A DNA stretch of 64,000 nt from Sphingomonas vulcanisoli. Its GTDB lineage: Bacteria; Pseudomonadota; Alphaproteobacteria; Sphingomonadales; Sphingomonadaceae. The stretch is from contig NZ_JAAOZC010000003.1 of assembly GCF_011761305.1 (NCBI RefSeq), positions 248,001-312,000 on the forward strand, given 5' to 3'. The notes below the pieces were generated by a model. The model was given only the letters and a program-made list of their open reading frames with translations. It had not been told where the DNA came from and did not search any database. Made by a program: the position numbers and the translations under genes. Positions 1 through 64,000 of this stretch are shown here, one piece after another (within the stretch, counting starts at the first letter, position 1; every line of letters begins with the position of its first letter).

Positions 1-177
1 GAACAGGACATGATCCAGCGCCTCGCCGCGCGCCTTGGCAGCGGCGATGAACACACGCAAATTGGCGCGCGCCGCCTCCTGTCCCACGAAATCGTCGAGC
101 GAGCGCGGACGCAGCGCGGCGTCCACATCCTCTGGCGCGCGCGCGGCGGATAGCAGGCGATCGTCGGCTTCGCTCAT
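1..177 (-). CDS. ruvB: Holliday junction helicase RuvB, N-terminal part (cut by window edge)
   Basis: The reading frame starts at the ATG complementary to 175-177 and runs off the left edge after about 59 codons. The visible protein begins MSEADDRLL and contains [12 protein letters not shown], the conserved opening of RuvB just before its AAA+ ATPase domain. RuvB is the hexameric motor that drives branch migration of Holliday junctions together with RuvA. ruvA lies upstream on the same strand at 1087-1683, with an RcnB-like gene between them, so the two are not directly adjacent. The Walker A and B motifs lie outside the window. The call rests on the N-terminal signature only, but that signature is characteristic. 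Confidence 0.9.
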
Positions 178-212
178 TGCGAGAGGCTTACGGCGGATCG
201 CTCGTGCGGCCT

Positions 213-327
213 AGCCCCTCCCCTTCAGGGGAGGGGTTGGGGTGGGGGAATCTTCCAATTCAAAGGACAACGCTTCGCCTCGCGCGCGTCCCCCCACCCC
301 CAACCCCTCCCCTGAAGGGGAGGGGCT
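213..327. repeat. Palindromic intergenic repeat, G/C-run family A
   Basis: Two long arms, about 213-248 and 290-327, are inverted copies of each other. Each holds a smaller hairpin, AGCCCCTCCCCTTCAGGGGA and its mirror, followed by a GGTTGGGGTGGGGG stretch. It fills the gap between ruvB and the RcnB-like gene. The same arms occur at 36159-36258. This looks like a REP/BIME-type mobile palindrome, and the strong hairpin could also act as a transcription barrier. Confidence 0.85.
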
Positions 328-336
328 TATGCCAGC

Positions 337-1017
337 TTAGTAGAAGGCCCCGCGGATCACGTCATCGACGCGACCGCTGCGGACGTTGACCAGCAGCAGA
401 TCGGGGCCGTAACGCACCCAGCGATCGCCTGGAGGCGGCGGATAGACGCCGTAGGTTTGGTAGTCGTTCCAATAATATGCCGATCCGAACAGGATGCCGG
501 GCAGGATCGCGCCGACGCCCCAGCTGCGGTAGCCGAAGCCGCGCGGATAATTGTAACTGCCGCCCCGAATCCGGTTCCAGCCGCCACTCTGGCTGGCGTA
601 GAAGCCACGGTGCCAGCCGCCCGCACTCGCGCGCGGGAAGCCGCCGCGAACGCCGGCACCGTTGCGATTGCCCTCGGAATGCACGCTGGCAAAACCACCG
701 CCCGGGCCTCCGCCGACTGCCTGCGCCCGGAAATCGCCACCGCCGCGATGATCTCCGCCACCACGATTGCCGCCCCCGCCGATCGCCTGGGCGCGGACGT
801 CGCCCCCGCCGCGATGTTCGCCGCCGCCGCCGCGCGGAGCGCCGCCACCCATGTGCGGGCCGCCACCACCGCCACCGTGCGGAGCGCCACCGCCATGCGG
901 GCCGCCGCCACCACCGCCCGGATGACCGCCACCGCCGCCATGCTCATGGCCCTGCGCCAGGGCGATCTGGGGGAGTATCAGGAGCAGGGCGCCCGCAACG
1001 CCGATCATCTTGCGCAT
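337..1017 (-). CDS. Glycine/histidine-rich secreted protein, RcnB family
   Basis: The ATG at 1017 is preferred over an upstream in-frame start because GAGGATGAG lies just before it and it gives a clean signal peptide (MRKMIGVAGALLLILPQIAL, cut near AQG). The mature part, about residues 22-125, is low complexity with many GGG and HGG runs. The C-terminal 60 residues (YYWNDYQTYGVYPPPPGDRW, then VRYGPDLLLVNVRSGRV) match the RcnB-type periplasmic domain. In Escherichia coli RcnB takes part in nickel/cobalt homeostasis. The His-rich stretch here could bind metal, but that is inference. The gene sits between ruvA and ruvB on the same strand. The glycine tract is prone to length variation. Confidence 0.8.
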   Translation of the reverse strand: MRKMIGVAGALLLILPQIALAQGHEHGGGGGHPGGGGGGPHGGGAPHGGGGGGPHMGGGAPRGGGGEHRGGGDVRAQAIGGGGNRGGGDHRGGGDFRAQAVGGGPGGGFASVHSEGNRNGAGVRGGFPRASAGGWHRGFYASQSGGWNRIRGGSYNYPRGFGYRSWGVGAILPGILFGSAYYWNDYQTYGVYPPPPGDRWVRYGPDLLLVNVRSGRVDDVIRGAFY

Positions 1018-1086
1018 CGTCTCATCCTCGTTTCGGCGTCGCAACGCCTGATATGGATCAAGCGCGCACGGGCGCAGAGGGTTCCG

Positions 1087-1683
1087 TCAGCGCGACGCCT
1101 TGCGCAGTGCAAGGCGGACGAGCGCATCGAGCGACGCGCCCGCGCCCAGCTCTTCCTCCGCCAATGCGACGGCAGTGGCGGCTTCGGCGGGGCGGAAGCC
1201 GAGATTGGCCAGCGCCGAGGCGGCATCGGCGCTGGCGCTGCCCTTGGGCGCGGCGGCCGCGCCGCCCGGGCCGAGGACGATGCCGCCGGCCTTATCTTTC
1301 AATTCCATCGCGATGCGCTGTGCGAGCTTAGGCCCGACACCGTTGGCGCGCGAAATCATCGCCTTGTCGCCCGAGGAAATGGCGCGCACCAGTTCGTCCG
1401 GCGCAAGCACCGAGAGGATAGCAAGCGCGACCCGCCCGCCGACGCCCTGCACCGAAGTAAGCAGCCGGAACCAATCCCGCTCGCCCGACGATCCAAAGCC
1501 GAATAGGGTGATCGCATCCTCGCGGACCTGCATCTCGGTAAACAGCATCACCTGCCCGCCGACGGGGCCGATCGCAGAAAGCGTTCGCGCCGAGGCCAGC
1601 GCCAGATAGCCGACCCCGCCGACATCGATGACGAGCGCATCGGCGGAAGCTTCGGCGAGCGTGCCGGTGAGGCGGGCGATCAT
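1087..1683 (-). CDS. ruvA: Holliday junction branch migration protein RuvA
   Basis: 198 residues starting MIARLTG, the usual RuvA start; the ATG at 1683 overlaps the stop of the upstream gene as ATGA. An N-terminal OB-fold (about 1-65) is followed by two helix-hairpin-helix motifs, [12 protein letters not shown] and [12 protein letters not shown], which grip the junction DNA. An Ala-rich linker leads to the C-terminal domain (about 150-198) that contacts RuvB. RuvA holds the four-way junction in square-planar form and loads RuvB for branch migration. The length is normal for the family. Translation is probably coupled to the secreted-protein gene upstream. Confidence 0.96.
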
Positions 1684-2270
1684 TTGCGCGCGTCCGATTG
1701 CAGCCACAGCGCTAGATCGCGCGTGGCTTCCTCCAGCATTACGCGACCGATAGTGTCGAGGCTTGCGGCTGACGGGCCCTCGAAGCGATGTTCGACCGTC
1801 GAGACGTGGCGGAGTAGCGCGCCCTCGCCATCGGCCGTTTCGCCGCGCCAGTCCACGATCAGGCTGGCCGTGCCGCTGAGCGTGCTGGGATGGCCGAGCA
1901 TATTTTTCGCGCAGAGATCCGCGGCGGCTTCGGTGACGACGCCGCGGAGGCGGATCTGGCGCTTGAGCGGGGTGCCGCTGTTCAAGGTCGCGATCGGCAG
2001 ACCGGCATCCTCGAGCGTATCCTGTACGAGCTCGCGGCGATCGGTCACGCCGGTGGAGCCGATGTCGCTCCAGTGGATGCGCCCGTTGGGGAAGCAGGCA
2101 AGGCCGGCGCGCTTCTTGCCGATCTCGGTGTCAGGCGCGATCCGATCGCCGATGCGTTCCACGACATAGATATGATCAGCGGGCGCGGCCGCAGCCGGCG
2201 CGGCAGCCAGCAGCAGGCCGGCGCTGATGCCGAGACCAAAACGCCGCCAAAAGACGAGATGCCAAGCCAT
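1680..2270 (-). CDS. Secreted protein of unknown function upstream of ruvA
   Basis: About 196 residues. A GTG at 2273 and an ATG at 2270 are adjacent in frame; the ATG is chosen. The N-terminus [20 protein letters not shown], followed by an Ala-rich stretch, is a signal peptide with likely cleavage near AAAAP. The mature protein has two cysteines (LACFPN and DLCAKN) that could form a periplasmic disulfide. No enzyme motif is recognised. It overlaps ruvA by four bases and begins right after the stop of the GIY-YIG gene, so it lies in a tightly packed minus-strand run. Its function is unknown and its link to ruvA may be positional only. Confidence 0.75.
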
Positions 2271-2273
2271 CAC

Positions 2274-3167
2274 CTAATTCTCGTTCAAGCCGGACGGAGC
2301 ACGCGTTCGCAAACGCTGCTTCCAACTACTTTCCAGCTGCGTAACTTCGCTGTCGGACAAATCGGGCGAAGTTCTTTGCAAGATAGAGAATTGAAATGCT
2401 GTGGGATCACGATCGCGCAGCAGTTTATTTCCACCGTGCCCTGATACCGCATAATGCTGCCAGCGTTGCAGAATGTTTTCTTCGCCATATGCCGAACCTA
2501 CATACTGTTTGCCGTCAGATCGATCGACTATCAGGTAAACGCCACGCCACTGGCTGATCCTTGATCGCCAATCCCTAGGTAGCAGCGCCAATTCTGCCCA
2601 CGAGAGTACCAACTCGGTCCAAGGCGGCATCGCTTGTGTAAGTAAACTCTCTAGGTTGATCGCTCGCACTTCAAAGCGTCCGTTGGCGAGCCAGCGATAC
2701 CAAGCGCGATCGGGTTTGGGCCAAGATATTACAAGGCGCCCCAACCACTCTTGGTGCCACGATATGGGATCGAATTTGAATTCCAGCAGCGATGTTCGAC
2801 CTTCGGTGGCGGTCATGCCGGCCATGCCTCGCGCCATCAATTCCTGATGAAGAGGACGGGCTAAACATTGCTCGATAGTCAGTGCTTGCGAAGAAGCGAT
2901 GGCGTAAAGTCCAACGAGCAGAGCTTGTCCGGGGCCTTGGCGAATGAACGACGCGAGATATCGCGCTTTCTTCAAGGCAGCTTCGGCGCGTGGGTTCTGG
3001 GTACTTTGATAGCAGTCAAACAGGTCTGGCCGTTCCGCGACCATCCATTCAAAAGCTTTATTGAGTGAACCTTCCGTAGGACGATGGCGAAAAGCCAATA
3101 CCTCTCGTTCGTCGATGCCGCTTCTTACAACGAGTTCGTTGAAGGTAAGTGGCGTCGATACGATCAC
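2274..3167 (-). CDS. GIY-YIG nuclease family protein
   Basis: 297 residues, starting at a GTG (3167) that overlaps the gatB stop as GTGA. The C-terminal part is a GIY-YIG nuclease fold: GVY at about 209-211, YVG at 222-224, an Arg at 235 in ILQRW, an Asn at 247 and a Glu near 274-279, matching the Tyr, Arg and Glu positions used by this superfamily to cleave DNA. The first 200 residues resemble nothing I can name. Base composition is visibly more AT-rich than the flanking genes, which suggests horizontal acquisition into the gatB-ruvA run. It could be a phage- or defence-related nuclease, and the target is not predictable from sequence. Confidence 0.85.
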
Positions 3168-4624
3168 CCCAGCGCTTTCTTCAGCAATTCGTTGACCACT
3201 GCCGGATTGGCCTTGCCGCCCATCGCCTTCATCGTCTGGCCGACGAAGAAGCCGAACAAAGCCTCCTTGCCGCCGCGATACTGTTCGAGCTGGCCGGGAT
3301 TCTTGGCGAGAACATCGGCGATCACCGCCTCGATCGCGCCGGTGTCGCTGGTCTGCTTGAGGCCGCGCTCCTCGACGATCCTGGACGGATCGGCGCCGGT
3401 CTCCAGCATGATCTCGAACACCTGTTTGGAGAGCGTGCCCGAAAGCGTACCGTCCGCGACGAGCGCGAGCAGTTCTGCCGCTTGGGTGGCCGAAACCGGG
3501 CTTTCGCCGATCTCCTTGCCGAGGCGGTTGAGCGCGCCGAACAGTTCCGATGAGACCCAGTTCGCCGCCGCCACCGGCTTGGCGCCCGCCTCCAGCAATG
3601 TATCGAACCAGCGCGCGATATCGACGTCCGAGGTCAGCACTTTCGCCTGATACGCCGAAATGCCCTGCGCCTCATAGCGCGCGCGCTTGGCATCGGGCAG
3701 CTCGGGCAGGCTCGCGCGGCATTCCGCCAGGAAGGCGTCGTCCAGCACCAACGGCAGCAGATCGGGGTCGGGGAAATAGCGGTAATCGTGTGCATCCTCC
3801 TTGGAGCGCATCGATCGCGTCGTGCCCGTGTCGGGATTGAACAGACGGGTTTCCTGGACGATCTTGCCGCCATCCTCGATCACCGCGATCTGGCGCTTGG
3901 CCTCATGCTCGATCGCCTGCATCACGAAGCGGATCGAATTGACGTTCTTGGTCTCGGTGCGCGTGCCGAATGCGTCACCGGGCTTGCGGACGCTGACGTT
4001 GACGTCCGCGCGCATCGATCCCTGATCCATATTGCCGTCGCAGCTTCCGACATAGCGCAGGATCGCGCGCAGCTTGGTCAGGTATGCTCCGGCTTCCGCG
4101 GGCGAACGCATGTCCGGGCGGCTGACGATCTCCATCAGCGCCACGCCCGAACGGTTGAGATCAACATAGGAACGTGTGGGATGCTGATCGTGCATCAGCT
4201 TGCCTGCATCCTGCTCGACATGGATGCGCTCGATCCCCAGCGTCTTGGTCTCGCCATCCTCCAGCTCGATCTCCAGCGCGCCTTCGCCGACGATCGGATG
4301 ATAGAGCTGGCTGATCTGATAGCCCTGCGGCAGATCGGCATAGAAGTAATTCTTGCGATCGAAGCGACTCCATTTGTTGATCTTGGCCTCGATCGCCATG
4401 CCGGTTCGCACCGCCTGGCGGATGCATTCGCCGTTGGGCACGGGCAGCATTCCCGGCATCGCCGCATCGACCAGGCTGACCTGCGCGTTGGGCTCGGCGC
4501 CGAACGCCGTCGCCGCGCCCGAGAACAGCTTGGCCTCGCTCGTCACCTGGGCATGAACCTCGAGGCCGATCACGACTTCCCACGCGCCGGTGGCGCCTTC
4601 GATACGATAAGGTGCTGTTGCCAT
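3164..4624 (-). CDS. gatB: Asp-tRNA(Asn)/Glu-tRNA(Gln) amidotransferase subunit B
   Basis: 486 residues, normal for GatB. The N-terminus [13 protein letters not shown] and motifs such as [19 protein letters not shown] and [15 protein letters not shown] are diagnostic of the catalytic cradle that phosphorylates the misacylated tRNA carboxylate. The C-terminal YqeY-like tRNA-binding tail (about 390-486) is complete. With GatA and GatC it converts Glu-tRNA(Gln) to Gln-tRNA(Gln). gatC and gatA are usual operon partners but lie about 5.5 kb away at 10174-12082, separated by a polysaccharide cluster. The GIY-YIG gene follows with a four-base overlap. Confidence 0.97.
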
Positions 4625-4742
4625 GCACAGGCCTTACAGCCTGCCGCATCGCCGCATCAAGAACGGCGGCGCTTTTCTTGGGCCAAACGCGATGTTAGCA
4701 GACCTTCGCTACGAAACGGGCGCTGGGCGACGAAGGAACAGG

Positions 4743-5870
4743 GTGACACGCAAGCTCCACATCGTTTCGTCGGTCGGGGATGTTACCGAGCGTATCTGGT
4801 GGTCCGGCACGCCCTATGCGATCTGGCAGGCCATCCTGCGGCGGCGCGGCGATGTCGAAACGCACAATGTCATGCTGGGGTATCGGCTGCAGCGGATCAT
4901 CGGCTGGGGCAACGCCTTGCTCGGCCTGGGCAAATATAATCCGACGCGGGTCGGCTTCGGCCACGCGCTGTCCGTTCGGCGGGCGCAGGCGATCGTCGAC
5001 AAGGCGGGGGCGGCCGATTTCCTGCACATCGGATCGGCGCACCTGCCGGTGAAGCCGAGGCCCGGGCAGCGGCACTGGATGTTCACGGACGGCTCGGTGT
5101 TCTTCGAGATCGTCAATCCGAACAATATCTTTGCCCGATATCCCGGTCATCGCCGTGAACTGGTCAAGCATGAGCGGGCGATGGCGCGGCAGCTGGACGG
5201 CGTGTTCACGACTGCGGATTATGTCGCCCAATCGTTCATCGAGAAAGACGGCATGCCGCCGGAGCGCGTCGTGCCGGTGAAATCGGGCTTGGGTCACATT
5301 CTGCCCGACCCTGGCGTCAAGGATTACGCCGGGGGTTATATCCTCTTCATCGCGAAACAGAATTTCATCGGAAAAGGCGGCCGCCTGCTGCTCGATGCGT
5401 TCGAGATCGTGCGCCGCGAACGGCCGCAGACGCGCCTGGTGATCATCGGCAATGTCGACGATGTGACGCAGCAGGAGGATTTGCCGCGCATGCAGAATGA
5501 TGCGGCGATCGACTTCTACAATTACGATACGCCGGAGTATCGCACGCTGCTTGCGGGCGCGACGCTCTACGCGGGGCCGGCGGACAACGAACCGTGGGGG
5601 ATTGTCTATCTGGAATCGCTGACCGTCCGTACCCCCATTCTCGGTCTGGCGCATAACGCCTTTCCCCAATTCGCGGCAGACGGCGCTTATGGGTTCACCG
5701 CGGAAGCGGCCACGCCGGAAGCGGTGGCGACTGCGATCCTCGATGCCCTGTCCGATCCCGATCGGCTCGCGCGGATGGGCGCGGCCGGGCGGGAGCATGT
5801 GCTGGCCGAATATGTTTGGGATCGTGTCGTAGACCACATCCTCAGCCGCTATCCGGAGCAGGCGGCATGA
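4743..5870 (+). CDS. Glycosyltransferase, GT4-like
   Basis: The GTG at 4743 is chosen because AAGGA lies about six bases upstream; longer in-frame starts have no ribosome site and would add about 40 unlike residues. This gives 375 residues beginning with V/M-TRKLHIVSS. The C-terminal half has the Rossmann fold of GT-B enzymes, with YILFIAKQNFIGKGG (donor domain start), RLVIIGNVDD and the EPWGIVYLES segment that matches the conserved E-x7-E motif of family 4 retaining glycosyltransferases. It is divergent from gatB and is the first gene of a coupled operon with a HAD phosphatase and two nucleotidyltransferase-type genes, which suggests capsule or exopolysaccharide assembly. The sugar is unknown. 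Confidence 0.85.
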   Translation: MTRKLHIVSSVGDVTERIWWSGTPYAIWQAILRRRGDVETHNVMLGYRLQRIIGWGNALLGLGKYNPTRVGFGHALSVRRAQAIVDKAGAADFLHIGSAHLPVKPRPGQRHWMFTDGSVFFEIVNPNNIFARYPGHRRELVKHERAMARQLDGVFTTADYVAQSFIEKDGMPPERVVPVKSGLGHILPDPGVKDYAGGYILFIAKQNFIGKGGRLLLDAFEIVRRERPQTRLVIIGNVDDVTQQEDLPRMQNDAAIDFYNYDTPEYRTLLAGATLYAGPADNEPWGIVYLESLTVRTPILGLAHNAFPQFAADGAYGFTAEAATPEAVATAILDALSDPDRLARMGAAGREHVLAEYVWDRVVDHILSRYPEQAA

Positions 5871-6244
5871 AGCGGCTGGTGTTCGATCTCGACGGCACGC
5901 TGACGCATGATGAGCCTGGTGTTTCCTACGCCGACAAGCGCCCGCGCGCGGATATGGTGGCACAGCTGCGGGCCTATAAGGCGCAGGGCTTCACGATCAT
6001 CATCGCCAGCAGCCGCAACATGCGCACGCACGGCAATTCGGTGGGCATGATCAACGCCAAGACGCTGCCGGTAATGTTCGAATGGCTCGCGCGGCACGAC
6101 ATTCCCTATGATGAGGTTCACATCGGCAAGCCGTGGTGCGGCGAAGATGGCTTTTATATCGATGACAAGGCCATTCGCCCGTCCGAATTGCGTGATCTGA
6201 GTTACGAACAGATCCGCGAATTGCTCGATCGCGAACGCAGCTGA
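5867..6244 (+). CDS. HAD-superfamily phosphatase, capsule-biosynthesis (EcbF/BcbF-like)
   Basis: 125 residues; the ATG at 5867 overlaps the glycosyltransferase stop as ATGA. MKRLVFDLDGTLTHDEPG carries HAD motif I (DLDGTL), IIIASSRNMRTH supplies motif II and FYIDDKAIRP the late acidic motif. No cap domain is present, as expected for small HAD-III type enzymes. Short phosphatases with this layout (the EcbF/BcbF group) occur in capsule loci of Pasteurella and E. coli. Here it likely removes a phosphate from a sugar- or polyol-phosphate intermediate made by its neighbours. The substrate assignment is inference. Confidence 0.85.
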   Translation: MKRLVFDLDGTLTHDEPGVSYADKRPRADMVAQLRAYKAQGFTIIIASSRNMRTHGNSVGMINAKTLPVMFEWLARHDIPYDEVHIGKPWCGEDGFYIDDKAIRPSELRDLSYEQIRELLDRERS

Positions 6245-7845
6245 TGGGCGGTGCAGTCCTGATCACGGCCGGCGCCTATGTCGGCGCGGAGCTCGCGGCC
6301 GAGTTCGGCCGGCTGCCGCCGTCGTTTCTGCCGGTCGGCAATCGCCGGTTGTTCGTCCACCAGCACGATCAGCTCAAGGGCGGCTTCGATCGCATCCTGA
6401 TGTCGCTGCCCGCCGATTTCGAGCCCGGTGCGCATGATCGCGCGCTGCTGGAGGCCTTGGGGATCGAGCTGATCTTCGTCGCGCGAGGGCTCGATCTGTC
6501 GTCGTCGATCCTCGCGGCGATTGCCGAGGCCGGGCTGGAGGGCGGGCCGCTCGCCATCCTGCACGGCGATACGTTGATATTCGAGATCGATTATGGCGTG
6601 CCCGATTCTGTCTCGGCCGCCAACACCAGCGAATCCTATCAATGGGCGGGCGGCGAGGTGCGCGAGGGCCGCCTTGTGCGCGTGATCGATGTGCTGCCGG
6701 GCGAGACGCACGACGGCCCGGTGCTGAGCGGCTATTTCCACTTCGCCGATCTCAACCACCTGATCCTGTCGCTGGCGGCGTCGCGCGGCAATTTCGTCAC
6801 CGCGCTCGATCGCTATGTCGCCAAGCGGCCGATGGTGCCTTTGTCGAGCAACCGCTGGCTCGATTTCGGCCATATCCACACTTATTACATCTCGCGCGGC
6901 AGCATGACGACCGAGCGCGCCTTCAATGCGCTGCGGGTCGAGCGGCGATCGGTGCTCAAGCAGAGCAGCCGCGCCGATCGCATCGAGGCGGAATCGCATT
7001 GGTACGAGGCGCTGCCCGCCGCATTACGGATCTATCTGCCGCAATATCTGGGACGGATGCGGGATGGGGGTCAGGAGGGCTACGGCCTCGAATTCCTGTA
7101 TCTCGCCTCGCTGGCCGATCTGTTCGTGTTCGGCACGTTGAACGAACCGACCTGGGCGCGCATCCTGTCCTCCTGCGCCGATTTCCTGCATGCGGCGGGG
7201 GGCTATGCCGCGCCGGAAGGCGCGGTCGCCGATCCGCTCGCCATGTATCTGCCGAAGACGCTCAAACGGCTGGAAGAGTTTGGCGCGGCGAACGGGCTCG
7301 ATCTCGATCGCCCCTGGCGGATCAACGGGGTCGAGACGCTCGGCCTCCGGCAGATCGCGCAGGAGAGCGCCGAGCGCATCGCACCGCCCACCGCCCAGCA
7401 TCTCACCGTGATCCACGGTGATCCCTGCTTCAGCAACATCCTCTATGATTTCCGCAGCCATTCGGTTCGGCTGATCGATCCGCGCGGACAGGATGCCGAA
7501 GGGCGGCCGACGATCTGGGGCGACAATCGCTACGATCTCGCCAAGCTGCATCATAGCGTCATCGGTCTCTACGACATGATCCTTGCGGGCTATTGCGCAG
7601 TGGAGGACGAGGGCGAGCATGCGATCCGCTTCACCGTCCCCGACACCGCCGGCATCGCCGCGGCGCAGGCGGCGTTCGAGCGCGTGCTGCTCGCGCCGTT
7701 TGCCGCCGATCGGCAATCGATCGAGGCGATTTCGCTACACCTGTTCCTGTCGATGCTGCCGCTGCACAGCGATTCGCCTGAACGCCAGCGCGCTCTGCTC
7801 GCAAACGCGCTGCGGCTTTATGTCGCGCAGAAGGGCGCGCGATGA
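6244..7845 (+). CDS. Nucleotidyltransferase-like / APH-type kinase fusion protein
   Basis: 533 residues in two parts. Residues 1-230 look like a GT-A fold nucleotidyltransferase: a divergent Gly loop near residue 10, FLPVGNRRLFVHQ in place of the usual P-K-L motif, and LHGDT (107-110) like the metal-binding Asp of these enzymes. Residues about 260-533 are an aminoglycoside/choline-kinase-like phosphotransferase, with VIHGDPCFSNILYDF as the catalytic loop (Asp near 392) and RLIDPRG as the metal-binding motif. The start ATG overlaps the HAD stop by one base (TGATG). A kinase and a cytidylyltransferase-like domain in one chain recalls the LicA/LicC logic of phosphocholine activation, but the substrate is unknown. 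Confidence 0.8.
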   Translation: MGGAVLITAGAYVGAELAAEFGRLPPSFLPVGNRRLFVHQHDQLKGGFDRILMSLPADFEPGAHDRALLEALGIELIFVARGLDLSSSILAAIAEAGLEGGPLAILHGDTLIFEIDYGVPDSVSAANTSESYQWAGGEVREGRLVRVIDVLPGETHDGPVLSGYFHFADLNHLILSLAASRGNFVTALDRYVAKRPMVPLSSNRWLDFGHIHTYYISRGSMTTERAFNALRVERRSVLKQSSRADRIEAESHWYEALPAALRIYLPQYLGRMRDGGQEGYGLEFLYLASLADLFVFGTLNEPTWARILSSCADFLHAAGGYAAPEGAVADPLAMYLPKTLKRLEEFGAANGLDLDRPWRINGVETLGLRQIAQESAERIAPPTAQHLTVIHGDPCFSNILYDFRSHSVRLIDPRGQDAEGRPTIWGDNRYDLAKLHHSVIGLYDMILAGYCAVEDEGEHAIRFTVPDTAGIAAAQAAFERVLLAPFAADRQSIEAISLHLFLSMLPLHSDSPERQRALLANALRLYVAQKGAR

Positions 7846-8585
7846 TCGTCATCCCCATGGCGGGCCTCAGCCGGCGCTTCCTCGAAGCGGGCTATGAACA
7901 GCCCAAATATATGCTCGAAGCGCATGGCCGGACGCTGTTCGATCATTCGGTTGCCAGCTTCGCGGCCTATTTCGATACGACGCCCTTCCTGTTCGTGGCG
8001 CGCGATGTGATGGAGACGGGGCCGTTCATCGCCGAGCGGTGCAAGGCGCTCGGCATCCAGGATGCGCGCATCACGCTGCTCGATGCGCCGACGCGGGGAC
8101 AGGCCGAGACCGTGGCGCTGGGCCTGCAGCAAGGTAGCGTCGGGGCGGATGCGCCGATCACCATCTTCAACATCGATACGTTTCGCCCCGGCTTCCGCTT
8201 TCCCGATTTCCTTACCGATGCGGACGGCTATCTGGAGACGTTTGAGGGCGAGGGCGCCAATTGGTCGTTCGTGCGGCCCGTGGCGGAAGGATCGGACCGC
8301 GCCGCCGAGACCAGCGAGAAGCGGCCGATCTCGCGCTTCTGTTGCACCGGCCTCTATCATTTCGCGCGCGCCGGGCTGTTCCTGGACGCCTTCGCCGCAG
8401 AGAGCCGGCTCGACGCAGGCGAGCTGCAGGGCGGCGAACTCTATGTCGCGCCGATGTACAATCGCCTGATCGCCGAAGGCCGGGACATCCGCTTCACCGT
8501 GATCCCGCGCGAGGAGGTGATTTTCTGCGGTGTGCCGGCCGAATATGATGCGCTGCTGGCGGACCCGCCCGCGGCTTTGGGCTGA
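7842..8585 (+). CDS. NTP transferase domain protein (sugar-/polyol-phosphate nucleotidyltransferase-like)
   Basis: 247 residues; the ATG overlaps the preceding stop as ATGA. MIVIPMAGLSRRFLEAGYEQ then PKYMLEAHGRTL is the signature Gly-rich loop and PK-x-L motif of GT-A fold nucleotidyltransferases, and FNIDTFRPGF supplies the metal-binding Asp. The length suits a stand-alone transferase without the left-handed helix domain of GlmU. It is the last gene of the four-gene coupled operon and converges on the flippase gene across a palindromic repeat. It probably makes an NDP-activated precursor for the glycosyltransferase or kinase-fusion partner. The exact product cannot be read from the sequence. 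Confidence 0.85.
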   Translation: MIVIPMAGLSRRFLEAGYEQPKYMLEAHGRTLFDHSVASFAAYFDTTPFLFVARDVMETGPFIAERCKALGIQDARITLLDAPTRGQAETVALGLQQGSVGADAPITIFNIDTFRPGFRFPDFLTDADGYLETFEGEGANWSFVRPVAEGSDRAAETSEKRPISRFCCTGLYHFARAGLFLDAFAAESRLDAGELQGGELYVAPMYNRLIAEGRDIRFTVIPREEVIFCGVPAEYDALLADPPAALG

Positions 8586-8608
8586 GGCGTGCGGCAAACA
8601 TCAAACCT

Positions 8609-8687
8609 CCGTTTGTCCCGAGCGAAGTCGAGGGACGTGCCACAAGCGTAGAGCGAGCGTGTCTCGACTTCGCTCGACACAAACGGA
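8609..8687. repeat. Palindromic intergenic repeat, family C
   Basis: An inverted pair: GTTTGTCCCGAGCGAAGTCG then AGGGACG on the left, and its near mirror TCTCGACTTCGCTCGACAC then AAACGG on the right. It lies between the 3' ends of two convergent genes and may help terminate both transcripts. Relatives are found at 24467-24544, 47390-47467 and 63294-63349. Confidence 0.85.
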
Positions 8688-8698
8688 TGGGTTTGGCT

Positions 8699-10153
8699 TT
8701 AGGCTGAGGCGCGGCGCAGGCGGCGGCGGACGATCGCCTCGCCGTGCAGATAATAAGGATGGCGGGTGAGCGCAGCGGCGAGCAGCCAGCAGATGATGCT
8801 CGACAGGATCGCCAGCGCATAGCGGCCTATCGAGAGCTCGTTCGGCCAGGCCCAATGCCGCATCAGCAGGAAGGGCGGCACGGCGGCGGCGATCGTCAGC
8901 ACGCCGTTCCACGCATAGAGGCCCACCCAGCGATCGATCCGCAAAGCCCCCAACCGCTGCATCACCGCCAGATAGAGCAACGCGGTGATCGCCGAATCCG
9001 CGACCTTGGCCCACAGCGCCTGGAACAGCCCGAAGTGGCTGCCGATGGTCATTAGGACGATCGCATAAAGCGCGTGCGCCAGTTCCAGCCAGGCGTTTTG
9101 CGTCAATTTGTCGTGGACGGTCAGCACCTCCATGCCGCCGGTGCGCGCGGCATCGATCGCGAAGACCAGGCACAGCCACGGCAGCACCTCCCCCGCGATT
9201 CCCCATTGCGGGCCATAGATCAGCCGCACGATGGGCTGCGCGAGCACCGCCATCCCCGCCGCCGCCGGCCAGCAGAGAAAGATCAGCCCACCGCACAATT
9301 CGCGGACTTCGTGATCCAGCGGGCTGCCCTCGTTCACGCGGCGATAGAAACTCGGCACCAGCGCGCGCGCGATCGAGGTCTGCAGCGTGCGCGATATCAT
9401 GTCGATCGTCGCGGTGGCGCGGTTGTAATAGCCGAGCGTCGCGATGCTGAGTTCGCGGCCGATGATCAAATCGGGCACGCGCATCGATCCGGTCTGGCCG
9501 AGCACGAGCAACAGGTTGCGGCTACCGAAGCTGCGGACCTCGGCCCAATGTTCAGCATGCCGCCCGGGCCGGATCCGGTAATGCCACGCCAGTGTCGGCA
9601 CCGCTACGATCAGCGACAGCAGGCCATAAGCCAATAATCCCGCGACCAGCGCATAGACGCCCCAATGCAGCCAGACCTGCGCGATGACCGAGACGATCGT
9701 CTGCGCGGCGGTCTTGCCGATCATCAGCCCCGAATAGGCGCGGAAACGGCCATCGCGCAGCCACAGCCCATCGAGCATGGATTCCGGCCCGCTCAGGGCC
9801 GGCATCAGGGCGACCAGGAATGTCACCCAGCCGACTGTGGTGCTGTGCGCGAACCATCCCGCGACTGGCGACAGCACCATGATGATCAGCGTCGCCGCAA
9901 TGCCCTGAAAGCTGGTCACGGCATAAGCGGTATTGAGCTTCGCGGTGCTGATCTCGCGTTCGCGCAGCACATAAGTGCTCATGCCGGTCTGCAGCAGCCA
10001 CTGGACCATGCCGTAAATGGTGATGCCGAAGGCGAAGGCGCCGAAATCGGTCGGCGACAGCAATCGACCGAGGATGACGGTCGATACCATCGAAACGAAG
10101 AGGTTCACAAAATTGCCACCCACGCTCCAGACGAGCGTGCGGGGCGCGCTCAT
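8699..10153 (-). CDS. Polysaccharide flippase / Wzx-type exporter (MOP superfamily)
   Basis: About 484 residues from ATG 10153; an in-frame GTG at 10180 would overlap the end of gatA, and neither start has a clear ribosome site. The protein is almost entirely hydrophobic with about 12-14 predicted membrane helices. The opening GGNFVNLFVSMVSTVILGRL and LSPTDFGAFAF are typical of the polysaccharide synthase/Wzx branch of the MOP superfamily, which flips lipid-linked oligosaccharides across the inner membrane. It follows gatA on the same strand and converges with the glycosyltransferase operon. The five genes together are a plausible small surface-glycan locus. The transported glycan is unknown. 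Confidence 0.88.
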   Translation of the reverse strand: MSAPRTLVWSVGGNFVNLFVSMVSTVILGRLLSPTDFGAFAFGITIYGMVQWLLQTGMSTYVLREREISTAKLNTAYAVTSFQGIAATLIIMVLSPVAGWFAHSTTVGWVTFLVALMPALSGPESMLDGLWLRDGRFRAYSGLMIGKTAAQTIVSVIAQVWLHWGVYALVAGLLAYGLLSLIVAVPTLAWHYRIRPGRHAEHWAEVRSFGSRNLLLVLGQTGSMRVPDLIIGRELSIATLGYYNRATATIDMISRTLQTSIARALVPSFYRRVNEGSPLDHEVRELCGGLIFLCWPAAAGMAVLAQPIVRLIYGPQWGIAGEVLPWLCLVFAIDAARTGGMEVLTVHDKLTQNAWLELAHALYAIVLMTIGSHFGLFQALWAKVADSAITALLYLAVMQRLGALRIDRWVGLYAWNGVLTIAAAVPPFLLMRHWAWPNELSIGRYALAILSSIICWLLAAALTRHPYYLHGEAIVRRRLRRASA

Positions 10154-10173
10154 CCGGGGTGCGTCGGCGCTTT

Positions 10174-11655
10174 TTACCACCAGGGATCGGGCCGCGCGGT
10201 GAAGCCCGCGCGCTGCTCGATCGCGAGACCCGCATCGAGCACGCCCTGTTCGTCGAGCGGCTTGCCGATGATCTGCAGGCCTAGCGGCAGGCCCTGCGCG
10301 TCGAGCCCCGCGGGCACCGACATGGCGGGCAGGCCGGCGAGGCTGGCGGGCACGGTGAACACGTCGTTCAAATACATCGCCAGCGGATCGTCGCTCTTCT
10401 CGCCCAATGCGAAGGCGGCGGAGGGCGCGGTCGGCGTCAGCAGCAGATCGACCGTCTCGAACGCCTGCTCGAAATCGCGGGCGATCAAAGCGCGGACCTT
10501 CTGCGCCTTGGTGTAATAAGCGTCATAGAAGCCCGCCGAGAGCACATAGGTGCCGATCATGATGCGGCGCTTGACCTCAGGCCCGAAGCCGTCGGCGCGG
10601 GTGGCGGCATACATGTCCTGCAGGTTCGCGCCCTCGGGCAGATCGCGCAGGCCGTAGCGTACGCCATCGTAGCGGGCGAGGTTCGACGAGGCCTCGGCGG
10701 GGGCGATGATATAATAGGTAGGCAGCGCGTAATGCGTGTGGGGGAGGGAGACCTCCACCACCTCGGCGCCCGCATCCTTGACCAGCGCGATGCCCCTTTC
10801 CCACAGAGCATCGATTTCCGCGGGCATATTATCGACCCGATATTCCTTGGGAATACCGATCGTCTTGCCCTTGAGACTGCCGTTGAGCGCCGCCTCCCAG
10901 GCGGGGACGGGCACGTCGAGAGAAGTGGCGTCCTTCCTGTCGAAGCCGCTCATCGCCTCCAGCAGGATCGCGCAATCGCGCACGTCCCTGGCCATTGGGC
11001 CGGCCTGATCGAGGCTGGAGGCGAACGCCACCACGCCCCAGCGCGAGCAGCGGCCATACGTGGGCTTGATCCCGCAAATGCCGGTGAAGGCGGCGGGCTG
11101 GCGGATCGATCCGCCAGTATCGGTGCCGGTCGCTGCGGGCACCATCCGCGCGGCGATGGCGGCGGACGATCCTCCCGATGATCCGCCGGGCGCCAGCGCC
11201 GCATTGCCGCCGTCGTTGCGCCGCCAAGGGCTCAGCACATTGCCGAAATAGCTCGTCTCGTTGGAAGAGCCCATCGCGAACTGATCCATGTTGAGCTTGC
11301 CGAGCATTCCGGCGCCGGCAAGGAACAGCCGCTCGGTGATGGTCGATTCATAGGTCGGCACGAAGCCTTCCAGGATATGGCTGGCGGCGGTGGTCTGCAC
11401 GCCTTCGGTGCAGAACAGATCCTTGATGCCGAGCGGCACGCCGGAAAGCGGGCGGACAGCGCCGCTCTCCCGCTCCTGATCGGCGGCGTCGGCGGCGGCG
11501 AGCGCATGTTCGGGCGTCTCGACGATGAAGGTGTTAAGCGCACGCCCGGCCTCGACCGCCGCGACGAACTCCTCCGCAATCTCGCGTGCGGTGAACTCGC
11601 CGTCGCGGAAGCCGTCGCGGATTTCGGCAACCGTCAGATCGGTGGCGTTGGTCAT
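10174..11655 (-). CDS. gatA: Asp-tRNA(Asn)/Glu-tRNA(Gln) amidotransferase subunit A
   Basis: 493 residues, full length. It carries the amidase signature: [12 protein letters not shown] with the catalytic Lys, then [17 protein letters not shown] containing the cis-Ser and nucleophile Ser, and [16 protein letters not shown]. GatA hydrolyses glutamine and passes the ammonia to GatB. It is preceded by gatC on the same strand, with a palindromic repeat between the two, and followed directly by the flippase. Its normal partner gatB lies beyond the polysaccharide cluster. Confidence 0.97.
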
Positions 11656-11685
11656 GCCACGGCTCCATTCGGGCCATCCAAAACG

Positions 11686-11776
11686 CCGTTCGGGCTGAGC
11701 CAGTCGAAGCCCTGTCCTCCTTCTGCGTGACGGCAGACAAAGAAAAACAGCCCTTCGACAAGCTCAGGGCGAACGG
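11686..11776. repeat. Palindromic intergenic repeat, family C variant
   Basis: The left arm CCGTTCGGGCTGAGCCAGTC then GAAGCCCTG and the right arm CAGCCCTTCGACAAGCTCAG then GGCGAACGG are inverted and nearly complementary. It sits between gatC and gatA. A close relative is at 20080-20168. Confidence 0.8.
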
Positions 11777-11794
11777 AGGAGAGGAAGGCAGTCA

Positions 11795-12082
11795 CTATTC
11801 GATCACCTTGGGCACGGTGAAGAAGCCGTGTTCGGCCTGGGGTGCGTTGGCCAGCACCTTGTCGCGGATGTCGCCATCGGTGATCTTGTCCTCGCGCAGG
11901 CGCAGCGTGTTGGGAATCACCGCGGTCATCGGCTCGATGCCGTCGGTATCTACCTCGCCAAGCTGTTCGACCCAGCCGAGGATATTGTTGAGCTCGGGCA
12001 CCAGCGCCGCCACTTCCTCTTCGGAAGCGGCAATGCGCGCGAGGCTAGCGATCTTGCGGACGATGGTGGCATCTACGGACAT
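11795..12082 (-). CDS. gatC: Asp-tRNA(Asn)/Glu-tRNA(Gln) amidotransferase subunit C
   Basis: 95 residues, normal for Gat[21 protein letters not shown] and [20 protein letters not shown] followed by EPM are the family hallmarks; the C-terminal [20 protein letters not shown] then [11 protein letters not shown] is the usual tail that wraps GatA. GatC is a small belt protein that stabilises the GatA-GatB complex. It begins the gatC-gatA transcript and diverges from the DUF3089 gene. Confidence 0.96.
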
Positions 12083-12191
12083 CGCCGCGCGCTAGCATCG
12101 CCCCCCAAGGCCTTCAAGCGGCCATCACGGCGCGCGCCGCCGTTGGACGGGTCGGCCGTTGCGCGCTACGCACTTGCCGTGGCCGCAGCTT

Positions 12192-13331
12192 ATGCTGCAC
12201 TGCACAAAGGATGCTCCGCTGCTCGCCCGAAAGTTCCTTTATGTCATCGCCGCGCTGATTATGCTGACGCTTGCCGGAGGGATTGGCTGGAACCTGTTCC
12301 AGGATCAGATCATGCGCTGGACGTTCGTGCCGAGCGGCGCGTTCAAGGCGCCGGCGGGGCGGATCGATTATGCCAAGGCGGAAAGCTGGGCGGCGCGGCC
12401 GCACATGCCGAATGATCCCTCGCGCTGGGTGCCCGAGGGCTTCACGGCGACCCGCGATCCTCAGGTCTCGGTCTTCTTCGTCGCGCCGACCACCTATCTC
12501 AAGAAAGACCAATGGAACGGCCCGATCGACGATCGCGAAGCCAACGGGCGGTTGACGCTGTTCATCGGCAGCCAGGCGGGCGCGTTCAATGCGGTCGGCG
12601 AGGTGTGGGCGCCGCGCTACCGCCAGGCGACGGCGGGCGCGTTCCTCACCGATGAGAAGGCGGCCGGCCAGGCGCTGGATTTCGCTTATGGCGATGTCGA
12701 GCAGGCGTTCGACGCCTTCCTCGCGGCGATCCCGCCCGATCGGCCGATCATCCTCGCCGGGCACAGCCAGGGATCGCTGCACCTGATGACCCTGCTGGCG
12801 AGGCGGGTGGCGGGGACGCCGATCGCGCAGCGGATCGTCGCGGCCTATCTGATCGGTTGGCCGGTGTCGGTGACGGCGGATCTGCCGAAGCTCGGCCTGC
12901 CGGGTTGCTCCCGCGCTGCAGAGCCGGGCTGCATCCTCGCCTGGCAGAGCTTCGCCGAACCCGCCGATCCCGGCCTGATGCTAAAGGTCTATGACGCGAC
13001 CAACGGGCTAACCGGCAGCCCGCGCAAGGGCACGCCGATGCTGTGCGTCAATCCGCTGACCGGCGCGCCGAACAGTGCCGCGCCTGCCGCCGCCAACCTG
13101 GGCGCGCTGGTGCCGCGCGCGGGCATGAGCGGTGCGGACGTCGCCAAGGGCATCATCCCGGCGCGCTGCGATCCTCAGGGCATCCTGCTGATCGGCGATC
13201 CGCCGACCGGCTATGGCACGTACGTCCTGCCCGGGCAGAACTACCACATCTTCGATTATGCCCTGTTCTGGGCCAACATCCGCGCCGACGCCGAAGCGCG
13301 GACCATCGCCTTCCTCGTTGCGCGCAAATGA
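12192..13331 (+). CDS. DUF3089 domain alpha/beta-hydrolase-like protein
   Basis: 379 residues from ATG 12192; a TTG at 12159 is in frame but less likely. An N-terminal membrane anchor (about residues 8-30, [20 protein letters not shown]) precedes the DUF3089 domain. [16 protein letters not shown] contains the GHSQG nucleophile elbow of alpha/beta hydrolases, and [11 protein letters not shown] near the C-terminus is a family feature that may carry the catalytic His. It is probably a periplasm-facing esterase-like enzyme of unknown substrate. The stop overlaps the ruvX start as ATGA. Confidence 0.88.
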
Positions 13332-13795
13332 TCACCGCGACCGGCGCCGATTTCGCTGCCGCACTGCCGGAAGGCGGGCGGCTGGCGGGGCTGGATGTCG
13401 GCACCAAGACGATCGGGGTGGCGTTCTGCGATGCCCGCTGGTCGATCGCCAGCCCGGCCGAGACGATCCGCCGCACCAAGTTCATGGCGGACAAGGCCGC
13501 GCTGGTTGCGCTGCTGACGCGCCAGCAGGTGAGGGGCCTCGTCATCGGCCTGCCGCTCAATCTCGATGCCAGCGATAGCCCGCGCACCCAATCGGTCCGC
13601 GCCTTCGCGCGCAACCTTGCCGACCTCGATCTGCCGATCCTGCTGTGGGACGAACGCTGGTCCACCGCCGCCGTCACACGGACCCTGATCGATGCCGACG
13701 CCAGCCGTGCCCGTCGCGCCGAACTCGTCGACAAACTCGCGGCAAGCTACATCCTGCAGGGCGCGATCGATGCGATGGTGGGGGGAATGCAGTGA
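13328..13795 (+). CDS. ruvX: RuvX/YqgF family putative pre-16S rRNA nuclease
   Basis: 155 residues; the ATG at 13328 overlaps the DUF3089 stop. The RNase H-like fold is visible: [17 protein letters not shown] has the first catalytic Asp, [16 protein letters not shown] the central strand, and [15 protein letters not shown] the DER motif, with a further acidic residue near the end. YqgF matures the 5' end of 16S rRNA in E. coli; the older name is Holliday junction resolvase-like. The length is normal and all acidic residues are present. Confidence 0.93.
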
Positions 13796-14484
13796 AGGCT
13801 TGGTGGCTGGCGGCGTTCGCGCTGCCGATGGCGGCGCTGGCGCAGGAGCCGCCTGCGGCAAGCCCCACGGACGAGATCGTCGTCACCGCGATCAAGGGCC
13901 AGTGGAGCCTCGAAGGCAAGCACATCCGTGCCGCGCAGGCGGCATTCCTCGCCGGACGGGAGCGTTACGCGCCGGGCAGCCGCATGTTCTTCCAGGTCTA
14001 TGCCAAGGGCGGCGCTTCGGCGGACGGACTGCGGCTGACGCTGCGCAATGGCGACGAAATTCGCGAGGTGCCGGTCGATGCCGAGATGCGCTTCGGCATC
14101 CCGCCGCTCGATAGCGATGATTGGCGCCTCACCGTCAACCGCACACCCGCGCAGATGGGCGTGAAGCTCTGGATCCTCTCGCCGGACAGCAGCGAGGCGG
14201 ATCGCAAGCTGGGTGACCTGCGGCTCTATTGCCGCGTCGGCTGGGCGCTGCTCAAGGATCGTTTCAACTTCATTCAGCGCGCCGGCTTCGAGGCGATCGG
14301 CGGCTGCGATTCGAGCCGGATCGGCCTTTACACCAGCGCCTCGCGCCCGCTCGCGTCCGCCGCCATCGTCGCCCCGGACGGCGCCTCCCGCCCGCTCGAT
14401 ATCCTCAAGGGCACCCGATACCGCATCCCAGTCGCCGACAAGACCCTGCCCGATACGGCGCGCGTGAAGCTGACCTATCGCTGA
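13792..14484 (+). CDS. Secreted protein of unknown function
   Basis: 230 residues from a GTG at 13792 that overlaps the ruvX stop as GTGA, with a G-rich ribosome site before it. The N-terminus [17 protein letters not shown] is a signal peptide. The mature start [12 protein letters not shown] resembles the DEIVVTA opening common in sphingomonad outer-membrane proteins, but no plug or barrel follows. Two cysteines (RLYCRVGW and IGGCDSS) could pair. I do not recognise a family. Operon position after ruvX suggests only shared expression. Confidence 0.75.
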
Positions 14485-14595
14485 GGTTGCGGGGCGCTGG
14501 CGGCTATTGCGCGTGTTCCGACCGGCCAGGTTTTTAGGGAACGAGCGGCGCACTAGCGCGCTTCCAACCTCTGAGCTGATCGGCAATGGCTAAAA

Positions 14596-14613
14596 CATCG
14601 GATATTACCGATG
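14596..14613. promoter_or_regulatory. Upstream ArsR operator palindrome
   Basis: CATCGG-ATATTA-CCGATG is a perfect 6-bp inverted repeat with a 6-base AT spacer. A near-identical site with the same spacing lies 38 bases downstream at the arsR start. Paired sites of this size immediately upstream of an ArsR-family gene are best read as its binding sites, allowing a dimer on each. Confidence 0.75.
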
Positions 14614-14618
14614 CATCT

Positions 14619-14646
14619 TGCCGCTCGAATTTACATCGGTTATTAC
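14619..14646 (+). promoter_or_regulatory. Possible ars promoter between the operators
   Basis: TTGCCG (14619-14624) and TATTAC (14641-14646) are separated by 16 bases and could be -35 and -10 elements. The -10 would lie inside the downstream operator, so ArsR binding would block RNA polymerase. Transcription would then begin close to the arsR ATG at 14653, giving a leaderless or nearly leaderless mRNA, which fits the lack of a ribosome site there. The assignment is by eye. Confidence 0.4.
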
Positions 14647-14653
14647 CGATGTA
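14632..14653. promoter_or_regulatory. Downstream ArsR operator palindrome overlapping the arsR start
   Basis: TACATCGG-TTATTA-CCGATGTA is a perfect 8-bp inverted repeat with a 6-base spacer; its last base is the A of the arsR ATG. It matches the upstream site in half-site and spacer. Binding here would occlude both the likely -10 region and the translation start region. Confidence 0.8.
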
Positions 14654-14982
14654 TGGAAACCGATGCCGCACTTTCCGCTCTAGGCGCATTGGCGCACCCC
14701 ACACGGCTCGACGCCTTCCGCCTGCTCGTGCGGCACGAACCGGAGGGCTTGCCCACCGGTGCACTTGTCGAGGCTAGTGGCCTGACCCAAAGTACGTTTT
14801 CGACCCACCTCGCAGTCTTGGCAAAAGCTGGGCTCGTCCGGGCCGAGAAGCAAGGTCGCCACCAAATCCAGCGTGCCGAGATCGCCGTTCTCACCGCCCT
14901 TATGCTCTTCCTTGCCAAGGATTGCTGTGGCGGTCGCGCCGATCTGTGCGAGCCGCTTCTCGCTGAACTCACCTGCTGCTGA
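14653..14982 (+). CDS. arsR: ArsR-family arsenic-responsive repressor
   Basis: 109 residues from ATG 14653. A winged helix-turn-helix occupies about residues 5-80 (LSALGALAHPTRLDAFRLLV; LTQSTFSTHLAVLAKAGLV is the recognition region). The usual ELCVCDL metal box of E. coli ArsR is absent. Instead cysteines lie at 91, 92, 99, 108 and 109, resembling the C-terminal CC...C As(III) site described for Acidithiobacillus ferrooxidans ArsR. It should repress the arsR-arsC-aqpS-arsH unit through the two palindromes upstream and release on binding As(III) or Sb(III). An alternative upstream start would run through the operator and is unlikely. Confidence 0.93.
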   Translation: METDAALSALGALAHPTRLDAFRLLVRHEPEGLPTGALVEASGLTQSTFSTHLAVLAKAGLVRAEKQGRHQIQRAEIAVLTALMLFLAKDCCGGRADLCEPLLAELTCC

Positions 14983-14991
14983 GGACGTGCC

Positions 14992-15423
14992 GTGACCGAC
15001 ATCATCATCTATCACAACCCCGCCTGCGGCACGTCACGCAATGTCCTTGAGCTCATCCGCAACAGCGGCGTCGAGCCGCACGTCATCGAGTATCTGAAGA
15101 CGCCGCCAGCCCGCCCGCTGCTGATGCAGATGATCGGTCGCAGCGGTATGAAACCCCGTGACCTGCTGCGCGAGAAGGACACGCCTTACGCCGATCTAGG
15201 CCTAGGCGATGAAAGCCTTACCGACGACGCACTGATCGATGCGATGATGGCTCACCCCATCCTCATAAACCGACCGCTCGTGATTACGCCGCTAGGCGTG
15301 AAGCTATGCCGCCCGTCGGAGACCGTGCTGGATATACTGCCGGACGGCCAGCCCTGCGCCTTCGCCAAGGAGGATGGCGAACAGGTCGTCGATGAGTTCG
15401 GTCGCAGAGTAAACGGGACGTGA
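14992..15423 (+). CDS. arsC: Glutaredoxin-type arsenate reductase ArsC
   Basis: 143 residues from a GTG at 14992, preceded by GAGG. IIIYHNPACGTSRNVLELI contains the catalytic Cys12 in the family motif; Arg residues in INRPLVITP and KLCRPSETV correspond to the arginines that bind arsenate in E. coli ArsC. It reduces As(V) to As(III) using glutathione and glutaredoxin. It starts nine bases after the arsR stop and overlaps the next gene as GTGA. All key residues are present. Confidence 0.95.
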   Translation: MTDIIIYHNPACGTSRNVLELIRNSGVEPHVIEYLKTPPARPLLMQMIGRSGMKPRDLLREKDTPYADLGLGDESLTDDALIDAMMAHPILINRPLVITPLGVKLCRPSETVLDILPDGQPCAFAKEDGEQVVDEFGRRVNGT

Positions 15424-16088
15424 TCCGGCGGGCCATCCTCTCCGAAACGCTCGGCAGCCTCCTCCTTTTTGCGACCGTCATCGGATCAGGCATCATGGCC
15501 GAGCGACTGGCTGGCGGAAACGTCGCCATCGCGCTTCTCGGCAACACGCTTGCGACGGGCGCAATTCTCTTCGTGTTGATCACCATGCTGGGGCCGGTCT
15601 CGGGTGCGCATCTCAACCCTATCGTTTCTCTGGTCATGCGGTTGCGCGGGCATATCAGCACCACCGTGGCGATCGCCTATGTCGCGGCGCAGCTCTTCGG
15701 TGGCGTCCTCGGCGTCTGGCTTGCGCATCTCATGTTCGATGCGCCCGTGCTTCAGCTCGCGCACAAAGTGCGCACCGGCCCCGGTCAATGGACTGGCGAG
15801 GCCGTCGCCACGTTCGGCCTGATCCTGACGATCCTGGGGACCGCTAAAATGCGGCCCGAGCACATCCCAGCCAGCGTCGCGCTCTATATCACGGCTGCCT
15901 ATTGGTTCACCTCTTCGACCAGCTTCGCCAACCCCGCCATCACCATCGCGCGATCGCTGAGCGATAGCTTCGCCGGCATCGCGCCGTCGAGCGTGCCGGG
16001 CTTCGTCGTCGCGCAAATCGTCGGGGCGCTTGCCGCGCATGTCGTGGCCGGTTCGCTCTTTCCCGAACACAGAGCGAAAGCGATATGA
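15420..16088 (+). CDS. aqpS: Aquaporin-family channel of ars operon (AqpS-like)
   Basis: 222 residues from a GTG overlapping the arsC stop. It has six membrane helices and two re-entrant half-helices: GAHLNPIVS (NPI variant of the first NPA box) and FANPAIT (second NPA box). MIP channels encoded in ars operons, as in Sinorhizobium meliloti, let As(III) leave the cell down its gradient after ArsC makes it. No arsB or acr3 pump is seen nearby, which fits that scheme. The first box being NPI rather than NPA is shared by several MIP subfamilies. Its stop overlaps the arsH start as ATGA. Confidence 0.9.
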   Translation: MIRRAILSETLGSLLLFATVIGSGIMAERLAGGNVAIALLGNTLATGAILFVLITMLGPVSGAHLNPIVSLVMRLRGHISTTVAIAYVAAQLFGGVLGVWLAHLMFDAPVLQLAHKVRTGPGQWTGEAVATFGLILTILGTAKMRPEHIPASVALYITAAYWFTSSTSFANPAITIARSLSDSFAGIAPSSVPGFVVAQIVGALAAHVVAGSLFPEHRAKAI

Positions 16089-16828
16089 GCCGCCTCCGCG
16101 CCCTGTCCGATCCCGATCACCTCCCCGCATTGGACCGATCATTTGCGATCGACCGACCGGGGCTGGGCCTCGGGGCCGATCAGCCGCCGCCAAGGATCCT
16201 GCTGCTCTATGGCTCGCTCCGCGAGTGATCCTTTTCCCGCCTGTGCGTCGAAGAGGCGGCGCGGCTGCTCCAGCTATTCGGTGCCGTGACCCGCATTTTC
16301 GATCCAAGCGATCTGCCTTTGCCGGATCAGGCCGCCGGTGACGACCATCCGGTCATTCACGAATTGCGCGAGCTTTCGATGTGGTCGGAGGGCCAGGTCT
16401 GGTGCAGCCCTGAGCGCCACGGCCAGATTACCGGCGTGATGAAGACGCAGATTGATCACCTGCCGCTGTCGATGGGCGGCATGCGTCCCACGCAAGGCCG
16501 GACGCTCGCCGTCATGCAAGTGTCGGCAGGATCGCAGTCGTTCAATAGCGTGAACACGCTGCGCATTCTCGGCCGCTGGATGAGGATGTTCACGATCCCA
16601 AACCAATCGTCAGTCGCGATGGCCTATAAGGAATTCGGCGATGACGATCGTATGAAGCCTTCCGACTATTACGATCGGATCGTGGACGTGATGGAAGAGC
16701 TGGTTCGGTTCACGATCCTGATGCGGCCACATGCCAACCAACTTGTTGATCGCTATTCCGAGCGCAAAGCGGCCGGACGGAAGATCGTCTCCGAGGATCA
16801 CTCCGCAATTGCGATCGGTCGCAGCTAA
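16085..16828 (+). pseudogene. arsH: arsH with an in-frame stop codon (NADPH-dependent FMN reductase)
   Basis: From ATG 16085 the frame reads as ArsH but meets TGA at 16226-16228 (codon 48), exactly where family members have Arg in the FMN phosphate loop (YGSLRE-stop-SFSRL instead of GSLRERSFSRL). Downstream the same frame continues without shift to a normal C-terminus ([12 protein letters not shown] at 16828), with [16 protein letters not shown] and [12 protein letters not shown] intact. One C-to-T change (CGA to TGA) explains it. A product restarting at GTG 16286 would lack the flavin loop. ArsH oxidises methylated trivalent arsenicals and reduces quinones. This is either a recent nonsense mutation or a sequencing error. 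Confidence 0.85.
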
Positions 16829-16889
16829 CGCCGTCCCGCCATCCGCCGCGCTTGAGGTTCGGGTCCGGAACGGGTAGCAGGCGGCTTTA

Positions 16890-17873
16890 ATGCCTGCCGC
16901 CCCGCCTTCCTCTGAAGAGACGTTCGGCGCGCTGCTGTTTCCGCACAGGCATCTGCTCGGCATCGCCGGCCTTGGCCCGCATGAAATCCTCTTCCTGCTC
17001 GATGAGGCGGAGCAGTGGATCGCGCTCAATCGCGGCGCTGCCAAGCATGACAATCGCCTCGCCGGGCTTACCCAGATCAACGCCTTCTTCGAGAACAGCA
17101 CCCGCACGCTGCTGAGCTTCGAGATCGCGGGCAAAAGGCTGGGCATGGACGTGGTCAACATGCACGCCGCCACATCCAGCGTGAAGAAGGGCGAGACGCT
17201 GATTGATACCGCGATCACGCTCAATGCGATGCGGCCCGATGTGATCGTCATCCGCCACGAAGCCTCGGGCGCGGTGCAGCTGATCGCCGACAAGGTGGAT
17301 TGCCCCGTGCTCAACGCGGGTGACGGGCGGCACGAGCATCCAACGCAGGCCTTGCTCGATGCGCTCACCATCCGCCGCCGCAAGGGCCGGGTCGCGGGGC
17401 TTACGATCGCGATCTGCGGCGACGTGCTGCACAGCCGGGTGGCGCGATCGAACATCCTCGCGCTCGGTACGCTCGGCGCGGACGTCCGTGTCGTCGGCCC
17501 GCCGACATTGCTGCCGCCGCAGGTCGAGCGGATGGGCGTCACCGCCTTCACCGATTTCGATGCGGGCCTTGAGGGCGCGGACGTGGTGATGATGCTCCGC
17601 CTCCAGCGCGAGCGGATGGCCGGCGGCTTCGTGCCCTCCGAACGCGAATATCACGCGCTTTACGGCCTCACGCCCGAACGGCTGGCGCGCGCTGCGCCCG
17701 ATGCTCTGGTGATGCATCCCGGGCCGATGAACCGGGGGATCGAGATCGCCAGTTCGGTAGCCGACGATCTCAACCGATCGGCAATCCCCGAACAGGTGGA
17801 GATGGGCGTGGCGATGCGCATGGCCTGTCTCGATGTGCTGACGCGCGCGCGGCGCGGGGTGGCGGGCTGGTGA
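16890..17873 (+). CDS. pyrB: Aspartate carbamoyltransferase catalytic subunit
   Basis: 327 residues. [13 protein letters not shown] (STRT at 70-73) binds carbamoyl phosphate, [13 protein letters not shown] (about 148-160) and [11 protein letters not shown] near the C-terminus complete the active site. It makes carbamoyl-aspartate, the second step of pyrimidine synthesis. It overlaps pyrC' by four bases (GTGA), as in the Pseudomonas-type pyrB-pyrC' arrangement where an inactive dihydroorotase homologue is needed to form the dodecameric ATCase. No pyrI regulatory gene is present. No leader or hairpin could be identified in the 60-base gap before it. Confidence 0.96.
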
Positions 17874-19087
17874 GCGCGCTGGCAATTCTGGGCGGGCAGG
17901 TGGTCGCGGGCGGCACGGTAGCGCCCGGTGGAGTGCTGGTGCGCGATGGCCTGATCGCGGGCGTCGGCACTTTCGCGGTGCCCGACGATGCCGAGACGAT
18001 CGACGCGGGCGGCAAGCTGATCGCGCCGGGGATCATCGATGTCGGCGTGTTCGCGATCGATCCGGCGGCGTTCAGCGCGGGCGGAATCACGCGCGCGGTG
18101 CTGATGCCCGATCAATCGCAACCGCTCGATGCGGTGGCGCTGATCCAGCATGCAGTGACAGCGGGCAAACCGGACGTCTGGGTGCATCCGCTCGCGGCGG
18201 CGACGCAGGGATTGAAGGGCACCGACCTTGCCGAGATCGGGCTGATGGCGCGGGCAGGGGCCTGCGGCACCGCGACCGGGCGCGGCTGGATCGCCGACAG
18301 CGGCGTGATGCAACGGCTGCTGAGCTATGCCGGCGCGCTGGGGCTGGTGACAATCTCCCATGCCGAGGATGCCGGCCTCGCGGGCAGCGCGGTCGCCACC
18401 AATGGCGAGGCGGCGACACGCATGGGCCTTCCCGCCGCACCCGCCGAGGCCGAGGCGCTGGCGGTGGCACGCGATCTGCTGCTGGTAGAGGTGACGGGCG
18501 CGCCGCTGCACTTCCGCCAGCTTACCACGGCGCGCGCGCTCGATCTGGTGCGCGATGCCAAGCGGCGGGGATTGCCCGTGACGTGCGGGATCACGCCCGC
18601 GCATCTGCTACTGTCCGATGTCGCAATGGGCGATTTTCGCACGTTCACCCGCCTCTCGCCGCCGCTCAGGAGCGAGGACGATCGCCAGGCCTGCCTGCGC
18701 GCGCTGGCCGATGGCACAATCGATATTCTCTGCTCCGGCCACGATCCGCGCGGGCCGGAAGCCAAGCGCCTGCCCTTCGTCGATGCCGAACCGGGCATGG
18801 CGGGTGCGGAAACGCTGCTGAGCCTCGGCCTCGGGCTGGTGCGCGATGGCACGATCGCGATGCCCCGCCTGTTCGATCTGCTCAGCGCCGCCCCCGCAAA
18901 GCGCTTCGGTCTCCCCGGCGGCGCGATCGCGGTGGGCGCCGAGGCGGACCTGATCCTGATCGATCCCGAGGCACCGTGGCGGATCAGCTCGGAAAAAATG
19001 GTGGCGCAGGCGGGCAACACGCCGTTCGATGGCCTGCCCGTGCAGGGTCGGATCAACCACCTGATCAAGGGAGGCGTGCGCTTATGA
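17870..19087 (+). CDS. pyrC': Dihydroorotase-like protein lacking metal ligands (PyrC')
   Basis: 405 residues from a GTG overlapping the pyrB stop. The amidohydrolase fold is clear ([20 protein letters not shown] near 42-61, and [20 protein letters not shown] at the end). The D-x-H-x-H zinc motif expected after PGIID is replaced by VGVFAIDP, and the late DHAPH motif reads GHDPR. These losses mark the non-catalytic PyrC' class, which acts as a structural partner of PyrB. A functional dihydroorotase must then be encoded elsewhere. Many databases label such genes simply dihydroorotase. The stop overlaps the next start as ATGA. Confidence 0.88.
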
Positions 19088-20076
19088 GACGGTTGCTGGC
19101 GATCGGGATGCTTATGGCAGGTATCGCGCAGGCGCAGGGCTGGCAGCCTTATTCGCCCGCGCTGGTCGCATCGGCGCAGGCGGGCGATCCGGCGGCGCAA
19201 TATGCGCTGGGCGAGGCGTACCGTTCGGGCAACGGCGTGCAGGCCGATCGCGAGCAGGCGCTGAGCTGGTTCAAGAAGGCCGCGCCGAACGACACGCGCG
19301 CCGCCGATGCGCTGGGCGTGCTGTTGTTCGTCAAGGGTGAGCGCAAGCAGGCGGTGCCCTTGCTGCAGGCGGCGAGCCAGCGCGGCAATGCGCAGGCGCT
19401 CTACATCTTGGGCACCGCGCGCTTCAACGGCGATTACGTGCCCAAGGACATCGGCGCGGCCTATGCCGAGATGCGCCTCGCTGCGCAGAAGGGCCTGCCC
19501 GAAGCGCAGCGCAGCCTGCAGCTGATGGAGCCCTATGTGGATGCCGACGCCCGCGCTCGCGCCGATCAACTCGCCGCGCAGCCAGCCGGCCCGGAGACCG
19601 GCGCGCTACCCGTACCGCCGCCCCCGGTCGCGCGTGCCGCTGCGCCGCCGGTGCGGACGGTGAAGACGCCTTATGTCGCGGCGACGCCGTCGGTCGCGCC
19701 AGTCGCTTCGGCCACGACGTCCGCCGCCGATCCGATCCCTCCCGTTTCCACAGGCCCTGCGCCGCTTGCGACGATCGAGTTGCCGCCATCAGCGCCGACG
19801 GCCGCCGCGCCGATACACACCGCCTCCGCGCCCGTGACGGGCGGCTGGCGCGTCCAGCTCGCTGCGGTCGCATCGCCGGCCGCCGCCGAAAGCGAGTGGG
19901 TACGGCTCAAGCGCAAGGCCCCCGATCTCGCCGCATTGGATCACGCCGCCGTGCCCTCGGGCTCCATGACGCGGCTGCAGGCGGTGGGGATCGCCAGCAA
20001 GGCAGAGGCAAGCGCGCTGTGCCAGAAACTGGTCGCTGCGGGCCTCGGCTGTTTCGTGGTGGCGCCTAGCTCTTAG
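19084..20076 (+). CDS. Sel1-repeat and SPOR domain envelope protein
   Basis: 330 residues. A signal peptide ([19 protein letters not shown]) is followed by Sel1-type repeats (about 28-150: AGDPAAQYALGEAYRSGNGV; GNAQALYILGTARFNGDY), a long Pro/Ala-rich linker and a C-terminal SPOR domain (about 255-330, WRVQLAAVASPAAAESEWVR). SPOR domains bind denuded septal peptidoglycan, so a role at the division site or cell wall is likely. The start overlaps the pyrC' stop. In-frame alternatives would extend into pyrC' and lose the signal peptide. Confidence 0.87.
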   Translation: MRRLLAIGMLMAGIAQAQGWQPYSPALVASAQAGDPAAQYALGEAYRSGNGVQADREQALSWFKKAAPNDTRAADALGVLLFVKGERKQAVPLLQAASQRGNAQALYILGTARFNGDYVPKDIGAAYAEMRLAAQKGLPEAQRSLQLMEPYVDADARARADQLAAQPAGPETGALPVPPPPVARAAAPPVRTVKTPYVAATPSVAPVASATTSAADPIPPVSTGPAPLATIELPPSAPTAAAPIHTASAPVTGGWRVQLAAVASPAAAESEWVRLKRKAPDLAALDHAAVPSGSMTRLQAVGIASKAEASALCQKLVAAGLGCFVVAPSS

Positions 20077-20079
20077 ACC

Positions 20080-20168
20080 CCGTTCGCCCTGAGCGTGTCG
20101 AAGGGCCGCTCTTCTTTGTTGGCCCGAAGAAGGGAAGGACGGTGCTTCGACAAGCTCAGCACGAACGG
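20080..20168. repeat. Palindromic intergenic repeat, family C variant
   Basis: The left arm CCGTTCGCCCTGAGCGTGTC then GAAGG and the right arm GCTTCGACAAGCTCAGCACG then AACGG form an imperfect palindrome around GGGCCGCTCTT-style spacer sequence. It lies between the convergent SPOR-protein and serB genes. It is the closest relative of 11686-11776. Confidence 0.8.
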
Positions 20169-20176
20169 CTTTTAGG

Positions 20177-21064
20177 TCAGTCGGTCACCCACACACTCCG
20201 CGCATACCCCTGCGCAAATAGCAGCGCATGCAAATCCCGATGCTCGATCCGCGCGCCCGCCGCCGCGGCGGTCTTAGGCTTGGCGTGATAGGCGATACCT
20301 AGGCCCGCTGCCTGGATCATCGGAATATCGTTGGCCCCGTCGCCCACCGCCAGCGTCTCCTCCGGCTTGATACCGAGAGCCGCCACCTCTGCCAGCAAGG
20401 TCTCGCGCTTGGCGTCCGCGCCGACGATCGGCTTGCGCACCGTGCCACTGAGCTTGCCGTCGGCGATATCGAGCACGTTGGAGAGCATCCGATCGAAGCC
20501 GATCGCTTCGCCGACCCGATCCGCGAACACCGTGAAGCCCCCCGACACCAGCACCGCGCGGGCGCCATGCGCCTTCATCGTCCGCACCAGGGTCCGTGCG
20601 CCGCCCATCAGCACCACACGCTCGGTATAACAGCGGTCGATCACCGCCGCGTCGAGCCCCGCGAGCAGCGCGACGCGCGCATCCAGCGCCTGCTCGAACT
20701 GCAGCTCACCACGCATCGCGCGCTCGGTCACTTCGGCGATCTGCGGCTTGATGCCGGCATAATCGGCGAGCTCGTCGATGCATTCGATGGTGATCATCGT
20801 CGAATCCATATCGGCGATCAGCAATTTCTTGGCGCGATGCGCGCGCGGCTGAACGATCACGTCCACATCCGGCAGCAGCCCTTCGAGCACCGCCCGCGCA
20901 CCGGCCACATCCAGCCGCCCAAAGAACAGGTCCGCCGCCTCACCCGCGTCGATCCAGCTGGTCTCGGATACCATCCCGCCCGCGCCGCCAATCGCATCGC
21001 GCGCTGTCCCCAGATCGGCGGGCGTCAATCCGCCGGGAGATGCTATCAGCGTGGCGATGAACAT
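20177..21064 (-). CDS. serB: Phosphoserine phosphatase SerB
   Basis: 295 residues starting MFIATLIASPGG at the ATG complementary to 21062-21064. An N-terminal ACT-like region (about 1-75) precedes the HAD phosphatase: LLIADMDSTMITIE (nucleophile Asp motif DMDST), LVSGGFTVFADRV (motif II) and LAVGDGANDIPMIQAAGLGI (motifs III-IV). It dephosphorylates phosphoserine in the last step of serine synthesis. Its start codon is interlocked with that of the divergent miaA in the palindrome ACATGT, so the two genes have no spacer. Confidence 0.95.
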   Translation of the reverse strand: MFIATLIASPGGLTPADLGTARDAIGGAGGMVSETSWIDAGEAADLFFGRLDVAGARAVLEGLLPDVDVIVQPRAHRAKKLLIADMDSTMITIECIDELADYAGIKPQIAEVTERAMRGELQFEQALDARVALLAGLDAAVIDRCYTERVVLMGGARTLVRTMKAHGARAVLVSGGFTVFADRVGEAIGFDRMLSNVLDIADGKLSGTVRKPIVGADAKRETLLAEVAALGIKPEETLAVGDGANDIPMIQAAGLGIAYHAKPKTAAAAGARIEHRDLHALLFAQGYARSVWVTD

Positions 21065-21917
21065 GTTCGGATCCTCAAAACCAAGGGTGGCGCTCATTGC
21101 AGGGCCGACCGCCAGCGGCAAGTCGGCGCTGGCGATGGCGCTCGCCGAACGGGAGGGCGGCACGGTGATCAATGCCGATGCCAGCCAGGTCTACTGCGAT
21201 CTTCGCATCCTCACCGCTCGGCCCTCGGCGGAGGAAGAGGCGCGTGTGCCGCACCGGCTCTACGGCTATCGCGCCGCCGACGACGCCTGTTCGGCGGCGG
21301 ACTGGGCGGAGGATGCCAGGGCCGCGATCGCCGCCGTGCTGGAGGAGGGCAGGCTGCCGATCCTGGTCGGCGGCACGGGGCTCTATTTCCGCGTACTGCT
21401 CGATGGCATCGCGCCGGTGCCCCCAATCGATCCCGCCGTCCGCTCAAAGGTTCGGGAACTGGCACCTGCGGCGGCGCATGCGGCGTTGACGATCGAAGAC
21501 GCGGCCGCCGCCGCGCGTCTGCATCCTCATGATACCAGCCGCACCCAGCGCGCGCTCGAGGTGGTGCGCTCTACAGGCAAACCGTTGGCTGTCTGGCAGC
21601 AGGCGCGGGTCGGCGGCATCCGCGAGTCGATCACGCCGGAGGTCACGAAGGTCGATCCGCCGCTCGCCGATCTCTACGCGCGCTGCGATGCCCGGGCAGA
21701 GACGATCCTGGATGCGGGCGGCATCGAAGAGGTGCAGCGGCTTCTCAGTCTCGGTCTCGAACCCTCCCTCCCGATCATGCGCGCGATTGGCGTGGCGCCC
21801 ATTGCGGACTTGCTCGCCGGAAATAGCGGTCAAGAACAAACGCTTGATCGTCTTCGGCAAGCGACGCGCAATTATGCCAAGCGCCAGAGGACCTGGTTTC
21901 GCAACCAGCCACTGTAA
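21057..21917 (+). CDS. miaA: tRNA dimethylallyltransferase MiaA
   Basis: About 286 residues from ATG 21057; GTG 21051 and ATG 21063 are alternatives. VALIAGPTASGKSALAMALA is the P-loop, NADASQVYCDLRILTARPS the substrate loop (usual form DSMQVY), LVGGTGLYFR and the C-terminal tRNA-binding segment LRQATRNYAKRQRTWFR complete the family signature. MiaA adds the isopentenyl group to A37 of tRNAs reading UNN codons. All possible starts lie within or next to the serB start codon on the other strand. Confidence 0.95.
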   Translation: MNMFGSSKPRVALIAGPTASGKSALAMALAEREGGTVINADASQVYCDLRILTARPSAEEEARVPHRLYGYRAADDACSAADWAEDARAAIAAVLEEGRLPILVGGTGLYFRVLLDGIAPVPPIDPAVRSKVRELAPAAAHAALTIEDAAAAARLHPHDTSRTQRALEVVRSTGKPLAVWQQARVGGIRESITPEVTKVDPPLADLYARCDARAETILDAGGIEEVQRLLSLGLEPSLPIMRAIGVAPIADLLAGNSGQEQTLDRLRQATRNYAKRQRTWFRNQPL

Positions 21918-22207
21918 CGTCCCGTGGCCGTCGCCGCTTCGGTTTCGGCCAACATCTTCGTGCCCGACATGGGGGATGCCGATCCTAGGGCTTCGGCACT
22001 GTCAGCACCGTGATCCGTCGTCATCGCAGCCGGGAGCGACCGCCGGCTTCATCGGGATAGCTCTGGACAAATATATGTGCGCTAGGGCAGGTTCAACGTA
22101 CTTTTATATCATTGGAACGTATTTAGCGTAATTAAATTACCAAAGGGGCTTTGACACGCAACTTTCTTGCCTCTAACCGGTCGCTTCCCAAGCGAACTGG
22201 ACGAATC
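21918..22207. other. Non-coding stretch upstream of ilvB
   Basis: About 290 bases between miaA and ilvB without a convincing gene. The right part (22070-22150) is notably AT-rich and is the likely promoter area. TTGACA at 22151 has no good -10 partner (TAACCG after 17 bases). No Ile/Val/Leu-rich leader peptide was found, unlike upstream of leuA. Confidence 0.4.
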
Positions 22208-23944
22208 ATGGCGGGCGAACGCACCGGCGCGGACATATTGATCGAGACCCTGGTCGATCTCGGAGTCGAAGTGATCTTCGGCTATCCGGGCGGCGCGGTG
22301 CTTCCGATCTATGACGCCTTGTTCAAGCAGGACAAGATTCGCCACATCCTCGTTCGCCAGGAAGGCGGCGCGGCGCATGCGGCGGAGGGCTATGCGCGCT
22401 CCACCGGCAAGCCCGGCGTCGTGCTCGTCACCTCGGGCCCCGGCGCGACCAACGCGGTCACCGGCATCGCCGATGCGCTGATGGATTCGATCCCGATGCT
22501 GGTGATTACGGGGCAGGTGCCCACCGCGCTGATCGGATCGGATGCCTTTCAGGAATGCGACACGGTCGGCATCACGCGCCACTGCACCAAGCATAATTAT
22601 CTGGTGAAGGATCCGGCGCGGCTGGAAGGCGTGATCCGCGAGGCCTACGATATTGCCACCAAGGGACGCCCCGGCCCCGTGCTGATCGATCTGCCCAAGG
22701 ATGTGCAGGTCGCGGCGGCGGCGAGCCTGCCGCAGCCCGCGCCCTATCGCCCGCAGACCGAACCCGATCCCGCAGCGATCGCGACGGTGGTGGAGATGCT
22801 GGCCGCGGCCGAGCGTCCGGTCTTCTACACCGGCGGCGGCGTTATCAATGCCGGGCCGGAGGCGACCGCCGCGCTGCGCGATCTCGCCGCACTGACCGGC
22901 GCGCCCGTGACGTCCACGCTGATGGGGCTTGGCGCGCTGCCCGCCTCCTCGCCACAGTGGCTGGGTATGCTCGGCATGCACGGCACCTACGAAGCCAATC
23001 ATGCGATGAACAAGGCGGACCTGATCATCGCGATCGGCGCGCGCTTCGATGATCGCGTCACCGGGCGGCTGGATGCCTTCGCGCCGCACGCGCGCAAGGT
23101 CCACATCGATATCGATCGCTCCTCGATCAACAAGATCGTCCGCGCCGACGTCGGCATCGTCACCGATGCGGGCCGGGCGATGGAGGCGATCGCGGCGCTG
23201 TGGCGGCAGCGTGGGCACCAAAAGCCCGATCTCTCCGACTGGTACGCCCGGATCGATGGCTGGCGCGCCGTTCGCAGCCTCGATTTCCCGGCATCCGCCA
23301 AGGAGATCATGCCGCAGCACGCTATCCGTCGGTTGTGGGAGGCGACCAAGCATCGCGATCCGATCATCACCACCGAAGTCGGCCAGCATCAGATGTGGGC
23401 CGCGCAGCATTTCGGTTTCGAAGCGCCGAACAAGTGGCTGACTAGCGGTGGCCTCGGCACGATGGGCTATGGCCTGCCCGCCGCGATCGGCGCTCAGATC
23501 GGCAATCCCGATGCTTTGGTGATCGATATCGCCGGCGAAGCCTCGATCCAGATGAACATCCAGGAGATGGCGACCGCGACGCAGTACCGCCTGCCGATCA
23601 AGGTCTTCATCCTCAACAACGAATATATGGGGATGGTCCGTCAGTGGCAGGAACTCACCTATGAAAGCCGCTACTCGCACAGCTATTCGGACTCGCTGCC
23701 CGATTTCGTGGCGCTCGCCGAAGCCTATGGCTGGAAGGGCATGCGGATCGAGGATCCGGCGGCGCTCGATGGTGGCATCGCCGAGATGCTGGCCTATGAC
23801 GGCCCGGTGATGGTCGATTGCCGCGTCGCCAAGCTCGCCAACTGCCTGCCGATGATCCCCAGCGGCGCCGCGCACACGGATATGATCCTGCAGGCCAACG
23901 AGGTCAGCGGGACGATGGATGATGAGGCGAAGGCACTCGTCTGA
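22208..23944 (+). CDS. ilvB: Acetolactate synthase large subunit
   Basis: 578 residues from ATG 22208, giving the usual MAGERTGADILIETLVDLGV start; a TTG at 22151 would add an unconserved extension. IFGYPGGAVLPIYDAL and VRQEGGAAHAAEGYAR (with the catalytic Glu for ThDP) lie in the Pyr domain, the FAD-binding middle domain follows, and GEASIQMNIQE then ILNNEYMGMVRQW forms the ThDP/Mg site. It condenses pyruvate to acetolactate for Val/Leu or with ketobutyrate for Ile. The stop overlaps ilvN by one base. Confidence 0.96.
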   Translation: MAGERTGADILIETLVDLGVEVIFGYPGGAVLPIYDALFKQDKIRHILVRQEGGAAHAAEGYARSTGKPGVVLVTSGPGATNAVTGIADALMDSIPMLVITGQVPTALIGSDAFQECDTVGITRHCTKHNYLVKDPARLEGVIREAYDIATKGRPGPVLIDLPKDVQVAAAASLPQPAPYRPQTEPDPAAIATVVEMLAAAERPVFYTGGGVINAGPEATAALRDLAALTGAPVTSTLMGLGALPASSPQWLGMLGMHGTYEANHAMNKADLIIAIGARFDDRVTGRLDAFAPHARKVHIDIDRSSINKIVRADVGIVTDAGRAMEAIAALWRQRGHQKPDLSDWYARIDGWRAVRSLDFPASAKEIMPQHAIRRLWEATKHRDPIITTEVGQHQMWAAQHFGFEAPNKWLTSGGLGTMGYGLPAAIGAQIGNPDALVIDIAGEASIQMNIQEMATATQYRLPIKVFILNNEYMGMVRQWQELTYESRYSHSYSDSLPDFVALAEAYGWKGMRIEDPAALDGGIAEMLAYDGPVMVDCRVAKLANCLPMIPSGAAHTDMILQANEVSGTMDDEAKALV

Positions 23945-24462
23945 TGATGCACATCCGTACCGAAGCCGCTGAGCGGCATACGCTGTCGCTCACCGTCGCC
24001 AATGAGCCCGGCATCCTTGCGCGGATCGCGGGGATGTTCGCGGGGCGCGGCTATAATATCGAGAGCCTGACCGTCTCCGACGTGACCGAGGATGAGGCGA
24101 TCAGCCGCATCACGATCGTCACCAAGGCCGCGCCCGAGATGATCGAGCAGATCATGGCGCAGCTCGATCGCCTGCCGCCCGTCCACCGCGTGCGCGATCT
24201 CACCGCGCAGGGCCCGCATGTCGAGCGCGAGCTTGCTCTGGTCAAGGTCGCGGGTGCGGGCGATCATCGGATCGAGGCGCTGCGCCTGGCCGAAGTCTAT
24301 CGCGCCCGCGTCGTCGATGCGACCACCTCCAGCTTCGTGTTCGAAGTGACGGGCGGCACCGAGAAGATCGACAAATTCCTCGAGCTGATGCGCGAAGTCG
24401 GCCTGATCGAGGTCGCCCGCACCGGCATCGCCGCCATCGCACGGGGGCATGAGGTGATCTAA
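23944..24462 (+). CDS. ilvN: Acetolactate synthase small (regulatory) subunit
   Basis: 172 residues starting MMHIRTEAAERHTLSLTVAN. An N-terminal ACT domain (about 12-85: NEPGILARIAGMFAGRGYNI and ESLTVSDV) binds valine for feedback control; the C-terminal half (RIEALRLAEVYRARVVDATT) is the activation domain. TGATG coupling to ilvB ensures a fixed ratio of subunits. Two adjacent ATG codons at 23944 and 23947 are both possible starts. A palindromic repeat separates it from ilvC. Confidence 0.96.
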   Translation: MMHIRTEAAERHTLSLTVANEPGILARIAGMFAGRGYNIESLTVSDVTEDEAISRITIVTKAAPEMIEQIMAQLDRLPPVHRVRDLTAQGPHVERELALVKVAGAGDHRIEALRLAEVYRARVVDATTSSFVFEVTGGTEKIDKFLELMREVGLIEVARTGIAAIARGHEVI

Positions 24463-25587
<1,125 letters not shown>

Positions 25588-25634
25588 TCAACTTCATCGA
25601 ATAGTCGCTTCGATCGTTACGCGGTTGACGCGAA

Positions 25635-25671
25635 GGGGGCGCAGGATCACAAGTCCGGCGTCCCCTTTTTT
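25635..25671 (+). terminator. Rho-independent terminator after ilvC
   Basis: GGGGGCGCAGGA and TCCGGCGTCCCC pair around the loop TCACAAG: GGGG/CCCC, a G-T pair, CGC/GCG, one mismatch and GGA/TCC, followed directly by TTTTTT. It is the clearest intrinsic terminator in the window. Confidence 0.85.
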
Positions 25672-25683
25672 ATTCGAGGCTCC

Positions 25684-26292
25684 ATGATGCGCTCAGCTTT
25701 TCTCGCCCTTGCCTTGCTTGCCGCGCCCGTGATGGCGCAAGCTCCTATGGGCATGCCTGGCGCGCCCGATGTTTCGCGGGTCCCGGCCGGCACCTACAAG
25801 GTTGATCCCAATCATACGCAGGTGATCTGGACGGTCGATCACCTGGGCTTTTCGTCACTGTCGGGCCTGTTCGGAGCGACCGGCGGCTCGCTGACCATCG
25901 ATCCCGCCAAGCCCAACGCGGCGAAGGTCGATGTGACCTTCGATACCAGCGTCATCACGGTGACGTCGGTCGGGTTCGCCAAGCATCTCGCCACGCCAGA
26001 GATGTTCGATACCGCCAAGTTCCCGACCGCAACCTTCACCTCGACATCGGTAGTGGTCAACGGCACGTCGGCCAAGATCATGGGCAACCTCACGATCAAG
26101 GGCATCACCAAGCCGATCGTGATCGATGCCAAGTTCGTGGGCGCGGGATCGAACCCGATGAGCAAAAAGCTGAACTTCGGCTTCCATGGCTCGGCGACGA
26201 TCAAGCGCAGCGAATTCGGCCTCGGCTTCGCGGTGCCCGCCGTCAGCGACGAGGTGAAGCTCGGCATCCACGTCGCCTTCACCGCGCCATAA
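25684..26292 (+). CDS. YceI-family periplasmic protein
   Basis: 202 residues with signal peptide MMRSAFLALALLAAPVMAQ (two adjacent ATGs; GAGG precedes the first). The mature domain is a YceI lipocalin-like barrel: GTYKVDPNHTQVIWTVDHLG then FSSLSGLFG, with DVTFDTSVITV, FKYPTA-like KFPTATFTS and a C-terminal KLGIHVAFTAP. Family members bind isoprenoid-type ligands in the periplasm. It starts just after the ilvC terminator and converges on the BLUF gene with no gap. Confidence 0.93.
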   Translation: MMRSAFLALALLAAPVMAQAPMGMPGAPDVSRVPAGTYKVDPNHTQVIWTVDHLGFSSLSGLFGATGGSLTIDPAKPNAAKVDVTFDTSVITVTSVGFAKHLATPEMFDTAKFPTATFTSTSVVVNGTSAKIMGNLTIKGITKPIVIDAKFVGAGSNPMSKKLNFGFHGSATIKRSEFGLGFAVPAVSDEVKLGIHVAFTAP

Positions 26293-26293
26293 G

Positions 26294-26698
26294 TCAGGCG
26301 GCTGCGCGGACCCGCGCGAAGCCGCGGAAGAGCTCGCGGATGTTGGCATCCGCGACGCCTGCCGTCAGCTCATCGACCAGGGTGGCCATGTCGGACGCCC
26401 TGGCCGTAGCCACCTTCTGCGCCGCCATGGCCCACTCCCCGAACGATCGTTCGGTCGTGTCCTTGCTGCTCAGCAGCACTACCGCACGGTGGCGGGGATC
26501 GGCTTTGATCCGTTCATAGGTGCGGTTGACCAGCACGGGCTCGCCTTCCAGCGCCTGCAGGAAGCGGCGGCCATCGTACAGCAGCAGCCCGGTCACGCCC
26601 GCGGCCGCATTGTTGCGCCGGGATGCCGTCAGGATCGTCTGAACCTCGGCATCGTTCACCGTCGCCGTTGCCGAGCTGATGTAAGTAAGTTGGATCAC
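26294..26698 (-). CDS. Short BLUF-domain blue-light photoreceptor
   Basis: 134 residues. LTYISSATATVNDAEVQTIL opens a BLUF domain; the flavin-site residues are in place: Tyr6, Asn30, Gln48 (RRFLQALEG) and the WAM motif Trp89/Met91 that signals the light state. Only about 35 residues follow the domain, so output must be through protein-protein contact. A hairpin (AGCCA...TGGCT with inner GGCGG/CCGC arms, 26725-26756) lies upstream. It is divergent from the leu leader and convergent with yceI; there is no obvious effector gene beside it. Confidence 0.93.
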   Translation of the reverse strand: MIQLTYISSATATVNDAEVQTILTASRRNNAAAGVTGLLLYDGRRFLQALEGEPVLVNRTYERIKADPRHRAVVLLSSKDTTERSFGEWAMAAQKVATARASDMATLVDELTAGVADANIRELFRGFARVRAAA

Positions 26699-26770
26699 TG
26701 CGGCCTCCCTTGGAAGGTTGAGCTAGCCAATGGCGGTTAACAGCCGCTAAATGGCTGGACGTTTGTGTCC

Positions 26771-26890
26771 GCATCGCCTAGGCGCGGGCCATGCCGTCGC
26801 TGCGCAGCCTTCTCCTGCTTCGACTTACGCGCCCTTAGGCGCGTCGATTTCGCGCGGCTGTCCGCCGCCGCTCACCGCCTAAGGGACCAT
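26771..26890 (+). promoter_or_regulatory. Putative leucine attenuator / leader RNA of leuA
   Basis: The leader peptide at 26791 is surrounded by mutually exclusive pairings. CGCCTAGGCG (26775-26784) can pair in part with TAGGCG (26836-26841). ACGCGCC-CTTA-GGCGCGT (26827-26844) is a perfect 7-bp hairpin over the leader stop codon. CCCTTAGGCG (26832-26841) is also exactly complementary to CGCCTAAGGG (26876-26885). A ribosome stalled at the Leu codons (26809-26826) would favour one pairing, a ribosome at the stop another. No U-run follows, so the output could be Rho-dependent or translational. Confidence 0.6.
26791..26838 (+). CDS. leuL: Leucine-rich leader peptide upstream of leuA
   Basis: A 15-codon frame, MPSLRSLLLLRLTRP then TAG, has six leucines, four consecutive (CTT CTC CTG CTT). 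It ends about 105 bases before the leuA start in the same direction. Such peptides act as leucine sensors in attenuators of leu operons. There is no strong ribosome site, only GGCGCGGGCC just before the ATG. The identification rests on the Leu run, the position and the overlapping hairpins. Confidence 0.65.
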   Translation: MPSLRSLLLLRLTRP

Positions 26891-26943
26891 AGACCGCGCA
26901 AATGACCGCGCGCCCCGATCCTTTTCGAGCACGAGTGACATCC

Positions 26944-28608
26944 ATGACTATGCTGGCCGACCCTTCCGTCAAATATCGCCCTTTCCCGCAGATCCATATC
27001 CCCGATCGCCAATGGCCGTCGCGCACGATCACCAAGGCGCCCCGCTGGCTCTCCACCGATATGCGCGACGGCAATCAGGCGCTGATCGATCCGATGGACG
27101 AGGAGAAGAAGCAGCGCTTCTTCGATCTGCTCTGCAAGATTGGGCTCAAGGAAATCGAGGTCGGCTTCCCGTCGGCGGGCGCCACCGAGTTCGATTTCAT
27201 CTCGGGCCTCGTCAAGCAGGGCAAGATTCCGGACGATGTCGTGATCCAGGTGCTGACCCAATCCCGCCGTGACCTGATCGAGAAGAGCTTTGAGAGCCTC
27301 GTCGGCGCCAAACAGGCGATCGTCCACCTTTACAATGCGGTATCTCCGGCCTGGCGGCGGATCGTCTTCCAGATGAGCCGGGACGAGGTGCGCGAGATCG
27401 CTATCACCGGCGCCAAGCTGCTGCGCGACGAAGCTGCCAAGCAGCCGAATGTCGATTGGCATTTCGAATACAGCCCGGAAACCTTCTCCACCGCCGAACT
27501 CGATTTCAGTCTGGAGGTTTGCGAGGCGGTGATGGGCGTGCTCCAGCCGACGCCCGATCGCCCGATCATCTTCAACCTGCCCGCCACCGTCGAGGCAGCG
27601 ACGCCCAACATCTACGCCGATCAGATCGAATATTTCTGCCGCAACATCCCCAATCGCGATGCCGTGGTGGTCTCGCTGCATACGCACAACGATCGTGGCA
27701 CCGGCGTCGCGGCGGCGGAGCTGGGGCTGATGGCGGGCGCCGATCGCGTCGAGGGCTGCCTGCTCGGCAATGGCGAGCGCACCGGCAATTGCGATCTCGT
27801 GACTGTGGCGATGAACCTCTACACGCAGGGCGTCGATCCCGGCCTCGATTTCTCGGACGTCGATGAGGTGGTGAAGACGGTCGAATATTGCACCAATATC
27901 CCCGTCCACCCGCGCACGCCCTATGCCGGCGATCTGGTGTTCACAGCTTTCTCAGGCAGCCATCAGGACGCGATCAAGAAGGGGTTCGCCGCGCAGGAGC
28001 AGAGCAACAGCGGGCTGTGGAGCGTGCCCTATCTGCCGATCGATCCCGCCGATCTCGGCCGCAGCTATGAAGCGGTGATCCGCGTCAATTCGCAAAGCGG
28101 CAAGGGCGGTGTCGCCTGGGTGATTGAGCAGGACAAGGGGCTGAAGCTCCCCAAGCGTCTGCAGGCGGATTTCAGCCGCGTCGTGCAGGCGCTGGCCGAC
28201 GAACACAGCCGCGAGTTGAACGCTGCCGATATCTGGGGCGCGTTCGAGAAACAGTATCGGCTGATCGGGCAGCAGGCGTATGATCTGGTCGATTATCACG
28301 AAGGCCGCGCCGATGGCGATCGGCTGTTCACCGGCACGATTCGCCATGGCGGCAAGGAAAGCTCGGTCAGCGGGCGCGGCAACGGGTTGCTGTCGAGTGT
28401 CGTCGCCGGCCTGAAGAGCGGCTTTGGCATCGATCTCGATATCGTCGATTATTCCGAACATGCGATCGGGCATGGATCGGGCGCCAAGGCCGCGGCCTAC
28501 GTGGAAGCGCGGACGCCGGAAGGGCGCACTTTGTTCGGTGTCGGGGTCGATGAGGATGTTGCCACCGCATCGGTCAAGGCGCTGCTCGGCTGCGCCAACG
28601 CGATTTGA
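26944..28608 (+). CDS. leuA: 2-isopropylmalate synthase
   Basis: 554 residues from ATG 26944, giving [17 protein letters not shown] as in close homologues; ATG 26902 is a weaker alternative. It is the long LeuA type: [20 protein letters not shown] (metal-binding Asp), [20 protein letters not shown] (HxH metal site) and [13 protein letters not shown] in the TIM barrel, and a C-terminal LeuA dimer/regulatory domain (about 430-554) for leucine feedback. It condenses acetyl-CoA with ketoisovalerate in the first leucine-specific step. No leuCDB genes are nearby. The upstream leader suggests leucine-dependent attenuation as well. Confidence 0.96.
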
Positions 28609-28782
28609 CGCGCATAACTTCGATTAATTTTCCACGTTAACGGCGTTTCTTCTGCGTCCAAAAACGATCACCGATCGTATGGAAAGCATACTTGGGGAAG
28701 AAGAATGGCTGTAAGTGTGCGTGTCGGGTTTTTGCATATCCCGCGGATGGCGAAAATCCGGTAGGGTTTCGGTCCTCCCATC

Positions 28783-29781
28783 ATGACCGAAATCTGGAGA
28801 CCAAAGGCGCCGGTGCGATCCCGAGCGCTACGGCTGCAGCTGTTATGGCTGTGGGTGTTGGTGGTTGTGCTGTATTTTTCGTGGGAGGCGGCGAGCTATC
28901 GCGGGCTGTTCGCGATCATGGCGGAATGGCAGTTCGATCGGCTCGGGCAGGATCTGCCGACGTTCAACTTCTGCCTGCTGACGATGGTCTTCGGCTGGCC
29001 GGCGCTGCTGATCCTGCGCCGGCGGCGCGCGCGTGAGCTGGACGAGCGGGACGCCGTCGCCAACCGCGCGCTGATCGGGCTGGACGACGAGTCCGTCGCG
29101 CACGTTCTGGAAACCCGGCGGCTGAAGCGGGAGGGCGCGCTCGCGCTGCTGGCGGCGCGCGATTACATGCACTTCCTGTTCGGCTTCACCGCGGCCTTGT
29201 GGTTCGCAGCGGTGATGGCTTTGCTCTGGACGCTGGCGCTACCCAGTTCGATGGACAACCCGCGCGTCTATACGCCGGACAGCCTGCAGCAGCCGCAGAT
29301 CCACGAAGGCGCCGCCGCCTTCCGGGGCACGCTGCGCTACGGGCGCATCTCCTCGTTCAGCCGCGGCATATTGTTCGCGCGCCGCACCGCGCTCTATGCG
29401 CCGCTATTTCCGCCCAAGGGCGCCAACCCGGACATCCGCTACTTCGTCGAGTTCCTGCCCGCCGAGCGGCCCGATATTCATTCGGGATCGGTGATCACGC
29501 ACCGCGAAGGCGTGCTGGTGCGCTCCGATCTGCCGGGCGCGCTGATCCGGCTGTACCGCTACCTCGGCTATCATCCGAGCCCGCGCTACTATGTCCTCTA
29601 CGTCAATCTCGCGACGATGCGCTGGCCCTACTACGTCATCGCGCTGCAGTTCCTGCTCGGCGGTGCCACCTTCCTCGCCTCCGGCCTTTGGCAGCGCCGC
29701 CACATCGGCAAACTCCGCACCAAAGTCCGCCAAGACGCCGCTGCACAACAACGCACCCTGAGAGAAGCCGTCGCGGCGTAA
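28783..29781 (+). CDS. Membrane protein of unknown function
   Basis: 332 residues with four predicted membrane segments: about 20-40 (LWLWVLVVVLYFSW), 60-78 (LLTMVFGWPALLIL), 134-155 (FTAALWFAAVMALLWTLAL) and 285-305 (YVIALQFLLGGATFLASGLW). Between the third and fourth lies a soluble domain of about 130 residues, probably periplasmic, rich in Arg and Tyr. The C-terminal tail is basic. No family is recognised. It is separated by palindromic repeats from the downstream transporter and has no obvious partner. Confidence 0.7.
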   Translation: MTEIWRPKAPVRSRALRLQLLWLWVLVVVLYFSWEAASYRGLFAIMAEWQFDRLGQDLPTFNFCLLTMVFGWPALLILRRRRARELDERDAVANRALIGLDDESVAHVLETRRLKREGALALLAARDYMHFLFGFTAALWFAAVMALLWTLALPSSMDNPRVYTPDSLQQPQIHEGAAAFRGTLRYGRISSFSRGILFARRTALYAPLFPPKGANPDIRYFVEFLPAERPDIHSGSVITHREGVLVRSDLPGALIRLYRYLGYHPSPRYYVLYVNLATMRWPYYVIALQFLLGGATFLASGLWQRRHIGKLRTKVRQDAAAQQRTLREAVAA

Positions 29782-29792
29782 AAGCACCTAGA

Positions 29793-29884
29793 CTGTCATT
29801 CCCGCGCAGGCGGGACTCCGTAATCGGGGCGCCTGCCAGGGAGGCGGCGCACCGAACAGATCCCCGCCTGCGCGGGGATGACGG
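29793..29884. repeat. Palindromic intergenic repeat, family D
   Basis: TGTCATTCCCGCGCAGGCGG at the left and CCCCGCCTGCGCGGGGATGA at the right are inverted copies separated by about 50 bases that hold a further GCGCCTGCC/GGCGGCGC pair. It lies between the membrane protein and the MHS transporter. The GTCATTCCCGCG-type palindrome is widespread in proteobacterial genomes. Confidence 0.8.
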
Positions 29885-29933
29885 ATACGGAGCTGCTCTT
29901 TCCGCTCGATCCATCTGTCCCTAAGCTCGCCCT

Positions 29934-31523
29934 ATGACAGCAAAGGGAATAACGGGAGTGGCGGACGAGCCGACGAGCACGGCGCTGGTGATCACCGCCT
30001 CGGCGCTCGGCACGGTGTTCGAATGGTATGATTTCTTCGTCTACGGCACGCTTGCCACGATCATCGCCAAGCATTTCTTTCCCGCCGACAATCCTTCCGC
30101 CTCGCTGCTGATCACGCTTGCCACCTTCGGGGTCGGCTTCGGGATGCGGCCGTTGGGTGCGGTGCTGTTCGGGGTGCTGGGGGATAAGCTCGGCCGCAAA
30201 TACACCTTTCTCGCCACCGTCGCGCTGATGGGCGGCGCCACCGCGGTGATCGGCTTGCTGCCTACCTATGCGCAATGGGGCCTCGCCGCGCCGATCCTGC
30301 TGCTGCTCGCACGGGTGGCGCAGGGTTTGGCGCTGGGCGGAGAATATGGCGGGGCGGCGATCTATGTCGCCGAACATGCGCCGGCGCACCGACGCGGCCT
30401 CTATACAAGTTTCATCCAATCGGGCGTGATCGGCGGCTTCCTGTTGAGCCTGATGGTGGTGCAGATCGCCAACAGTTTCGTGCCCAAGGCGGCATGGGAG
30501 GCGTGGGGCTGGCGCATCCCTTTCCTGTTCAGCCTGGTGCTGCTCGCTTTCTCGCTGTGGATCCGGCTGAAGCTCAATGAAAGCCCGGTGTTCCGCGCAA
30601 TGCGGGAGGAGGGCGCGCTCGCCCGCAATCCGTTGCGCGAAAGCTTCGATACGCCCGCCAAGGTTGGCCGCATCCTTGCGGTGCTGTTCGGGGTCGCCGC
30701 CGGGCTGACGGTGATCTGGTACACCGCACAGTTCCAGGCGCTCTACTTCCTCCAGAACGGCCTGCGGATCGATGATATGCCCGCGCGGCTGATCATTGGG
30801 GCGGCGGCGGTCGTCAGCTTCGGCTGGTTCATCCTGTTCGGCTGGCTATCGGACAGGATCGGCCGCAAGAAATCGATCGTCGCCGGCTATGCGCTGACCC
30901 TGGTCCTGCTGTTCCCGCTGTTCCACTGGCTCGCGGCGGTCGGGAATCCCGGCCTGGCGCAAGCGATGCGGAACGCGCCCGTCGTCGTCAGCGGATCCGA
31001 CTGCACCTATGACCCCTTCGCCACCAAGGGACAGCCGACCGCCTGCGGCAAATTGCTGGATATGCTCTCCAAGAAGGGCGTCGCTTATACCAAGCTCACG
31101 GCACCTGTCGGCGAACCACCCTCGGTGACCATCGGCGGCAAGCCCGCCGATCCGGCGGCGCTCGATACCGCGCTCTCTGCCGCAGGTTACCACCTCGAAA
31201 AGATCACCCCGCCGCTCGGCGCTGCTATCCAGATGGCGCTGGCGATCATCGCCGTCGGCTTCCTCTCGGGCATGACCTACGGGCCGGTGGCGGCCTATCT
31301 GGTCGAGCTGTTTCCGGCACGGGTGCGCTATACGTCGATGTCCGTGCCCTACCATATCGGCACCGGCTATTTCGGCGGCTTCCTGCCCTTTATCAGCGCC
31401 TACATCGTCGCCAGGAGCGGCGATCCCTTCGCGGGCCTCTGGTACACCGTCGCGGTAACCGCCGTGGCGCTGGTGGTGGTGATCTTTGGCCTTCCCGAGA
31501 CGGCGGGGAAGGAATTGGAATAA
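29934..31523 (+). CDS. MFS transporter, metabolite:H+ symporter (MHS/ProP-like) family
   Basis: 529 residues with 12 predicted helices. ASALGTVFEWYDFFVYGTLA is the MHS signature in helix 1; GVLGDKLGRKYTF is the MFS loop 2-3 motif and LARVAQGLALGGEYGGAAIY matches helix 4-5 of the family. An insertion of about 85 residues (roughly 350-430), with the Cys pair SDCTYDP and TACGKLL, lies between two helices and is probably periplasmic. Related transporters carry organic acids, betaines or osmolytes. The TonB receptor and glpQ follow on the same strand, so it may import their product. Confidence 0.88.
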   Translation: MTAKGITGVADEPTSTALVITASALGTVFEWYDFFVYGTLATIIAKHFFPADNPSASLLITLATFGVGFGMRPLGAVLFGVLGDKLGRKYTFLATVALMGGATAVIGLLPTYAQWGLAAPILLLLARVAQGLALGGEYGGAAIYVAEHAPAHRRGLYTSFIQSGVIGGFLLSLMVVQIANSFVPKAAWEAWGWRIPFLFSLVLLAFSLWIRLKLNESPVFRAMREEGALARNPLRESFDTPAKVGRILAVLFGVAAGLTVIWYTAQFQALYFLQNGLRIDDMPARLIIGAAAVVSFGWFILFGWLSDRIGRKKSIVAGYALTLVLLFPLFHWLAAVGNPGLAQAMRNAPVVVSGSDCTYDPFATKGQPTACGKLLDMLSKKGVAYTKLTAPVGEPPSVTIGGKPADPAALDTALSAAGYHLEKITPPLGAAIQMALAIIAVGFLSGMTYGPVAAYLVELFPARVRYTSMSVPYHIGTGYFGGFLPFISAYIVARSGDPFAGLWYTVAVTAVALVVVIFGLPETAGKELE

Positions 31524-31531
31524 GCCGGGCG

Positions 31532-31549
31532 CTGTCATCAGCCTGAAAC
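31532..31549 (+). promoter_or_regulatory. Possible Pho box upstream of the TonB receptor
   Basis: CTGTCAT at 31532-31538 is an exact PhoB half-site, followed at the canonical 11-base step by CTGAAAC (4 of 7 matches). Another exact CTGTCAT overlaps the receptor start at 31617-31623. PhoB control would suit a receptor next to a glycerophosphodiesterase. The second half-site is weak, so this is a suggestion only. Confidence 0.3.
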
Positions 31550-31620
31550 GCAAGAGTCGCCGAACTCTCACGAAAACCCGCCATCGGGCCCTCAACGCAA
31601 AAAAGCGAAAAGGGCCTGTC

Positions 31621-34131
31621 ATGATCCGTTCCCGCATCCGCCTTCTCGGCGTCGTCAGTCTGTTCGCGCTCTCGGCCGCGGCCCATGCGGCGCCGGCCGA
31701 TCCCGCGCCGGCCCCGGCTGTGGCCGACGCGCCCGCCGTCGACGATGCCGGCGCAGCGATCATCGTCACCGGCAAATCGACCCGCTCCGCCACCGCGCTG
31801 CCGGGCACCGAAATCCAGAAGATCCTGCCCGGCATCTCGCCGCTGAAGGCGATCCAGACGCTGCCCGGCGTGCTCTACATCACCGCCGATCCCTGGGGCT
31901 ATAACGAGCAGAACGCGCAGATCTTCATCCACGGCTTCGCCTCGAACCAGCTCGGCTATACGATGGATGGCCTGCCGCTGGGCGATCAGAGCTACGGCAA
32001 TTACAACGGCCTCGCCCCGCAGCGTGCGGTGATCTCGGAGAATGTCGGCCGCGTCGTCGTCGCCACCGGCGCGGGCGATCTCGCCACCGCATCGAACAGC
32101 AATCTCGGCGGCACGGTCGAAACCTATTCCTCCGATCCGCTCAAGACGTTCAGCATCCAGGCGGCGGAGACGGTCGGCAGCTATAGCACGTCACGCACCT
32201 TCGTCCGCATCGACAGCGGCACGTTCGGCGCCGATGGCGGCGGCTCGGCCTATATTTCGGCGGCGCGGCAACACGCCCGCGCGTGGGACTTCAACGGCAT
32301 CCAGGGCGGCTATCAGGTCAACGCCAAGGTCGTGCACGAGAACGGCTCCGGCAAGCTGACTTTGTTCTTCGACTGGAACGACATGACCCAGCCGAACGAG
32401 GACGCGACCGTCTTCTTCAAGCCCTCCGCGGGCGGCACCGCCACCGCCGTCCAGCTCTACACGCCGTACAGCAAGCCCTTCTACTACCCGAACTTCACCG
32501 ATTACCGGACCAATTACCTCAGCGCGCTGGGTAACTCGCCCGCGTCGGTCGGTAGCAATTACCGCAACTATTATTCGGATGCGCAGCGCACCGATTATCT
32601 CGGCTACGTCCGCTATGACGCCCATCTGTCATCGAAGGCGACATGGTCAAACACAGCCTATTTCCACCACAACGATGGCGCGGGCGTCGTCGCCGGGCCG
32701 CTGGGGCAATCGATCACCACCATCCAGCCCTATCTCGATCCCAATTACGCGACCAACCCGCATTATACGGCGAACAACAACGCATCGGCGGCGCTGGTCG
32801 CGGCGACGGGGGGATCGGGCCTTGTCACGCGCACCACCGAATATCGCATCGATCGCGGCGGGCTGATCTCGGCGCTCAACCTCGATCTCGGCGCGCACAA
32901 GATCGAATTGGGCGGCTGGTATGAATATAACAGCACGACGCAGTGGCGCCGCTGGTATGGCGTCGACGTCAACAATCCGGCTGCCAGCACGCCCTACATT
33001 CGGCCGCTTAGCAAGGCCGCGCCGCTCTTCACCCAATATCAGGGCAATGCGCGGATCGAGGAGCTGCAGCTCCACCTGCAGGATACGTGGCAGATGTTCG
33101 ATAAGCTGCTCGTTCAGGCGGGTTTCAAGACCAGCGCGCAATGGGCCAATGGCACCTTCCCCGTGCAGCCCAAGGCGGGATCGCTGTCCGGCCTTACCGG
33201 CGGACTGCCGCAGGGCACGATCAACACCTTGCGCTGGTTCCTGCCGGCGGTCGGCGCGACCTATGATTTCAACGGGCACGAGCAGCTCTATTTCAACGTG
33301 CAGAAAAACCTCCGCCAATATCCGGTCTATCTGGCGGGCGGCGGCGGTCCGTGGTTCACGGGCAGCCAGGCGGCGTTCGATGCTTTCGCGCAGCAGGGCA
33401 AGCCCGAGACGAGCTGGACCTATGAGGGCGGCTTCCGCACCAATCGCAGCTTCGGCGAAGGCTTCGGGCTGCAGGCGCAGATCAATTATTACCATGTCGT
33501 CTTCAACAACCGGCTGCTGGCGATCTCGACCAACCCCGGCGGCATCGCGGGCGGCGGCATCACCGGCGGCACCTCGATCCTCGTCAACGTCGGCGACGTC
33601 CATACCGATGGCGTCGATGCCGCCTTCACGCTGCGTCTCGGCCGCAACGTCACGCTGTACAACGCCACCTCGTACAACCTCTCCAAATATCAGAACGATT
33701 ATACCTCCACCGCGCTCGGCATCGGGGCTGCGAGCAACACCTGCATCGGCGGCTATCTCGTTACCGGCGGCATCGTGCCGACCTGCGGCAAGCAGTTGCC
33801 GGGCACGCCCAAATGGATGAACAAGACGGTGGGCACCGTAGATGTCGGGCCGTTCGAGGCGCAGGTGATCGGCGATTTCGTCGGCCGCCGCTTCGCTACC
33901 TTTACGGATGACGCCAGTGTGCCATCCTACTTCCTGGCCTCGGCGCGCATCGCCTTCCGCCTGCCGGAGGAGGTCGTCCATATCAAGAAAGCGGAGGTTT
34001 CGCTCAACGTGACCAATCTGACCGACAAGAAGGGCTGGTCGTCGATCTCGGTCGGCTCGGCGACCAACAGCTGGTCGGCCTATCCGATCGCGCCGCGCCA
34101 ATGGTTCCTGACCTTCTCGGCGGCGCTCTGA
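31621..34131 (+). CDS. TonB-dependent outer-membrane receptor
   Basis: 836 residues from ATG 31621, preceded by AAGGG. A signal peptide (MIRSRIRLLGVVSLFALSAA) and an Ala/Pro linker lead to AAIIVTGKST, the TonB-box region. The plug spans about 55-165 (ILPGISPLKAIQTLPGVLYI; IFIHGFASNQLGYTMDGLPL) and the remainder is a 22-strand barrel ending in QWFLTFSAAL with terminal aromatic/hydrophobic pattern. It imports a substrate too large or scarce for porins, powered by TonB-ExbBD. The gene is followed after two bases by a periplasmic glycerophosphodiesterase, which points to an organophosphate ligand (inference). Confidence 0.93.
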   Translation: MIRSRIRLLGVVSLFALSAAAHAAPADPAPAPAVADAPAVDDAGAAIIVTGKSTRSATALPGTEIQKILPGISPLKAIQTLPGVLYITADPWGYNEQNAQIFIHGFASNQLGYTMDGLPLGDQSYGNYNGLAPQRAVISENVGRVVVATGAGDLATASNSNLGGTVETYSSDPLKTFSIQAAETVGSYSTSRTFVRIDSGTFGADGGGSAYISAARQHARAWDFNGIQGGYQVNAKVVHENGSGKLTLFFDWNDMTQPNEDATVFFKPSAGGTATAVQLYTPYSKPFYYPNFTDYRTNYLSALGNSPASVGSNYRNYYSDAQRTDYLGYVRYDAHLSSKATWSNTAYFHHNDGAGVVAGPLGQSITTIQPYLDPNYATNPHYTANNNASAALVAATGGSGLVTRTTEYRIDRGGLISALNLDLGAHKIELGGWYEYNSTTQWRRWYGVDVNNPAASTPYIRPLSKAAPLFTQYQGNARIEELQLHLQDTWQMFDKLLVQAGFKTSAQWANGTFPVQPKAGSLSGLTGGLPQGTINTLRWFLPAVGATYDFNGHEQLYFNVQKNLRQYPVYLAGGGGPWFTGSQAAFDAFAQQGKPETSWTYEGGFRTNRSFGEGFGLQAQINYYHVVFNNRLLAISTNPGGIAGGGITGGTSILVNVGDVHTDGVDAAFTLRLGRNVTLYNATSYNLSKYQNDYTSTALGIGAASNTCIGGYLVTGGIVPTCGKQLPGTPKWMNKTVGTVDVGPFEAQVIGDFVGRRFATFTDDASVPSYFLASARIAFRLPEEVVHIKKAEVSLNVTNLTDKKGWSSISVGSATNSWSAYPIAPRQWFLTFSAAL

Positions 34132-34133
34132 GC

Positions 34134-35231
34134 ATGGAGGGCGCGACGCGGCGGCAGGTGTTGGCGGGAGGGGCCGCCGCCGCGCTTGCGGCAGGCGTCG
34201 CCTTTACCGAGACGCCGCGCGAGAAGGTGCTTATCTTCGGGCATCGCGGCGCCTCGGCGCTGCGGCCCGAACATACTTTGGCCAGCTATGCCAAGGCGAT
34301 CGAGGACGGTGCCGATTTCATCGAGCCCGATCTTTGCGCCACCAAGGATGGTCAGCTGATCATCCGGCACGAGAACAACATCGTCCAGACCACCGATGTC
34401 GCCAAACATCCTGAGTTTGCCGAGCGCAAGACCGAGAAAATGGTCGATGGCCAGAAACAGGTCGGCTGGTTCACCGAGGATTTTACGCTCGCCGAATTGA
34501 AGACGCTGCGCGCGATCGAGCGCCTCCCACAGCTGCGGCCCGAAAATGCCAAATATGATGGCGCGTTCGATCTCGTCACCTGGCCCGAGATGATCGATTT
34601 CGCCGCCGCCGAAAGCGCAGCGCGCGGCCGGCCGATCGGCCTGATCCCCGAACTCAAGCACTCGACCTATTTCAGCGGTATCGGCCTGCCGCTCGAGGAT
34701 CGCTTCCTCGATACGCTGGCGCGGCATGACTATGTCAAACGCTGCCCGCTGGAGATACAGTCGTTCGAGATTGCCAACCTGCGCTATCTGCGCCGCAAGC
34801 TCGGCCACCCCGCCAACACCCGGCTCATGCAGTTGGTAGAACCCGCCGCCGGCAAGCCGGCCGATGTCGTCGCGGCGGGCAGCGGGCCGAGCTATGCCGA
34901 GATGGTCACGCCGGCAGGGCTGCGCGAAGTGGCCGGTTATGCCGATGTCATCGCGCCGCCGGTGCGCGCGATCATCCCGCTTGATGCGAACAAGAAACTC
35001 ATGCGGCCGACCACCCTGGTCGCCGATGCACATCGTGCTGGGTTGCTCGTCCATATCTGGACCTTCCGTCCCGAGAATTTCTTCCTCGCCGCCGATTTTC
35101 AGGATGGTGGGGCTCCTGCTGCGCGAAATCCCGAGGGATCGGTCCGGGAGATAAAGACTTATCTGGCGACGGGTATCGACGGCTTCTTCACCGATGATCC
35201 GGCGCTTGGGCGCAAGGCTTTGGCGGCCTGA
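34134..35231 (+). CDS. glpQ: Glycerophosphodiester phosphodiesterase, periplasmic (GlpQ-like)
   Basis: 365 residues from ATG 34134, two bases after the receptor stop. TRRQVLAGGAAAALAAGVAF is a Tat-type signal with twin Arg. LIFGHRGASALRPEHTLASY and DGADFIEPDLCATKDGQLII carry the catalytic His and the Glu/Asp metal ligands; LIPELKHSTYF gives the third acidic ligand. The enzyme splits glycerophosphodiesters into glycerol-3-phosphate and an alcohol. With the TonB receptor and MHS transporter it would form a capture-cleave-import route. Confidence 0.93.
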   Translation: MEGATRRQVLAGGAAAALAAGVAFTETPREKVLIFGHRGASALRPEHTLASYAKAIEDGADFIEPDLCATKDGQLIIRHENNIVQTTDVAKHPEFAERKTEKMVDGQKQVGWFTEDFTLAELKTLRAIERLPQLRPENAKYDGAFDLVTWPEMIDFAAAESAARGRPIGLIPELKHSTYFSGIGLPLEDRFLDTLARHDYVKRCPLEIQSFEIANLRYLRRKLGHPANTRLMQLVEPAAGKPADVVAAGSGPSYAEMVTPAGLREVAGYADVIAPPVRAIIPLDANKKLMRPTTLVADAHRAGLLVHIWTFRPENFFLAADFQDGGAPAARNPEGSVREIKTYLATGIDGFFTDDPALGRKALAA

Positions 35232-35232
35232 A

Positions 35233-35360
35233 ATCCTCCCCGGCACGGGGAGGTGGCATCGCGCAGCGATGACGGAGGGGGCTCTCAACGAGCGCTGCAC
35301 CTAGTGTTGAGCCCCCTCCACCAGCTTGCGGCTGGTCCCCCTCCCCGTGCCGGGGAGGAT
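35233..35360. repeat. Palindromic intergenic repeat, family B
   Basis: ATCCTCCCCGGCACGGGGAG then GTGGCATCGC at the left is mirrored at the right by CCCCTCCCCGTGCCGGGGAG then GAT; inside lie the inverted GGAGGGGGCTC and GAGCCCCCTCC. It lies between glpQ and modA. A second copy is at 38400-38518. Confidence 0.85.
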
Positions 35361-35395
35361 TGCTTGTGCCTGATCGCATCGCCTAACGCTGATCT

Positions 35396-36151
35396 ATGCG
35401 CTGCACGATCCTCAACCGCCTCCTTCTCACCTGCCTGCTCGCGCTCGGGCTCACGGCCCCCGCGCTCGCCGCCGAAACGCAGGTCGCCGTCGCCGCCAAT
35501 TTCACCGAGCCCGCCAAGGAAATCGCCGCGGGCTTCCAGCGCGCCACCGGCCACCGCGCCATCCTCTCTTTCGGGGCATCCGGCGCCTTCTATGCGCAGA
35601 TCGCGCACGGCGCGCCGTTCGAGGTCTTCCTCTCCGCCGATGCCGAACGCCCCGCGCAGGCCGAGAAAGACGGCTTCGTGGTGCCGCGCACGCGCTTCAC
35701 TTATGCCATCGGCCGGCTGGTGCTCTATTCGCCCGATCCGGTGCTGATCGATGGGCGCGGTATCGTGCTCAGGCGCGGCATCTTCGATAAGCTCGCCATC
35801 GCCGATCCCGCCGCGGCGCCTTACGGCCTTGCCGCGATCCAGACGATCAACGCGCTAGGTCTGGGCGGCACCGTCGGCCCGCGTCTCGTCAAGGGCGCCT
35901 CGATCGCGCAGGCGTTTCAGTTCGTGCAGAGCGGCGCCGCGCAGCTCGGTTTCGTCGCGCAGAGTCAGGTGATCGGCATCGCGGGCGGATCGCGCTGGCT
36001 GGTGCCCGCCGATCTCCATGCGCCGATCGAGCAACAGGCGGTGCTGCTCAAGACGGGCGCCGCCAATCCGGTCGCGCGGGCCTTTCTGACCTATTTGCGG
36101 GGACCGGAGGCGCGCGCCGTGATCCAGCGCTACGGCTATGAGATCCGCTGA
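35396..36151 (+). CDS. modA: Molybdate ABC transporter substrate-binding protein
   Basis: 251 residues with a signal peptide (RLLLTCLLALGLTAPALAAE). The mature start TQVAVAANFTEPAKEIAAGF and LSFGASGAFYAQIAHGAPFE then VFLSAD are the ModA ligand-binding segments; GRLVLYSPDP and KLAIADPAAAPYGLAA complete the fold. It captures molybdate or tungstate in the periplasm. modB and modC follow after a family A palindrome, so it heads a modABC unit. Confidence 0.94.
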   Translation: MRCTILNRLLLTCLLALGLTAPALAAETQVAVAANFTEPAKEIAAGFQRATGHRAILSFGASGAFYAQIAHGAPFEVFLSADAERPAQAEKDGFVVPRTRFTYAIGRLVLYSPDPVLIDGRGIVLRRGIFDKLAIADPAAAPYGLAAIQTINALGLGGTVGPRLVKGASIAQAFQFVQSGAAQLGFVAQSQVIGIAGGSRWLVPADLHAPIEQQAVLLKTGAANPVARAFLTYLRGPEARAVIQRYGYEIR

Positions 36152-36158
36152 ACCTCTT

Positions 36159-36258
36159 AGCCCCTCCCCTTTAGGGGAGGGGTTGGGGGTGGGGGCGAGC
36201 GCAGCGAGCTTTTGCTACGACTCCCCCACCCCAACCCCTCCCCTGAAGGGGAGGGGCT
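36159..36258. repeat. Palindromic intergenic repeat, family A
   Basis: AGCCCCTCCCCTTTAGGGGA then GGGGTTGGGGGTGGGGG is mirrored by CCCCCACCCCAACCCCTCCC then CTGAAGGGGAGGGGCT. It occupies the modA-modB gap and matches 213-327. In mRNA it would form a very stable hairpin that could raise modA relative to modBC. Confidence 0.85.
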
Positions 36259-36281
36259 TTACTGTTGCGCGAGCTTAACCG

Positions 36282-36962
36282 GTGGACCCCACCCCCCTCG
36301 CGCTGGTGATCGCCACCACGCTGGAGCTGGCGCTGATCACCACGATCCTCCTGCTGGCAATAGCCACCCCGCTCGCCTGGTGGCTGGCGCGGTCGCGGCG
36401 GTGGTGGAAGGAGGTGATCGGCGCGGTCACCGCGTTGCCGCTGGTGCTGCCGCCGACGGTAATCGGTTTCTATGTGCTGATCGCGCTTGGCCCGCAGAGC
36501 CCGCTGATGGCGCCGCTGCACGCCTTCGGCATCCGCACGCTGGCCTTCACCTTCACCGGGCTGGTGATTGGTTCGCTCTTCTATTCGCTGCCCTTCGCCG
36601 TCCAGCCCTTGCGCACCGCGTTCGAAAGCGTCGGCACGCGCCCGCTGGAGGTGGCGGCGATGCTGGGCGCGGGGCCGTTCGATCGTTTCGCCACGATCGC
36701 GCTACCCCTGTCGCGGTGCGGCTTTGTCTCCGCCGCGATCCTGGTTTTCGCGCATACCGTCGGCGAGTTCGGCGTGGTGCTGATGATCGGCGGCGCAATT
36801 CCGGGCCGCACCGAAGTGCTGTCGACGCGCATCTTCCAGCTGGTCGAGAATCTGCAATATGGCGAGGCGCATCGCATCGCCGCCGGGCTGGTCGCCTTCG
36901 CCTTCCTCGCCCTGCTCGGGCTGTTGTTGGCCGAGCGCCGGATCGGATCGGTGGCACCTTGA
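36282..36962 (+). CDS. modB: Molybdate ABC transporter permease
   Basis: 226 residues from a GTG at 36282. About five membrane helices; LPLVLPPTVIGFYVLIALG and the EAA loop EVAAMLGAGPFDRFATIALP then LS are diagnostic of ModB/CysT-type permeases. It forms the channel of the molybdate importer. Its stop overlaps modC as TTGA. Confidence 0.93.
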   Translation: MDPTPLALVIATTLELALITTILLLAIATPLAWWLARSRRWWKEVIGAVTALPLVLPPTVIGFYVLIALGPQSPLMAPLHAFGIRTLAFTFTGLVIGSLFYSLPFAVQPLRTAFESVGTRPLEVAAMLGAGPFDRFATIALPLSRCGFVSAAILVFAHTVGEFGVVLMIGGAIPGRTEVLSTRIFQLVENLQYGEAHRIAAGLVAFAFLALLGLLLAERRIGSVAP

Positions 36963-37594
36963 GCGATACGCTCAGAGTGCGGCTCAGCGGGCGGGCAGGG
37001 GCGCTGGCAATCGATGCCGCATTCACGGTGCCGCCTGGTATCACTGCGCTGCAGGGGCCTTCCGGCGCGGGCAAGACCACATTGTTGCGCGCGATCGCCG
37101 GCCTCGAACGGCTGCAGGGTTCGGTGCATATCGGCGGCGAGGTCTGGCAGGATGCACAAAACTTCCTGCCGCCGCACCGCCGCCGCATCGGCTTCGTCTT
37201 TCAGGGCGCCAATCTGCTGCCCCATCTCAGCGTCCGCGCCAACCTCGCCTACGCCGCACGCCGCGCGGAGGCGCCGCTGTCGATCGAGGACATCGCCGAA
37301 CGCACCGGTATCGCCCACCTCCTCAATCGCCGCCCCGCGAAGCTCTCGGGCGGGGAGGCGCAGCGTGTCGCCCTCGCGCGCGCTCTGCTGATCCGGCCGA
37401 AACTCTTGTTGCTCGACGAGCCCTTCACCGGTCTGGATGCCGAGGGCCGCGCCGGGTTGATCGACCAGCTTGCCGCGCTGCTGCGGACGCTCGCCACCCC
37501 CGTGCTGATCGTCACCCACGACGCCGGAGAGGCCGCCCGGATCGCCCACCAGCAACTTCATATCGATAACGGAACGATCACGGTATGTTCTTGA
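36959..37594 (+). CDS. modC: Molybdate ABC transporter ATP-binding protein, short form
   Basis: 211 residues from a TTG at 36959 that overlaps the modB stop; no later start keeps the first strand. Walker A is GPSGAGKTT, the signature LSGGEAQRVALARAL, Walker B LLLLDEP and the switch His is in IVTHD. E. coli ModC is about 350 residues with a C-terminal Mop domain; that domain is absent here, so regulation by bound molybdate through ModC is unlikely. Homologues ending after the ATPase domain are known in other bacteria. Confidence 0.92.
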   Translation: MSDTLRVRLSGRAGALAIDAAFTVPPGITALQGPSGAGKTTLLRAIAGLERLQGSVHIGGEVWQDAQNFLPPHRRRIGFVFQGANLLPHLSVRANLAYAARRAEAPLSIEDIAERTGIAHLLNRRPAKLSGGEAQRVALARALLIRPKLLLLDEPFTGLDAEGRAGLIDQLAALLRTLATPVLIVTHDAGEAARIAHQQLHIDNGTITVCS

Positions 37595-37720
37595 CAATTG
37601 CGCTTTCCTGTGATATTGGAGCAGCGTTGGCAAAGTTCCGTGTCTGATCCTTTCGAGAAAGCCAGCACACCGTTCCGCAATCCTCAACTTCCTCAACTTC
37701 GGCCCGTCCAAAGGCGCTTG

Positions 37721-38380
37721 ATGAACCCCTTTCCCGAAGACATTTTCACCGAGCCGAGCGACGTCGATCCCGATACGCTTGCCAATCTCGGCCCGCTGAC
37801 GCGGCTGGCGGGCGAATGGGAGGGCAGGAGCGGGATCGACATCAATCCCAAGGCCGAGGGGCCGGAGCAGCGCGCCTTCCTTGAACGGATCAGCTTTCAG
37901 CCGATCGATCCCCAGGCCAATGGCCCGCAATTGCTTTACGGCCTGCGCTACCACGTCCACATCACCACCGAGGAAGAGGACATCACCTTCCACGATCAGA
38001 TCGGCTATTGGCTGTGGGAGCCCGCGACGGGGCTGATCATGCAGACGTTGGCGATTCCGCGCGGCCAGGTCGCGCTCGCCCAAGGGATGGCGCAACCCGG
38101 CGACGACATGCTGACCCTCACCGCCACGCGCGGTCCTACCGATTATGGCATCTGCTCGACCAGCTTCCTCGAACATGCCTTCCGCACCGATGCCTATACG
38201 ATCGCGCTCACCTTCGAAGGCGATGACGTCTTCAGCTATGATATCAAGACGATGCTCGCGGTGCGCGGGCAAGATGGCCTGTTCGAACATCACGACCGCA
38301 ACCGCCTGACGCGGATCGCCGCGCCCAAGCCCAACCCGCTGCAGCAGATCCTCACGGCCCGCGCCAAGCGCGGCGGTTAA
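37721..38380 (+). CDS. Haem-binding beta-barrel (nitrobindin/THAP4-like) domain protein
   Basis: 219 residues from ATG 37721, preceded by AAAGGCG; an upstream in-frame start lacks a ribosome site. LGPLTRLAGEWEGRSGIDIN and YGLRYHVHITTEEEDITFHD then QIGYWLWEPATGLIMQ match the FABP-like/nitrobindin family, which binds haem and reacts with nitric oxide or peroxynitrite. A conserved His near the C-terminus (FEHHDRNRLTR) could be the haem ligand. There is no signal peptide, so the protein is cytosolic. Confidence 0.85.
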   Translation: MNPFPEDIFTEPSDVDPDTLANLGPLTRLAGEWEGRSGIDINPKAEGPEQRAFLERISFQPIDPQANGPQLLYGLRYHVHITTEEEDITFHDQIGYWLWEPATGLIMQTLAIPRGQVALAQGMAQPGDDMLTLTATRGPTDYGICSTSFLEHAFRTDAYTIALTFEGDDVFSYDIKTMLAVRGQDGLFEHHDRNRLTRIAAPKPNPLQQILTARAKRGG

Positions 38381-38399
38381 AGCCGATCGCGGTCCCCAA

Positions 38400-38518
38400 A
38401 TCCTCCCCTGCAAGGGGAGGTGGCGCGCGCAGCGCGTCGGAGGGGTATCCCCCTATCGAGAGGGCTACACCCCTCCGTCATCGCTGACGCGATGCCACCT
38501 CCCCTTGCAGGGGAGGAT
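38400..38518. repeat. Palindromic intergenic repeat, family B
   Basis: ATCCTCCCCTGCAAGGGGAG then GTGGC at the left and GCCACCTCCCCTTGCAGGGG then AGGAT at the right, with inner GGAGGGGTATCCCC and TACACCCCTCC arms. It lies between the convergent haem-barrel and MpaB-like genes. Confidence 0.85.
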
Positions 38519-38543
38519 CGAAGATCCTCAATGACGATCCACC

Positions 38544-39401
38544 CTAATCGGCGAAAGCCCAGCGCAAGGTACGCGCAAGGCCCATGGCGCCAGTGCGGAC
38601 CAGCGGACGGACGATCGCCGGCGGCGTCGGCAACCCATGCATGGCGCGCGCCCAATCCGGCAGCAGGTCCACCGCCGCCTGCATCGTCACCGCCTGCACC
38701 GGGATCGCCAGCATGTTGTCCGGCCTATGGCCAAGCACGATCCGCGCCACCTCCCACGTCCGATCGTCGGCGTGGAGCTCGGGGCGGAGGGTGGTGATGA
38801 GCGCCATCGCTTCCGAACGGCTCCGCGGCACCGGATCGGCGCCCAAGGCCGCCGCGATCGTCGCGAAATCGGCGAAGTAATGATCCTCCTCCACGGCGGT
38901 CAGCGGGCGGCTGCCGTAGCGCTGCCAGCCATCGAGGAAGCTCAGCGCCTCGCTGACATGGACCCAGGCGAGGAGATGTGGGTCATCGGCGCGATATGGG
39001 GTGCCGTCGGTCGTGATGCCGGCGATGTGCGCGTGGACGGCCCGCACCTTTTCGATCGCCGCCACCGCCTGATCGCGCTGGCCATAGGTGGTAACCGCGA
39101 TGAACCGCGCCGTGCGCCGCAGCCGCCCGAGCATGTCGGTGCGAAAGTTGCTGTGGTCCCAGACGCCGGCCAACACCGCCGGATGCAGCATCTGGAGCAA
39201 CAGCGCCGCGACCCCGCCGACCATCATCGATGTTACGTCGCCATGCACGCGCTGGATCGGCGAGCCCGGCGCGAACAGCGCGTCGGAACTGCGCTGCACC
39301 GGCCGCTCGCCGCGGGCCTGATCGTTGAACAAAGCGCGGACCTGGCGGATGATACCGCGTTTAGCGCGATGGCGGATCGCCGCTGCCGGGCCGGACGCCA
39401 C
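38544..39401 (-). CDS. MpaB/latex-clearing-type oxygenase (DUF2236) family protein
   Basis: 285 residues from a GTG at 39401. The DUF2236 core is clear: MMVGGVAALLLQMLHPAVLA then GVWDHSNF, RTARFIAVTTYGQRDQAVAA, HLLAWVHVSEALSFLDGWQR, with the conserved His residues thought to hold haem b in latex-clearing protein and MpaB-type enzymes. The reaction is unknown in bacteria like this one. It follows map on the same strand after 17 bases. Confidence 0.85.
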   Translation of the reverse strand: MASGPAAAIRHRAKRGIIRQVRALFNDQARGERPVQRSSDALFAPGSPIQRVHGDVTSMMVGGVAALLLQMLHPAVLAGVWDHSNFRTDMLGRLRRTARFIAVTTYGQRDQAVAAIEKVRAVHAHIAGITTDGTPYRADDPHLLAWVHVSEALSFLDGWQRYGSRPLTAVEEDHYFADFATIAAALGADPVPRSRSEAMALITTLRPELHADDRTWEVARIVLGHRPDNMLAIPVQAVTMQAAVDLLPDWARAMHGLPTPPAIVRPLVRTGAMGLARTLRWAFAD

Positions 39402-39418
39402 GCTGCTAGGCGCGGCGG

Positions 39419-40249
39419 TCAGGCCGCCAGATGCGGCACGTCGAGCCCGCGCCGGCTCTTGGTGAAGATCTCGCAGCCGTCTTCGGTGATGCCGATCGAG
39501 TGTTCGAATTGGGCGGAGAGCGATCGGTCGCGCGTCACCGCCGTCCAGCCATCGTCCAGCACTTTGACGTCCGGGCGGCCGATGTTGATCATCGGTTCGA
39601 TCGTGAAGAACATGCCCGGCCGCAGCTCCGGCCCGGTGCCGATGCGGCCGACATGGACCACCTCGGGCGCGTCATGGAACAGACGGCCGACGCCATGCCC
39701 GCAGAAATCGCGGACGACGCCGTAGCGGTGCGCTTCGGCATAGGTCTGGATCGCATGGCCGATATCGCCGAGATGCGCGCCCGGCTTCGCCGCCGCGATG
39801 CCGCGCATCATGCATTCGTACGTCACCTCGACCAGCTTGCGCGCCTTCAGCGGCACATCGCCGCAGAGGTAGGTGCGGTTGCTGTCGCCGTGCCAGCCAT
39901 CGAGCAGCGGCGTCACATCGACATTGACGATATCGCCGTCCTTCAATGTCTTGGGCCCCGGGATGCCGTGGCACACGACATGGTTCACGCTGATGCAGCA
40001 GCTGTGCGTATAGCCGCGATAGTTGAGCGTCGCCGGCACCGCGCCGCCGGCCATCGTCATGTCATAGACGATGCGGTCGATCGCCTCAGTGGTGACGCCG
40101 GGGCGGATATGCGCGCCGAGCGCATCGAGGATGTCGGCGGCCAGCGCCCCCGCGCGGCGCATCCCCTCGAAACCCTCCGGCCCGTAGAGCTTGATGGCAC
40201 CGGTGCGGGTGACGACGTCGTCTGCGGTGATCGTCTGATAATGCGTCAT
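39419..40249 (-). CDS. map: Type I methionine aminopeptidase
   Basis: 276 residues from ATG 40249. The pita-bread metal ligands are in VNVDVTPLLDGWHGDSNRTY (two Asp), GHGVGRLFHDAPEV (His), FTIEPMINIG (Glu) and AQFEHSIGI (Glu); HSCCISVNHVVCHGIP is the substrate loop. It removes the initiator Met from nascent proteins. It diverges from the CinA-type gene with about 58 bases between them. Confidence 0.96.
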   Translation of the reverse strand: MTHYQTITADDVVTRTGAIKLYGPEGFEGMRRAGALAADILDALGAHIRPGVTTEAIDRIVYDMTMAGGAVPATLNYRGYTHSCCISVNHVVCHGIPGPKTLKDGDIVNVDVTPLLDGWHGDSNRTYLCGDVPLKARKLVEVTYECMMRGIAAAKPGAHLGDIGHAIQTYAEAHRYGVVRDFCGHGVGRLFHDAPEVVHVGRIGTGPELRPGMFFTIEPMINIGRPDVKVLDDGWTAVTRDRSLSAQFEHSIGITEDGCEIFTKSRRGLDVPHLAA

Positions 40250-40307
40250 TGTGCCTATATAACCGTTGAGGCTGGCTTTCGCCACCGGCAGAGCTATGGG
40301 CGAGGCG

Positions 40308-41069
40308 ATGAGCGCCTCGGAACGCATCTGGACCGCCGCTTTGCTGGTGATCGGCGACGAGATCCTCTCGGGCCGCACGCAGGACAAGAATATCGCGCAG
40401 CTCGCTACCTGGCTCAACGTGCAGGGGATCAGGCTGGCGGAGGTGCGCGTCGTTGCGGACAAGATGGCGGCGATCGGCGCGGCGGTGAACGCGCTTTCGG
40501 CGGGCAACGATTATCTGTTCACGACAGGCGGCATCGGGCCGACGCATGACGATATCACCGTCGATGCCATCGCCGCTGCCTTGGGCCTGCCGGTCGTGGT
40601 CCATCCCGATGCGCGCGCGATCCTCGAGAAACATTATGCAACGCGGGGCGGCCTGACCGAGGCGCGGCTGCGGATGGCGCGGGTGCCGGAGGGCGCCTCG
40701 CTGATCGAGAATCAGATGTCGGGCGCGCCGGGCATCCGCATCGGCAACATCTTCATCCTCGCCGGGGTGCCGCACATCGCCGCTTATATGCTGGAGGCGC
40801 TCACCGGCACGCTGCAGGGCGGCCTGCCGTTGCTGTCGGTGACGCTCGGCTGCTGGGTCGCGGAGAGCGAGGTCGCCGAGCTTTTGAGGGCGGCGGAGAC
40901 CGGGAGCGCGGGATGCCAGATCGGCAGCTACCCCTTCTTCCGCGAAGGCCGCACGGGCGCCAATTTCATCATCCGATCGACCGATCTCGCCGCGGCCGAG
41001 GCGTGCGCCGCCGATGTCACCGCGCGGCTGGCGGCGCTGGGTTACGAGGCGGTGGACGGCGGCATCTGA
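40308..41069 (+). CDS. CinA-type molybdopterin-binding (MoCF) domain protein
   Basis: About 253 residues from ATG 40308; ATG 40296 is an equally open alternative. IWTAALLVIGDEILSGRTQD then KNIAQLATWLN and YLFTTGGIGPTHDDITVDAI are hallmark segments of the competence/damage-inducible CinA N-terminal domain, related to MoaB/MogA. The C-terminal deamidase domain of full CinA is absent, as in many alphaproteobacteria. Its role here is unknown. Its 3' end overlaps the convergent Tet-type pump gene by 28 bases. Confidence 0.9.
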   Translation: MSASERIWTAALLVIGDEILSGRTQDKNIAQLATWLNVQGIRLAEVRVVADKMAAIGAAVNALSAGNDYLFTTGGIGPTHDDITVDAIAAALGLPVVVHPDARAILEKHYATRGGLTEARLRMARVPEGASLIENQMSGAPGIRIGNIFILAGVPHIAAYMLEALTGTLQGGLPLLSVTLGCWVAESEVAELLRAAETGSAGCQIGSYPFFREGRTGANFIIRSTDLAAAEACAADVTARLAALGYEAVDGGI

Positions 41070-42313
41070 TACCGCTCGGCCCTGGCAGGCGTTGCCGCAC
41101 CGCTGCCCATCAAAATCGCCAGCGCGGCCAGCGCGAGAACCACTGCGATCGCGAAGCCCGCCCCTACGAACTGGAAGGGGGCGGTCGGCCCGGTGAAATA
41201 TGCGAGCGTCGAATTGTAGACGGCGGGGGCGATGATCGCCGCAACCGCCGCCATGCTACCGCTGAACCCCTGCAGCTCGCCCTGCGCATTGGGCGGCACC
41301 GCGCGGGAGATCAGGCCGTTCAGGGCCGGCATCGCCGCCGATCCGATCAGCTGCAACGCCAGCACCGCGAAGGCCAGCCATGGCGTGCGCACCCCAGTGA
41401 AGCAAAGGAACCCGAAGGTCGTCGCCATCATGGCGAGCGCGGCCGCGCGCCGTTCGCCGAACCGCTTGACGAGCCGGCCGACGATGAAGACCTGGCTCAA
41501 CACCATATAGACGCCAACCATGGCGAGGCTCGCGCCGACCATCCCCGATCCCCAGCCGAACGCCGCCATCGCGAAGAAGGCCCAGGATACCGGATAAATC
41601 ATAGTCGCCATGTTCCAGAAGAACGCGGAGGCGAGCAGAGCGATGACGCCATGCAGCTTACGCAGCGCCCGGAAAGCGCCGACCGGATTGGCGCGGCTCC
41701 ACTCGAACGGCCTGCGGTTTTCCGGCGCCAGCGTTTCGCGGAATGCAAACGCACCGAACAGGAAATTGATCGCGGTCAGCGCGGCCGCTGCATAGAAGGG
41801 CGCGCGTGGGCCGATCTCGCCCAGCGCACCGCCGATCGCCGGGCCGACCACCAACCCGATCCCGAACGCCGCCCCCATCATCCCGAAATAGCGGGCGCGC
41901 TCCGCCGGTGCGGAGATATCGGCAAGCGCTGCCCCTGCCGGACCGAAGGATGCGCCGAAGAAACCCGCAAAGGCGCGGCCGACGAACAGCCACAGCAGGT
42001 TGGGTGCGAAGCCGAGCAACAGATAATCGATGGTGAAACCGCCGAGCGCACCGAGCAGGACGGGCCGCCGCCCGAAGCGATCGCCGAGATTGCCGACCAA
42101 CGGCCCGCTCAAAAACTGAACCGCCGCATAGACGACGCCCAGCCAGCCGCCGATCCGCGTCGCGGCGGGCAGATCGACATGGCCAAGCTTCATCACGATC
42201 CCCGGAATCACCGGCATCACGATCCCGAAGCCGATCGCGTCCAGCAGGACCACGATCAGGATGAAATAGGCAGACGCGCCCGGCCTTGAGGCGGTTGCTT
42301 GAGTAACCGTCAC
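41042..42313 (-). CDS. MFS drug exporter, Tet(A)-like
   Basis: 423 residues from a GTG at 42313, 12 helices. VLLDAIGFGIVMPVIPGIVM and GNLGDRFGRRPVLLGALGGF (motif A), then GRAFAGFFGASFGPAGAALA then DIS (motif C region) are close to TetA-class drug:H+ antiporters. Chromosomal Tet-like pumps of this kind are common in sphingomonads and usually do not signal acquired resistance. No TetR repressor gene lies beside it. Confidence 0.88.
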   Translation of the reverse strand: MTVTQATASRPGASAYFILIVVLLDAIGFGIVMPVIPGIVMKLGHVDLPAATRIGGWLGVVYAAVQFLSGPLVGNLGDRFGRRPVLLGALGGFTIDYLLLGFAPNLLWLFVGRAFAGFFGASFGPAGAALADISAPAERARYFGMMGAAFGIGLVVGPAIGGALGEIGPRAPFYAAAALTAINFLFGAFAFRETLAPENRRPFEWSRANPVGAFRALRKLHGVIALLASAFFWNMATMIYPVSWAFFAMAAFGWGSGMVGASLAMVGVYMVLSQVFIVGRLVKRFGERRAAALAMMATTFGFLCFTGVRTPWLAFAVLALQLIGSAAMPALNGLISRAVPPNAQGELQGFSGSMAAVAAIIAPAVYNSTLAYFTGPTAPFQFVGAGFAIAVVLALAALAILMGSGAATPARAERYQMPPSTAS

Positions 42314-42334
42314 GAACGCTTTGCCCCTCGAACC

Positions 42335-42360
42335 TGTGCTCCAGCAACCGCCGGAGCACA
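42335..42360. repeat. Inverted repeat between GST and Tet-type pump genes
   Basis: TGTGCTCC and GGAGCACA are a perfect 8-bp inverted repeat around a 10-base loop, just downstream of the GST stop on the minus strand. It may be a factor-dependent terminator or processing site; no T-run follows. Confidence 0.5.
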
Positions 42361-42374
42361 GGGGACGGGCCTGA

Positions 42375-43079
42375 TCAAGCCTTGGGCGTGTTCGTCGCGG
42401 TCTGGCCGAAGAGGATCTTGCGCTCTTCGTCGGTACGGATGCCGGGGTTGGGGTTTACTTCCTTGCCCCTGGCATAAGCGCGGATCGTCGCCGGGCGGAC
42501 GGCGATGGCATCGAACCAGCGCTTCACGTTGGGAAAGTCGTCAAGGGTCTGGCCCTGCATCTCATGCGGCACGACCCAGGGGTAGGCGGCCATGTCGGCA
42601 ATCGAATAGTCGCCCGCGACGAACGCCCGGTCCGCTAGCCGGCGATCGAGCACGCCATAGAGGCGGTTGGTTTCCTTGACGTAGCGATCGATCGCGTAGG
42701 GGATCTTTTCGGGCGCATAATTGCGGAAGTGATGGTTCTGCCCGGCCATCGGGCCGAGCCCGCCCATCTGCCACATCAGCCATTCGTGGGTTTCGATGCG
42801 CTCCCGCGGCGTGCTGCCGTAGAATTGGCCGGTCTTCTCAGCGAGGTAGATCAGGATCGCACCGCTCTCGAACACGCTGACCGGATCGCCGCCATCGGCA
42901 GGATCGGCGTCGATGATCGCGGGCATCCGGTTGTTCGGCGCGATCTTCAGGAAATCGGGCGCGAACTGCTCGCCCTTCCCGATATTGATCGGGTGGATCG
43001 CATAGGGGAGGCTCATTTCCTCCAGGAAGAGGGTAATCTTGTGCCCGTTGGGCGTGGGCCAATAATAGAGATCAATCAT
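42375..43079 (-). CDS. Glutathione S-transferase, YfcG/Ure2p-like
   Basis: 234 residues from ATG 43079. MIDLYYWPTPNGHKITLFLE is the thioredoxin-fold start; KIAPNNRMPAIID with the cis-Pro and VFESGAILIYLAEKTG (ES motif) bind glutathione. The C-terminal helical domain ends with VNPNPGIRTDEERKILFGQ, typical of the YfcG/YghU branch, which has disulfide-bond oxidoreductase activity. It diverges from the S9 peptidase gene. Confidence 0.93.
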   Translation of the reverse strand: MIDLYYWPTPNGHKITLFLEEMSLPYAIHPINIGKGEQFAPDFLKIAPNNRMPAIIDADPADGGDPVSVFESGAILIYLAEKTGQFYGSTPRERIETHEWLMWQMGGLGPMAGQNHHFRNYAPEKIPYAIDRYVKETNRLYGVLDRRLADRAFVAGDYSIADMAAYPWVVPHEMQGQTLDDFPNVKRWFDAIAVRPATIRAYARGKEVNPNPGIRTDEERKILFGQTATNTPKA

Positions 43080-43189
43080 CGAAGAGCCTCCCTGCGTCGC
43101 GCGGCAGATGGGGTGGCGGTACGCGGCGTGCAAGCGGCTTGTGCGCACGGCGGCGCGGTTGCAAAACAAACGGCAAAGGAAAACGATCG

Positions 43190-45079
43190 ATGTCCATTGC
43201 CCTCTTTGCCGCAGCCCTGGCTGCCACCACCGCCCCGTCCTCAATGGTGCACTATAGCAGCGTCACGCTCGATCCGGCCGGCCGCGTGATCGCGAGCGTC
43301 GAAAGCACGCAGGTCAAGGATGCGCCGAGTGAGGGGCATGGCCTGCTGGTGCTGCGCGACACCAACGGCAAGCTGATCGCCCGGCAGGATCCCTGTGCGA
43401 CCTGCCGCTACGCATCGCTGGCTTTCTCCCCCGATGGTGCAACCCTGGCGTTCGTGGCGAGCGGCGGCGGCAACGCTACGGTCTATGCGCTGGCAAAGGG
43501 ACAGGTGCGCAAGCTGACCAGCGTCAATGGCCTCGCCGCCGGGCTGCGCTGGTCGCCCGATGGCAAGACCATCGCGCTGCTGGTGACGGTTGGTGCGACC
43601 AAGGAGACCGGCGCAACGCAGCCCGGCGCGCGGCAGGTGGGCGTGATCGGCGAGCACGAGGATTCCAAACGGATCGCGACAATCCCGGCCACCGGCGGCC
43701 CGATCGCGATGGTCTCGCCCGAGGGCACTTTCGTCTACGAATATGATTGGACGCCGGACGGACAGGGTTTCGTCGGCACCGCCGCCGAGGGCAATGGTGA
43801 CAATCAATGGTGGGTGGCGAGCCTCCGCGCCTTCCCGATCGCCGGCCCGATGCGCACCATCGCCGCGCCGAAGATGCAGATGAACTTCCCGCGTGTATCG
43901 CCGGACGGCAAGAGCGTCGCCTTCATCGGCGGGTTGATGAGCGATTTCGGATCGGTGGGCGGCGATATCTATTCCGTGCCCATCGCGGGCGGCCCACCGC
44001 GCAACCTGACGCCGGACGTGAAGGTGACCTTCACGTCGCTGGCATGGAGCCGAAACCAGCTGCTCGTCAGCGCGATCGTTAGCGGCTCATCGGCGGTGGG
44101 CTGGCTCTACCCTGCGACCGGCAAGCTGACCCTCGGCGCCCCCAGTGCGGAATCGATGGCGGCGGGCGATGCGCATGTTTCGCTCGATCGCAGCGGCACA
44201 AGGGCGGCTTATGTGACCGAAAGCTTCACCAAGGCGCCCTCTATCGCCTTCGGGCCGATCGGCGTGGGCAAGTCCATTACGCACGACAATGACGCGCTCA
44301 CCGCAGCCTTTGTCGCGCACGACATTCGCTGGAAGAGCGGCGGCGAGGAGGTGCAGGGCTGGCTGCTGGAGCCGCAGGGCGCGTCGGCCACCGCCAAGCA
44401 GCCGATGATCACCATCATCCATGGCGGCCCGGCGGCGGCGACGATGCCGCGCTTCATCTGGGGCGGCAACAATGAGGCGCTGCTCGCGCATGGCTATTGG
44501 CTGTTTCAGCCCAATCCGCGCGGCTCCTACGGGCATGGCGAGGCCTTTGTCCGCGCCAACGTCAAGGATTTCGGCGGCGGCGATCTGGAGGACGATCTGG
44601 CCGGCATCGCTGCTGTCGAGAAGCAGGCGCCGATCGACGACGATCGGCTCGGCATCTTCGGCCACAGCTACGGCGGCTTCATGACGATGTGGACGGTGAC
44701 GCACAGCAAGCGGTTCAAGGCGGCGGTGGCGGGCGCGGGGATCGCCGATTGGGTGGCTTATTATGGCCAGAACGGGATCGATCAGTGGATGATCCCCTAT
44801 TTCGGCGCATCGGCCTATGACGATTACGCCACCTACGATCGGCTCTCGCCGATCCGATCGATCAGGCGTGCTGCCACGCCCACCTTCATCTATGTCGGCG
44901 AACGCGATGTCGAATGCCCGCCCGCGCAGAGCCTGGAATTCTGGCACGGCCTGCGCGCCATGAACGTGCCGACCGAACTGGTGATCTACGCCGACGAGGG
45001 CCACGGCATCCGCAAGCCTGCGAATACGGCGGACATCACCAATCGGATGGTCGGCTGGTTCGATCGATATTTGAAGTAA
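43190..45079 (+). CDS. S9 family (prolyl oligopeptidase) peptidase
   Basis: 629 residues from ATG 43190 with a short signal peptide (MSIALFAAALAATTAPSSM). A WD40-like beta-propeller (about 30-370; repeats such as YASLAFSPDGATLAFVA) caps the C-terminal alpha/beta-hydrolase. GIFGHSYGGFMTMW carries the Ser nucleophile (near 493), YVGERDVECPP the Asp and YADEGHGIRKP the His. It is probably a periplasmic dipeptidyl or acylaminoacyl peptidase. The triad is intact. Confidence 0.93.
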   Translation: MSIALFAAALAATTAPSSMVHYSSVTLDPAGRVIASVESTQVKDAPSEGHGLLVLRDTNGKLIARQDPCATCRYASLAFSPDGATLAFVASGGGNATVYALAKGQVRKLTSVNGLAAGLRWSPDGKTIALLVTVGATKETGATQPGARQVGVIGEHEDSKRIATIPATGGPIAMVSPEGTFVYEYDWTPDGQGFVGTAAEGNGDNQWWVASLRAFPIAGPMRTIAAPKMQMNFPRVSPDGKSVAFIGGLMSDFGSVGGDIYSVPIAGGPPRNLTPDVKVTFTSLAWSRNQLLVSAIVSGSSAVGWLYPATGKLTLGAPSAESMAAGDAHVSLDRSGTRAAYVTESFTKAPSIAFGPIGVGKSITHDNDALTAAFVAHDIRWKSGGEEVQGWLLEPQGASATAKQPMITIIHGGPAAATMPRFIWGGNNEALLAHGYWLFQPNPRGSYGHGEAFVRANVKDFGGGDLEDDLAGIAAVEKQAPIDDDRLGIFGHSYGGFMTMWTVTHSKRFKAAVAGAGIADWVAYYGQNGIDQWMIPYFGASAYDDYATYDRLSPIRSIRRAATPTFIYVGERDVECPPAQSLEFWHGLRAMNVPTELVIYADEGHGIRKPANTADITNRMVGWFDRYLK

Positions 45080-45102
45080 GCAGCGGGGGGCTCGCCCCTC
45101 AA

Positions 45103-45133
45103 CCGTCATGCTGAAACACGTTCAGGATGACGG
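45103..45133. terminator. Hairpin between convergent S9 peptidase and mucR genes
   Basis: CCGTCATGCTGAA and TTCAGGATGACGG pair with one mismatch around ACACG. It sits between two convergent genes and probably acts as a bidirectional terminator or is a single unit of a palindromic repeat. No T-run follows. Confidence 0.5.
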
Positions 45134-45145
45134 TGATGACGGGGG

Positions 45146-45550
45146 TTAAGCCGCTTTGGCGCGGCGACCGAGGCCAATCTCTTTCGCCAAGCTGCGGCGC
45201 CGATCGGCATAATTGGGCGCCACCATCGGATAATCGGCGGGCAGCTTCCACTTGGCGCGATACTGGTCGGGCGTCATGCTGTAATGCGTCATCAGATAGC
45301 GCTTGAGCATCGTCAGTTTCTTGCCGTCTTCCAGGCAGACGATGTAATCCGGCTTGATCGAGGATCGCACCGGCACCGCGGGCTTGAGTTCGGCTTCCGG
45401 CGCGGCGGTGGCCTCGCCCAGGCCGGTCAAAGCACCGTGCACATTCTTGATGAATTCCGGCAGCTCATCGCTTGCAACGCGATTGTTGGAAACGTGCGCG
45501 GAGACAATCTCGACGGTCAGCGCGAGAAGTTCGTTGGTATTTTCGGTCAT
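45146..45550 (-). CDS. MucR/Ros-family transcriptional regulator, copy 1
   Basis: 134 residues. The N-terminal oligomerisation segment (LALTVEIVSAHVSNNRVASD) is followed by the Ros-type domain (about 63-130) ending WKLPADYPMVAPNYADRRRS. The expected zinc pattern C-x2-D-x9-H-x4-H reads Cys72, Asp75, Tyr85, with a His only at 89, so the first His is lost. MucR proteins act like H-NS, silencing AT-rich promoters and controlling exopolysaccharide and cell-cycle genes. A paralogue lies at 50183-50623. SWIB and Tudor-like genes lie upstream on the same strand. Confidence 0.92.
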   Translation of the reverse strand: MTENTNELLALTVEIVSAHVSNNRVASDELPEFIKNVHGALTGLGEATAAPEAELKPAVPVRSSIKPDYIVCLEDGKKLTMLKRYLMTHYSMTPDQYRAKWKLPADYPMVAPNYADRRRSLAKEIGLGRRAKAA

Positions 45551-45578
45551 CAGGTCCTCAATTCAAGCCACAGAACAA

Positions 45579-45607
45579 GCCGGGAGCGTTCGCTCACGCC
45601 CCCGGCT
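45579..45607 (-). terminator. Hairpin terminator after the SWIB gene
   Basis: On the minus strand AGCCGGG and CCCGGCT pair with inner GCG/CGC bases around a short loop, followed by TTGTTCT. It lies just downstream of the SWIB stop and before the mucR start. Confidence 0.55.
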
Positions 45608-45615
45608 CTACCCTG

Positions 45616-45888
45616 CTACTTGACGTGCGTCGAGATGTGCTTGTTCATCTCGAACATGCTGACGCTCTTCTTGCCGAAAATCTTCTCCAGCTTGGCGTCG
45701 GCGTTGATCTGGCGCTTGTCCTTGCTATCCTGCAGATCGTTCTTCTTGATATATTCCCACATCTTGCTGACGATCGCGCTGCGCGGCTGATCTTCGGCAC
45801 CGACGATTGCGGCCAGGTCTGCCGAGGGCTTGACGGGCTTGTGAATGCCGCCGGTCTTCGCCGCGGGTGCCGCTGGTGTTTTCGCCAT
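45616..45888 (-). CDS. SWIB/MDM2 domain protein
   Basis: 90 residues. After a Lys/Ala/Pro-rich N-terminus of about 18 residues, the SWIB fold covers most of the chain: HKPVKPSADLAAIVGAEDQP, SAIVSKMWEYIKKNDLQDSK, then DKRQINADAKLEKIFGKKSV. SWIB domains are best known in eukaryotic chromatin remodellers and p53-binding MDM2, and in bacteria occur in chlamydiae and some proteobacteria. A strong GGAGGA ribosome site precedes the ATG, suggesting high expression. A DNA-associated role is plausible given the basic tail and MucR neighbour, but is inference. Confidence 0.92.
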   Translation of the reverse strand: MAKTPAAPAAKTGGIHKPVKPSADLAAIVGAEDQPRSAIVSKMWEYIKKNDLQDSKDKRQINADAKLEKIFGKKSVSMFEMNKHISTHVK

Positions 45889-45969
45889 TATAGTTCCTCC
45901 TCCGTAGGGTTGGCATCTCTTAGGAGGAGTTTTTGGAGAGCGCGAGAGGGAATTGCGCCCGTGTGCGCG

Positions 45970-46173
45970 CTATTTCTTGATCAGTGCCGAGGCTTTATGC
46001 GCTGCTTTGCCGCCCTTGTCCGATTTGACGATATATTCGGGGTTGTCGGGCGAGGCGGCCACTTTATGCCCCTTGATCGTCGTTGGGCTGGTCTGCTTTT
46101 TCTCGACCGTGCCGTGCGCGGTGCCGCCATGCGACTTCCAGCTGACCTCATCGCCCTTCTTCAATGTCGTCAT
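45970..46173 (-). CDS. Hypervirulence-associated Tudor-like (DUF2945) protein
   Basis: 67 residues: MTTLKKGDEVSWKSHGGTAH then GTVEKK... and PEYIVKSDKGGKAAHKASAL. This small SH3/Tudor-like barrel is typical of the DUF2945 (hypervirulence-associated) family. Its molecular role is unknown. It is basic and lies on the same strand as the SWIB and MucR genes, divergent from the GH130 operon. Confidence 0.9.
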   Translation of the reverse strand: MTTLKKGDEVSWKSHGGTAHGTVEKKQTSPTTIKGHKVAASPDNPEYIVKSDKGGKAAHKASALIKK

Positions 46174-46259
46174 CGCCTAGCTCCTTTGCGGGAACAATCG
46201 GCTAAAGACTGTCTTTGTTGCACAAGGCGGCAGGTTGTTTCGATGAAGCGGGGCCAGAT

Positions 46260-47372
46260 TTGGACGATTATCTGATTTTCGCGCCGGACGACGTCGATCT
46301 GGCGCGATCGCCCCTCGCTGCGACGATCGGGGCCGAGACCTACGTGCTTGGCGCGTTCAATCCCGGCCTCGCGCGGCTGCCCAACGGCAACATCCTGCTG
46401 ATGGTGCGGGTGGCCGAAGCCCTGAAAGAGCCGGTCGAGAAGGAGCATGTCCACGCGATCCGCTGGACGAGCGCCGGCTATGTCCGCGATCCGCATCCGC
46501 TTTCGGGCGTCAACATGAGCGATCCCCGGCAGTTTGATGTCGCGGGCGGGGCGTATCGAATGCTGGCGCTAACCTCGCTTTCCTGGCTGCTGCCCGTGGA
46601 GCTGGACGCCGAGGGCCGGAAGGTGGTTGCGGTTCATTACGACAAGGCGATCGCGCCGACGATGAGCTACCAGGATTATGGCATCGAAGATGCGCGGATC
46701 AGCCTGATCGACGGCACTTATTATATGACGACCTGCTCGGTCTCGGCCGAACGGCACGGCACCAGCCTGTACACGTCATCGAACGGGCTCGATTGGGAGC
46801 TGAAGGGCCTCGTGCTCGATCATCAGAACAAGGATATGATCCTGTTCGAAGGCAAGGTCGGCGGCCTGTTCACCGCGCTGACGCGGCCGCTGGGAGAGCT
46901 TTACCTCGCTTATCCTGAGCAGAGCGAATTCCTCGCCGGCCCCTCGATCAACCTCGCCCAATCGCCCGATGCGCTCCACTGGAAGCCGGTCGATGCGCCC
47001 TTCCTGCGCCCGCGCAAGGCATCGGAGCTGGCGCGCAAGCTCGGCGGCGGATCGCAGCCGATCCTGACCGACGAGGGCTGGCTGATGCTATATCACGGCG
47101 TCGAGACCAAGGCGAAGGTTGGTGTCTACCGCACCTTCTGGGGGCTGCTTGACAAGGACGAGCCGTGGAGGGTCAAGCGGCTGGAGGACGGCAAGGGTCT
47201 GCTCGAAGCCAACCCTGCGCTGACCGCCCCAATCGCGCACCAGCTCTATCTGCCGACCGAGGTGGTGTTCACCACCGGCCTCGTCGATGGCGGCGATCAT
47301 TATATCGTAGCGAGCGGGGAAGCGGATCTGGCGTGCCGGATCACGCATATTCCTAAAAGTCGGTTCGCGTGA
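46260..47372 (+). CDS. GH130-family glycosidase / phosphorylase
   Basis: About 370 residues from a TTG at 46260; a TTG at 46215 would add 15 less typical residues, and no in-frame ATG exists nearby. The five-bladed propeller fold shows in TYVLGAFNPGLARLPNGNIL, YQDYGIEDARISLIDGTYYM (catalytic Asp) and GGGSQPILTDEGWLMLYHGV. GH130 enzymes phosphorolyse or hydrolyse beta-mannosides. It heads a carbohydrate operon with a GH13 enzyme and a GT4 glycosyltransferase. It is probably cytosolic, with no signal peptide. Confidence 0.88.
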   Translation: MDDYLIFAPDDVDLARSPLAATIGAETYVLGAFNPGLARLPNGNILLMVRVAEALKEPVEKEHVHAIRWTSAGYVRDPHPLSGVNMSDPRQFDVAGGAYRMLALTSLSWLLPVELDAEGRKVVAVHYDKAIAPTMSYQDYGIEDARISLIDGTYYMTTCSVSAERHGTSLYTSSNGLDWELKGLVLDHQNKDMILFEGKVGGLFTALTRPLGELYLAYPEQSEFLAGPSINLAQSPDALHWKPVDAPFLRPRKASELARKLGGGSQPILTDEGWLMLYHGVETKAKVGVYRTFWGLLDKDEPWRVKRLEDGKGLLEANPALTAPIAHQLYLPTEVVFTTGLVDGGDHYIVASGEADLACRITHIPKSRFA

Positions 47373-47389
47373 GGCTTGTCTGTACTACC

Positions 47390-47467
47390 CCGTTCGTCCC
47401 GAGCGAAGTCGAGGGACGTGCCGCAAGGGTTGCGCCAACGTGTCTCGACTTCGCTCGATACGAACGG
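47390..47467. repeat. Palindromic intergenic repeat, family C
   Basis: CCGTTCGTCCCGAGCGAAGT then CGAGGGACG at the left, GTGTCTCGACTTCGCTCGAT then ACGAACGG at the right. It lies in the GH130-GH13 gap, 15 bases before the GH13 start, so the hairpin may affect translation of that gene. Confidence 0.85.
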
Positions 47468-47481
47468 AAGAGTTGGGGCCG

Positions 47482-49065
47482 ATGACCCACCCCAAATGGT
47501 GGCAGTCCGGCGTCATCTACCAAGTCTATCCCCGCTCGTTTCAGGACACCAATGGCGATGGGATCGGCGATCTTGCCGGTATCGAGCGGCGGCTCGATCA
47601 TTTCGTCCGCCTCGGCGTCGATGCGATCTGGATTTCGCCGATCTACCCTTCGCCGATGGTCGATTTCGGCTATGACGTCGCCGATTACACCGGCGTCCAT
47701 CCGATGTTCGGCACGATGGCGGATTTCGATCGCCTGCTCTCTGCCGCGCATGATCGCGGGCTGAGGCTGCTGCTCGATTTCGTGCCCAACCATTCGTCGG
47801 ATCAGCACCCCTGGTTCCTCGAAAGCCGCTCCTCGCGCGATAATCCCAAGCGCGATTGGTATATCTGGCGGGATGCCGCACCGGATGGCGGCCCGCCGAA
47901 CAACTGGATCAGCGATTTCGGCGGATCAGCCTGGCAGTGGGATGCGGCCACCGGCCAATATTATTACCACGCGATGCTGGTCGAGCAGCCGGATCTCAAT
48001 TGGCGTAACCCGGACCTCAAGCGCGCGATGTTCGATGCGATGCGCTTCTGGTTCGATAAGGGCGTCGATGGCTTTCGCGTCGATATATTGTGGCACATGG
48101 TCAAGGCTGCGGATTTCCCCGACAACCCACCCAACCCCGATTGGCGCCCCGGCATGGCCGACAAGGATCGCGTCCTGCAGCTGTATTCCACCGACCAGCC
48201 CGAGGTGTTCGCGATCGCCGAGGAGATGCGGGCGCTGGCCGACAGCTATCCGGGCGACCGCGTCCTGATCGGCGAAATCTATCTGCCGTACGATCGGCTG
48301 ATGCCCTATTACGGCGCGCGGCTCGACGGCGTGCACTTGCCCTTCAATTTCGAGCTGATCACCGCCGATTGGAACGCTGCTGCGATCGCCAAGCTGATCC
48401 GGGACTATGAAGGCGCGCTGCCTGAGGGAGGCTGGCCAAACTGGGTGCTCGGCAATCACGACCGGCCGCGCATCGCAACGCGGGTGGGCGAGCCGCAAGC
48501 GCGCGTCGCGGCGATGCTGCTGCTGACGCTGCGCGGCACGCCGACGATTTATTATGGCGATGAGCTGGGGCTCGGCGATGTCGCCATCCCGGCAGAACTG
48601 GTGCAGGATCCGCGCGAGCTGCGCGAGCCGGGGCTCGGCTTCGGACGCGATCCAGTGCGGACGCCGATGCCATGGGATGCGAGCGCTAACGCGGGATTTA
48701 CGAGCGGTGAGCCGTGGCTGCCGCTCAATGGCGATTGGCGCACGCGCAATGTTGCGACCGAGGAGGGGGATCGGGGCTCGTTGCTGGCGCTGTATCGGGA
48801 TTTGCTGGCGCTGCGGCGCGCGCATCCCGCGCTTGCGATGGGTGCCGTGCGGCGGATCGAGGCGGATGGCGATGTGCTCGCCTATGAGCGGATGCAAGGC
48901 CAGGAGCGGATGTTGGTGGTGCTAAATTTAGGAGCAGAGGACCAGGTACTGAACCTGCCCGGCGAGGGATGGTCTCTTCTCTTCTCAACATGCTCCGGCC
49001 TGCGCCGGAGTACGGCGTCGCTTGAGGCGAACGAGGGCCTCATCCTGATAAAGACCTCCTTATGA
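47482..49065 (+). CDS. GH13 alpha-glucosidase (oligo-1,6-glucosidase type)
   Basis: 527 residues from ATG 47482. WWQSGVIYQVYPRSFQDTNG and GIGDLAGIERRLDHFVRLGV then DAIWISPIYPSP open the TIM barrel; LLLDFVPNHSS, DGFRVDILWHM (nucleophile Asp), LIGEIYLP (acid Glu) and VLGNHDRPR (third Asp) are the four GH13 regions. It cleaves alpha-glucosides in the cytoplasm. The last 25 residues (LFSTCSGLRRSTASLE) coincide with a CTCCGG...CCGGAG palindrome, so a repeat may have extended the C-terminus. The stop overlaps the next gene by four bases. Confidence 0.93.
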   Translation: MTHPKWWQSGVIYQVYPRSFQDTNGDGIGDLAGIERRLDHFVRLGVDAIWISPIYPSPMVDFGYDVADYTGVHPMFGTMADFDRLLSAAHDRGLRLLLDFVPNHSSDQHPWFLESRSSRDNPKRDWYIWRDAAPDGGPPNNWISDFGGSAWQWDAATGQYYYHAMLVEQPDLNWRNPDLKRAMFDAMRFWFDKGVDGFRVDILWHMVKAADFPDNPPNPDWRPGMADKDRVLQLYSTDQPEVFAIAEEMRALADSYPGDRVLIGEIYLPYDRLMPYYGARLDGVHLPFNFELITADWNAAAIAKLIRDYEGALPEGGWPNWVLGNHDRPRIATRVGEPQARVAAMLLLTLRGTPTIYYGDELGLGDVAIPAELVQDPRELREPGLGFGRDPVRTPMPWDASANAGFTSGEPWLPLNGDWRTRNVATEEGDRGSLLALYRDLLALRRAHPALAMGAVRRIEADGDVLAYERMQGQERMLVVLNLGAEDQVLNLPGEGWSLLFSTCSGLRRSTASLEANEGLILIKTSL

Positions 49066-50072
49066 AAATCGCGATGCTAGCCCCGATTTCGTGGCGGACG
49101 CCGCCGCGTCATTATGGGCCGTGGGAGCTGGTCACGTCGCTGCTGACCGAAGCCCTGGTCGCGCGCGGGATCGACGTCACCTTGTTCGCAACGGCCGACA
49201 GCATCACCGCGGGCACGTTGGAAGCGGTGGTGCCGACGGGCTATTCGGAGGATGGCACGCTCGATGCCAAGGTGATGGAGATCCTCCACATCTCCAACGT
49301 CTTCGAACAGGCGGGGCGGTTCGATATCATCCACAATCAGGCCGATTTCATGCCGCTCGCTTTCACGCGGCTGGTCGATACGCCCATCGTCACGACGATC
49401 CACGGTTTCTCGTCCGAACGGATCGTGCCGGTGTTCAAGCGGTACGAGGACCGCGTCCATTATGTCGCGATCAGCGCGGCCGATCGCCACCCGAGCCTGC
49501 GCTATGCGGATACCATCCACCACGGCATTCCGATCGAGGATTTTCCGTTCGATCCTGTAGGCAGCGAGGATCTGCTGTTCTTCGGGCGGATGCACCCTGA
49601 CAAGGGCGCGGGCGAAGCCATCCGCGCGGCCAAGGCGACGGGCCGCACGCTGGTGATGTGCGGGATCATCCAGGATCAGGGCTATTATGACCGCGAGGTG
49701 GCGCCGTTTCTGGATGGCGAGACGATCGTACATCGCGGTGCGGTCGGCGGTGTCGAGCGGACACGCGCACTGGGTAACGCGCGCGCCTTGCTGCATCTGA
49801 TCGGCTTCGATGAACCGTTTGGACTTTCGGTGATCGAGGCGATGGCCTGTGGAACGCCGGTGATCGCCTATAATCGCGGATCAATGCCCGAATTGATCGA
49901 TCATGGCGTCACCGGCTTTCTTGTCGATGACTTGGCCGGCGCGGTGGATGCCATTGAACGCGCCAAAGATATTGATCGCGCGGCCTGCCGGGCCGCAGTA
50001 GCGCGGCGTTTCTCCGTCGATCACATGGCCGATCGTTACATTGCACTTTACAATCGCATTCTTGGGGACTGA
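49062..50072 (+). CDS. GT4-family glycosyltransferase
   Basis: 336 residues; the ATG overlaps the GH13 stop as ATGA. MKIAMLAPISWRTPPRHYGP then WELVTSLLTEAL is the acceptor-domain start; LLFFGRMHPDKGAGEAIRAA begins the donor domain and FDEPFGLSVIEAMACGTPVI then AYNRGSMPE is the E-x7-E nucleotide-sugar site. Such enzymes are repeatedly found next to GH130 genes. The operon could make and recycle a small mannoside or storage glycan; the sugar is not predictable. Confidence 0.9.
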   Translation: MKIAMLAPISWRTPPRHYGPWELVTSLLTEALVARGIDVTLFATADSITAGTLEAVVPTGYSEDGTLDAKVMEILHISNVFEQAGRFDIIHNQADFMPLAFTRLVDTPIVTTIHGFSSERIVPVFKRYEDRVHYVAISAADRHPSLRYADTIHHGIPIEDFPFDPVGSEDLLFFGRMHPDKGAGEAIRAAKATGRTLVMCGIIQDQGYYDREVAPFLDGETIVHRGAVGGVERTRALGNARALLHLIGFDEPFGLSVIEAMACGTPVIAYNRGSMPELIDHGVTGFLVDDLAGAVDAIERAKDIDRAACRAAVARRFSVDHMADRYIALYNRILGD

Positions 50073-50099
50073 ATAATCCGCATCATCCTTCATGATTTC

Positions 50100-50129
50100 T
50101 TGTTTATTTCGGATGCAGATCAGTATAGG
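50100..50129 (+). promoter_or_regulatory. Possible promoter of mucR copy 2
   Basis: TTGTTT (50100-50105) and TATAGG (50124-50129) are spaced by 18 bases in an AT-rich patch. The position about 55 bases before the mucR start is suitable. AT-rich sites like this are also MucR targets, so autoregulation is possible. Confidence 0.4.
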
Positions 50130-50182
50130 GCGAGCCCGCGGGTGGGAAATAATATTCGGTACAATCTTCAGGGAGCTTATCC

Positions 50183-50623
50183 GTGGCCGACGACAATCAA
50201 GAATTGATCACCCTTACCGCGGACATCGTTTCGGCGCACGTGGCCAACAATAATGTGCCGACCGCCGAAGTCGCATCGCTGATTCAGAGCGTTTACAGCG
50301 CGCTCACAACTCTTGGTTCGGCGCCGGCCGAGCCGGCCGCCGAAAAACCCAAGGGGGCGGTTTCGGTGCGGTCTTCGATCAAGGCCGAGCATCTGATCAG
50401 CATGATCGATGGCAAGCCTTACAAGATGCTTCGCCGCCACATTTCGCAGCATGGCTATACACCGGAAAGCTATCGCGAGACCTTCGGCCTGCCGCGCGAT
50501 TATCCCATGGTCGCCGCCAATTACGCCGAACAGCGCCGCGCGCTCGCCCACAAGATCGGGCTCGGCCGCAAGCCGCGCGTCGAGGAAAAGCCGCGCCGCG
50601 GCCGCAAGCCCAAGGAAGCCTAA
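50183..50623 (+). CDS. MucR/Ros-family transcriptional regulator, copy 2
   Basis: 146 residues from a GTG preceded by GGAG. The N-terminus (ITLTADIVSAHVANNNVPTA) parallels copy 1. In the Ros-type domain Cys is replaced by Ser73 (Ser73, Asp76, His86, His90), so a standard zinc site cannot form in the usual way. The C-terminal tail is strongly basic (KPRVEEKPRRGRKPKEA) with an AT-hook-like RGRKP. It follows the GH130-GH13-GT4 operon on the same strand but has its own likely promoter. It may silence or tune surface-glycan genes. Confidence 0.92.
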   Translation: MADDNQELITLTADIVSAHVANNNVPTAEVASLIQSVYSALTTLGSAPAEPAAEKPKGAVSVRSSIKAEHLISMIDGKPYKMLRRHISQHGYTPESYRETFGLPRDYPMVAANYAEQRRALAHKIGLGRKPRVEEKPRRGRKPKEA

Positions 50624-50630
50624 GCTTTCG

Positions 50631-50669
50631 CCCGTTCGAAGATGCGGTAAGGGCGCATCTTCGAACGGG
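50631..50669. terminator. Long perfect hairpin after mucR copy 2
   Basis: CCCGTTCGAAGATGCG and CGCATCTTCGAACGGG form a perfect 16-bp stem around GTAAGGG, eight bases after the mucR stop. It likely protects or ends the transcript; there is no T-run, so it may not be a simple intrinsic terminator. Confidence 0.65.
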
Positions 50670-50745
50670 TGTGCCTCCCGGCTTGCCGTAAAGCCGCCGC
50701 GGCGACATAGGGCGGCGGTGTTCCCAAGATTTCCGCCATTCCCGC

Positions 50746-51999
50746 ATGATTGATGCGGCGCGCTCCTCCCCCGGCGGCAGCGATCCCGGCTTAAGCTTCG
50801 GCGGTTTCGTTGCCCTGATGGCCGGGCTGATGGCGATGAACGCGCTCGGCATCGATAGCATGTTGCCCGCGCTGCCGGCGATCGCGCAATCGCTGCACAT
50901 CGCGGCGGAAAACCAGCGGCAGTGGGTCATCTCCGCCTATGTGATCGGCTTCGGCGTCGCCCAGATCGGCTGGGGATCGTTCGCGGATGCCTATGGGCGC
51001 AAGCCGATCGTTGTCGCCAGCCTGCTGCTGTTTGCGCTGTTCAGCCTGATTATCGTGCTGGTGCCGAGTTTCACGGTGATGCTGATCGCACGCTTTCTGC
51101 AGGGCATCGCGGCATCGGCTTCCCGCGTGCTGGTCTCCTCCATCGTCCGCGATTGCTATTCCGGGCGGCGGATGGCGCGGGTGATGAGCCTGTCGTTCAT
51201 CGTCTTCCTGGCCGTGCCGATCCTCGCGCCCGGCATCGGATCGGCAATCCTGATGCTGGGCGGATCGTGGCGGATGATCTTCCTGCTGCTCGGCGCCTAT
51301 GGCTTCATCACCGCCGCGATCGTTGCGCTGCGGCTGCGCGAGACGTTGCACCCCGAATATCGCCGCGCCTTGTCGTTCGGAGGCGTCGGGCGGGCGATGG
51401 AGCGCGTCGTCACCAATCGCATGGCGATCGGCTATACGCTGGTAGGCGCCTGCAGCTTCGGAGCGATCCTGGGCTTCATCAATTCGATCGAGCAGATCGT
51501 CACCGATATTCTCCACGCGCAGCCGCTGTTCCCGATCATCTTCGCGTCCATAGCCGCCGCCATGGGCGTTGCCGCCTATCTTAATTCGCGGCTGGTGGAG
51601 CGGCTGGGAACGCGGCGCATCTCGCACGCGGCGCTGCTCTGCTTCACCTGCGCGGGCGGACTGCATCTGCTGGTGGCGCTATCGGGGCATGAGACGCTGT
51701 TCACCTTTATCCTCCTGCAGGCGCTCACCCAATTCTTCGTGGGCTTGATGGGATCGAACTTCAATTCGATGGCGATGGAATCGATGGGCGATATCGCCGG
51801 TACGGCGGCATCGGTGCAGGGCTTCATCTCCACCTGCCTCGCCGCGGTGATCGGGCTGGCGATCGGGCAGAGCTTCAACGGCACCACCGTGCCGATGTCG
51901 GCGGGGTTCCTGGTCCTGGGCTTGCTCTCGATCGTGATCGTGCTGTTCGCCGAAAAGGGCAAACTCTTTCGGCCGCAGCATTCGCCCGTCACCCAATAA
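50746..51999 (+). CDS. Bcr/CflA-type MFS multidrug exporter
   Basis: 417 residues, 12 helices. MAMNALGIDSMLPALPAIAQ and WVISAYVIGFGVAQIGWGSF then ADAYGRKPIVV are typical of the DHA1 Bcr/CflA family. RFLQGIAASASRVLVSSIVR is the helix 4-5 motif. The substrate is probably a drug or sulfonamide-like compound; it could also export a metabolite. It stands alone between a mucR gene and the convergent tamB. Confidence 0.88.
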   Translation: MIDAARSSPGGSDPGLSFGGFVALMAGLMAMNALGIDSMLPALPAIAQSLHIAAENQRQWVISAYVIGFGVAQIGWGSFADAYGRKPIVVASLLLFALFSLIIVLVPSFTVMLIARFLQGIAASASRVLVSSIVRDCYSGRRMARVMSLSFIVFLAVPILAPGIGSAILMLGGSWRMIFLLLGAYGFITAAIVALRLRETLHPEYRRALSFGGVGRAMERVVTNRMAIGYTLVGACSFGAILGFINSIEQIVTDILHAQPLFPIIFASIAAAMGVAAYLNSRLVERLGTRRISHAALLCFTCAGGLHLLVALSGHETLFTFILLQALTQFFVGLMGSNFNSMAMESMGDIAGTAASVQGFISTCLAAVIGLAIGQSFNGTTVPMSAGFLVLGLLSIVIVLFAEKGKLFRPQHSPVTQ

Positions 52000-52041
52000 A
52001 TACGCGCGCGGCCAGCCAGCCGGAACGCCCGGCCGGCCCGC

Positions 52042-55000
52042 TCAATAATCCTTGGAGATCCTGACACCCGCGCTCTGACGGCCGATCGTCGAGATGGTGG
52101 AGAGCAGGGAAAGCCAGCGCGTGATGCGGAATTCGACGCTGGTGGCGGAATAGCCCGCGCCGTCCGTGATCAATTCCACATAGGTGCGGCGGCCGATATA
52201 TTTGCCCGCCGCGACGCTGGTCTTCTGGCCGGTGGTGATATCGGCGGGGACGATGCGCAGCCGATCGAGGTGGACCGCCTTGCGCACCGCATTGATAGGA
52301 TCGAGGTTGAGCCCGCCGCCGCTGCCCGAGCTGCGCAGCGAAGCCACCGCCGTCGCCAATTGCAGCGCCTCGGGCGCGGAAAGGTTGGTGATCGAGGTGC
52401 CGAACAACAGGCGCGAGAGCAGCTCGTCCTCGGGCAGGGCCGGCGTGCTCTCGAAGCTGATGTCAGGATGAAGGCCGGTGCCGCTGACATGGATCGAGGC
52501 GTTGAGGCCCTGAAGATTGGCGTTCGCGGTGATATCCAGGATCGGATCGGGCGGGGCCACGCCCGAGAAGCGAATCACGCCGCGCGAGAGATCGAACTTG
52601 CGGCCCGCGAACTGATAATTGCCCTGAACGAGATCGGCCGATCCGCCGATCGCAGGATTGTCGACCGCGCCCTTAATCGTCAGCTTGGCGCGCCATTCGC
52701 TATCGAGGCCGAGGCCGGTGACCATCAGCCGGCTGAAGGCGTTGGCCTTGATATCGAGCGTCCAGGGCTTGGTGGGGGCCGCATCCACGTAGACGTCGTC
52801 GGGCTGATTGACGTCCACCACGTTCAGATGCGCGACCTGCGCCGCCGCGGCTGAGCCCAGCCGATAGCGGCCTTTGGATAGGGCGAAAGTGCCGGCGATC
52901 GTGCCGCCGATGCCATCGGACTTGATCGTTAGCGGGCCAGTGACTGTAGCGGCGATATCGTCGCGGTTGAGCAGCTGGGCGTCCCTGGTATCGAGCGCGA
53001 TATCGATGCCGACGCCCCGGGCGTTGGAGAAATCGAACGCGCCACGGCCCGAGACCTGACCGCCCCCCGCGGTCGTGCCCGCCATTTGATCGAGTATCAA
53101 ACGCGAGCCATCGAAGCGTCCGCTGGCCCGGATATTCTGCACGACCGTGCCGGTAGCCGAGCTTTCGAGCTTGCCGGCCGAGGTGCTGAGCGTCCCCTTG
53201 ATCTGCGGATTATCGAGCGTGCCGCCGACATCGGCCGCGACCGCGAGCGGGCCCGAGAGATTGATCGTCGGCACGCCTATCAGCCGCCACAAAGTATCGC
53301 CGGGGCCGTTGTAGCGCAGCTGTGCGAACAGCGGCGCGCGGCCGAAGCGATCGCTTGCGTGCGGATCGGATGGGAAGGGCGCCATCCGCGCCTGCGCGCG
53401 GCCGATGACATGGCCACCCGATGCCGCCACCGCGCGCATCGCCAGCGCCTGCGGCGTGAGCGCCGCGTTGAGCCCGAGGTCGATCGGTTGCGATGCCAGC
53501 GTCAGGCCCGATCGTGTCAGGCCGCGCACCGTGAGATCGGCATGACCGGAGGGGGCCGTATCGCGCCCGACCTGAAACACGGCACGACCGCTGACCTGGC
53601 CCGTGAGCCCGAGCTTGGGCATGACCACGTCGATCAGGTTGAGCGGCAGGCGATCGAGCACGAGATCGAAGGCATTCGGGCCATCGCCGAACGTGGCGCT
53701 GACGGTGGCGCTGCCGCCGCCATAGCCGAGCGTGAAGGGTGCGAGGCTCCAGCCGGAACCTTGCGCGCTCAGCTCGGCCGGCTTGGGCGCCGAGAGCGTT
53801 TGCTGATCGACTTGGCCCGCGATCTTCACGCTGATGTGCTGCGGCTGGAGATTGGCGGTGGCGTTGATCGCGAAGCTGCGCCCGCCCGCGCCCGCCATGA
53901 CAAGGCTGACCGGCCCGCGTCCGCCCGCGAGATCGGTGCCGAGGCCGAGCCGCGCCAGCTCGAACCCGTTGCGCTTCACCCCCGCCAGACCGGCGGTGAG
54001 CTTGAGTCGTGTGCCGGTGGGATCGAGCAGGATCGTGCCATCGAGACGGCCGCGGCGTACGTCGATCGGCGTGGCGGCGGCGAAATGGGCGCCGGAGAAA
54101 GCAAGATGAGGCTCGATCTTCTGGATCGTGCCCTGCGGGCTGATCTGCAGCGTGCCGCCGATGCCGCCGCCGTTGACATCGAGCCGGCCATCGAGACCCG
54201 TCGGCTTGGCGAGCAGCGAGCCGTGCGCGCGCGTGCCGCTTACATCGAGGGCCGCGACGCTGATCGTGGTGAGCCCGCCGGGCGGCGTGAGGATCGCGCC
54301 GTTGCCCGCGAAGGGGCCAAGATAGGAGGCGCCAGCGGTCTTGAAGGCGAAGCCCTGCGGCGTGGGATCGAGGTTCACGCGGACATTGGCAAGGCCGAGC
54401 GCATCGACCGGATGATCGAGGAGGAGATCGATCCTGGGATGATCGATCATGCCATCGAGATTGAGCCGGAAGGGACCATAGATCGTCTGGACGCCCTTGC
54501 CCGCGAATTGAAAGCTGCCGTCGCGCCGCCGCAGCCCGACACCGGTGATGCGGATCTGCGGTCCGGTGAGCACGAGGTTCGTGAAACGGATCGTGCCATC
54601 GGGATTGCGGACCAGATCGGTCGTCAGGTGGGGCAGGCCACCGACCAGCGAACGCAGAAAGGCATTATCGAAACGGCGCACATCGGCACGGCCCTTGCCC
54701 TGGACGATCGCGGCGTGACCGTCGGCGGTGGGCACCACCGTTACCTCGCTATCGACATCGACGATGCCGAGGCCGGGGATCAAATAGCGTGTGAGCCCGC
54801 CTGACAGCGCGACGTTGAACTTGCCGGTGACGAGATCGACCAGCAGGCCGAGCTTGCCCTTCAGCTTGTCCGAATTGAGCGCGAGACTTTTGCCCTGGAT
54901 CGTCTTGGCATCGATGTTGAGAATGCCCTGAACCGAAAGATTGGCAAGGATACCGCCGGCAACCGCGCCGATGCCAGTAACGCGCTGCGCCTGCAGCTTG

Positions 55001-56220
55001 AGGGGGAGGGGCAGGGGCAGCGGCCGAATATGGTCGGCACCCGTCGCGCGGACGTTGTCGAAGCCTGTATTGTCGAACGCGAGATGCGGCGCGGTCAGCG
55101 CGTAGCGGTATTCGGCGGTCTTGAACGGGCCCTTGAGATCGACGCGCAGGCGGATGTCCTGCCCGGTCATGTTGGGGAAGAGCGCGCGGGGCTGGAGCAG
55201 GTTGAGGTCGATCGCCAGCGGCGCGAAGCTGCTCTGCGCGAGATCGATCGTCCCCGCCGCCTTGAGCGCGAGTTCGGGGCTGAGAATGGCTAAGCGGCCG
55301 TTGAGCTTGCGATCCGCCAGCCTTGCTTCGCCTGCGATCTTGAGCCGCGGATCGGTCAGCCGCTGGAGCTTGCCCTGCAGGAAGGGCGACGGGGCGAGGA
55401 AGCCGGCAAGGCCATAACGCCCTTCGTGCGCGGCGAGCGCGAGATCGGCGACAGGCCGGTTCGCCAGCGTCATCGCGGCGCGCCCGTGCCAGACGTGCCA
55501 GCCGCCCTTGCCGCCGATAGCGAGATGCACCGGCCTGCGGCTGCCGAACAGCCCACCGAGCACGCCGCCTTCCGGCCCATCGGCATGGCCCGCCAGCGCG
55601 AAGCGATCGGCATCGGGACTGGCGTCCATATCGAGCACAACGCGATCGCCCTTGTTGGTGGCGACGAGCAGCCCGATCATCGCGCGCCTGTCTCGAATGT
55701 CGGCGCGCGCGCCGATCCGCGCTTCGGCCAGCGATCCCGCGACGCTTTTGCCCATCTCCAGCTTGCCGATGGCGAGATGGCCGATGCGGATATCGAAGTT
55801 GGGGATCAGCGGCGCGTTGGTAGTCTTGCGCAGGCGCGGCAGGCGGGCGAGGCGGACGAGATCGGCGGAAACGTCATCGATCGAGAGCTGGTTGCGCGCC
55901 CATTCCAGCGGATGCCAATCGAGCTTGATCTCGGGCGCGGAGAAGAACTGTCCATCCAGATCGTAGAGCCGCACGTCGCGGAGCACGGCGTGCGTCCAGA
56001 TCGAACCGTCGATCCGGCCGACGCGGATCCTGAGGCCGGTCTTGATCTTAAGCGCAGCGATGCGATCGGTTATCAGGCGATGGCCGACGCTGGTATCGAC
56101 GCCGTAGATCGCAACCGCCACGATCAGCAGCAGCGCCGCCGCCAGCCAGCCGAGCGCCCGCAATACCGGGCGGCGCTTGGGAGCAGGTGCGGGCGGTGGG
56201 GCGTCGGCCTCGTCCGTCAT
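52042..56220 (-). CDS. tamB: Translocation and assembly module protein TamB
   Basis: 1392 residues, start overlapping the tamA stop by one base (TGATG). An N-terminal inner-membrane anchor (about 18-38, ALGWLAAALLLIVAVAIYGV) is followed by long beta-helical repeats of the AsmA-like/bridge type and the C-terminal DUF490 domain (about 1050-1392; YQFAGRKFDLSRGVIRFSGV, LPEDELLSRLLFGTSITNLS). TamB spans the periplasm and, with TamA, inserts outer-membrane proteins and helps move phospholipids outward. The size is within the family range. The C-terminus is complete. Confidence 0.95.
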   Translation of the reverse strand: MTDEADAPPPAPAPKRRPVLRALGWLAAALLLIVAVAIYGVDTSVGHRLITDRIAALKIKTGLRIRVGRIDGSIWTHAVLRDVRLYDLDGQFFSAPEIKLDWHPLEWARNQLSIDDVSADLVRLARLPRLRKTTNAPLIPNFDIRIGHLAIGKLEMGKSVAGSLAEARIGARADIRDRRAMIGLLVATNKGDRVVLDMDASPDADRFALAGHADGPEGGVLGGLFGSRRPVHLAIGGKGGWHVWHGRAAMTLANRPVADLALAAHEGRYGLAGFLAPSPFLQGKLQRLTDPRLKIAGEARLADRKLNGRLAILSPELALKAAGTIDLAQSSFAPLAIDLNLLQPRALFPNMTGQDIRLRVDLKGPFKTAEYRYALTAPHLAFDNTGFDNVRATGADHIRPLPLPLPLKLQAQRVTGIGAVAGGILANLSVQGILNIDAKTIQGKSLALNSDKLKGKLGLLVDLVTGKFNVALSGGLTRYLIPGLGIVDVDSEVTVVPTADGHAAIVQGKGRADVRRFDNAFLRSLVGGLPHLTTDLVRNPDGTIRFTNLVLTGPQIRITGVGLRRRDGSFQFAGKGVQTIYGPFRLNLDGMIDHPRIDLLLDHPVDALGLANVRVNLDPTPQGFAFKTAGASYLGPFAGNGAILTPPGGLTTISVAALDVSGTRAHGSLLAKPTGLDGRLDVNGGGIGGTLQISPQGTIQKIEPHLAFSGAHFAAATPIDVRRGRLDGTILLDPTGTRLKLTAGLAGVKRNGFELARLGLGTDLAGGRGPVSLVMAGAGGRSFAINATANLQPQHISVKIAGQVDQQTLSAPKPAELSAQGSGWSLAPFTLGYGGGSATVSATFGDGPNAFDLVLDRLPLNLIDVVMPKLGLTGQVSGRAVFQVGRDTAPSGHADLTVRGLTRSGLTLASQPIDLGLNAALTPQALAMRAVAASGGHVIGRAQARMAPFPSDPHASDRFGRAPLFAQLRYNGPGDTLWRLIGVPTINLSGPLAVAADVGGTLDNPQIKGTLSTSAGKLESSATGTVVQNIRASGRFDGSRLILDQMAGTTAGGGQVSGRGAFDFSNARGVGIDIALDTRDAQLLNRDDIAATVTGPLTIKSDGIGGTIAGTFALSKGRYRLGSAAAAQVAHLNVVDVNQPDDVYVDAAPTKPWTLDIKANAFSRLMVTGLGLDSEWRAKLTIKGAVDNPAIGGSADLVQGNYQFAGRKFDLSRGVIRFSGVAPPDPILDITANANLQGLNASIHVSGTGLHPDISFESTPALPEDELLSRLLFGTSITNLSAPEALQLATAVASLRSSGSGGGLNLDPINAVRKAVHLDRLRIVPADITTGQKTSVAAGKYIGRRTYVELITDGAGYSATSVEFRITRWLSLLSTISTIGRQSAGVRISKDY

Positions 56221-58193
56221 CAGAAGGCCTGCCCGAGCGAGACATAGACTGCGATCCGCGATTCGCCGGGTCGCCGATCGATCGGCGTGCCGAGATCGAC
56301 GCGGATCGGGCCGAAACTGGAATAATAGCGGAAGCCGAGGCCGGTACCGTAGCGCAGATGGGTGAACTTGGGGATCGGCTGTTCATAGAGATTGCCCGCA
56401 TCGAGGAAGGGCACCACGCCGAGGTTGCCGAAGCGGATCCGCGCCTCGATCGCTGCCTCGGCCAGCCCGCGCCCGCCGACCGGATCGCCGTTGACGTCGA
56501 GCGGACCGATCTTCTGATAGCCATAGCCGCGCACCGATCCGCCGCCGCCGGCATAGAAGCGCCGCGACGGTGCGATATCGTCGCGCGCGATACCCTCGAT
56601 CGCGCCGAGCCGCACGCGCCCGCCGATCGAGATGCGGCTTGAGACCGGCTGATAGGCCGAGGCATCCAACTGCAGTTTCACATAAGGGATCTTGCCATGG
56701 AGGAAGGACATCTCCGGCGAGACGTGGGCGAGCAGGCGATAGCCGCGCGTGGGGTTGAGCAGATCGTCCGACGTATCGTAGCCGAGGCTGAGCGGCAGCG
56801 CGGCGACCAGATAGGTACGGCGGCGCGGCGCGCCGGTGGCGATGATCGTATCGCGCTCGTCGGTGGCGACGAATTCGGTGCCGATCGACCAGGTCCACTT
56901 CTTGTGGAAGATGATGTTGCTCTGCCGCTCGATCGCCGTGGTGATCGTGAAGGTGCGCGCATCATAGGCCTGATAATTGGTATGCGCGGCGGCGATCTGC
57001 GCGGTCAGCACATGATCGCGGCCGCGGAAATTGCCGCGGCGGAGCAGGGCGGAGAGCGATTGCTCCTGCGTGCCCGCGACGCCCGCAACGGTAACCGCGC
57101 CTTCGGGCGGCAGCAGGTTGCGGTGCTGCCACGAGACCGAGGCGGTCGCGCCCTCGCCGGTGCCATAGCCGAGCGAGCCCGCGATGGTGCGCGGCGGCGC
57201 ACGCTCCAGATGCACCTCGATATCGACCACGGCGGGATCGGCGGTCGCGACCGGCTTGATCGTCGCCACCGAGACGAGGCCGGTGGCGATCAGGGCGCGG
57301 CGGAAATCGTCGAGCTTGGCCGAATTGTAAGGCTGGCCGGGATGGAAGCGCGCGATCTCATTGAGATGGTGGGCAGTGAAGAGCTGGCGCGGGCCGACCG
57401 GCCTGAGCTGGCCGAACTTCGCGGCCGACCCCAGCGTCACCGCCATCGCCAGCGTCGCCTGGTGGGTGATGTGATCGGCGGTGACCTGCGGATCGGCGAC
57501 CGTGGCGAAGGGATAGCCCTGCTGGGTCAGCGCGGCGCGGAAAGCGATCGTGGCGGCGTTGACCTTATCGGCATCGACCGTATCGCCCTGCTTGACGGCG
57601 AACTGATCGCGCAAGGCCGGCGCGCGCGGGCCGGCGGCTTCGATTCCGGGGAAGGTGATCGCGGCGAACGTATAGGCCGGGCCGGGATCGACGGTGAGGT
57701 GGACGGTCGCGGTCTGATCGGGGTCGGCGCTGATCCTGCTTTCAACGCTGCCGTCATAGCGGCCGATCGAGCGGAGGATCTGCCGCGCGAGATCCTCGTC
57801 CTCCTTCGCGCGCAGATTGATCTGGGCGCTGTTGGCGGGCTTGTTCTCGCCCGCGTGCAGCGCCGACAGCTGGTTGAAGCGCGTCGTGAAGCCGGGGACC
57901 GCATCCGCGCCCTTGAGATCGATGCGATAGCGGTGCGGCGCATCGCTATCGGCCGTGGCGGCGGCCGAGGGTTTCTCGTCGCTGCTGGCGGCGGCGTTGA
58001 GATCGGGCCAGGCGACGCCGAGATCGGGCAGCGGCGCCATCGGGCTTGCAGGATCGAGCGTCGGCCCCGCCACGGGCGCGGCAGCCGGGGACGGCGCGGG
58101 CGCGCTTGGCGAGACCTGCCCAAAGGCAGGCGTCATCATCAGGGCGGTCACGGCGACCGCGCCTGCGACCATCCGCGGGGGAACCGGCAACAT
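56220..58193 (-). CDS. tamA: Translocation and assembly module protein TamA (Omp85 family)
   Basis: 657 residues from ATG 58193, preceded by GGGAGG at the right distance. A signal peptide (PRMVAGAVAVTALMMTPAFG) and Ala/Pro linker lead to three POTRA-type domains (about 90-330) and a C-terminal 16-strand barrel. RRFYAGGGGSVRGYGYQKIG carries the VRGY/F lid-lock motif of Omp85 proteins; the end (IAVYVSLGQAF) has the aromatic last residue recognised by the BAM machine. It forms the outer-membrane half of the TamA-TamB complex. Confidence 0.95.
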   Translation of the reverse strand: MLPVPPRMVAGAVAVTALMMTPAFGQVSPSAPAPSPAAAPVAGPTLDPASPMAPLPDLGVAWPDLNAAASSDEKPSAAATADSDAPHRYRIDLKGADAVPGFTTRFNQLSALHAGENKPANSAQINLRAKEDEDLARQILRSIGRYDGSVESRISADPDQTATVHLTVDPGPAYTFAAITFPGIEAAGPRAPALRDQFAVKQGDTVDADKVNAATIAFRAALTQQGYPFATVADPQVTADHITHQATLAMAVTLGSAAKFGQLRPVGPRQLFTAHHLNEIARFHPGQPYNSAKLDDFRRALIATGLVSVATIKPVATADPAVVDIEVHLERAPPRTIAGSLGYGTGEGATASVSWQHRNLLPPEGAVTVAGVAGTQEQSLSALLRRGNFRGRDHVLTAQIAAAHTNYQAYDARTFTITTAIERQSNIIFHKKWTWSIGTEFVATDERDTIIATGAPRRRTYLVAALPLSLGYDTSDDLLNPTRGYRLLAHVSPEMSFLHGKIPYVKLQLDASAYQPVSSRISIGGRVRLGAIEGIARDDIAPSRRFYAGGGGSVRGYGYQKIGPLDVNGDPVGGRGLAEAAIEARIRFGNLGVVPFLDAGNLYEQPIPKFTHLRYGTGLGFRYYSSFGPIRVDLGTPIDRRPGESRIAVYVSLGQAF

Positions 58194-58295
58194 CGCGGAC
58201 CTCCCTAGAGGGTCAAAGCATCGGCTGCCAACCGCTTGCTGCATGCCAAGGGCCGCGGGGTGGCGGTGGCGCGACGAGCGTGGCAAGGGGGCCGC

Positions 58296-58472
58296 ATGTC
58301 GAAGCGCAATCCCATCGCCGCCGGCGGCCCGCTGGCCCTGATCATCATGGCCGGCGCCTTGATCGGTGCGATCCTCCACCAGCCCTCTTTGGGGGTGTTG
58401 ATCGGCGTCGGCCTGGGTGCGACGATCGCGATCGCGCTCTGGCTAATCGATCGCGAGAGAACGGGGGAGTAG
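58296..58472 (+). CDS. Small two-helix membrane protein
   Basis: 58 residues from ATG 58296, with AAGGGGG before it. MSKRNPIAAGGPLALIIMAG then ALIGAILHQPSLGVLIGVGLGATIA-type hydrophobic stretches form two membrane helices around a short loop with Pro. The ending DRERTGE is charged. It diverges from tamA. The function is unknown; similar short membrane proteins are frequent in sphingomonads. Confidence 0.7.
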   Translation: MSKRNPIAAGGPLALIIMAGALIGAILHQPSLGVLIGVGLGATIAIALWLIDRERTGE

Positions 58473-58499
58473 GGATCCTACCTCAGGCCGTCACCACCG

Positions 58500-58736
58500 T
58501 CACACCTTGCACGCCGTCTCCCAACCCAGCGCAGCGCTTATCGGCAGATCGCGGACGAGCGATTTGGCGTGCGGCGATGCGGCCGCGCCCTGCGCCAGCC
58601 GCTCCATCGCCGGATCGCGACCAGCGGCCTCCTCCTCAAGATACTGGCCTGACCGTCTGCCGATCTGACGCTCGAAATAATTGCCGGGGCGGCCATATGC
58701 GCCAAGGCCGATCGCTGCGTGATCGATCGTATGAAG
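58500..58736 (-). pseudogene. Remnant of a phosphotransferase (APH, COG3173-type) gene
   Basis: On the minus strand an open frame with no start of its own reads HTIDHAAIGLGAYGRPGNYF then ERQIGRRSGQYLEEEAAGRD and stops at 58500-58502. The YGRPGNYF-RQI segment is typical of aminoglycoside-phosphotransferase-like proteins that commonly neighbour acyl-CoA dehydrogenase genes. Both the N-terminal two thirds and the catalytic HGD motif are missing, and similarity fades after about 50 codons. The upstream border is the cut end of the IS5 fragment. Confidence 0.7.
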
Positions 58737-58737
58737 C

Positions 58738-58904
58738 TGCCGTTCAGCACCCCCCGATCATCGACCCTTGGAACTCCCCTCGGCTTGTTCGGCGGCAATG
58801 GCGCGATCACGCGCCACTCGAAATCGGTCAGATCATAGCGCCTCATGCTGCAACGCTGAACCAAATCAAGGCCGCTTTGGGAATCCCATTCATGGGTTCA
58901 GGAC
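58738..58904 (-). mobile_element. 5' end fragment of an IS5-family insertion sequence
   Basis: The minus strand begins GGTCCTGAACCCATGAATGG as a terminal region; a transposase start at 58846 reads MRRYDLTDFEWRVIAPLPPN then KPRGVPRVDDRGVLNG, the typical opening of IS5/IS427-type transposases. Similarity stops after about 36 codons at 58738, where the phosphotransferase remnant begins. The catalytic DDE residues and other terminus are absent, so it cannot move by itself. Confidence 0.8.
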
Positions 58905-59042
58905 CTAATCATAAACGCGAAAAGCGCGGATTTCGCGGAATGCCTGCTCGACGATCGTATCCTGCGTGACACCCGTGCCACCCGTCACCTGCATGCAACG
59001 ATCCGTCACGCGGAACAGGCCATCGGAAACCGCGACCTTGGT
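58905..59042 (-). pseudogene. C-terminal remnant of an acyl-CoA dehydrogenase gene
   Basis: The minus strand reads TKVAVSDGLFRVTDRCMQVT then GGTGVTQDTIVEQAFREIRA then FRVYD and meets TAG at the IS border (58905-58907). The GGTGV-x2-DTIVEQ-FREIRAFR-YD segment is diagnostic of the C-terminal helical domain of acyl-CoA dehydrogenases, where it would continue GPTEVH. The insertion element follows directly after YD. Nothing recognisable of the protein remains upstream of TKV. Confidence 0.75.
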
Positions 59043-59180
59043 CAATCGAACTCTCGGCCGCGCACAAACGGAGTCTTGTTATTGAAGCAGCCAACACCGC
59101 GCAGAAGACGCCATCAAACTCCAACCAAAATGGAGCTAATTTGGTGCCTTTACGGCGCTGTCGATCGGTAGTTACCTTGA
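59043..59180. other. Non-coding sequence upstream of the HTH-TM gene
   Basis: About 140 bases between the acyl-CoA dehydrogenase remnant and the next gene. They are more AT-rich than their surroundings and probably hold the promoter of the plus-strand cluster; no clear -35/-10 pair was assigned. Confidence 0.35.
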
Positions 59181-59645
59181 ATGGTGCGGAGGGCTACCGA
59201 TATATTGACGGCGGGCGAGCGCGAAGCGTTGCGGCTCTACCTCCAGACCAGCGATCCGAAACAGATCGCGGCGCTGCTGGGCCGTAGCCATCATGAGATC
59301 GAACGGCGCTTCAAGGAAGCGCGGCGCAAGCTCGGCCTGAACCGTACGCGCGATGCCGCCGTCCTGCTCGCGATGGAGGAGGAAAATCCGGCATACCAAA
59401 GGGCGATATACCGCGATTTGGTAGGTGGCGAGGATCGCCCTTTCGATCTCATCAGGCCCCCCGTCGAGAGGGGCTGGTTCGCCAGAAACACGCCCTTCCC
59501 CACGAAGGGGCGACCCTGGAATGCGTTGCCGGTGGGCGCGCGGCTCATCGCCATATTGGCCGGGATGTTCCTCCTGGTCGCCACGGCGGTGCTGTTCGTG
59601 AACCTGGCGGCGACGCTGACCAGCATCGTTCGGCACGGGGAATGA
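59181..59645 (+). CDS. LuxR/sigma-region-4-like HTH protein with C-terminal membrane helix
   Basis: 154 residues. Residues about 8-66 (LTAGEREALRLYLQTSDPKQ, IAALLGRSHHEIERRFKEAR, RKLGLNRTRDAA) form a LuxR-type helix-turn-helix. A linker (about 67-115) leads to a single hydrophobic helix (about 118-143, ARLIAILAGMFLLVATAVLF) and a short tail. This makes a membrane-tethered DNA-binding protein without any receiver or sensor domain. It is the first of four packed plus-strand genes. The target is unknown; it might be autoregulatory or released by proteolysis. Confidence 0.82.
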   Translation: MVRRATDILTAGEREALRLYLQTSDPKQIAALLGRSHHEIERRFKEARRKLGLNRTRDAAVLLAMEEENPAYQRAIYRDLVGGEDRPFDLIRPPVERGWFARNTPFPTKGRPWNALPVGARLIAILAGMFLLVATAVLFVNLAATLTSIVRHGE

Positions 59646-59658
59646 TCAGGGGCTATCC

Positions 59659-60048
59659 ATGACCAATGCAAACGCATCGCATATTCAGCTCGTGCCGGCT
59701 GGACCATCGCTCGCCGCGCGCATGCAGACCGAGCTGAAGCAGGCCGAGGCGGCGTTCGATTCGACCGCCGGGCTGGCGGGCGAATTGATCGCCAAGACGA
59801 TCCGCGCCGCCGAGATCGCCGGCATCCACCGCGTCCACATCCAGAAGCATCTGAAGCAACTCACCGCCAGCATCGATCATGCGCTTGAGGGTCAGATGGA
59901 GTTGCAGCGATTCCACCAGGCTTGCCGTGGCTTCATGAAGAACACCGACCTTAATACGGTTGGGTTTGGCGACCTCGGTGATACGCCAGATGCCACCACA
60001 CCGCCATCGGGCATCGAGCGGTCCGAGCCGGCCACGGCGCTCATTTGA
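59659..60048 (+). CDS. Hypothetical helical protein
   Basis: 129 residues starting 14 bases after the HTH-TM gene, with AGGGG upstream. Residues 15-95 are mostly helical and charged (LAARMQTELKQAEAAFDSTA; QKHLKQLTASIDHALEGQME), possibly a coiled coil. The last 30 residues are polar and likely disordered (GDTPDATTPPSGIERSEPAT). No signal peptide or membrane helix. No family recognised. Conservation of this gene order elsewhere would be the best guide to its role. Confidence 0.65.
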   Translation: MTNANASHIQLVPAGPSLAARMQTELKQAEAAFDSTAGLAGELIAKTIRAAEIAGIHRVHIQKHLKQLTASIDHALEGQMELQRFHQACRGFMKNTDLNTVGFGDLGDTPDATTPPSGIERSEPATALI

Positions 60049-60076
60049 CCGACCGGCTGCTAAGCGACCACTCAAC

Positions 60077-60592
60077 GTGCCGCTTCATCAGCTGATCTTC
60101 ATAAGCCTTTGTGCAGTCGCGTGCGGATATGCATTCGCATGCGGCGCACGTCCCGAGAGGATCTCGGCATGCTCGATACTCGCTGCGGCAGCATTGACCT
60201 ATATCTTCAAGACACCACACGCGCATTTCTTTCACGAGCTGGAATGGCGCATTTTTCTCATAGACTTGGGCCTGCTCCTGATGCTGCTTGGCGTCGCACT
60301 CACCAGCGCGCGCTTCTGGCCGATCATCATGGCCGCGTTACAGGGCCTGAGTGTGATGGCGCACCTTGCCAAGATTCTCGATCAGGCAATCTTGCCCTAC
60401 GTCTATTTCGGGCTGGCCAGCCTGCTTTCGTGGCCAATCGTGATCCTGCTGATCACTGCAACGGCGCGCCATCGCCTGCGGCTACGCCGTTTCGGCGTGG
60501 ATTTCTCCTGGGTTTGGCAACTTCCGCCCGCCTATCGCGCGGGGTGGCTGGTTCATGAGCGAAGAGCTGATCGCCGTCTCGAACGGGACTGA
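60077..60592 (+). CDS. Hypothetical membrane protein
   Basis: About 171 residues from a GTG at 60077; a start at 59960 would add a basic, repeat-free stretch that overlaps the previous gene. Five hydrophobic segments: HQLIFISLCAVACGYAFACG, SILAAAALTYIF, IFLIDLGLLLMLLGVALTSA, WPIIMAALQGLSVMAHLAKI and VYFGLASLLSWPIVILLITA. A basic cytoplasmic tail follows. No family recognised. Its 3' end overlaps the winged-helix gene by 38 bases in another frame. Confidence 0.65.
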   Translation: MPLHQLIFISLCAVACGYAFACGARPERISACSILAAAALTYIFKTPHAHFFHELEWRIFLIDLGLLLMLLGVALTSARFWPIIMAALQGLSVMAHLAKILDQAILPYVYFGLASLLSWPIVILLITATARHRLRLRRFGVDFSWVWQLPPAYRAGWLVHERRADRRLERD

Positions 60593-61049
60593 CGACGTCA
60601 TCCGTCTTACCGACGAGCTTCGCCGTATCGCCAGCCGGATCCGGGACTCGGTCCCGTCCCGTCGCCGGGAGAGGCTAAGCGTCGACACGATCGATCAACC
60701 CGATCATCTGACGCTGGCAGAGGCAATGCTCTCGGCCCGCCGCCGCATCGGCAATCACTTCCCGCCGCTGCTGTTCGCCGATCCGGCCCGCGATCTGCTG
60801 CTCGATCTGTATGCGTCAGGTCTGCGCGGAAAGCCGGTGTCGATCAGCAGCGCGTGCATCGCTGCTGCCGTGCCTGCAACGACCGCGCTGCGGTGGATCA
60901 AGAAGCTGCAGCGGGATGGCCTCGTCAAACTGGAACGGGATACCGCGGATAATCGGCGCGTGCTGATCCGGCTGAGCGAGCCTGCGGTGTCGCGGGTGGA
61001 GGCCTATGTGAACGAGGTAGCGATGCTGTTCGATTCATGCACGTCCTAG
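60555..61049 (+). CDS. MarR-like winged-helix DNA-binding protein
   Basis: 164 residues. The N-terminal 50 residues are charged and helical; the winged helix spans about 70-150: LLLDLYASGLRGKPVSISSA, CIAAAVPATTALRWIKKLQR (recognition helix) and DGLVKLERDTADNRRVLIRL (wing). This matches a group of alphaproteobacterial proteins with MarR-type wings. It overlaps the previous gene and probably regulates this cluster or a distant target. No ligand-binding domain is evident. Confidence 0.82.
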   Translation: MSEELIAVSNGTDDVIRLTDELRRIASRIRDSVPSRRRERLSVDTIDQPDHLTLAEAMLSARRRIGNHFPPLLFADPARDLLLDLYASGLRGKPVSISSACIAAAVPATTALRWIKKLQRDGLVKLERDTADNRRVLIRLSEPAVSRVEAYVNEVAMLFDSCTS

Positions 61050-61123
61050 AACGGTCGGCGGTGGCTTCCGACAATAGGTTCAGCGGCGAACGGAAACCCT
61101 AAACGGCTGGCGCGGCGTCACAG

Positions 61124-61142
61124 TTAATGATAATCACTCGCA
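61124..61142. promoter_or_regulatory. Fur-like iron box upstream of feoA
   Basis: TTAATGATAATCACTCGCA includes the exact Fur half-site TGATAAT, with a weaker right half. It is about 20 bases before the likely feoA start. Iron-dependent repression of feoAB is the usual pattern. An ATG inside it (61127) is unlikely to be the real start. Confidence 0.55.
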
Positions 61143-61156
61143 TCATCTTTTGCGCG

Positions 61157-61405
61157 GTGCCCGTTTTGCGTCTCGACCAACTTCCCCATCGGCAGGCTTC
61201 CACGATCAGCGCGATCGATTGGGAGAGGCTTGACGTGCGGGAAGCACGGCGCCTGCAGGAACTGGGTTTCGTCGAAGGGGTGGCGATCGAGGCGCTACAT
61301 CGCGGGCCGTTCAAGGATCCGATCGCCTGCCGCGTTGGTACGATGACGATCGCGCTGCGCCGCGCGCTGGCGGCTGCGATCAGCGTAGAACCGATCGCAG
61401 CATGA
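61157..61405 (+). CDS. feoA: Ferrous iron transport protein A
   Basis: About 82 residues from a GTG at 61157; an in-frame ATG at 61127 would lie inside the Fur-like box. LRLDQLPHRQASTISAIDWE and ARRLQELGFVEGVAIEALHR then GPFKDPIACRVGTMTIALRR are the SH3-like FeoA fold. FeoA is a small cytosolic partner needed for FeoB activity. It overlaps feoB as ATGA. Confidence 0.9.
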   Translation: MPVLRLDQLPHRQASTISAIDWERLDVREARRLQELGFVEGVAIEALHRGPFKDPIACRVGTMTIALRRALAAAISVEPIAA

Positions 61406-63261
61406 ATCCGCAACCCCTGATCGCGGTGGTCGGCAATCCCAATGCCGGAAAGAGCGCGCTGTTCAACGCGCTGACCGGCGCGCGGCAGAAGGTCGGCAAT
61501 TATCCGGGCGTGACGGTCGAGCGGAAAACGGGGCGGATGAGCTTCGACGATGGTCGCCCGGCGGAACTGGTCGATCTGCCTGGCACGTACAGCCTCAACC
61601 CCGCCAGCCCGGACGAGGCGGTGACGCGGCAGGTGCTTATGGGGCAGCGTGAGGGCGAGCGGAAGCCGGGCGCGCTGCTGATCGTCGTCGATGCGACCAA
61701 CCTTAATAATCACCTCCGCTTTGCGCTGCAGCTGATCGGGCTTGGGCTGCCGACGGTGATCGCGCTCAACATGATCGATATGGCCGAGCGCGACGGGATT
61801 GTGATCGATCAGGCGCGGCTTTCGGCCGAGCTCGGCGTGCCGGTGGTGGCGACCGTCGCGGTGCGAAAACGCGGTCTCGACGATTTGCGCGCCGCGCTGG
61901 ATCGTGCGGTGGCCGGCGGGGGGCGACCGCTGGCGGCGGTGCTGCCGAACCCCGAGGATTTCGGCGAGGTCCAGCGCCGGGCCACCGCCATCGCGCATGC
62001 GGTGGCGCAGCAGCCGGCCAGCGCTAAGCTGACCAACGGCTTCGATCGAATCGCGCTGCATCCGGTGGCCGGGCCGATCCTGCTCGCTGTCTTGATGTTC
62101 GTGATGTTCCAGGCGGTCTTCTCGTGGAGCAAGGTCCCGGTGGACGCGCTGGCGAGCCTTCAGGCCAAGATGGCGGCGCTCGCCGTCGCCGATCTGCCGC
62201 CGAGTTTCCTGCGGTCTCTGCTTGTCGAGGGCGTCATCAACGGCGTCGGATCGGTCGTCGCCTTCCTGCCGCAGATCCTGGTGCTGTTTCTCTTCATCCT
62301 GGTCCTCGAAGCATCGGGCTATATGGTCCGCGCGGCGTTTCTGATGGATCGGATGATGGCAGGCGTGGGGCTTTCGGGCCGCGCGTTCATTCCTCTGCTA
62401 TCATCCTTTGCTTGCGCTATCCCGGGCATCATGGCGACGCGATCGATCGATGATGAGCGCGATCGTCTGACGACGATCCTGATCGCGCCCTTGATGACCT
62501 GTTCGGCGCGGCTGCCCGTCTATGCGGTGATCATCGGCGCCTTCATCCCCGTGCGCGATCTGTTGCCCGGCGTCGGCTTGCAGGGGCTGGTACTGTTCTG
62601 CCTTTATGTCTTCGGGGTCGCGGGGGCGATGCTGGCCGCGGCCGTGATCAAGCGGACCGTGGCGAAGGGCGCCAGCGGCGGTTTCCTGATCGAGATGCCG
62701 CGCTACCAGATGCCGATCTGGCGCGATGTCGCAATCGGGCTGTGGCAGCGTTCGCTGATCTTCCTCAAGCGTGCGGGCACGATCATCCTGGCGGTGACCG
62801 CGGTGCTTTGGCTGCTGACATCCTATCCGCAGGTGCCCGCGGGCAGCAGCCTCAAGCAGAGCGAATATTCGATCGCCGGGCGGATCGCGTCGGTGATCGA
62901 GCCCGTGGTGCGGCCGATCGGCTTCAACCATTCGATCACGCTGGCGCTGATTCCCGCGATGGCGGCGCGCGAGGTCGCGGTCTCGGCGCTGCAGACCACC
63001 TATTCGATCGATGCCGGCGATGATGAGAATAAGGGCGAGCAGCAATTGGTGGGCCGGCTGCGCACCGCCTGGTCGCTGCCGACCGCGCTCGCCTTCCTCG
63101 CCTGGTTCGTCTTCGCGCCGCAGTGCCTGTCGACGATCGCGGTGATCCGGCGCGAAACCAATGGCTGGAGATGGCCGCTGTTCACTTTGGGCTATTTGTT
63201 TGCGCTGGCCTGGGGCGCGGCGGGCATCACCTTCTGGACGGCGACCGCGCTGGGGCTCTGA
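61402..63261 (+). CDS. feoB: Ferrous iron transporter B
   Basis: 619 residues, a compact form compared with about 770 in E. coli. The N-terminal G-domain has G1 GNPNAGKS (11-18), G2 region GNYPGVTVE, G3 DLPG (58-61) and G4 NMID (123-126). The membrane part has two gate-type repeats (LLSSFACAIPGIMATRSIDD with the conserved Cys; LIPAMAAREVAVSALQTTYS). It imports Fe(II) across the inner membrane, driven or gated by GTP. No feoC is seen. The gene ends 32 bases before a palindromic repeat. Confidence 0.96.
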   Translation: MNPQPLIAVVGNPNAGKSALFNALTGARQKVGNYPGVTVERKTGRMSFDDGRPAELVDLPGTYSLNPASPDEAVTRQVLMGQREGERKPGALLIVVDATNLNNHLRFALQLIGLGLPTVIALNMIDMAERDGIVIDQARLSAELGVPVVATVAVRKRGLDDLRAALDRAVAGGGRPLAAVLPNPEDFGEVQRRATAIAHAVAQQPASAKLTNGFDRIALHPVAGPILLAVLMFVMFQAVFSWSKVPVDALASLQAKMAALAVADLPPSFLRSLLVEGVINGVGSVVAFLPQILVLFLFILVLEASGYMVRAAFLMDRMMAGVGLSGRAFIPLLSSFACAIPGIMATRSIDDERDRLTTILIAPLMTCSARLPVYAVIIGAFIPVRDLLPGVGLQGLVLFCLYVFGVAGAMLAAAVIKRTVAKGASGGFLIEMPRYQMPIWRDVAIGLWQRSLIFLKRAGTIILAVTAVLWLLTSYPQVPAGSSLKQSEYSIAGRIASVIEPVVRPIGFNHSITLALIPAMAAREVAVSALQTTYSIDAGDDENKGEQQLVGRLRTAWSLPTALAFLAWFVFAPQCLSTIAVIRRETNGWRWPLFTLGYLFALAWGAAGITFWTATALGL

Positions 63262-63293
63262 TCCGCGCACTTATCCCAAGCACTCTCAAATTC

Positions 63294-63349
63294 CGATCGT
63301 GTCGAGCGCAGTCGAGACACGTCCCTCGACTTCGCTCGGGACGAACGGT
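63294..63349. repeat. Palindromic intergenic repeat, family C (compact copy)
   Basis: ATCGTGTCGAGCGCAGTCGA then GACACGTCCC and CTCGACTTCGCTCGGGACGA then ACGG form a single short palindrome between feoB and ssb. It is the shortest copy, with almost no spacer between arms. Confidence 0.8.
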
Positions 63350-63382
63350 TAATGAGGGTCAGGAATCAGGAGAGCAAACGGC

Positions 63383-63901
63383 ATGGCCGGCAGCGTCAAC
63401 AAAGTCATTCTCGTCGGCAATCTCGGGCGCGATCCCGAATCGCGAACCTTCCAGAACGGCGGCAAGGTGGTGAACCTGCGGATCGCGACCAGCGAGACGT
63501 GGAAGGACCGCAGCTCGGGCGAGCGCAAGGAGCGCACCGAATGGCATAGCGTCGCCATCTTCAGTGAACCGCTGGCCAACACCGCCGAAAAATATCTGCG
63601 CAAAGGCTCAAAGGTCTACATCGAGGGATCGCTGGAAACACGGAAGTGGCAGGATCAATCGGGCAACGACAAATATAGCACCGAGGTCGTGCTGCGGCCG
63701 TTCACCGGTACACTCGTCATGCTCGACGGTCGCGGCGAGGGCGGCGGGCAGAGCAGTGGTGGTGGTGGCGGTTGGAGCGAAGAGCCCAACGACTTTGGCG
63801 GCGGCTATGGCGGTGGCGCTCGCTCGGGCGGTGCTGGTGGGGGCGGTGCCTCGCGCCCGGCGCCTTTCGACAACGACCTCGACGACGACGTGCCCTTCTG
63901 A
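63383..63901 (+). CDS. ssb: Single-stranded DNA-binding protein
   Basis: 172 residues, preceded by AGGAGA. The OB-fold spans about 1-112 ([56 protein letters not shown]). A Gly-rich linker ([20 protein letters not shown]) leads to the acidic tip DDDVPF that recruits repair and replication partners. It coats single-stranded DNA as a tetramer. Length and motifs are typical. Confidence 0.97.
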
Positions 63902-63944
63902 AAGGGCATCGGCCGCGACGTGCGCAATCATTGAGCTTGGCGTC

Positions 63945-63965
63945 ACCCCGGACTTGTTCCGGGGT
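63945..63965. repeat. Short palindrome downstream of ssb
   Basis: ACCCCGGA-CTTGT-TCCGGGGT is a perfect 8-bp stem with a 5-base loop about 45 bases after ssb. It may serve as a terminator hairpin or be one unit of a common palindromic repeat; no T-run follows. Confidence 0.6.
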
Positions 63966-64000
63966 CCACCCGACAATGATTTCCGGAGATTGCGGATAGG

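Follow-up and report, generated by a model that had tools for sequence, protein, structure and literature searches.

In the window, a 64,000-nucleotide stretch of Sphingomonas vulcanisoli DNA (contig NZ_JAAOZC010000003.1), leuA (26944-28608, forward strand) encodes a 2-isopropylmalate synthase of the leuA_yeast type, scoring 802.9 bits against TIGR00970 (cut-off 697.4). Its start was assigned by relatives, in most of which LeuA begins at the position that corresponds to ATG 26944; an in-frame ATG at 26902 has no counterpart in most of them. Upstream, on the same strand, lies a leader peptide ORF (26791-26838; ATG 26791, TAG 26836-26838) encoding MPSLRSLLLLRLTRP, whose 15 codons include six for Leu, located at 26800, in the run CTT CTC CTG CTT at 26809-26820, and at 26824. 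The leader stop is separated from leuA by 105 nt, and the 15-codon frame with six Leu codons, four of them consecutive, which the initial annotation had described about 105 bases before leuA, was found exactly as placed. The Leu-rich frame is kept in relatives, and the control codons CTT CTC CTG CTT CGA CTT (26809-26826, forward strand) end with a Leu codon that was CTT or CTA in the 149 sphingomonad and 99 class rows counted; the leader ORF has runs of control codons, as do ribosome-mediated transcription attenuators. On both strands of the window, this ORF was the sole ATG frame of 8-30 codons with a run of four Leu codons, and its stop is overlapped by an exact 10-bp inverted repeat; the leader ORF together with the repeat exceeds what chance would give. 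The leader motif matched exactly once in the organism's own genome, with 32 other matches carrying two mismatches, and a control pattern (the motif read backwards) gave 33 matches in all. Further copies of the element in this genome were rejected because the control pattern matched equally often.

A promoter-like pair precedes the leader (26756-26782, forward strand), consisting of TGGAC (26756-26760), a 16-nt spacer, and CCTAGG (26777-26782), and it recurs in relatives. TGGAC was found at -100 to -25 in 69 of 149 relatives, compared with 5 of 149 for a control stretch and 3 for the reversed sequence, and the extended pattern TGGAC N15-18 [CG][CA]TA appeared in 41 of 149 rows (window included) and in neither control, its second box ending 6-11 nt ahead of the leader start in 38 of the 41 matches. 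No match to a consensus sigma-70 promoter was found at the window leader. The conserved TGGAC pair suggests a putative promoter, and because its CCTAGG box ends 8 nt ahead of the leader ATG, the transcript 5' end would probably lie near that ATG. Divergently from the leuA leader, and with an upstream region in common, runs a gene for a BLUF blue-light sensor (26294-26698, reverse strand; PF04940, 106 bits). TGGAC also occurs at 22040-22150, ahead of ilvB (ATG at about 22208), along with a short frame whose end is at 22131; inspection by eye of the region upstream of ilvB in the window revealed no clear run of branched-chain codons.

Regions upstream of LeuA were taken from named contigs and from genomes of the same family, and 159 sphingomonad loci, the window included, yielded 149 rows. 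Four loci were dropped for missing the row anchor CGACT[TA][AT]; three of these (L110, L199, and L206) carry motif variants matched by R2, a class-wide covariance model, and the fourth (L027) has little DNA upstream of leuA. Two loci without the motif (L189 and L205) and four that were duplicates or had no start were also dropped. At most family loci, leuA is preceded by a leader-type peptide with an end such as RLTRP, RLIRP, or RLTRPWA. Upstream of the conserved Arg, the leader frame of the 149 rows had 467 Leu codons out of 894, whereas the two other frames had 61 and 17. The leader stop fell at either of two places in 148 of the 149 rows, giving peptides that end in P or, 6 nt further on, in PxA, and where TAG was changed to TGG, CGG, or CAG, the stop lay 6 nt further on in 58 of 59 rows. 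The last Leu codon was CTT in 139 and CTA in 10 sphingomonad rows, which had been selected for CGACTT or CGACTA, the invariance of CGACT therefore being due to the row anchor by construction. The corresponding counts were 93 CTT and 6 CTA in the 99 class rows, which were taken without anchor selection, although the covariance model favours CGACT[TA].

Covariance models extended the element across the class. The first, R1, was built from 33 sphingomonads and matched 29 of 142 genomes spread across the class; 18 of its best 20 loci adjoin a LeuA homologue, and two matches without LeuA (L225 and L234) are not among the 100 class loci described below. Matches to R2 were found in 166 of the 199 Sphingomonadaceae family genomes, in 111 of the 385 genomes of the class set (covering 86 of its 277 genera), and in 29 of the 200 genomes of the phylum set. 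Three of the phylum-set matches fell outside the class and were weak (E 0.01-0.023); these three and the weakest in-class match of the phylum set (L274-L277) had no LeuA within 1500 nt downstream. The first 100 class loci comprised the window, 91 other class-screen genomes, and eight phylum-set loci, and LeuA lay downstream on the same strand in all 100, with homology beginning 46-415 nt (median 81) past the match; the phylum-set loci L263 and L264, near contig starts, stand outside this tally. Among the 19 remaining class-screen genomes, 15 had LeuA downstream and four were family members with LeuA beside the match, the 15 later-checked loci being left out of the covariation and pairing counts given below. 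The best R2 match consequently stood just upstream of LeuA in 111 of 111 matched class genomes, an agreement that is to some extent built in, as R2 rows came partly from LeuA-linked matches. Weaker second matches occurred in two class-screen genomes, and one genome had an antisense match on its own element. At the gathering score, none of the 4227 families of Rfam 15 matched the window or 13 class loci, and three weak matches at E<=10 all belonged to unrelated families; identity with a known Rfam 15 family was thus rejected.

Other LeuA loci were also searched. None of 20 non-sphingomonad LeuA loci matched R2 better than E 0.029, the value of a weak match (18.6 bits; L078:2918-2978) just ahead of leuA in a Granulosicoccus MAG, which is not a member of the class; the frames listed upstream of leuA at this locus include no Leu run, and the match may be due to chance. 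A different Leu-rich leader, with LPIGCRA or a similar end, stands ahead of leuA of the leuA_yeast type at loci from Betaproteobacteria, chiefly Burkholderiales (L039, L043, L044, L045, L048, L049, L052, L055, L065, L077, and L079), and the one tested, L049, gave no R2 match. At halomonad loci (L053, L058, L062, L066, L069, and L076), short frames rich in Leu and containing L[DN]LRL end about 240-350 nt before the LeuA homology start used for counting.

The leader is shared by two types of LeuA. Sphingomonadaceae LeuA is mostly of the leuA_yeast type, and most examined class loci have leuA_bact. Beside the best R1 class loci, 16 of the 18 LeuA homologues were 24-31% identical and represent the other LeuA type, two of them being assigned to leuA_bact by NCBIfam, and at the 100 examined class loci LeuA was best matched by the leuA_bact query in 97 and by the yeast type in 3. 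One genome (G052) has both types, at C1:1626518 and C1:2175766, and the element precedes its leuA_bact copy only; its leuA_yeast copy (L205) had no leader element in either the motif or the R2 search.

Two pairings around the leader stop had been proposed in the initial annotation, and both are present in the window. Hairpin A (26827-26844, forward strand) crosses the stop codon with 7 bp (26827-26833 with 26838-26844) and the loop CTTA, and helix B joins the stop-containing 5' arm CCCTTAGGCG (26832-26841, forward strand) to the exactly complementary 3' arm CGCCTAAGGG (26876-26885, forward strand), with 34 nt between them. The lowest-energy fold places a small hairpin of variable sequence (26851-26870) within the helix B loop, the sequence of which varies among relatives. 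Compensatory changes, for which an alignment of relatives had been suggested, were evident for helix B both in sphingomonads (60 rows: 98.2% of cells paired, 38 two-sided cells) and in the class, where 97.6% of cells were paired with 48 two-sided cells in the MAFFT alignment A3 and 96.5% with 65 two-sided cells in the structure-fitted alignment; in each case, 0 of 500 shuffles reached the covariation score. RNAalifold on the 60 sphingomonad rows returned helix B and no further helix. Helix B was part of the lowest-energy fold in 127 of 149 sphingomonads and 87 of 97 class rows, and the leader stop occupied the same place in it in 94 of 100 class loci. Hairpin A, which has nucleotides in common with helix B so that the two are mutually exclusive, had 93% of cells paired and 21 two-sided cells (0 of 500 shuffles) in the 60 sphingomonads, but its number of covarying pairs did not exceed that of shuffled alignments (215 of 500), and in 102 class matches its pairing was at chance level (64.6% versus 64.1% in shuffles). 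Hairpin A as a conserved switch was therefore rejected class-wide. The suggested alignment bore out the Leu run and the covariation of helix B and failed to do so class-wide for hairpin A. The proposed competition between hairpins corresponds to two exclusive pairings in sphingomonads; since class-wide pairing of hairpin A does not rise above chance, this competition is not the conserved core of the element.

A further part of the element, absent from the initial annotation, is a base stem, here termed P1, in which the Leu codons pair with the leuA Shine-Dalgarno region. In the window, the 5' strand consists of Leu codons plus CGA (26812-26823, forward strand; paired at 26812-26814, 26816-26818, and 26820-26823; -10.6 kcal/mol), and the 3' strand lies over the putative weak leuA Shine-Dalgarno region (26925-26935, forward strand). 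The region from -24 to +3 around the conserved CGA was paired with the 28 nt before leuA, comparing own with permuted partners. In 149 sphingomonads, the own duplex averaged -13.56 kcal/mol against -10.99 for permuted partners (z -11.5), and the difference was retained after thinning to 60 rows of <55% identity (z -6.3), with controls between +1.0 and -2.5; in the class rows, z was -7.6 (n=99) and -6.2 (n=83), with controls of -2.1 to -0.3. That some controls reach z -2.0 to -2.5 counts against P1. To allow for relatedness, partners were swapped between nearest relatives: among 74 sphingomonad pairs, the own partner was better in 59 and the swapped one in 13 (sign p 1e-7), and among 49 class pairs the counts were 31 and 18 (sign p 0.085, Wilcoxon 0.0036). 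Of the nucleotides before leuA, those at about -18 to -10 relative to its start codon paired most often. P1 of the window is among the weaker ones, with 0.74 and 0.64 of swaps equal or better, and it lies outside the lowest-energy fold, the P1-forced fold being 2.6 kcal/mol above the free fold; P1 of at least six pairs was part of the lowest-energy fold in only 98 of 149 sphingomonads and 77 of 97 class rows. Coverage of the Shine-Dalgarno region was not leader-specific (own 0.77 versus swapped 0.69 in sphingomonads; 0.66 versus 0.76 in the class) and failed as a specific test of P1, swapped leaders being about equal. Leu codons fit Shine-Dalgarno sequences in general, and what covaries in P1 is the extent of the stem. 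The comparisons suggest that in most examined Alphaproteobacteria the Leu codons can pair with the leuA ribosome-binding region.

Masking the Leu codons in silico, as a stalled ribosome would, left the Shine-Dalgarno region more open on average, at 0.51 instead of 0.37 in 149 sphingomonads and 0.51 instead of 0.33 in 97 class rows, and a control mask hardly changed the mean (0.37 and 0.35, respectively). Counting changes of >0.05, the Leu-codon mask opened the region in 98 of 149 sphingomonads and closed it in 14, and opened it in 65 of 97 class rows and closed it in 11, compared with 4 and 9 opened and 8 and 2 closed under the control mask. In the window, the Leu-codon mask raised openness only from 0.22 to 0.27 and a stop-codon mask gave 0.34; with so little change, the masked fold of the window by itself was set aside as support.

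Taken together, these patterns make it fairly probable that the element is a leucine-responsive translational leader, that is, an upstream ORF controlling leuA. Transcription would start at or just before the leader ATG, and ribosomes would load on a nearly leaderless mRNA. When leucine is plentiful, the leader ribosome would reach the stop inside helix B and leave, whereupon helix B could refold and place the Leu codons beside the leuA Shine-Dalgarno region, and their pairing as P1 would hinder leuA initiation. When leucyl-tRNA is short, a ribosome presumably stalled on the Leu codons would occupy one strand of P1 and leave the leuA ribosome-binding site open, so that leucine shortage would switch leuA on. 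Leu codons such as CTC and CTT resemble the anti-Shine-Dalgarno sequence of 16S rRNA, and sensor and lock would therefore be the same nucleotides. The conserved parts, the covarying pairings and the promoter-like pair are observed; that the ribosome stalls, in which direction leuA responds, and how its translation is affected are what we infer from them. P1 alone does not account for the role of helix B, which may contribute by bringing the P1 strands together, through timing, or through RNA stability.

The output of the leader bears on the alternatives. No terminator-like site was found in 26600-27000, and TTTT within 10 nt after helix B occurred in only 11 of 149 sphingomonads and 4 of 99 class rows; an intrinsic terminator before leuA was rejected on these grounds. 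The initial annotation had likewise seen no U-run terminator and had proposed a translational or Rho-dependent output, which the absence of such a terminator supports. Rho-dependent attenuation, in which Rho would use an unstructured C-rich stretch past helix B once the leader ribosome has gone and would be blocked from it by a stalled ribosome or by helix B, appears unlikely, although it could act jointly with P1. It is favoured by the base composition of the stretch from helix B to around the leuA start (C 0.35 against G 0.22 in the 149 sphingomonads, and C 0.30 against G 0.25 in the class rows) and by the missing intrinsic terminator in the window stretch, but the C excess is modest, this stretch shows little sequence conservation, and Rho usage does not predict the covariation of P1. 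Classical attenuation of transcription, in which the role of terminator or antiterminator would fall to hairpin A or helix B, could draw on the control codons of the leader peptide and on the two exclusive pairings in sphingomonads; it is nevertheless improbable, given that most rows lack a U-run after helix B, that the window stretch holds no terminator-like site, that hairpin A is at chance level class-wide, and that RNAalifold found no additional helix in 60 rows. Sensing of the nascent peptide itself, as an arrest sequence with the conserved C-terminus RL(T/I/M)RP, is also hardly probable: RL[TIMS]RP occurs in 148 of 149 sphingomonad rows (RLTCP in the other) and P directly precedes the stop in 90, yet the conservation is explained by helix B, of which these nucleotides are part, 59 of the 149 rows end in A or V past P, and the residues vary across the class (LLLIRP, LRLRCP, LLLSRP). 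Least credible is a riboswitch-like protein or small-ligand site made of helix B and the nearly invariant unpaired CTTA, since this tetranucleotide, although present as CTTA (93) or CTAA (6) ahead of the covarying helix in 99 of 99 class rows, is favoured by the model and contains CTT or CTA, rare Leu codons (7.3% and 2.1% of those in long window ORFs) that any sensor ORF would favour, and since the helix B loop varies.

Like the leader described here, enterobacterial leuL encodes, ahead of leuA, a peptide with several Leu codons in a row. The initial annotation had proposed control by the same principle, which our results do not support: the U-run terminator of the enterobacterial attenuator is missing here, so that the two do not match, and no Rfam family was matched. 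The proposed translational leader is best read as resembling, in the principle of its working, the actinobacterial LEU element. The LEU report describes a Leu-codon leader ORF before leuA, a base stem in which the run of Leu codons pairs with the Shine-Dalgarno box of leuA, and a pseudoknot or alternative hairpin within that stem, remarks on missing attenuator parts, and cites Streptomyces leuA leader mutations with an effect unlike classical attenuation (PMC1262725). The leader ORF is present here too, and the stem of Leu codons with the Shine-Dalgarno region is supported in the family and weak in the window itself; the present element differs in having a single long helix B that covaries and carries the leader stop in its 5' arm. 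Among alphaproteobacterial leaders, Sinorhizobium meliloti trpL is described as leaderless, its mRNA beginning at its own AUG, with Trp control and an attenuator sRNA (PMC10117765). A start at the leader's own AUG is suggested here by promoter spacing, but no terminator was found. The ilv leaders likewise involve a branched-chain amino acid leader peptide but belong to another gene: Caulobacter ilvIH is reported to be subject to transcription attenuation by a rho-independent terminator hairpin (PMC4117421), and an alphaproteobacterial ilvB leader is attributed to Vitreschak 2004 (PMC1273637). The portions of these three papers (PMC10117765, PMC4117421, and PMC1273637) that we consulted describe no alphaproteobacterial leuA leader, and none was found in the published literature searched, an earlier prediction in Vitreschak 2004 being possible.

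Because both LeuA types stand behind the same leader, its distribution may be read as that of a leader kept in place while the enzyme was replaced. There is, in our judgment, about an even chance that the whole picture holds, namely a class-wide RNA family absent from Rfam 15 and the searched literature, Leu codons that act as both sensor and anti-Shine-Dalgarno lock, and a leader that stayed while the leuA type changed. The covariance model allows the element to be annotated in any genome. If the proposed reading is true, many Alphaproteobacteria would tune leucine synthesis simply, without a terminator or a regulator protein, and Leu codons, resembling the anti-Shine-Dalgarno sequence, may be predisposed to the role of lock. 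With two distant LeuA types behind it, the leader would show clearly that a regulatory RNA can outlive the gene under its control.
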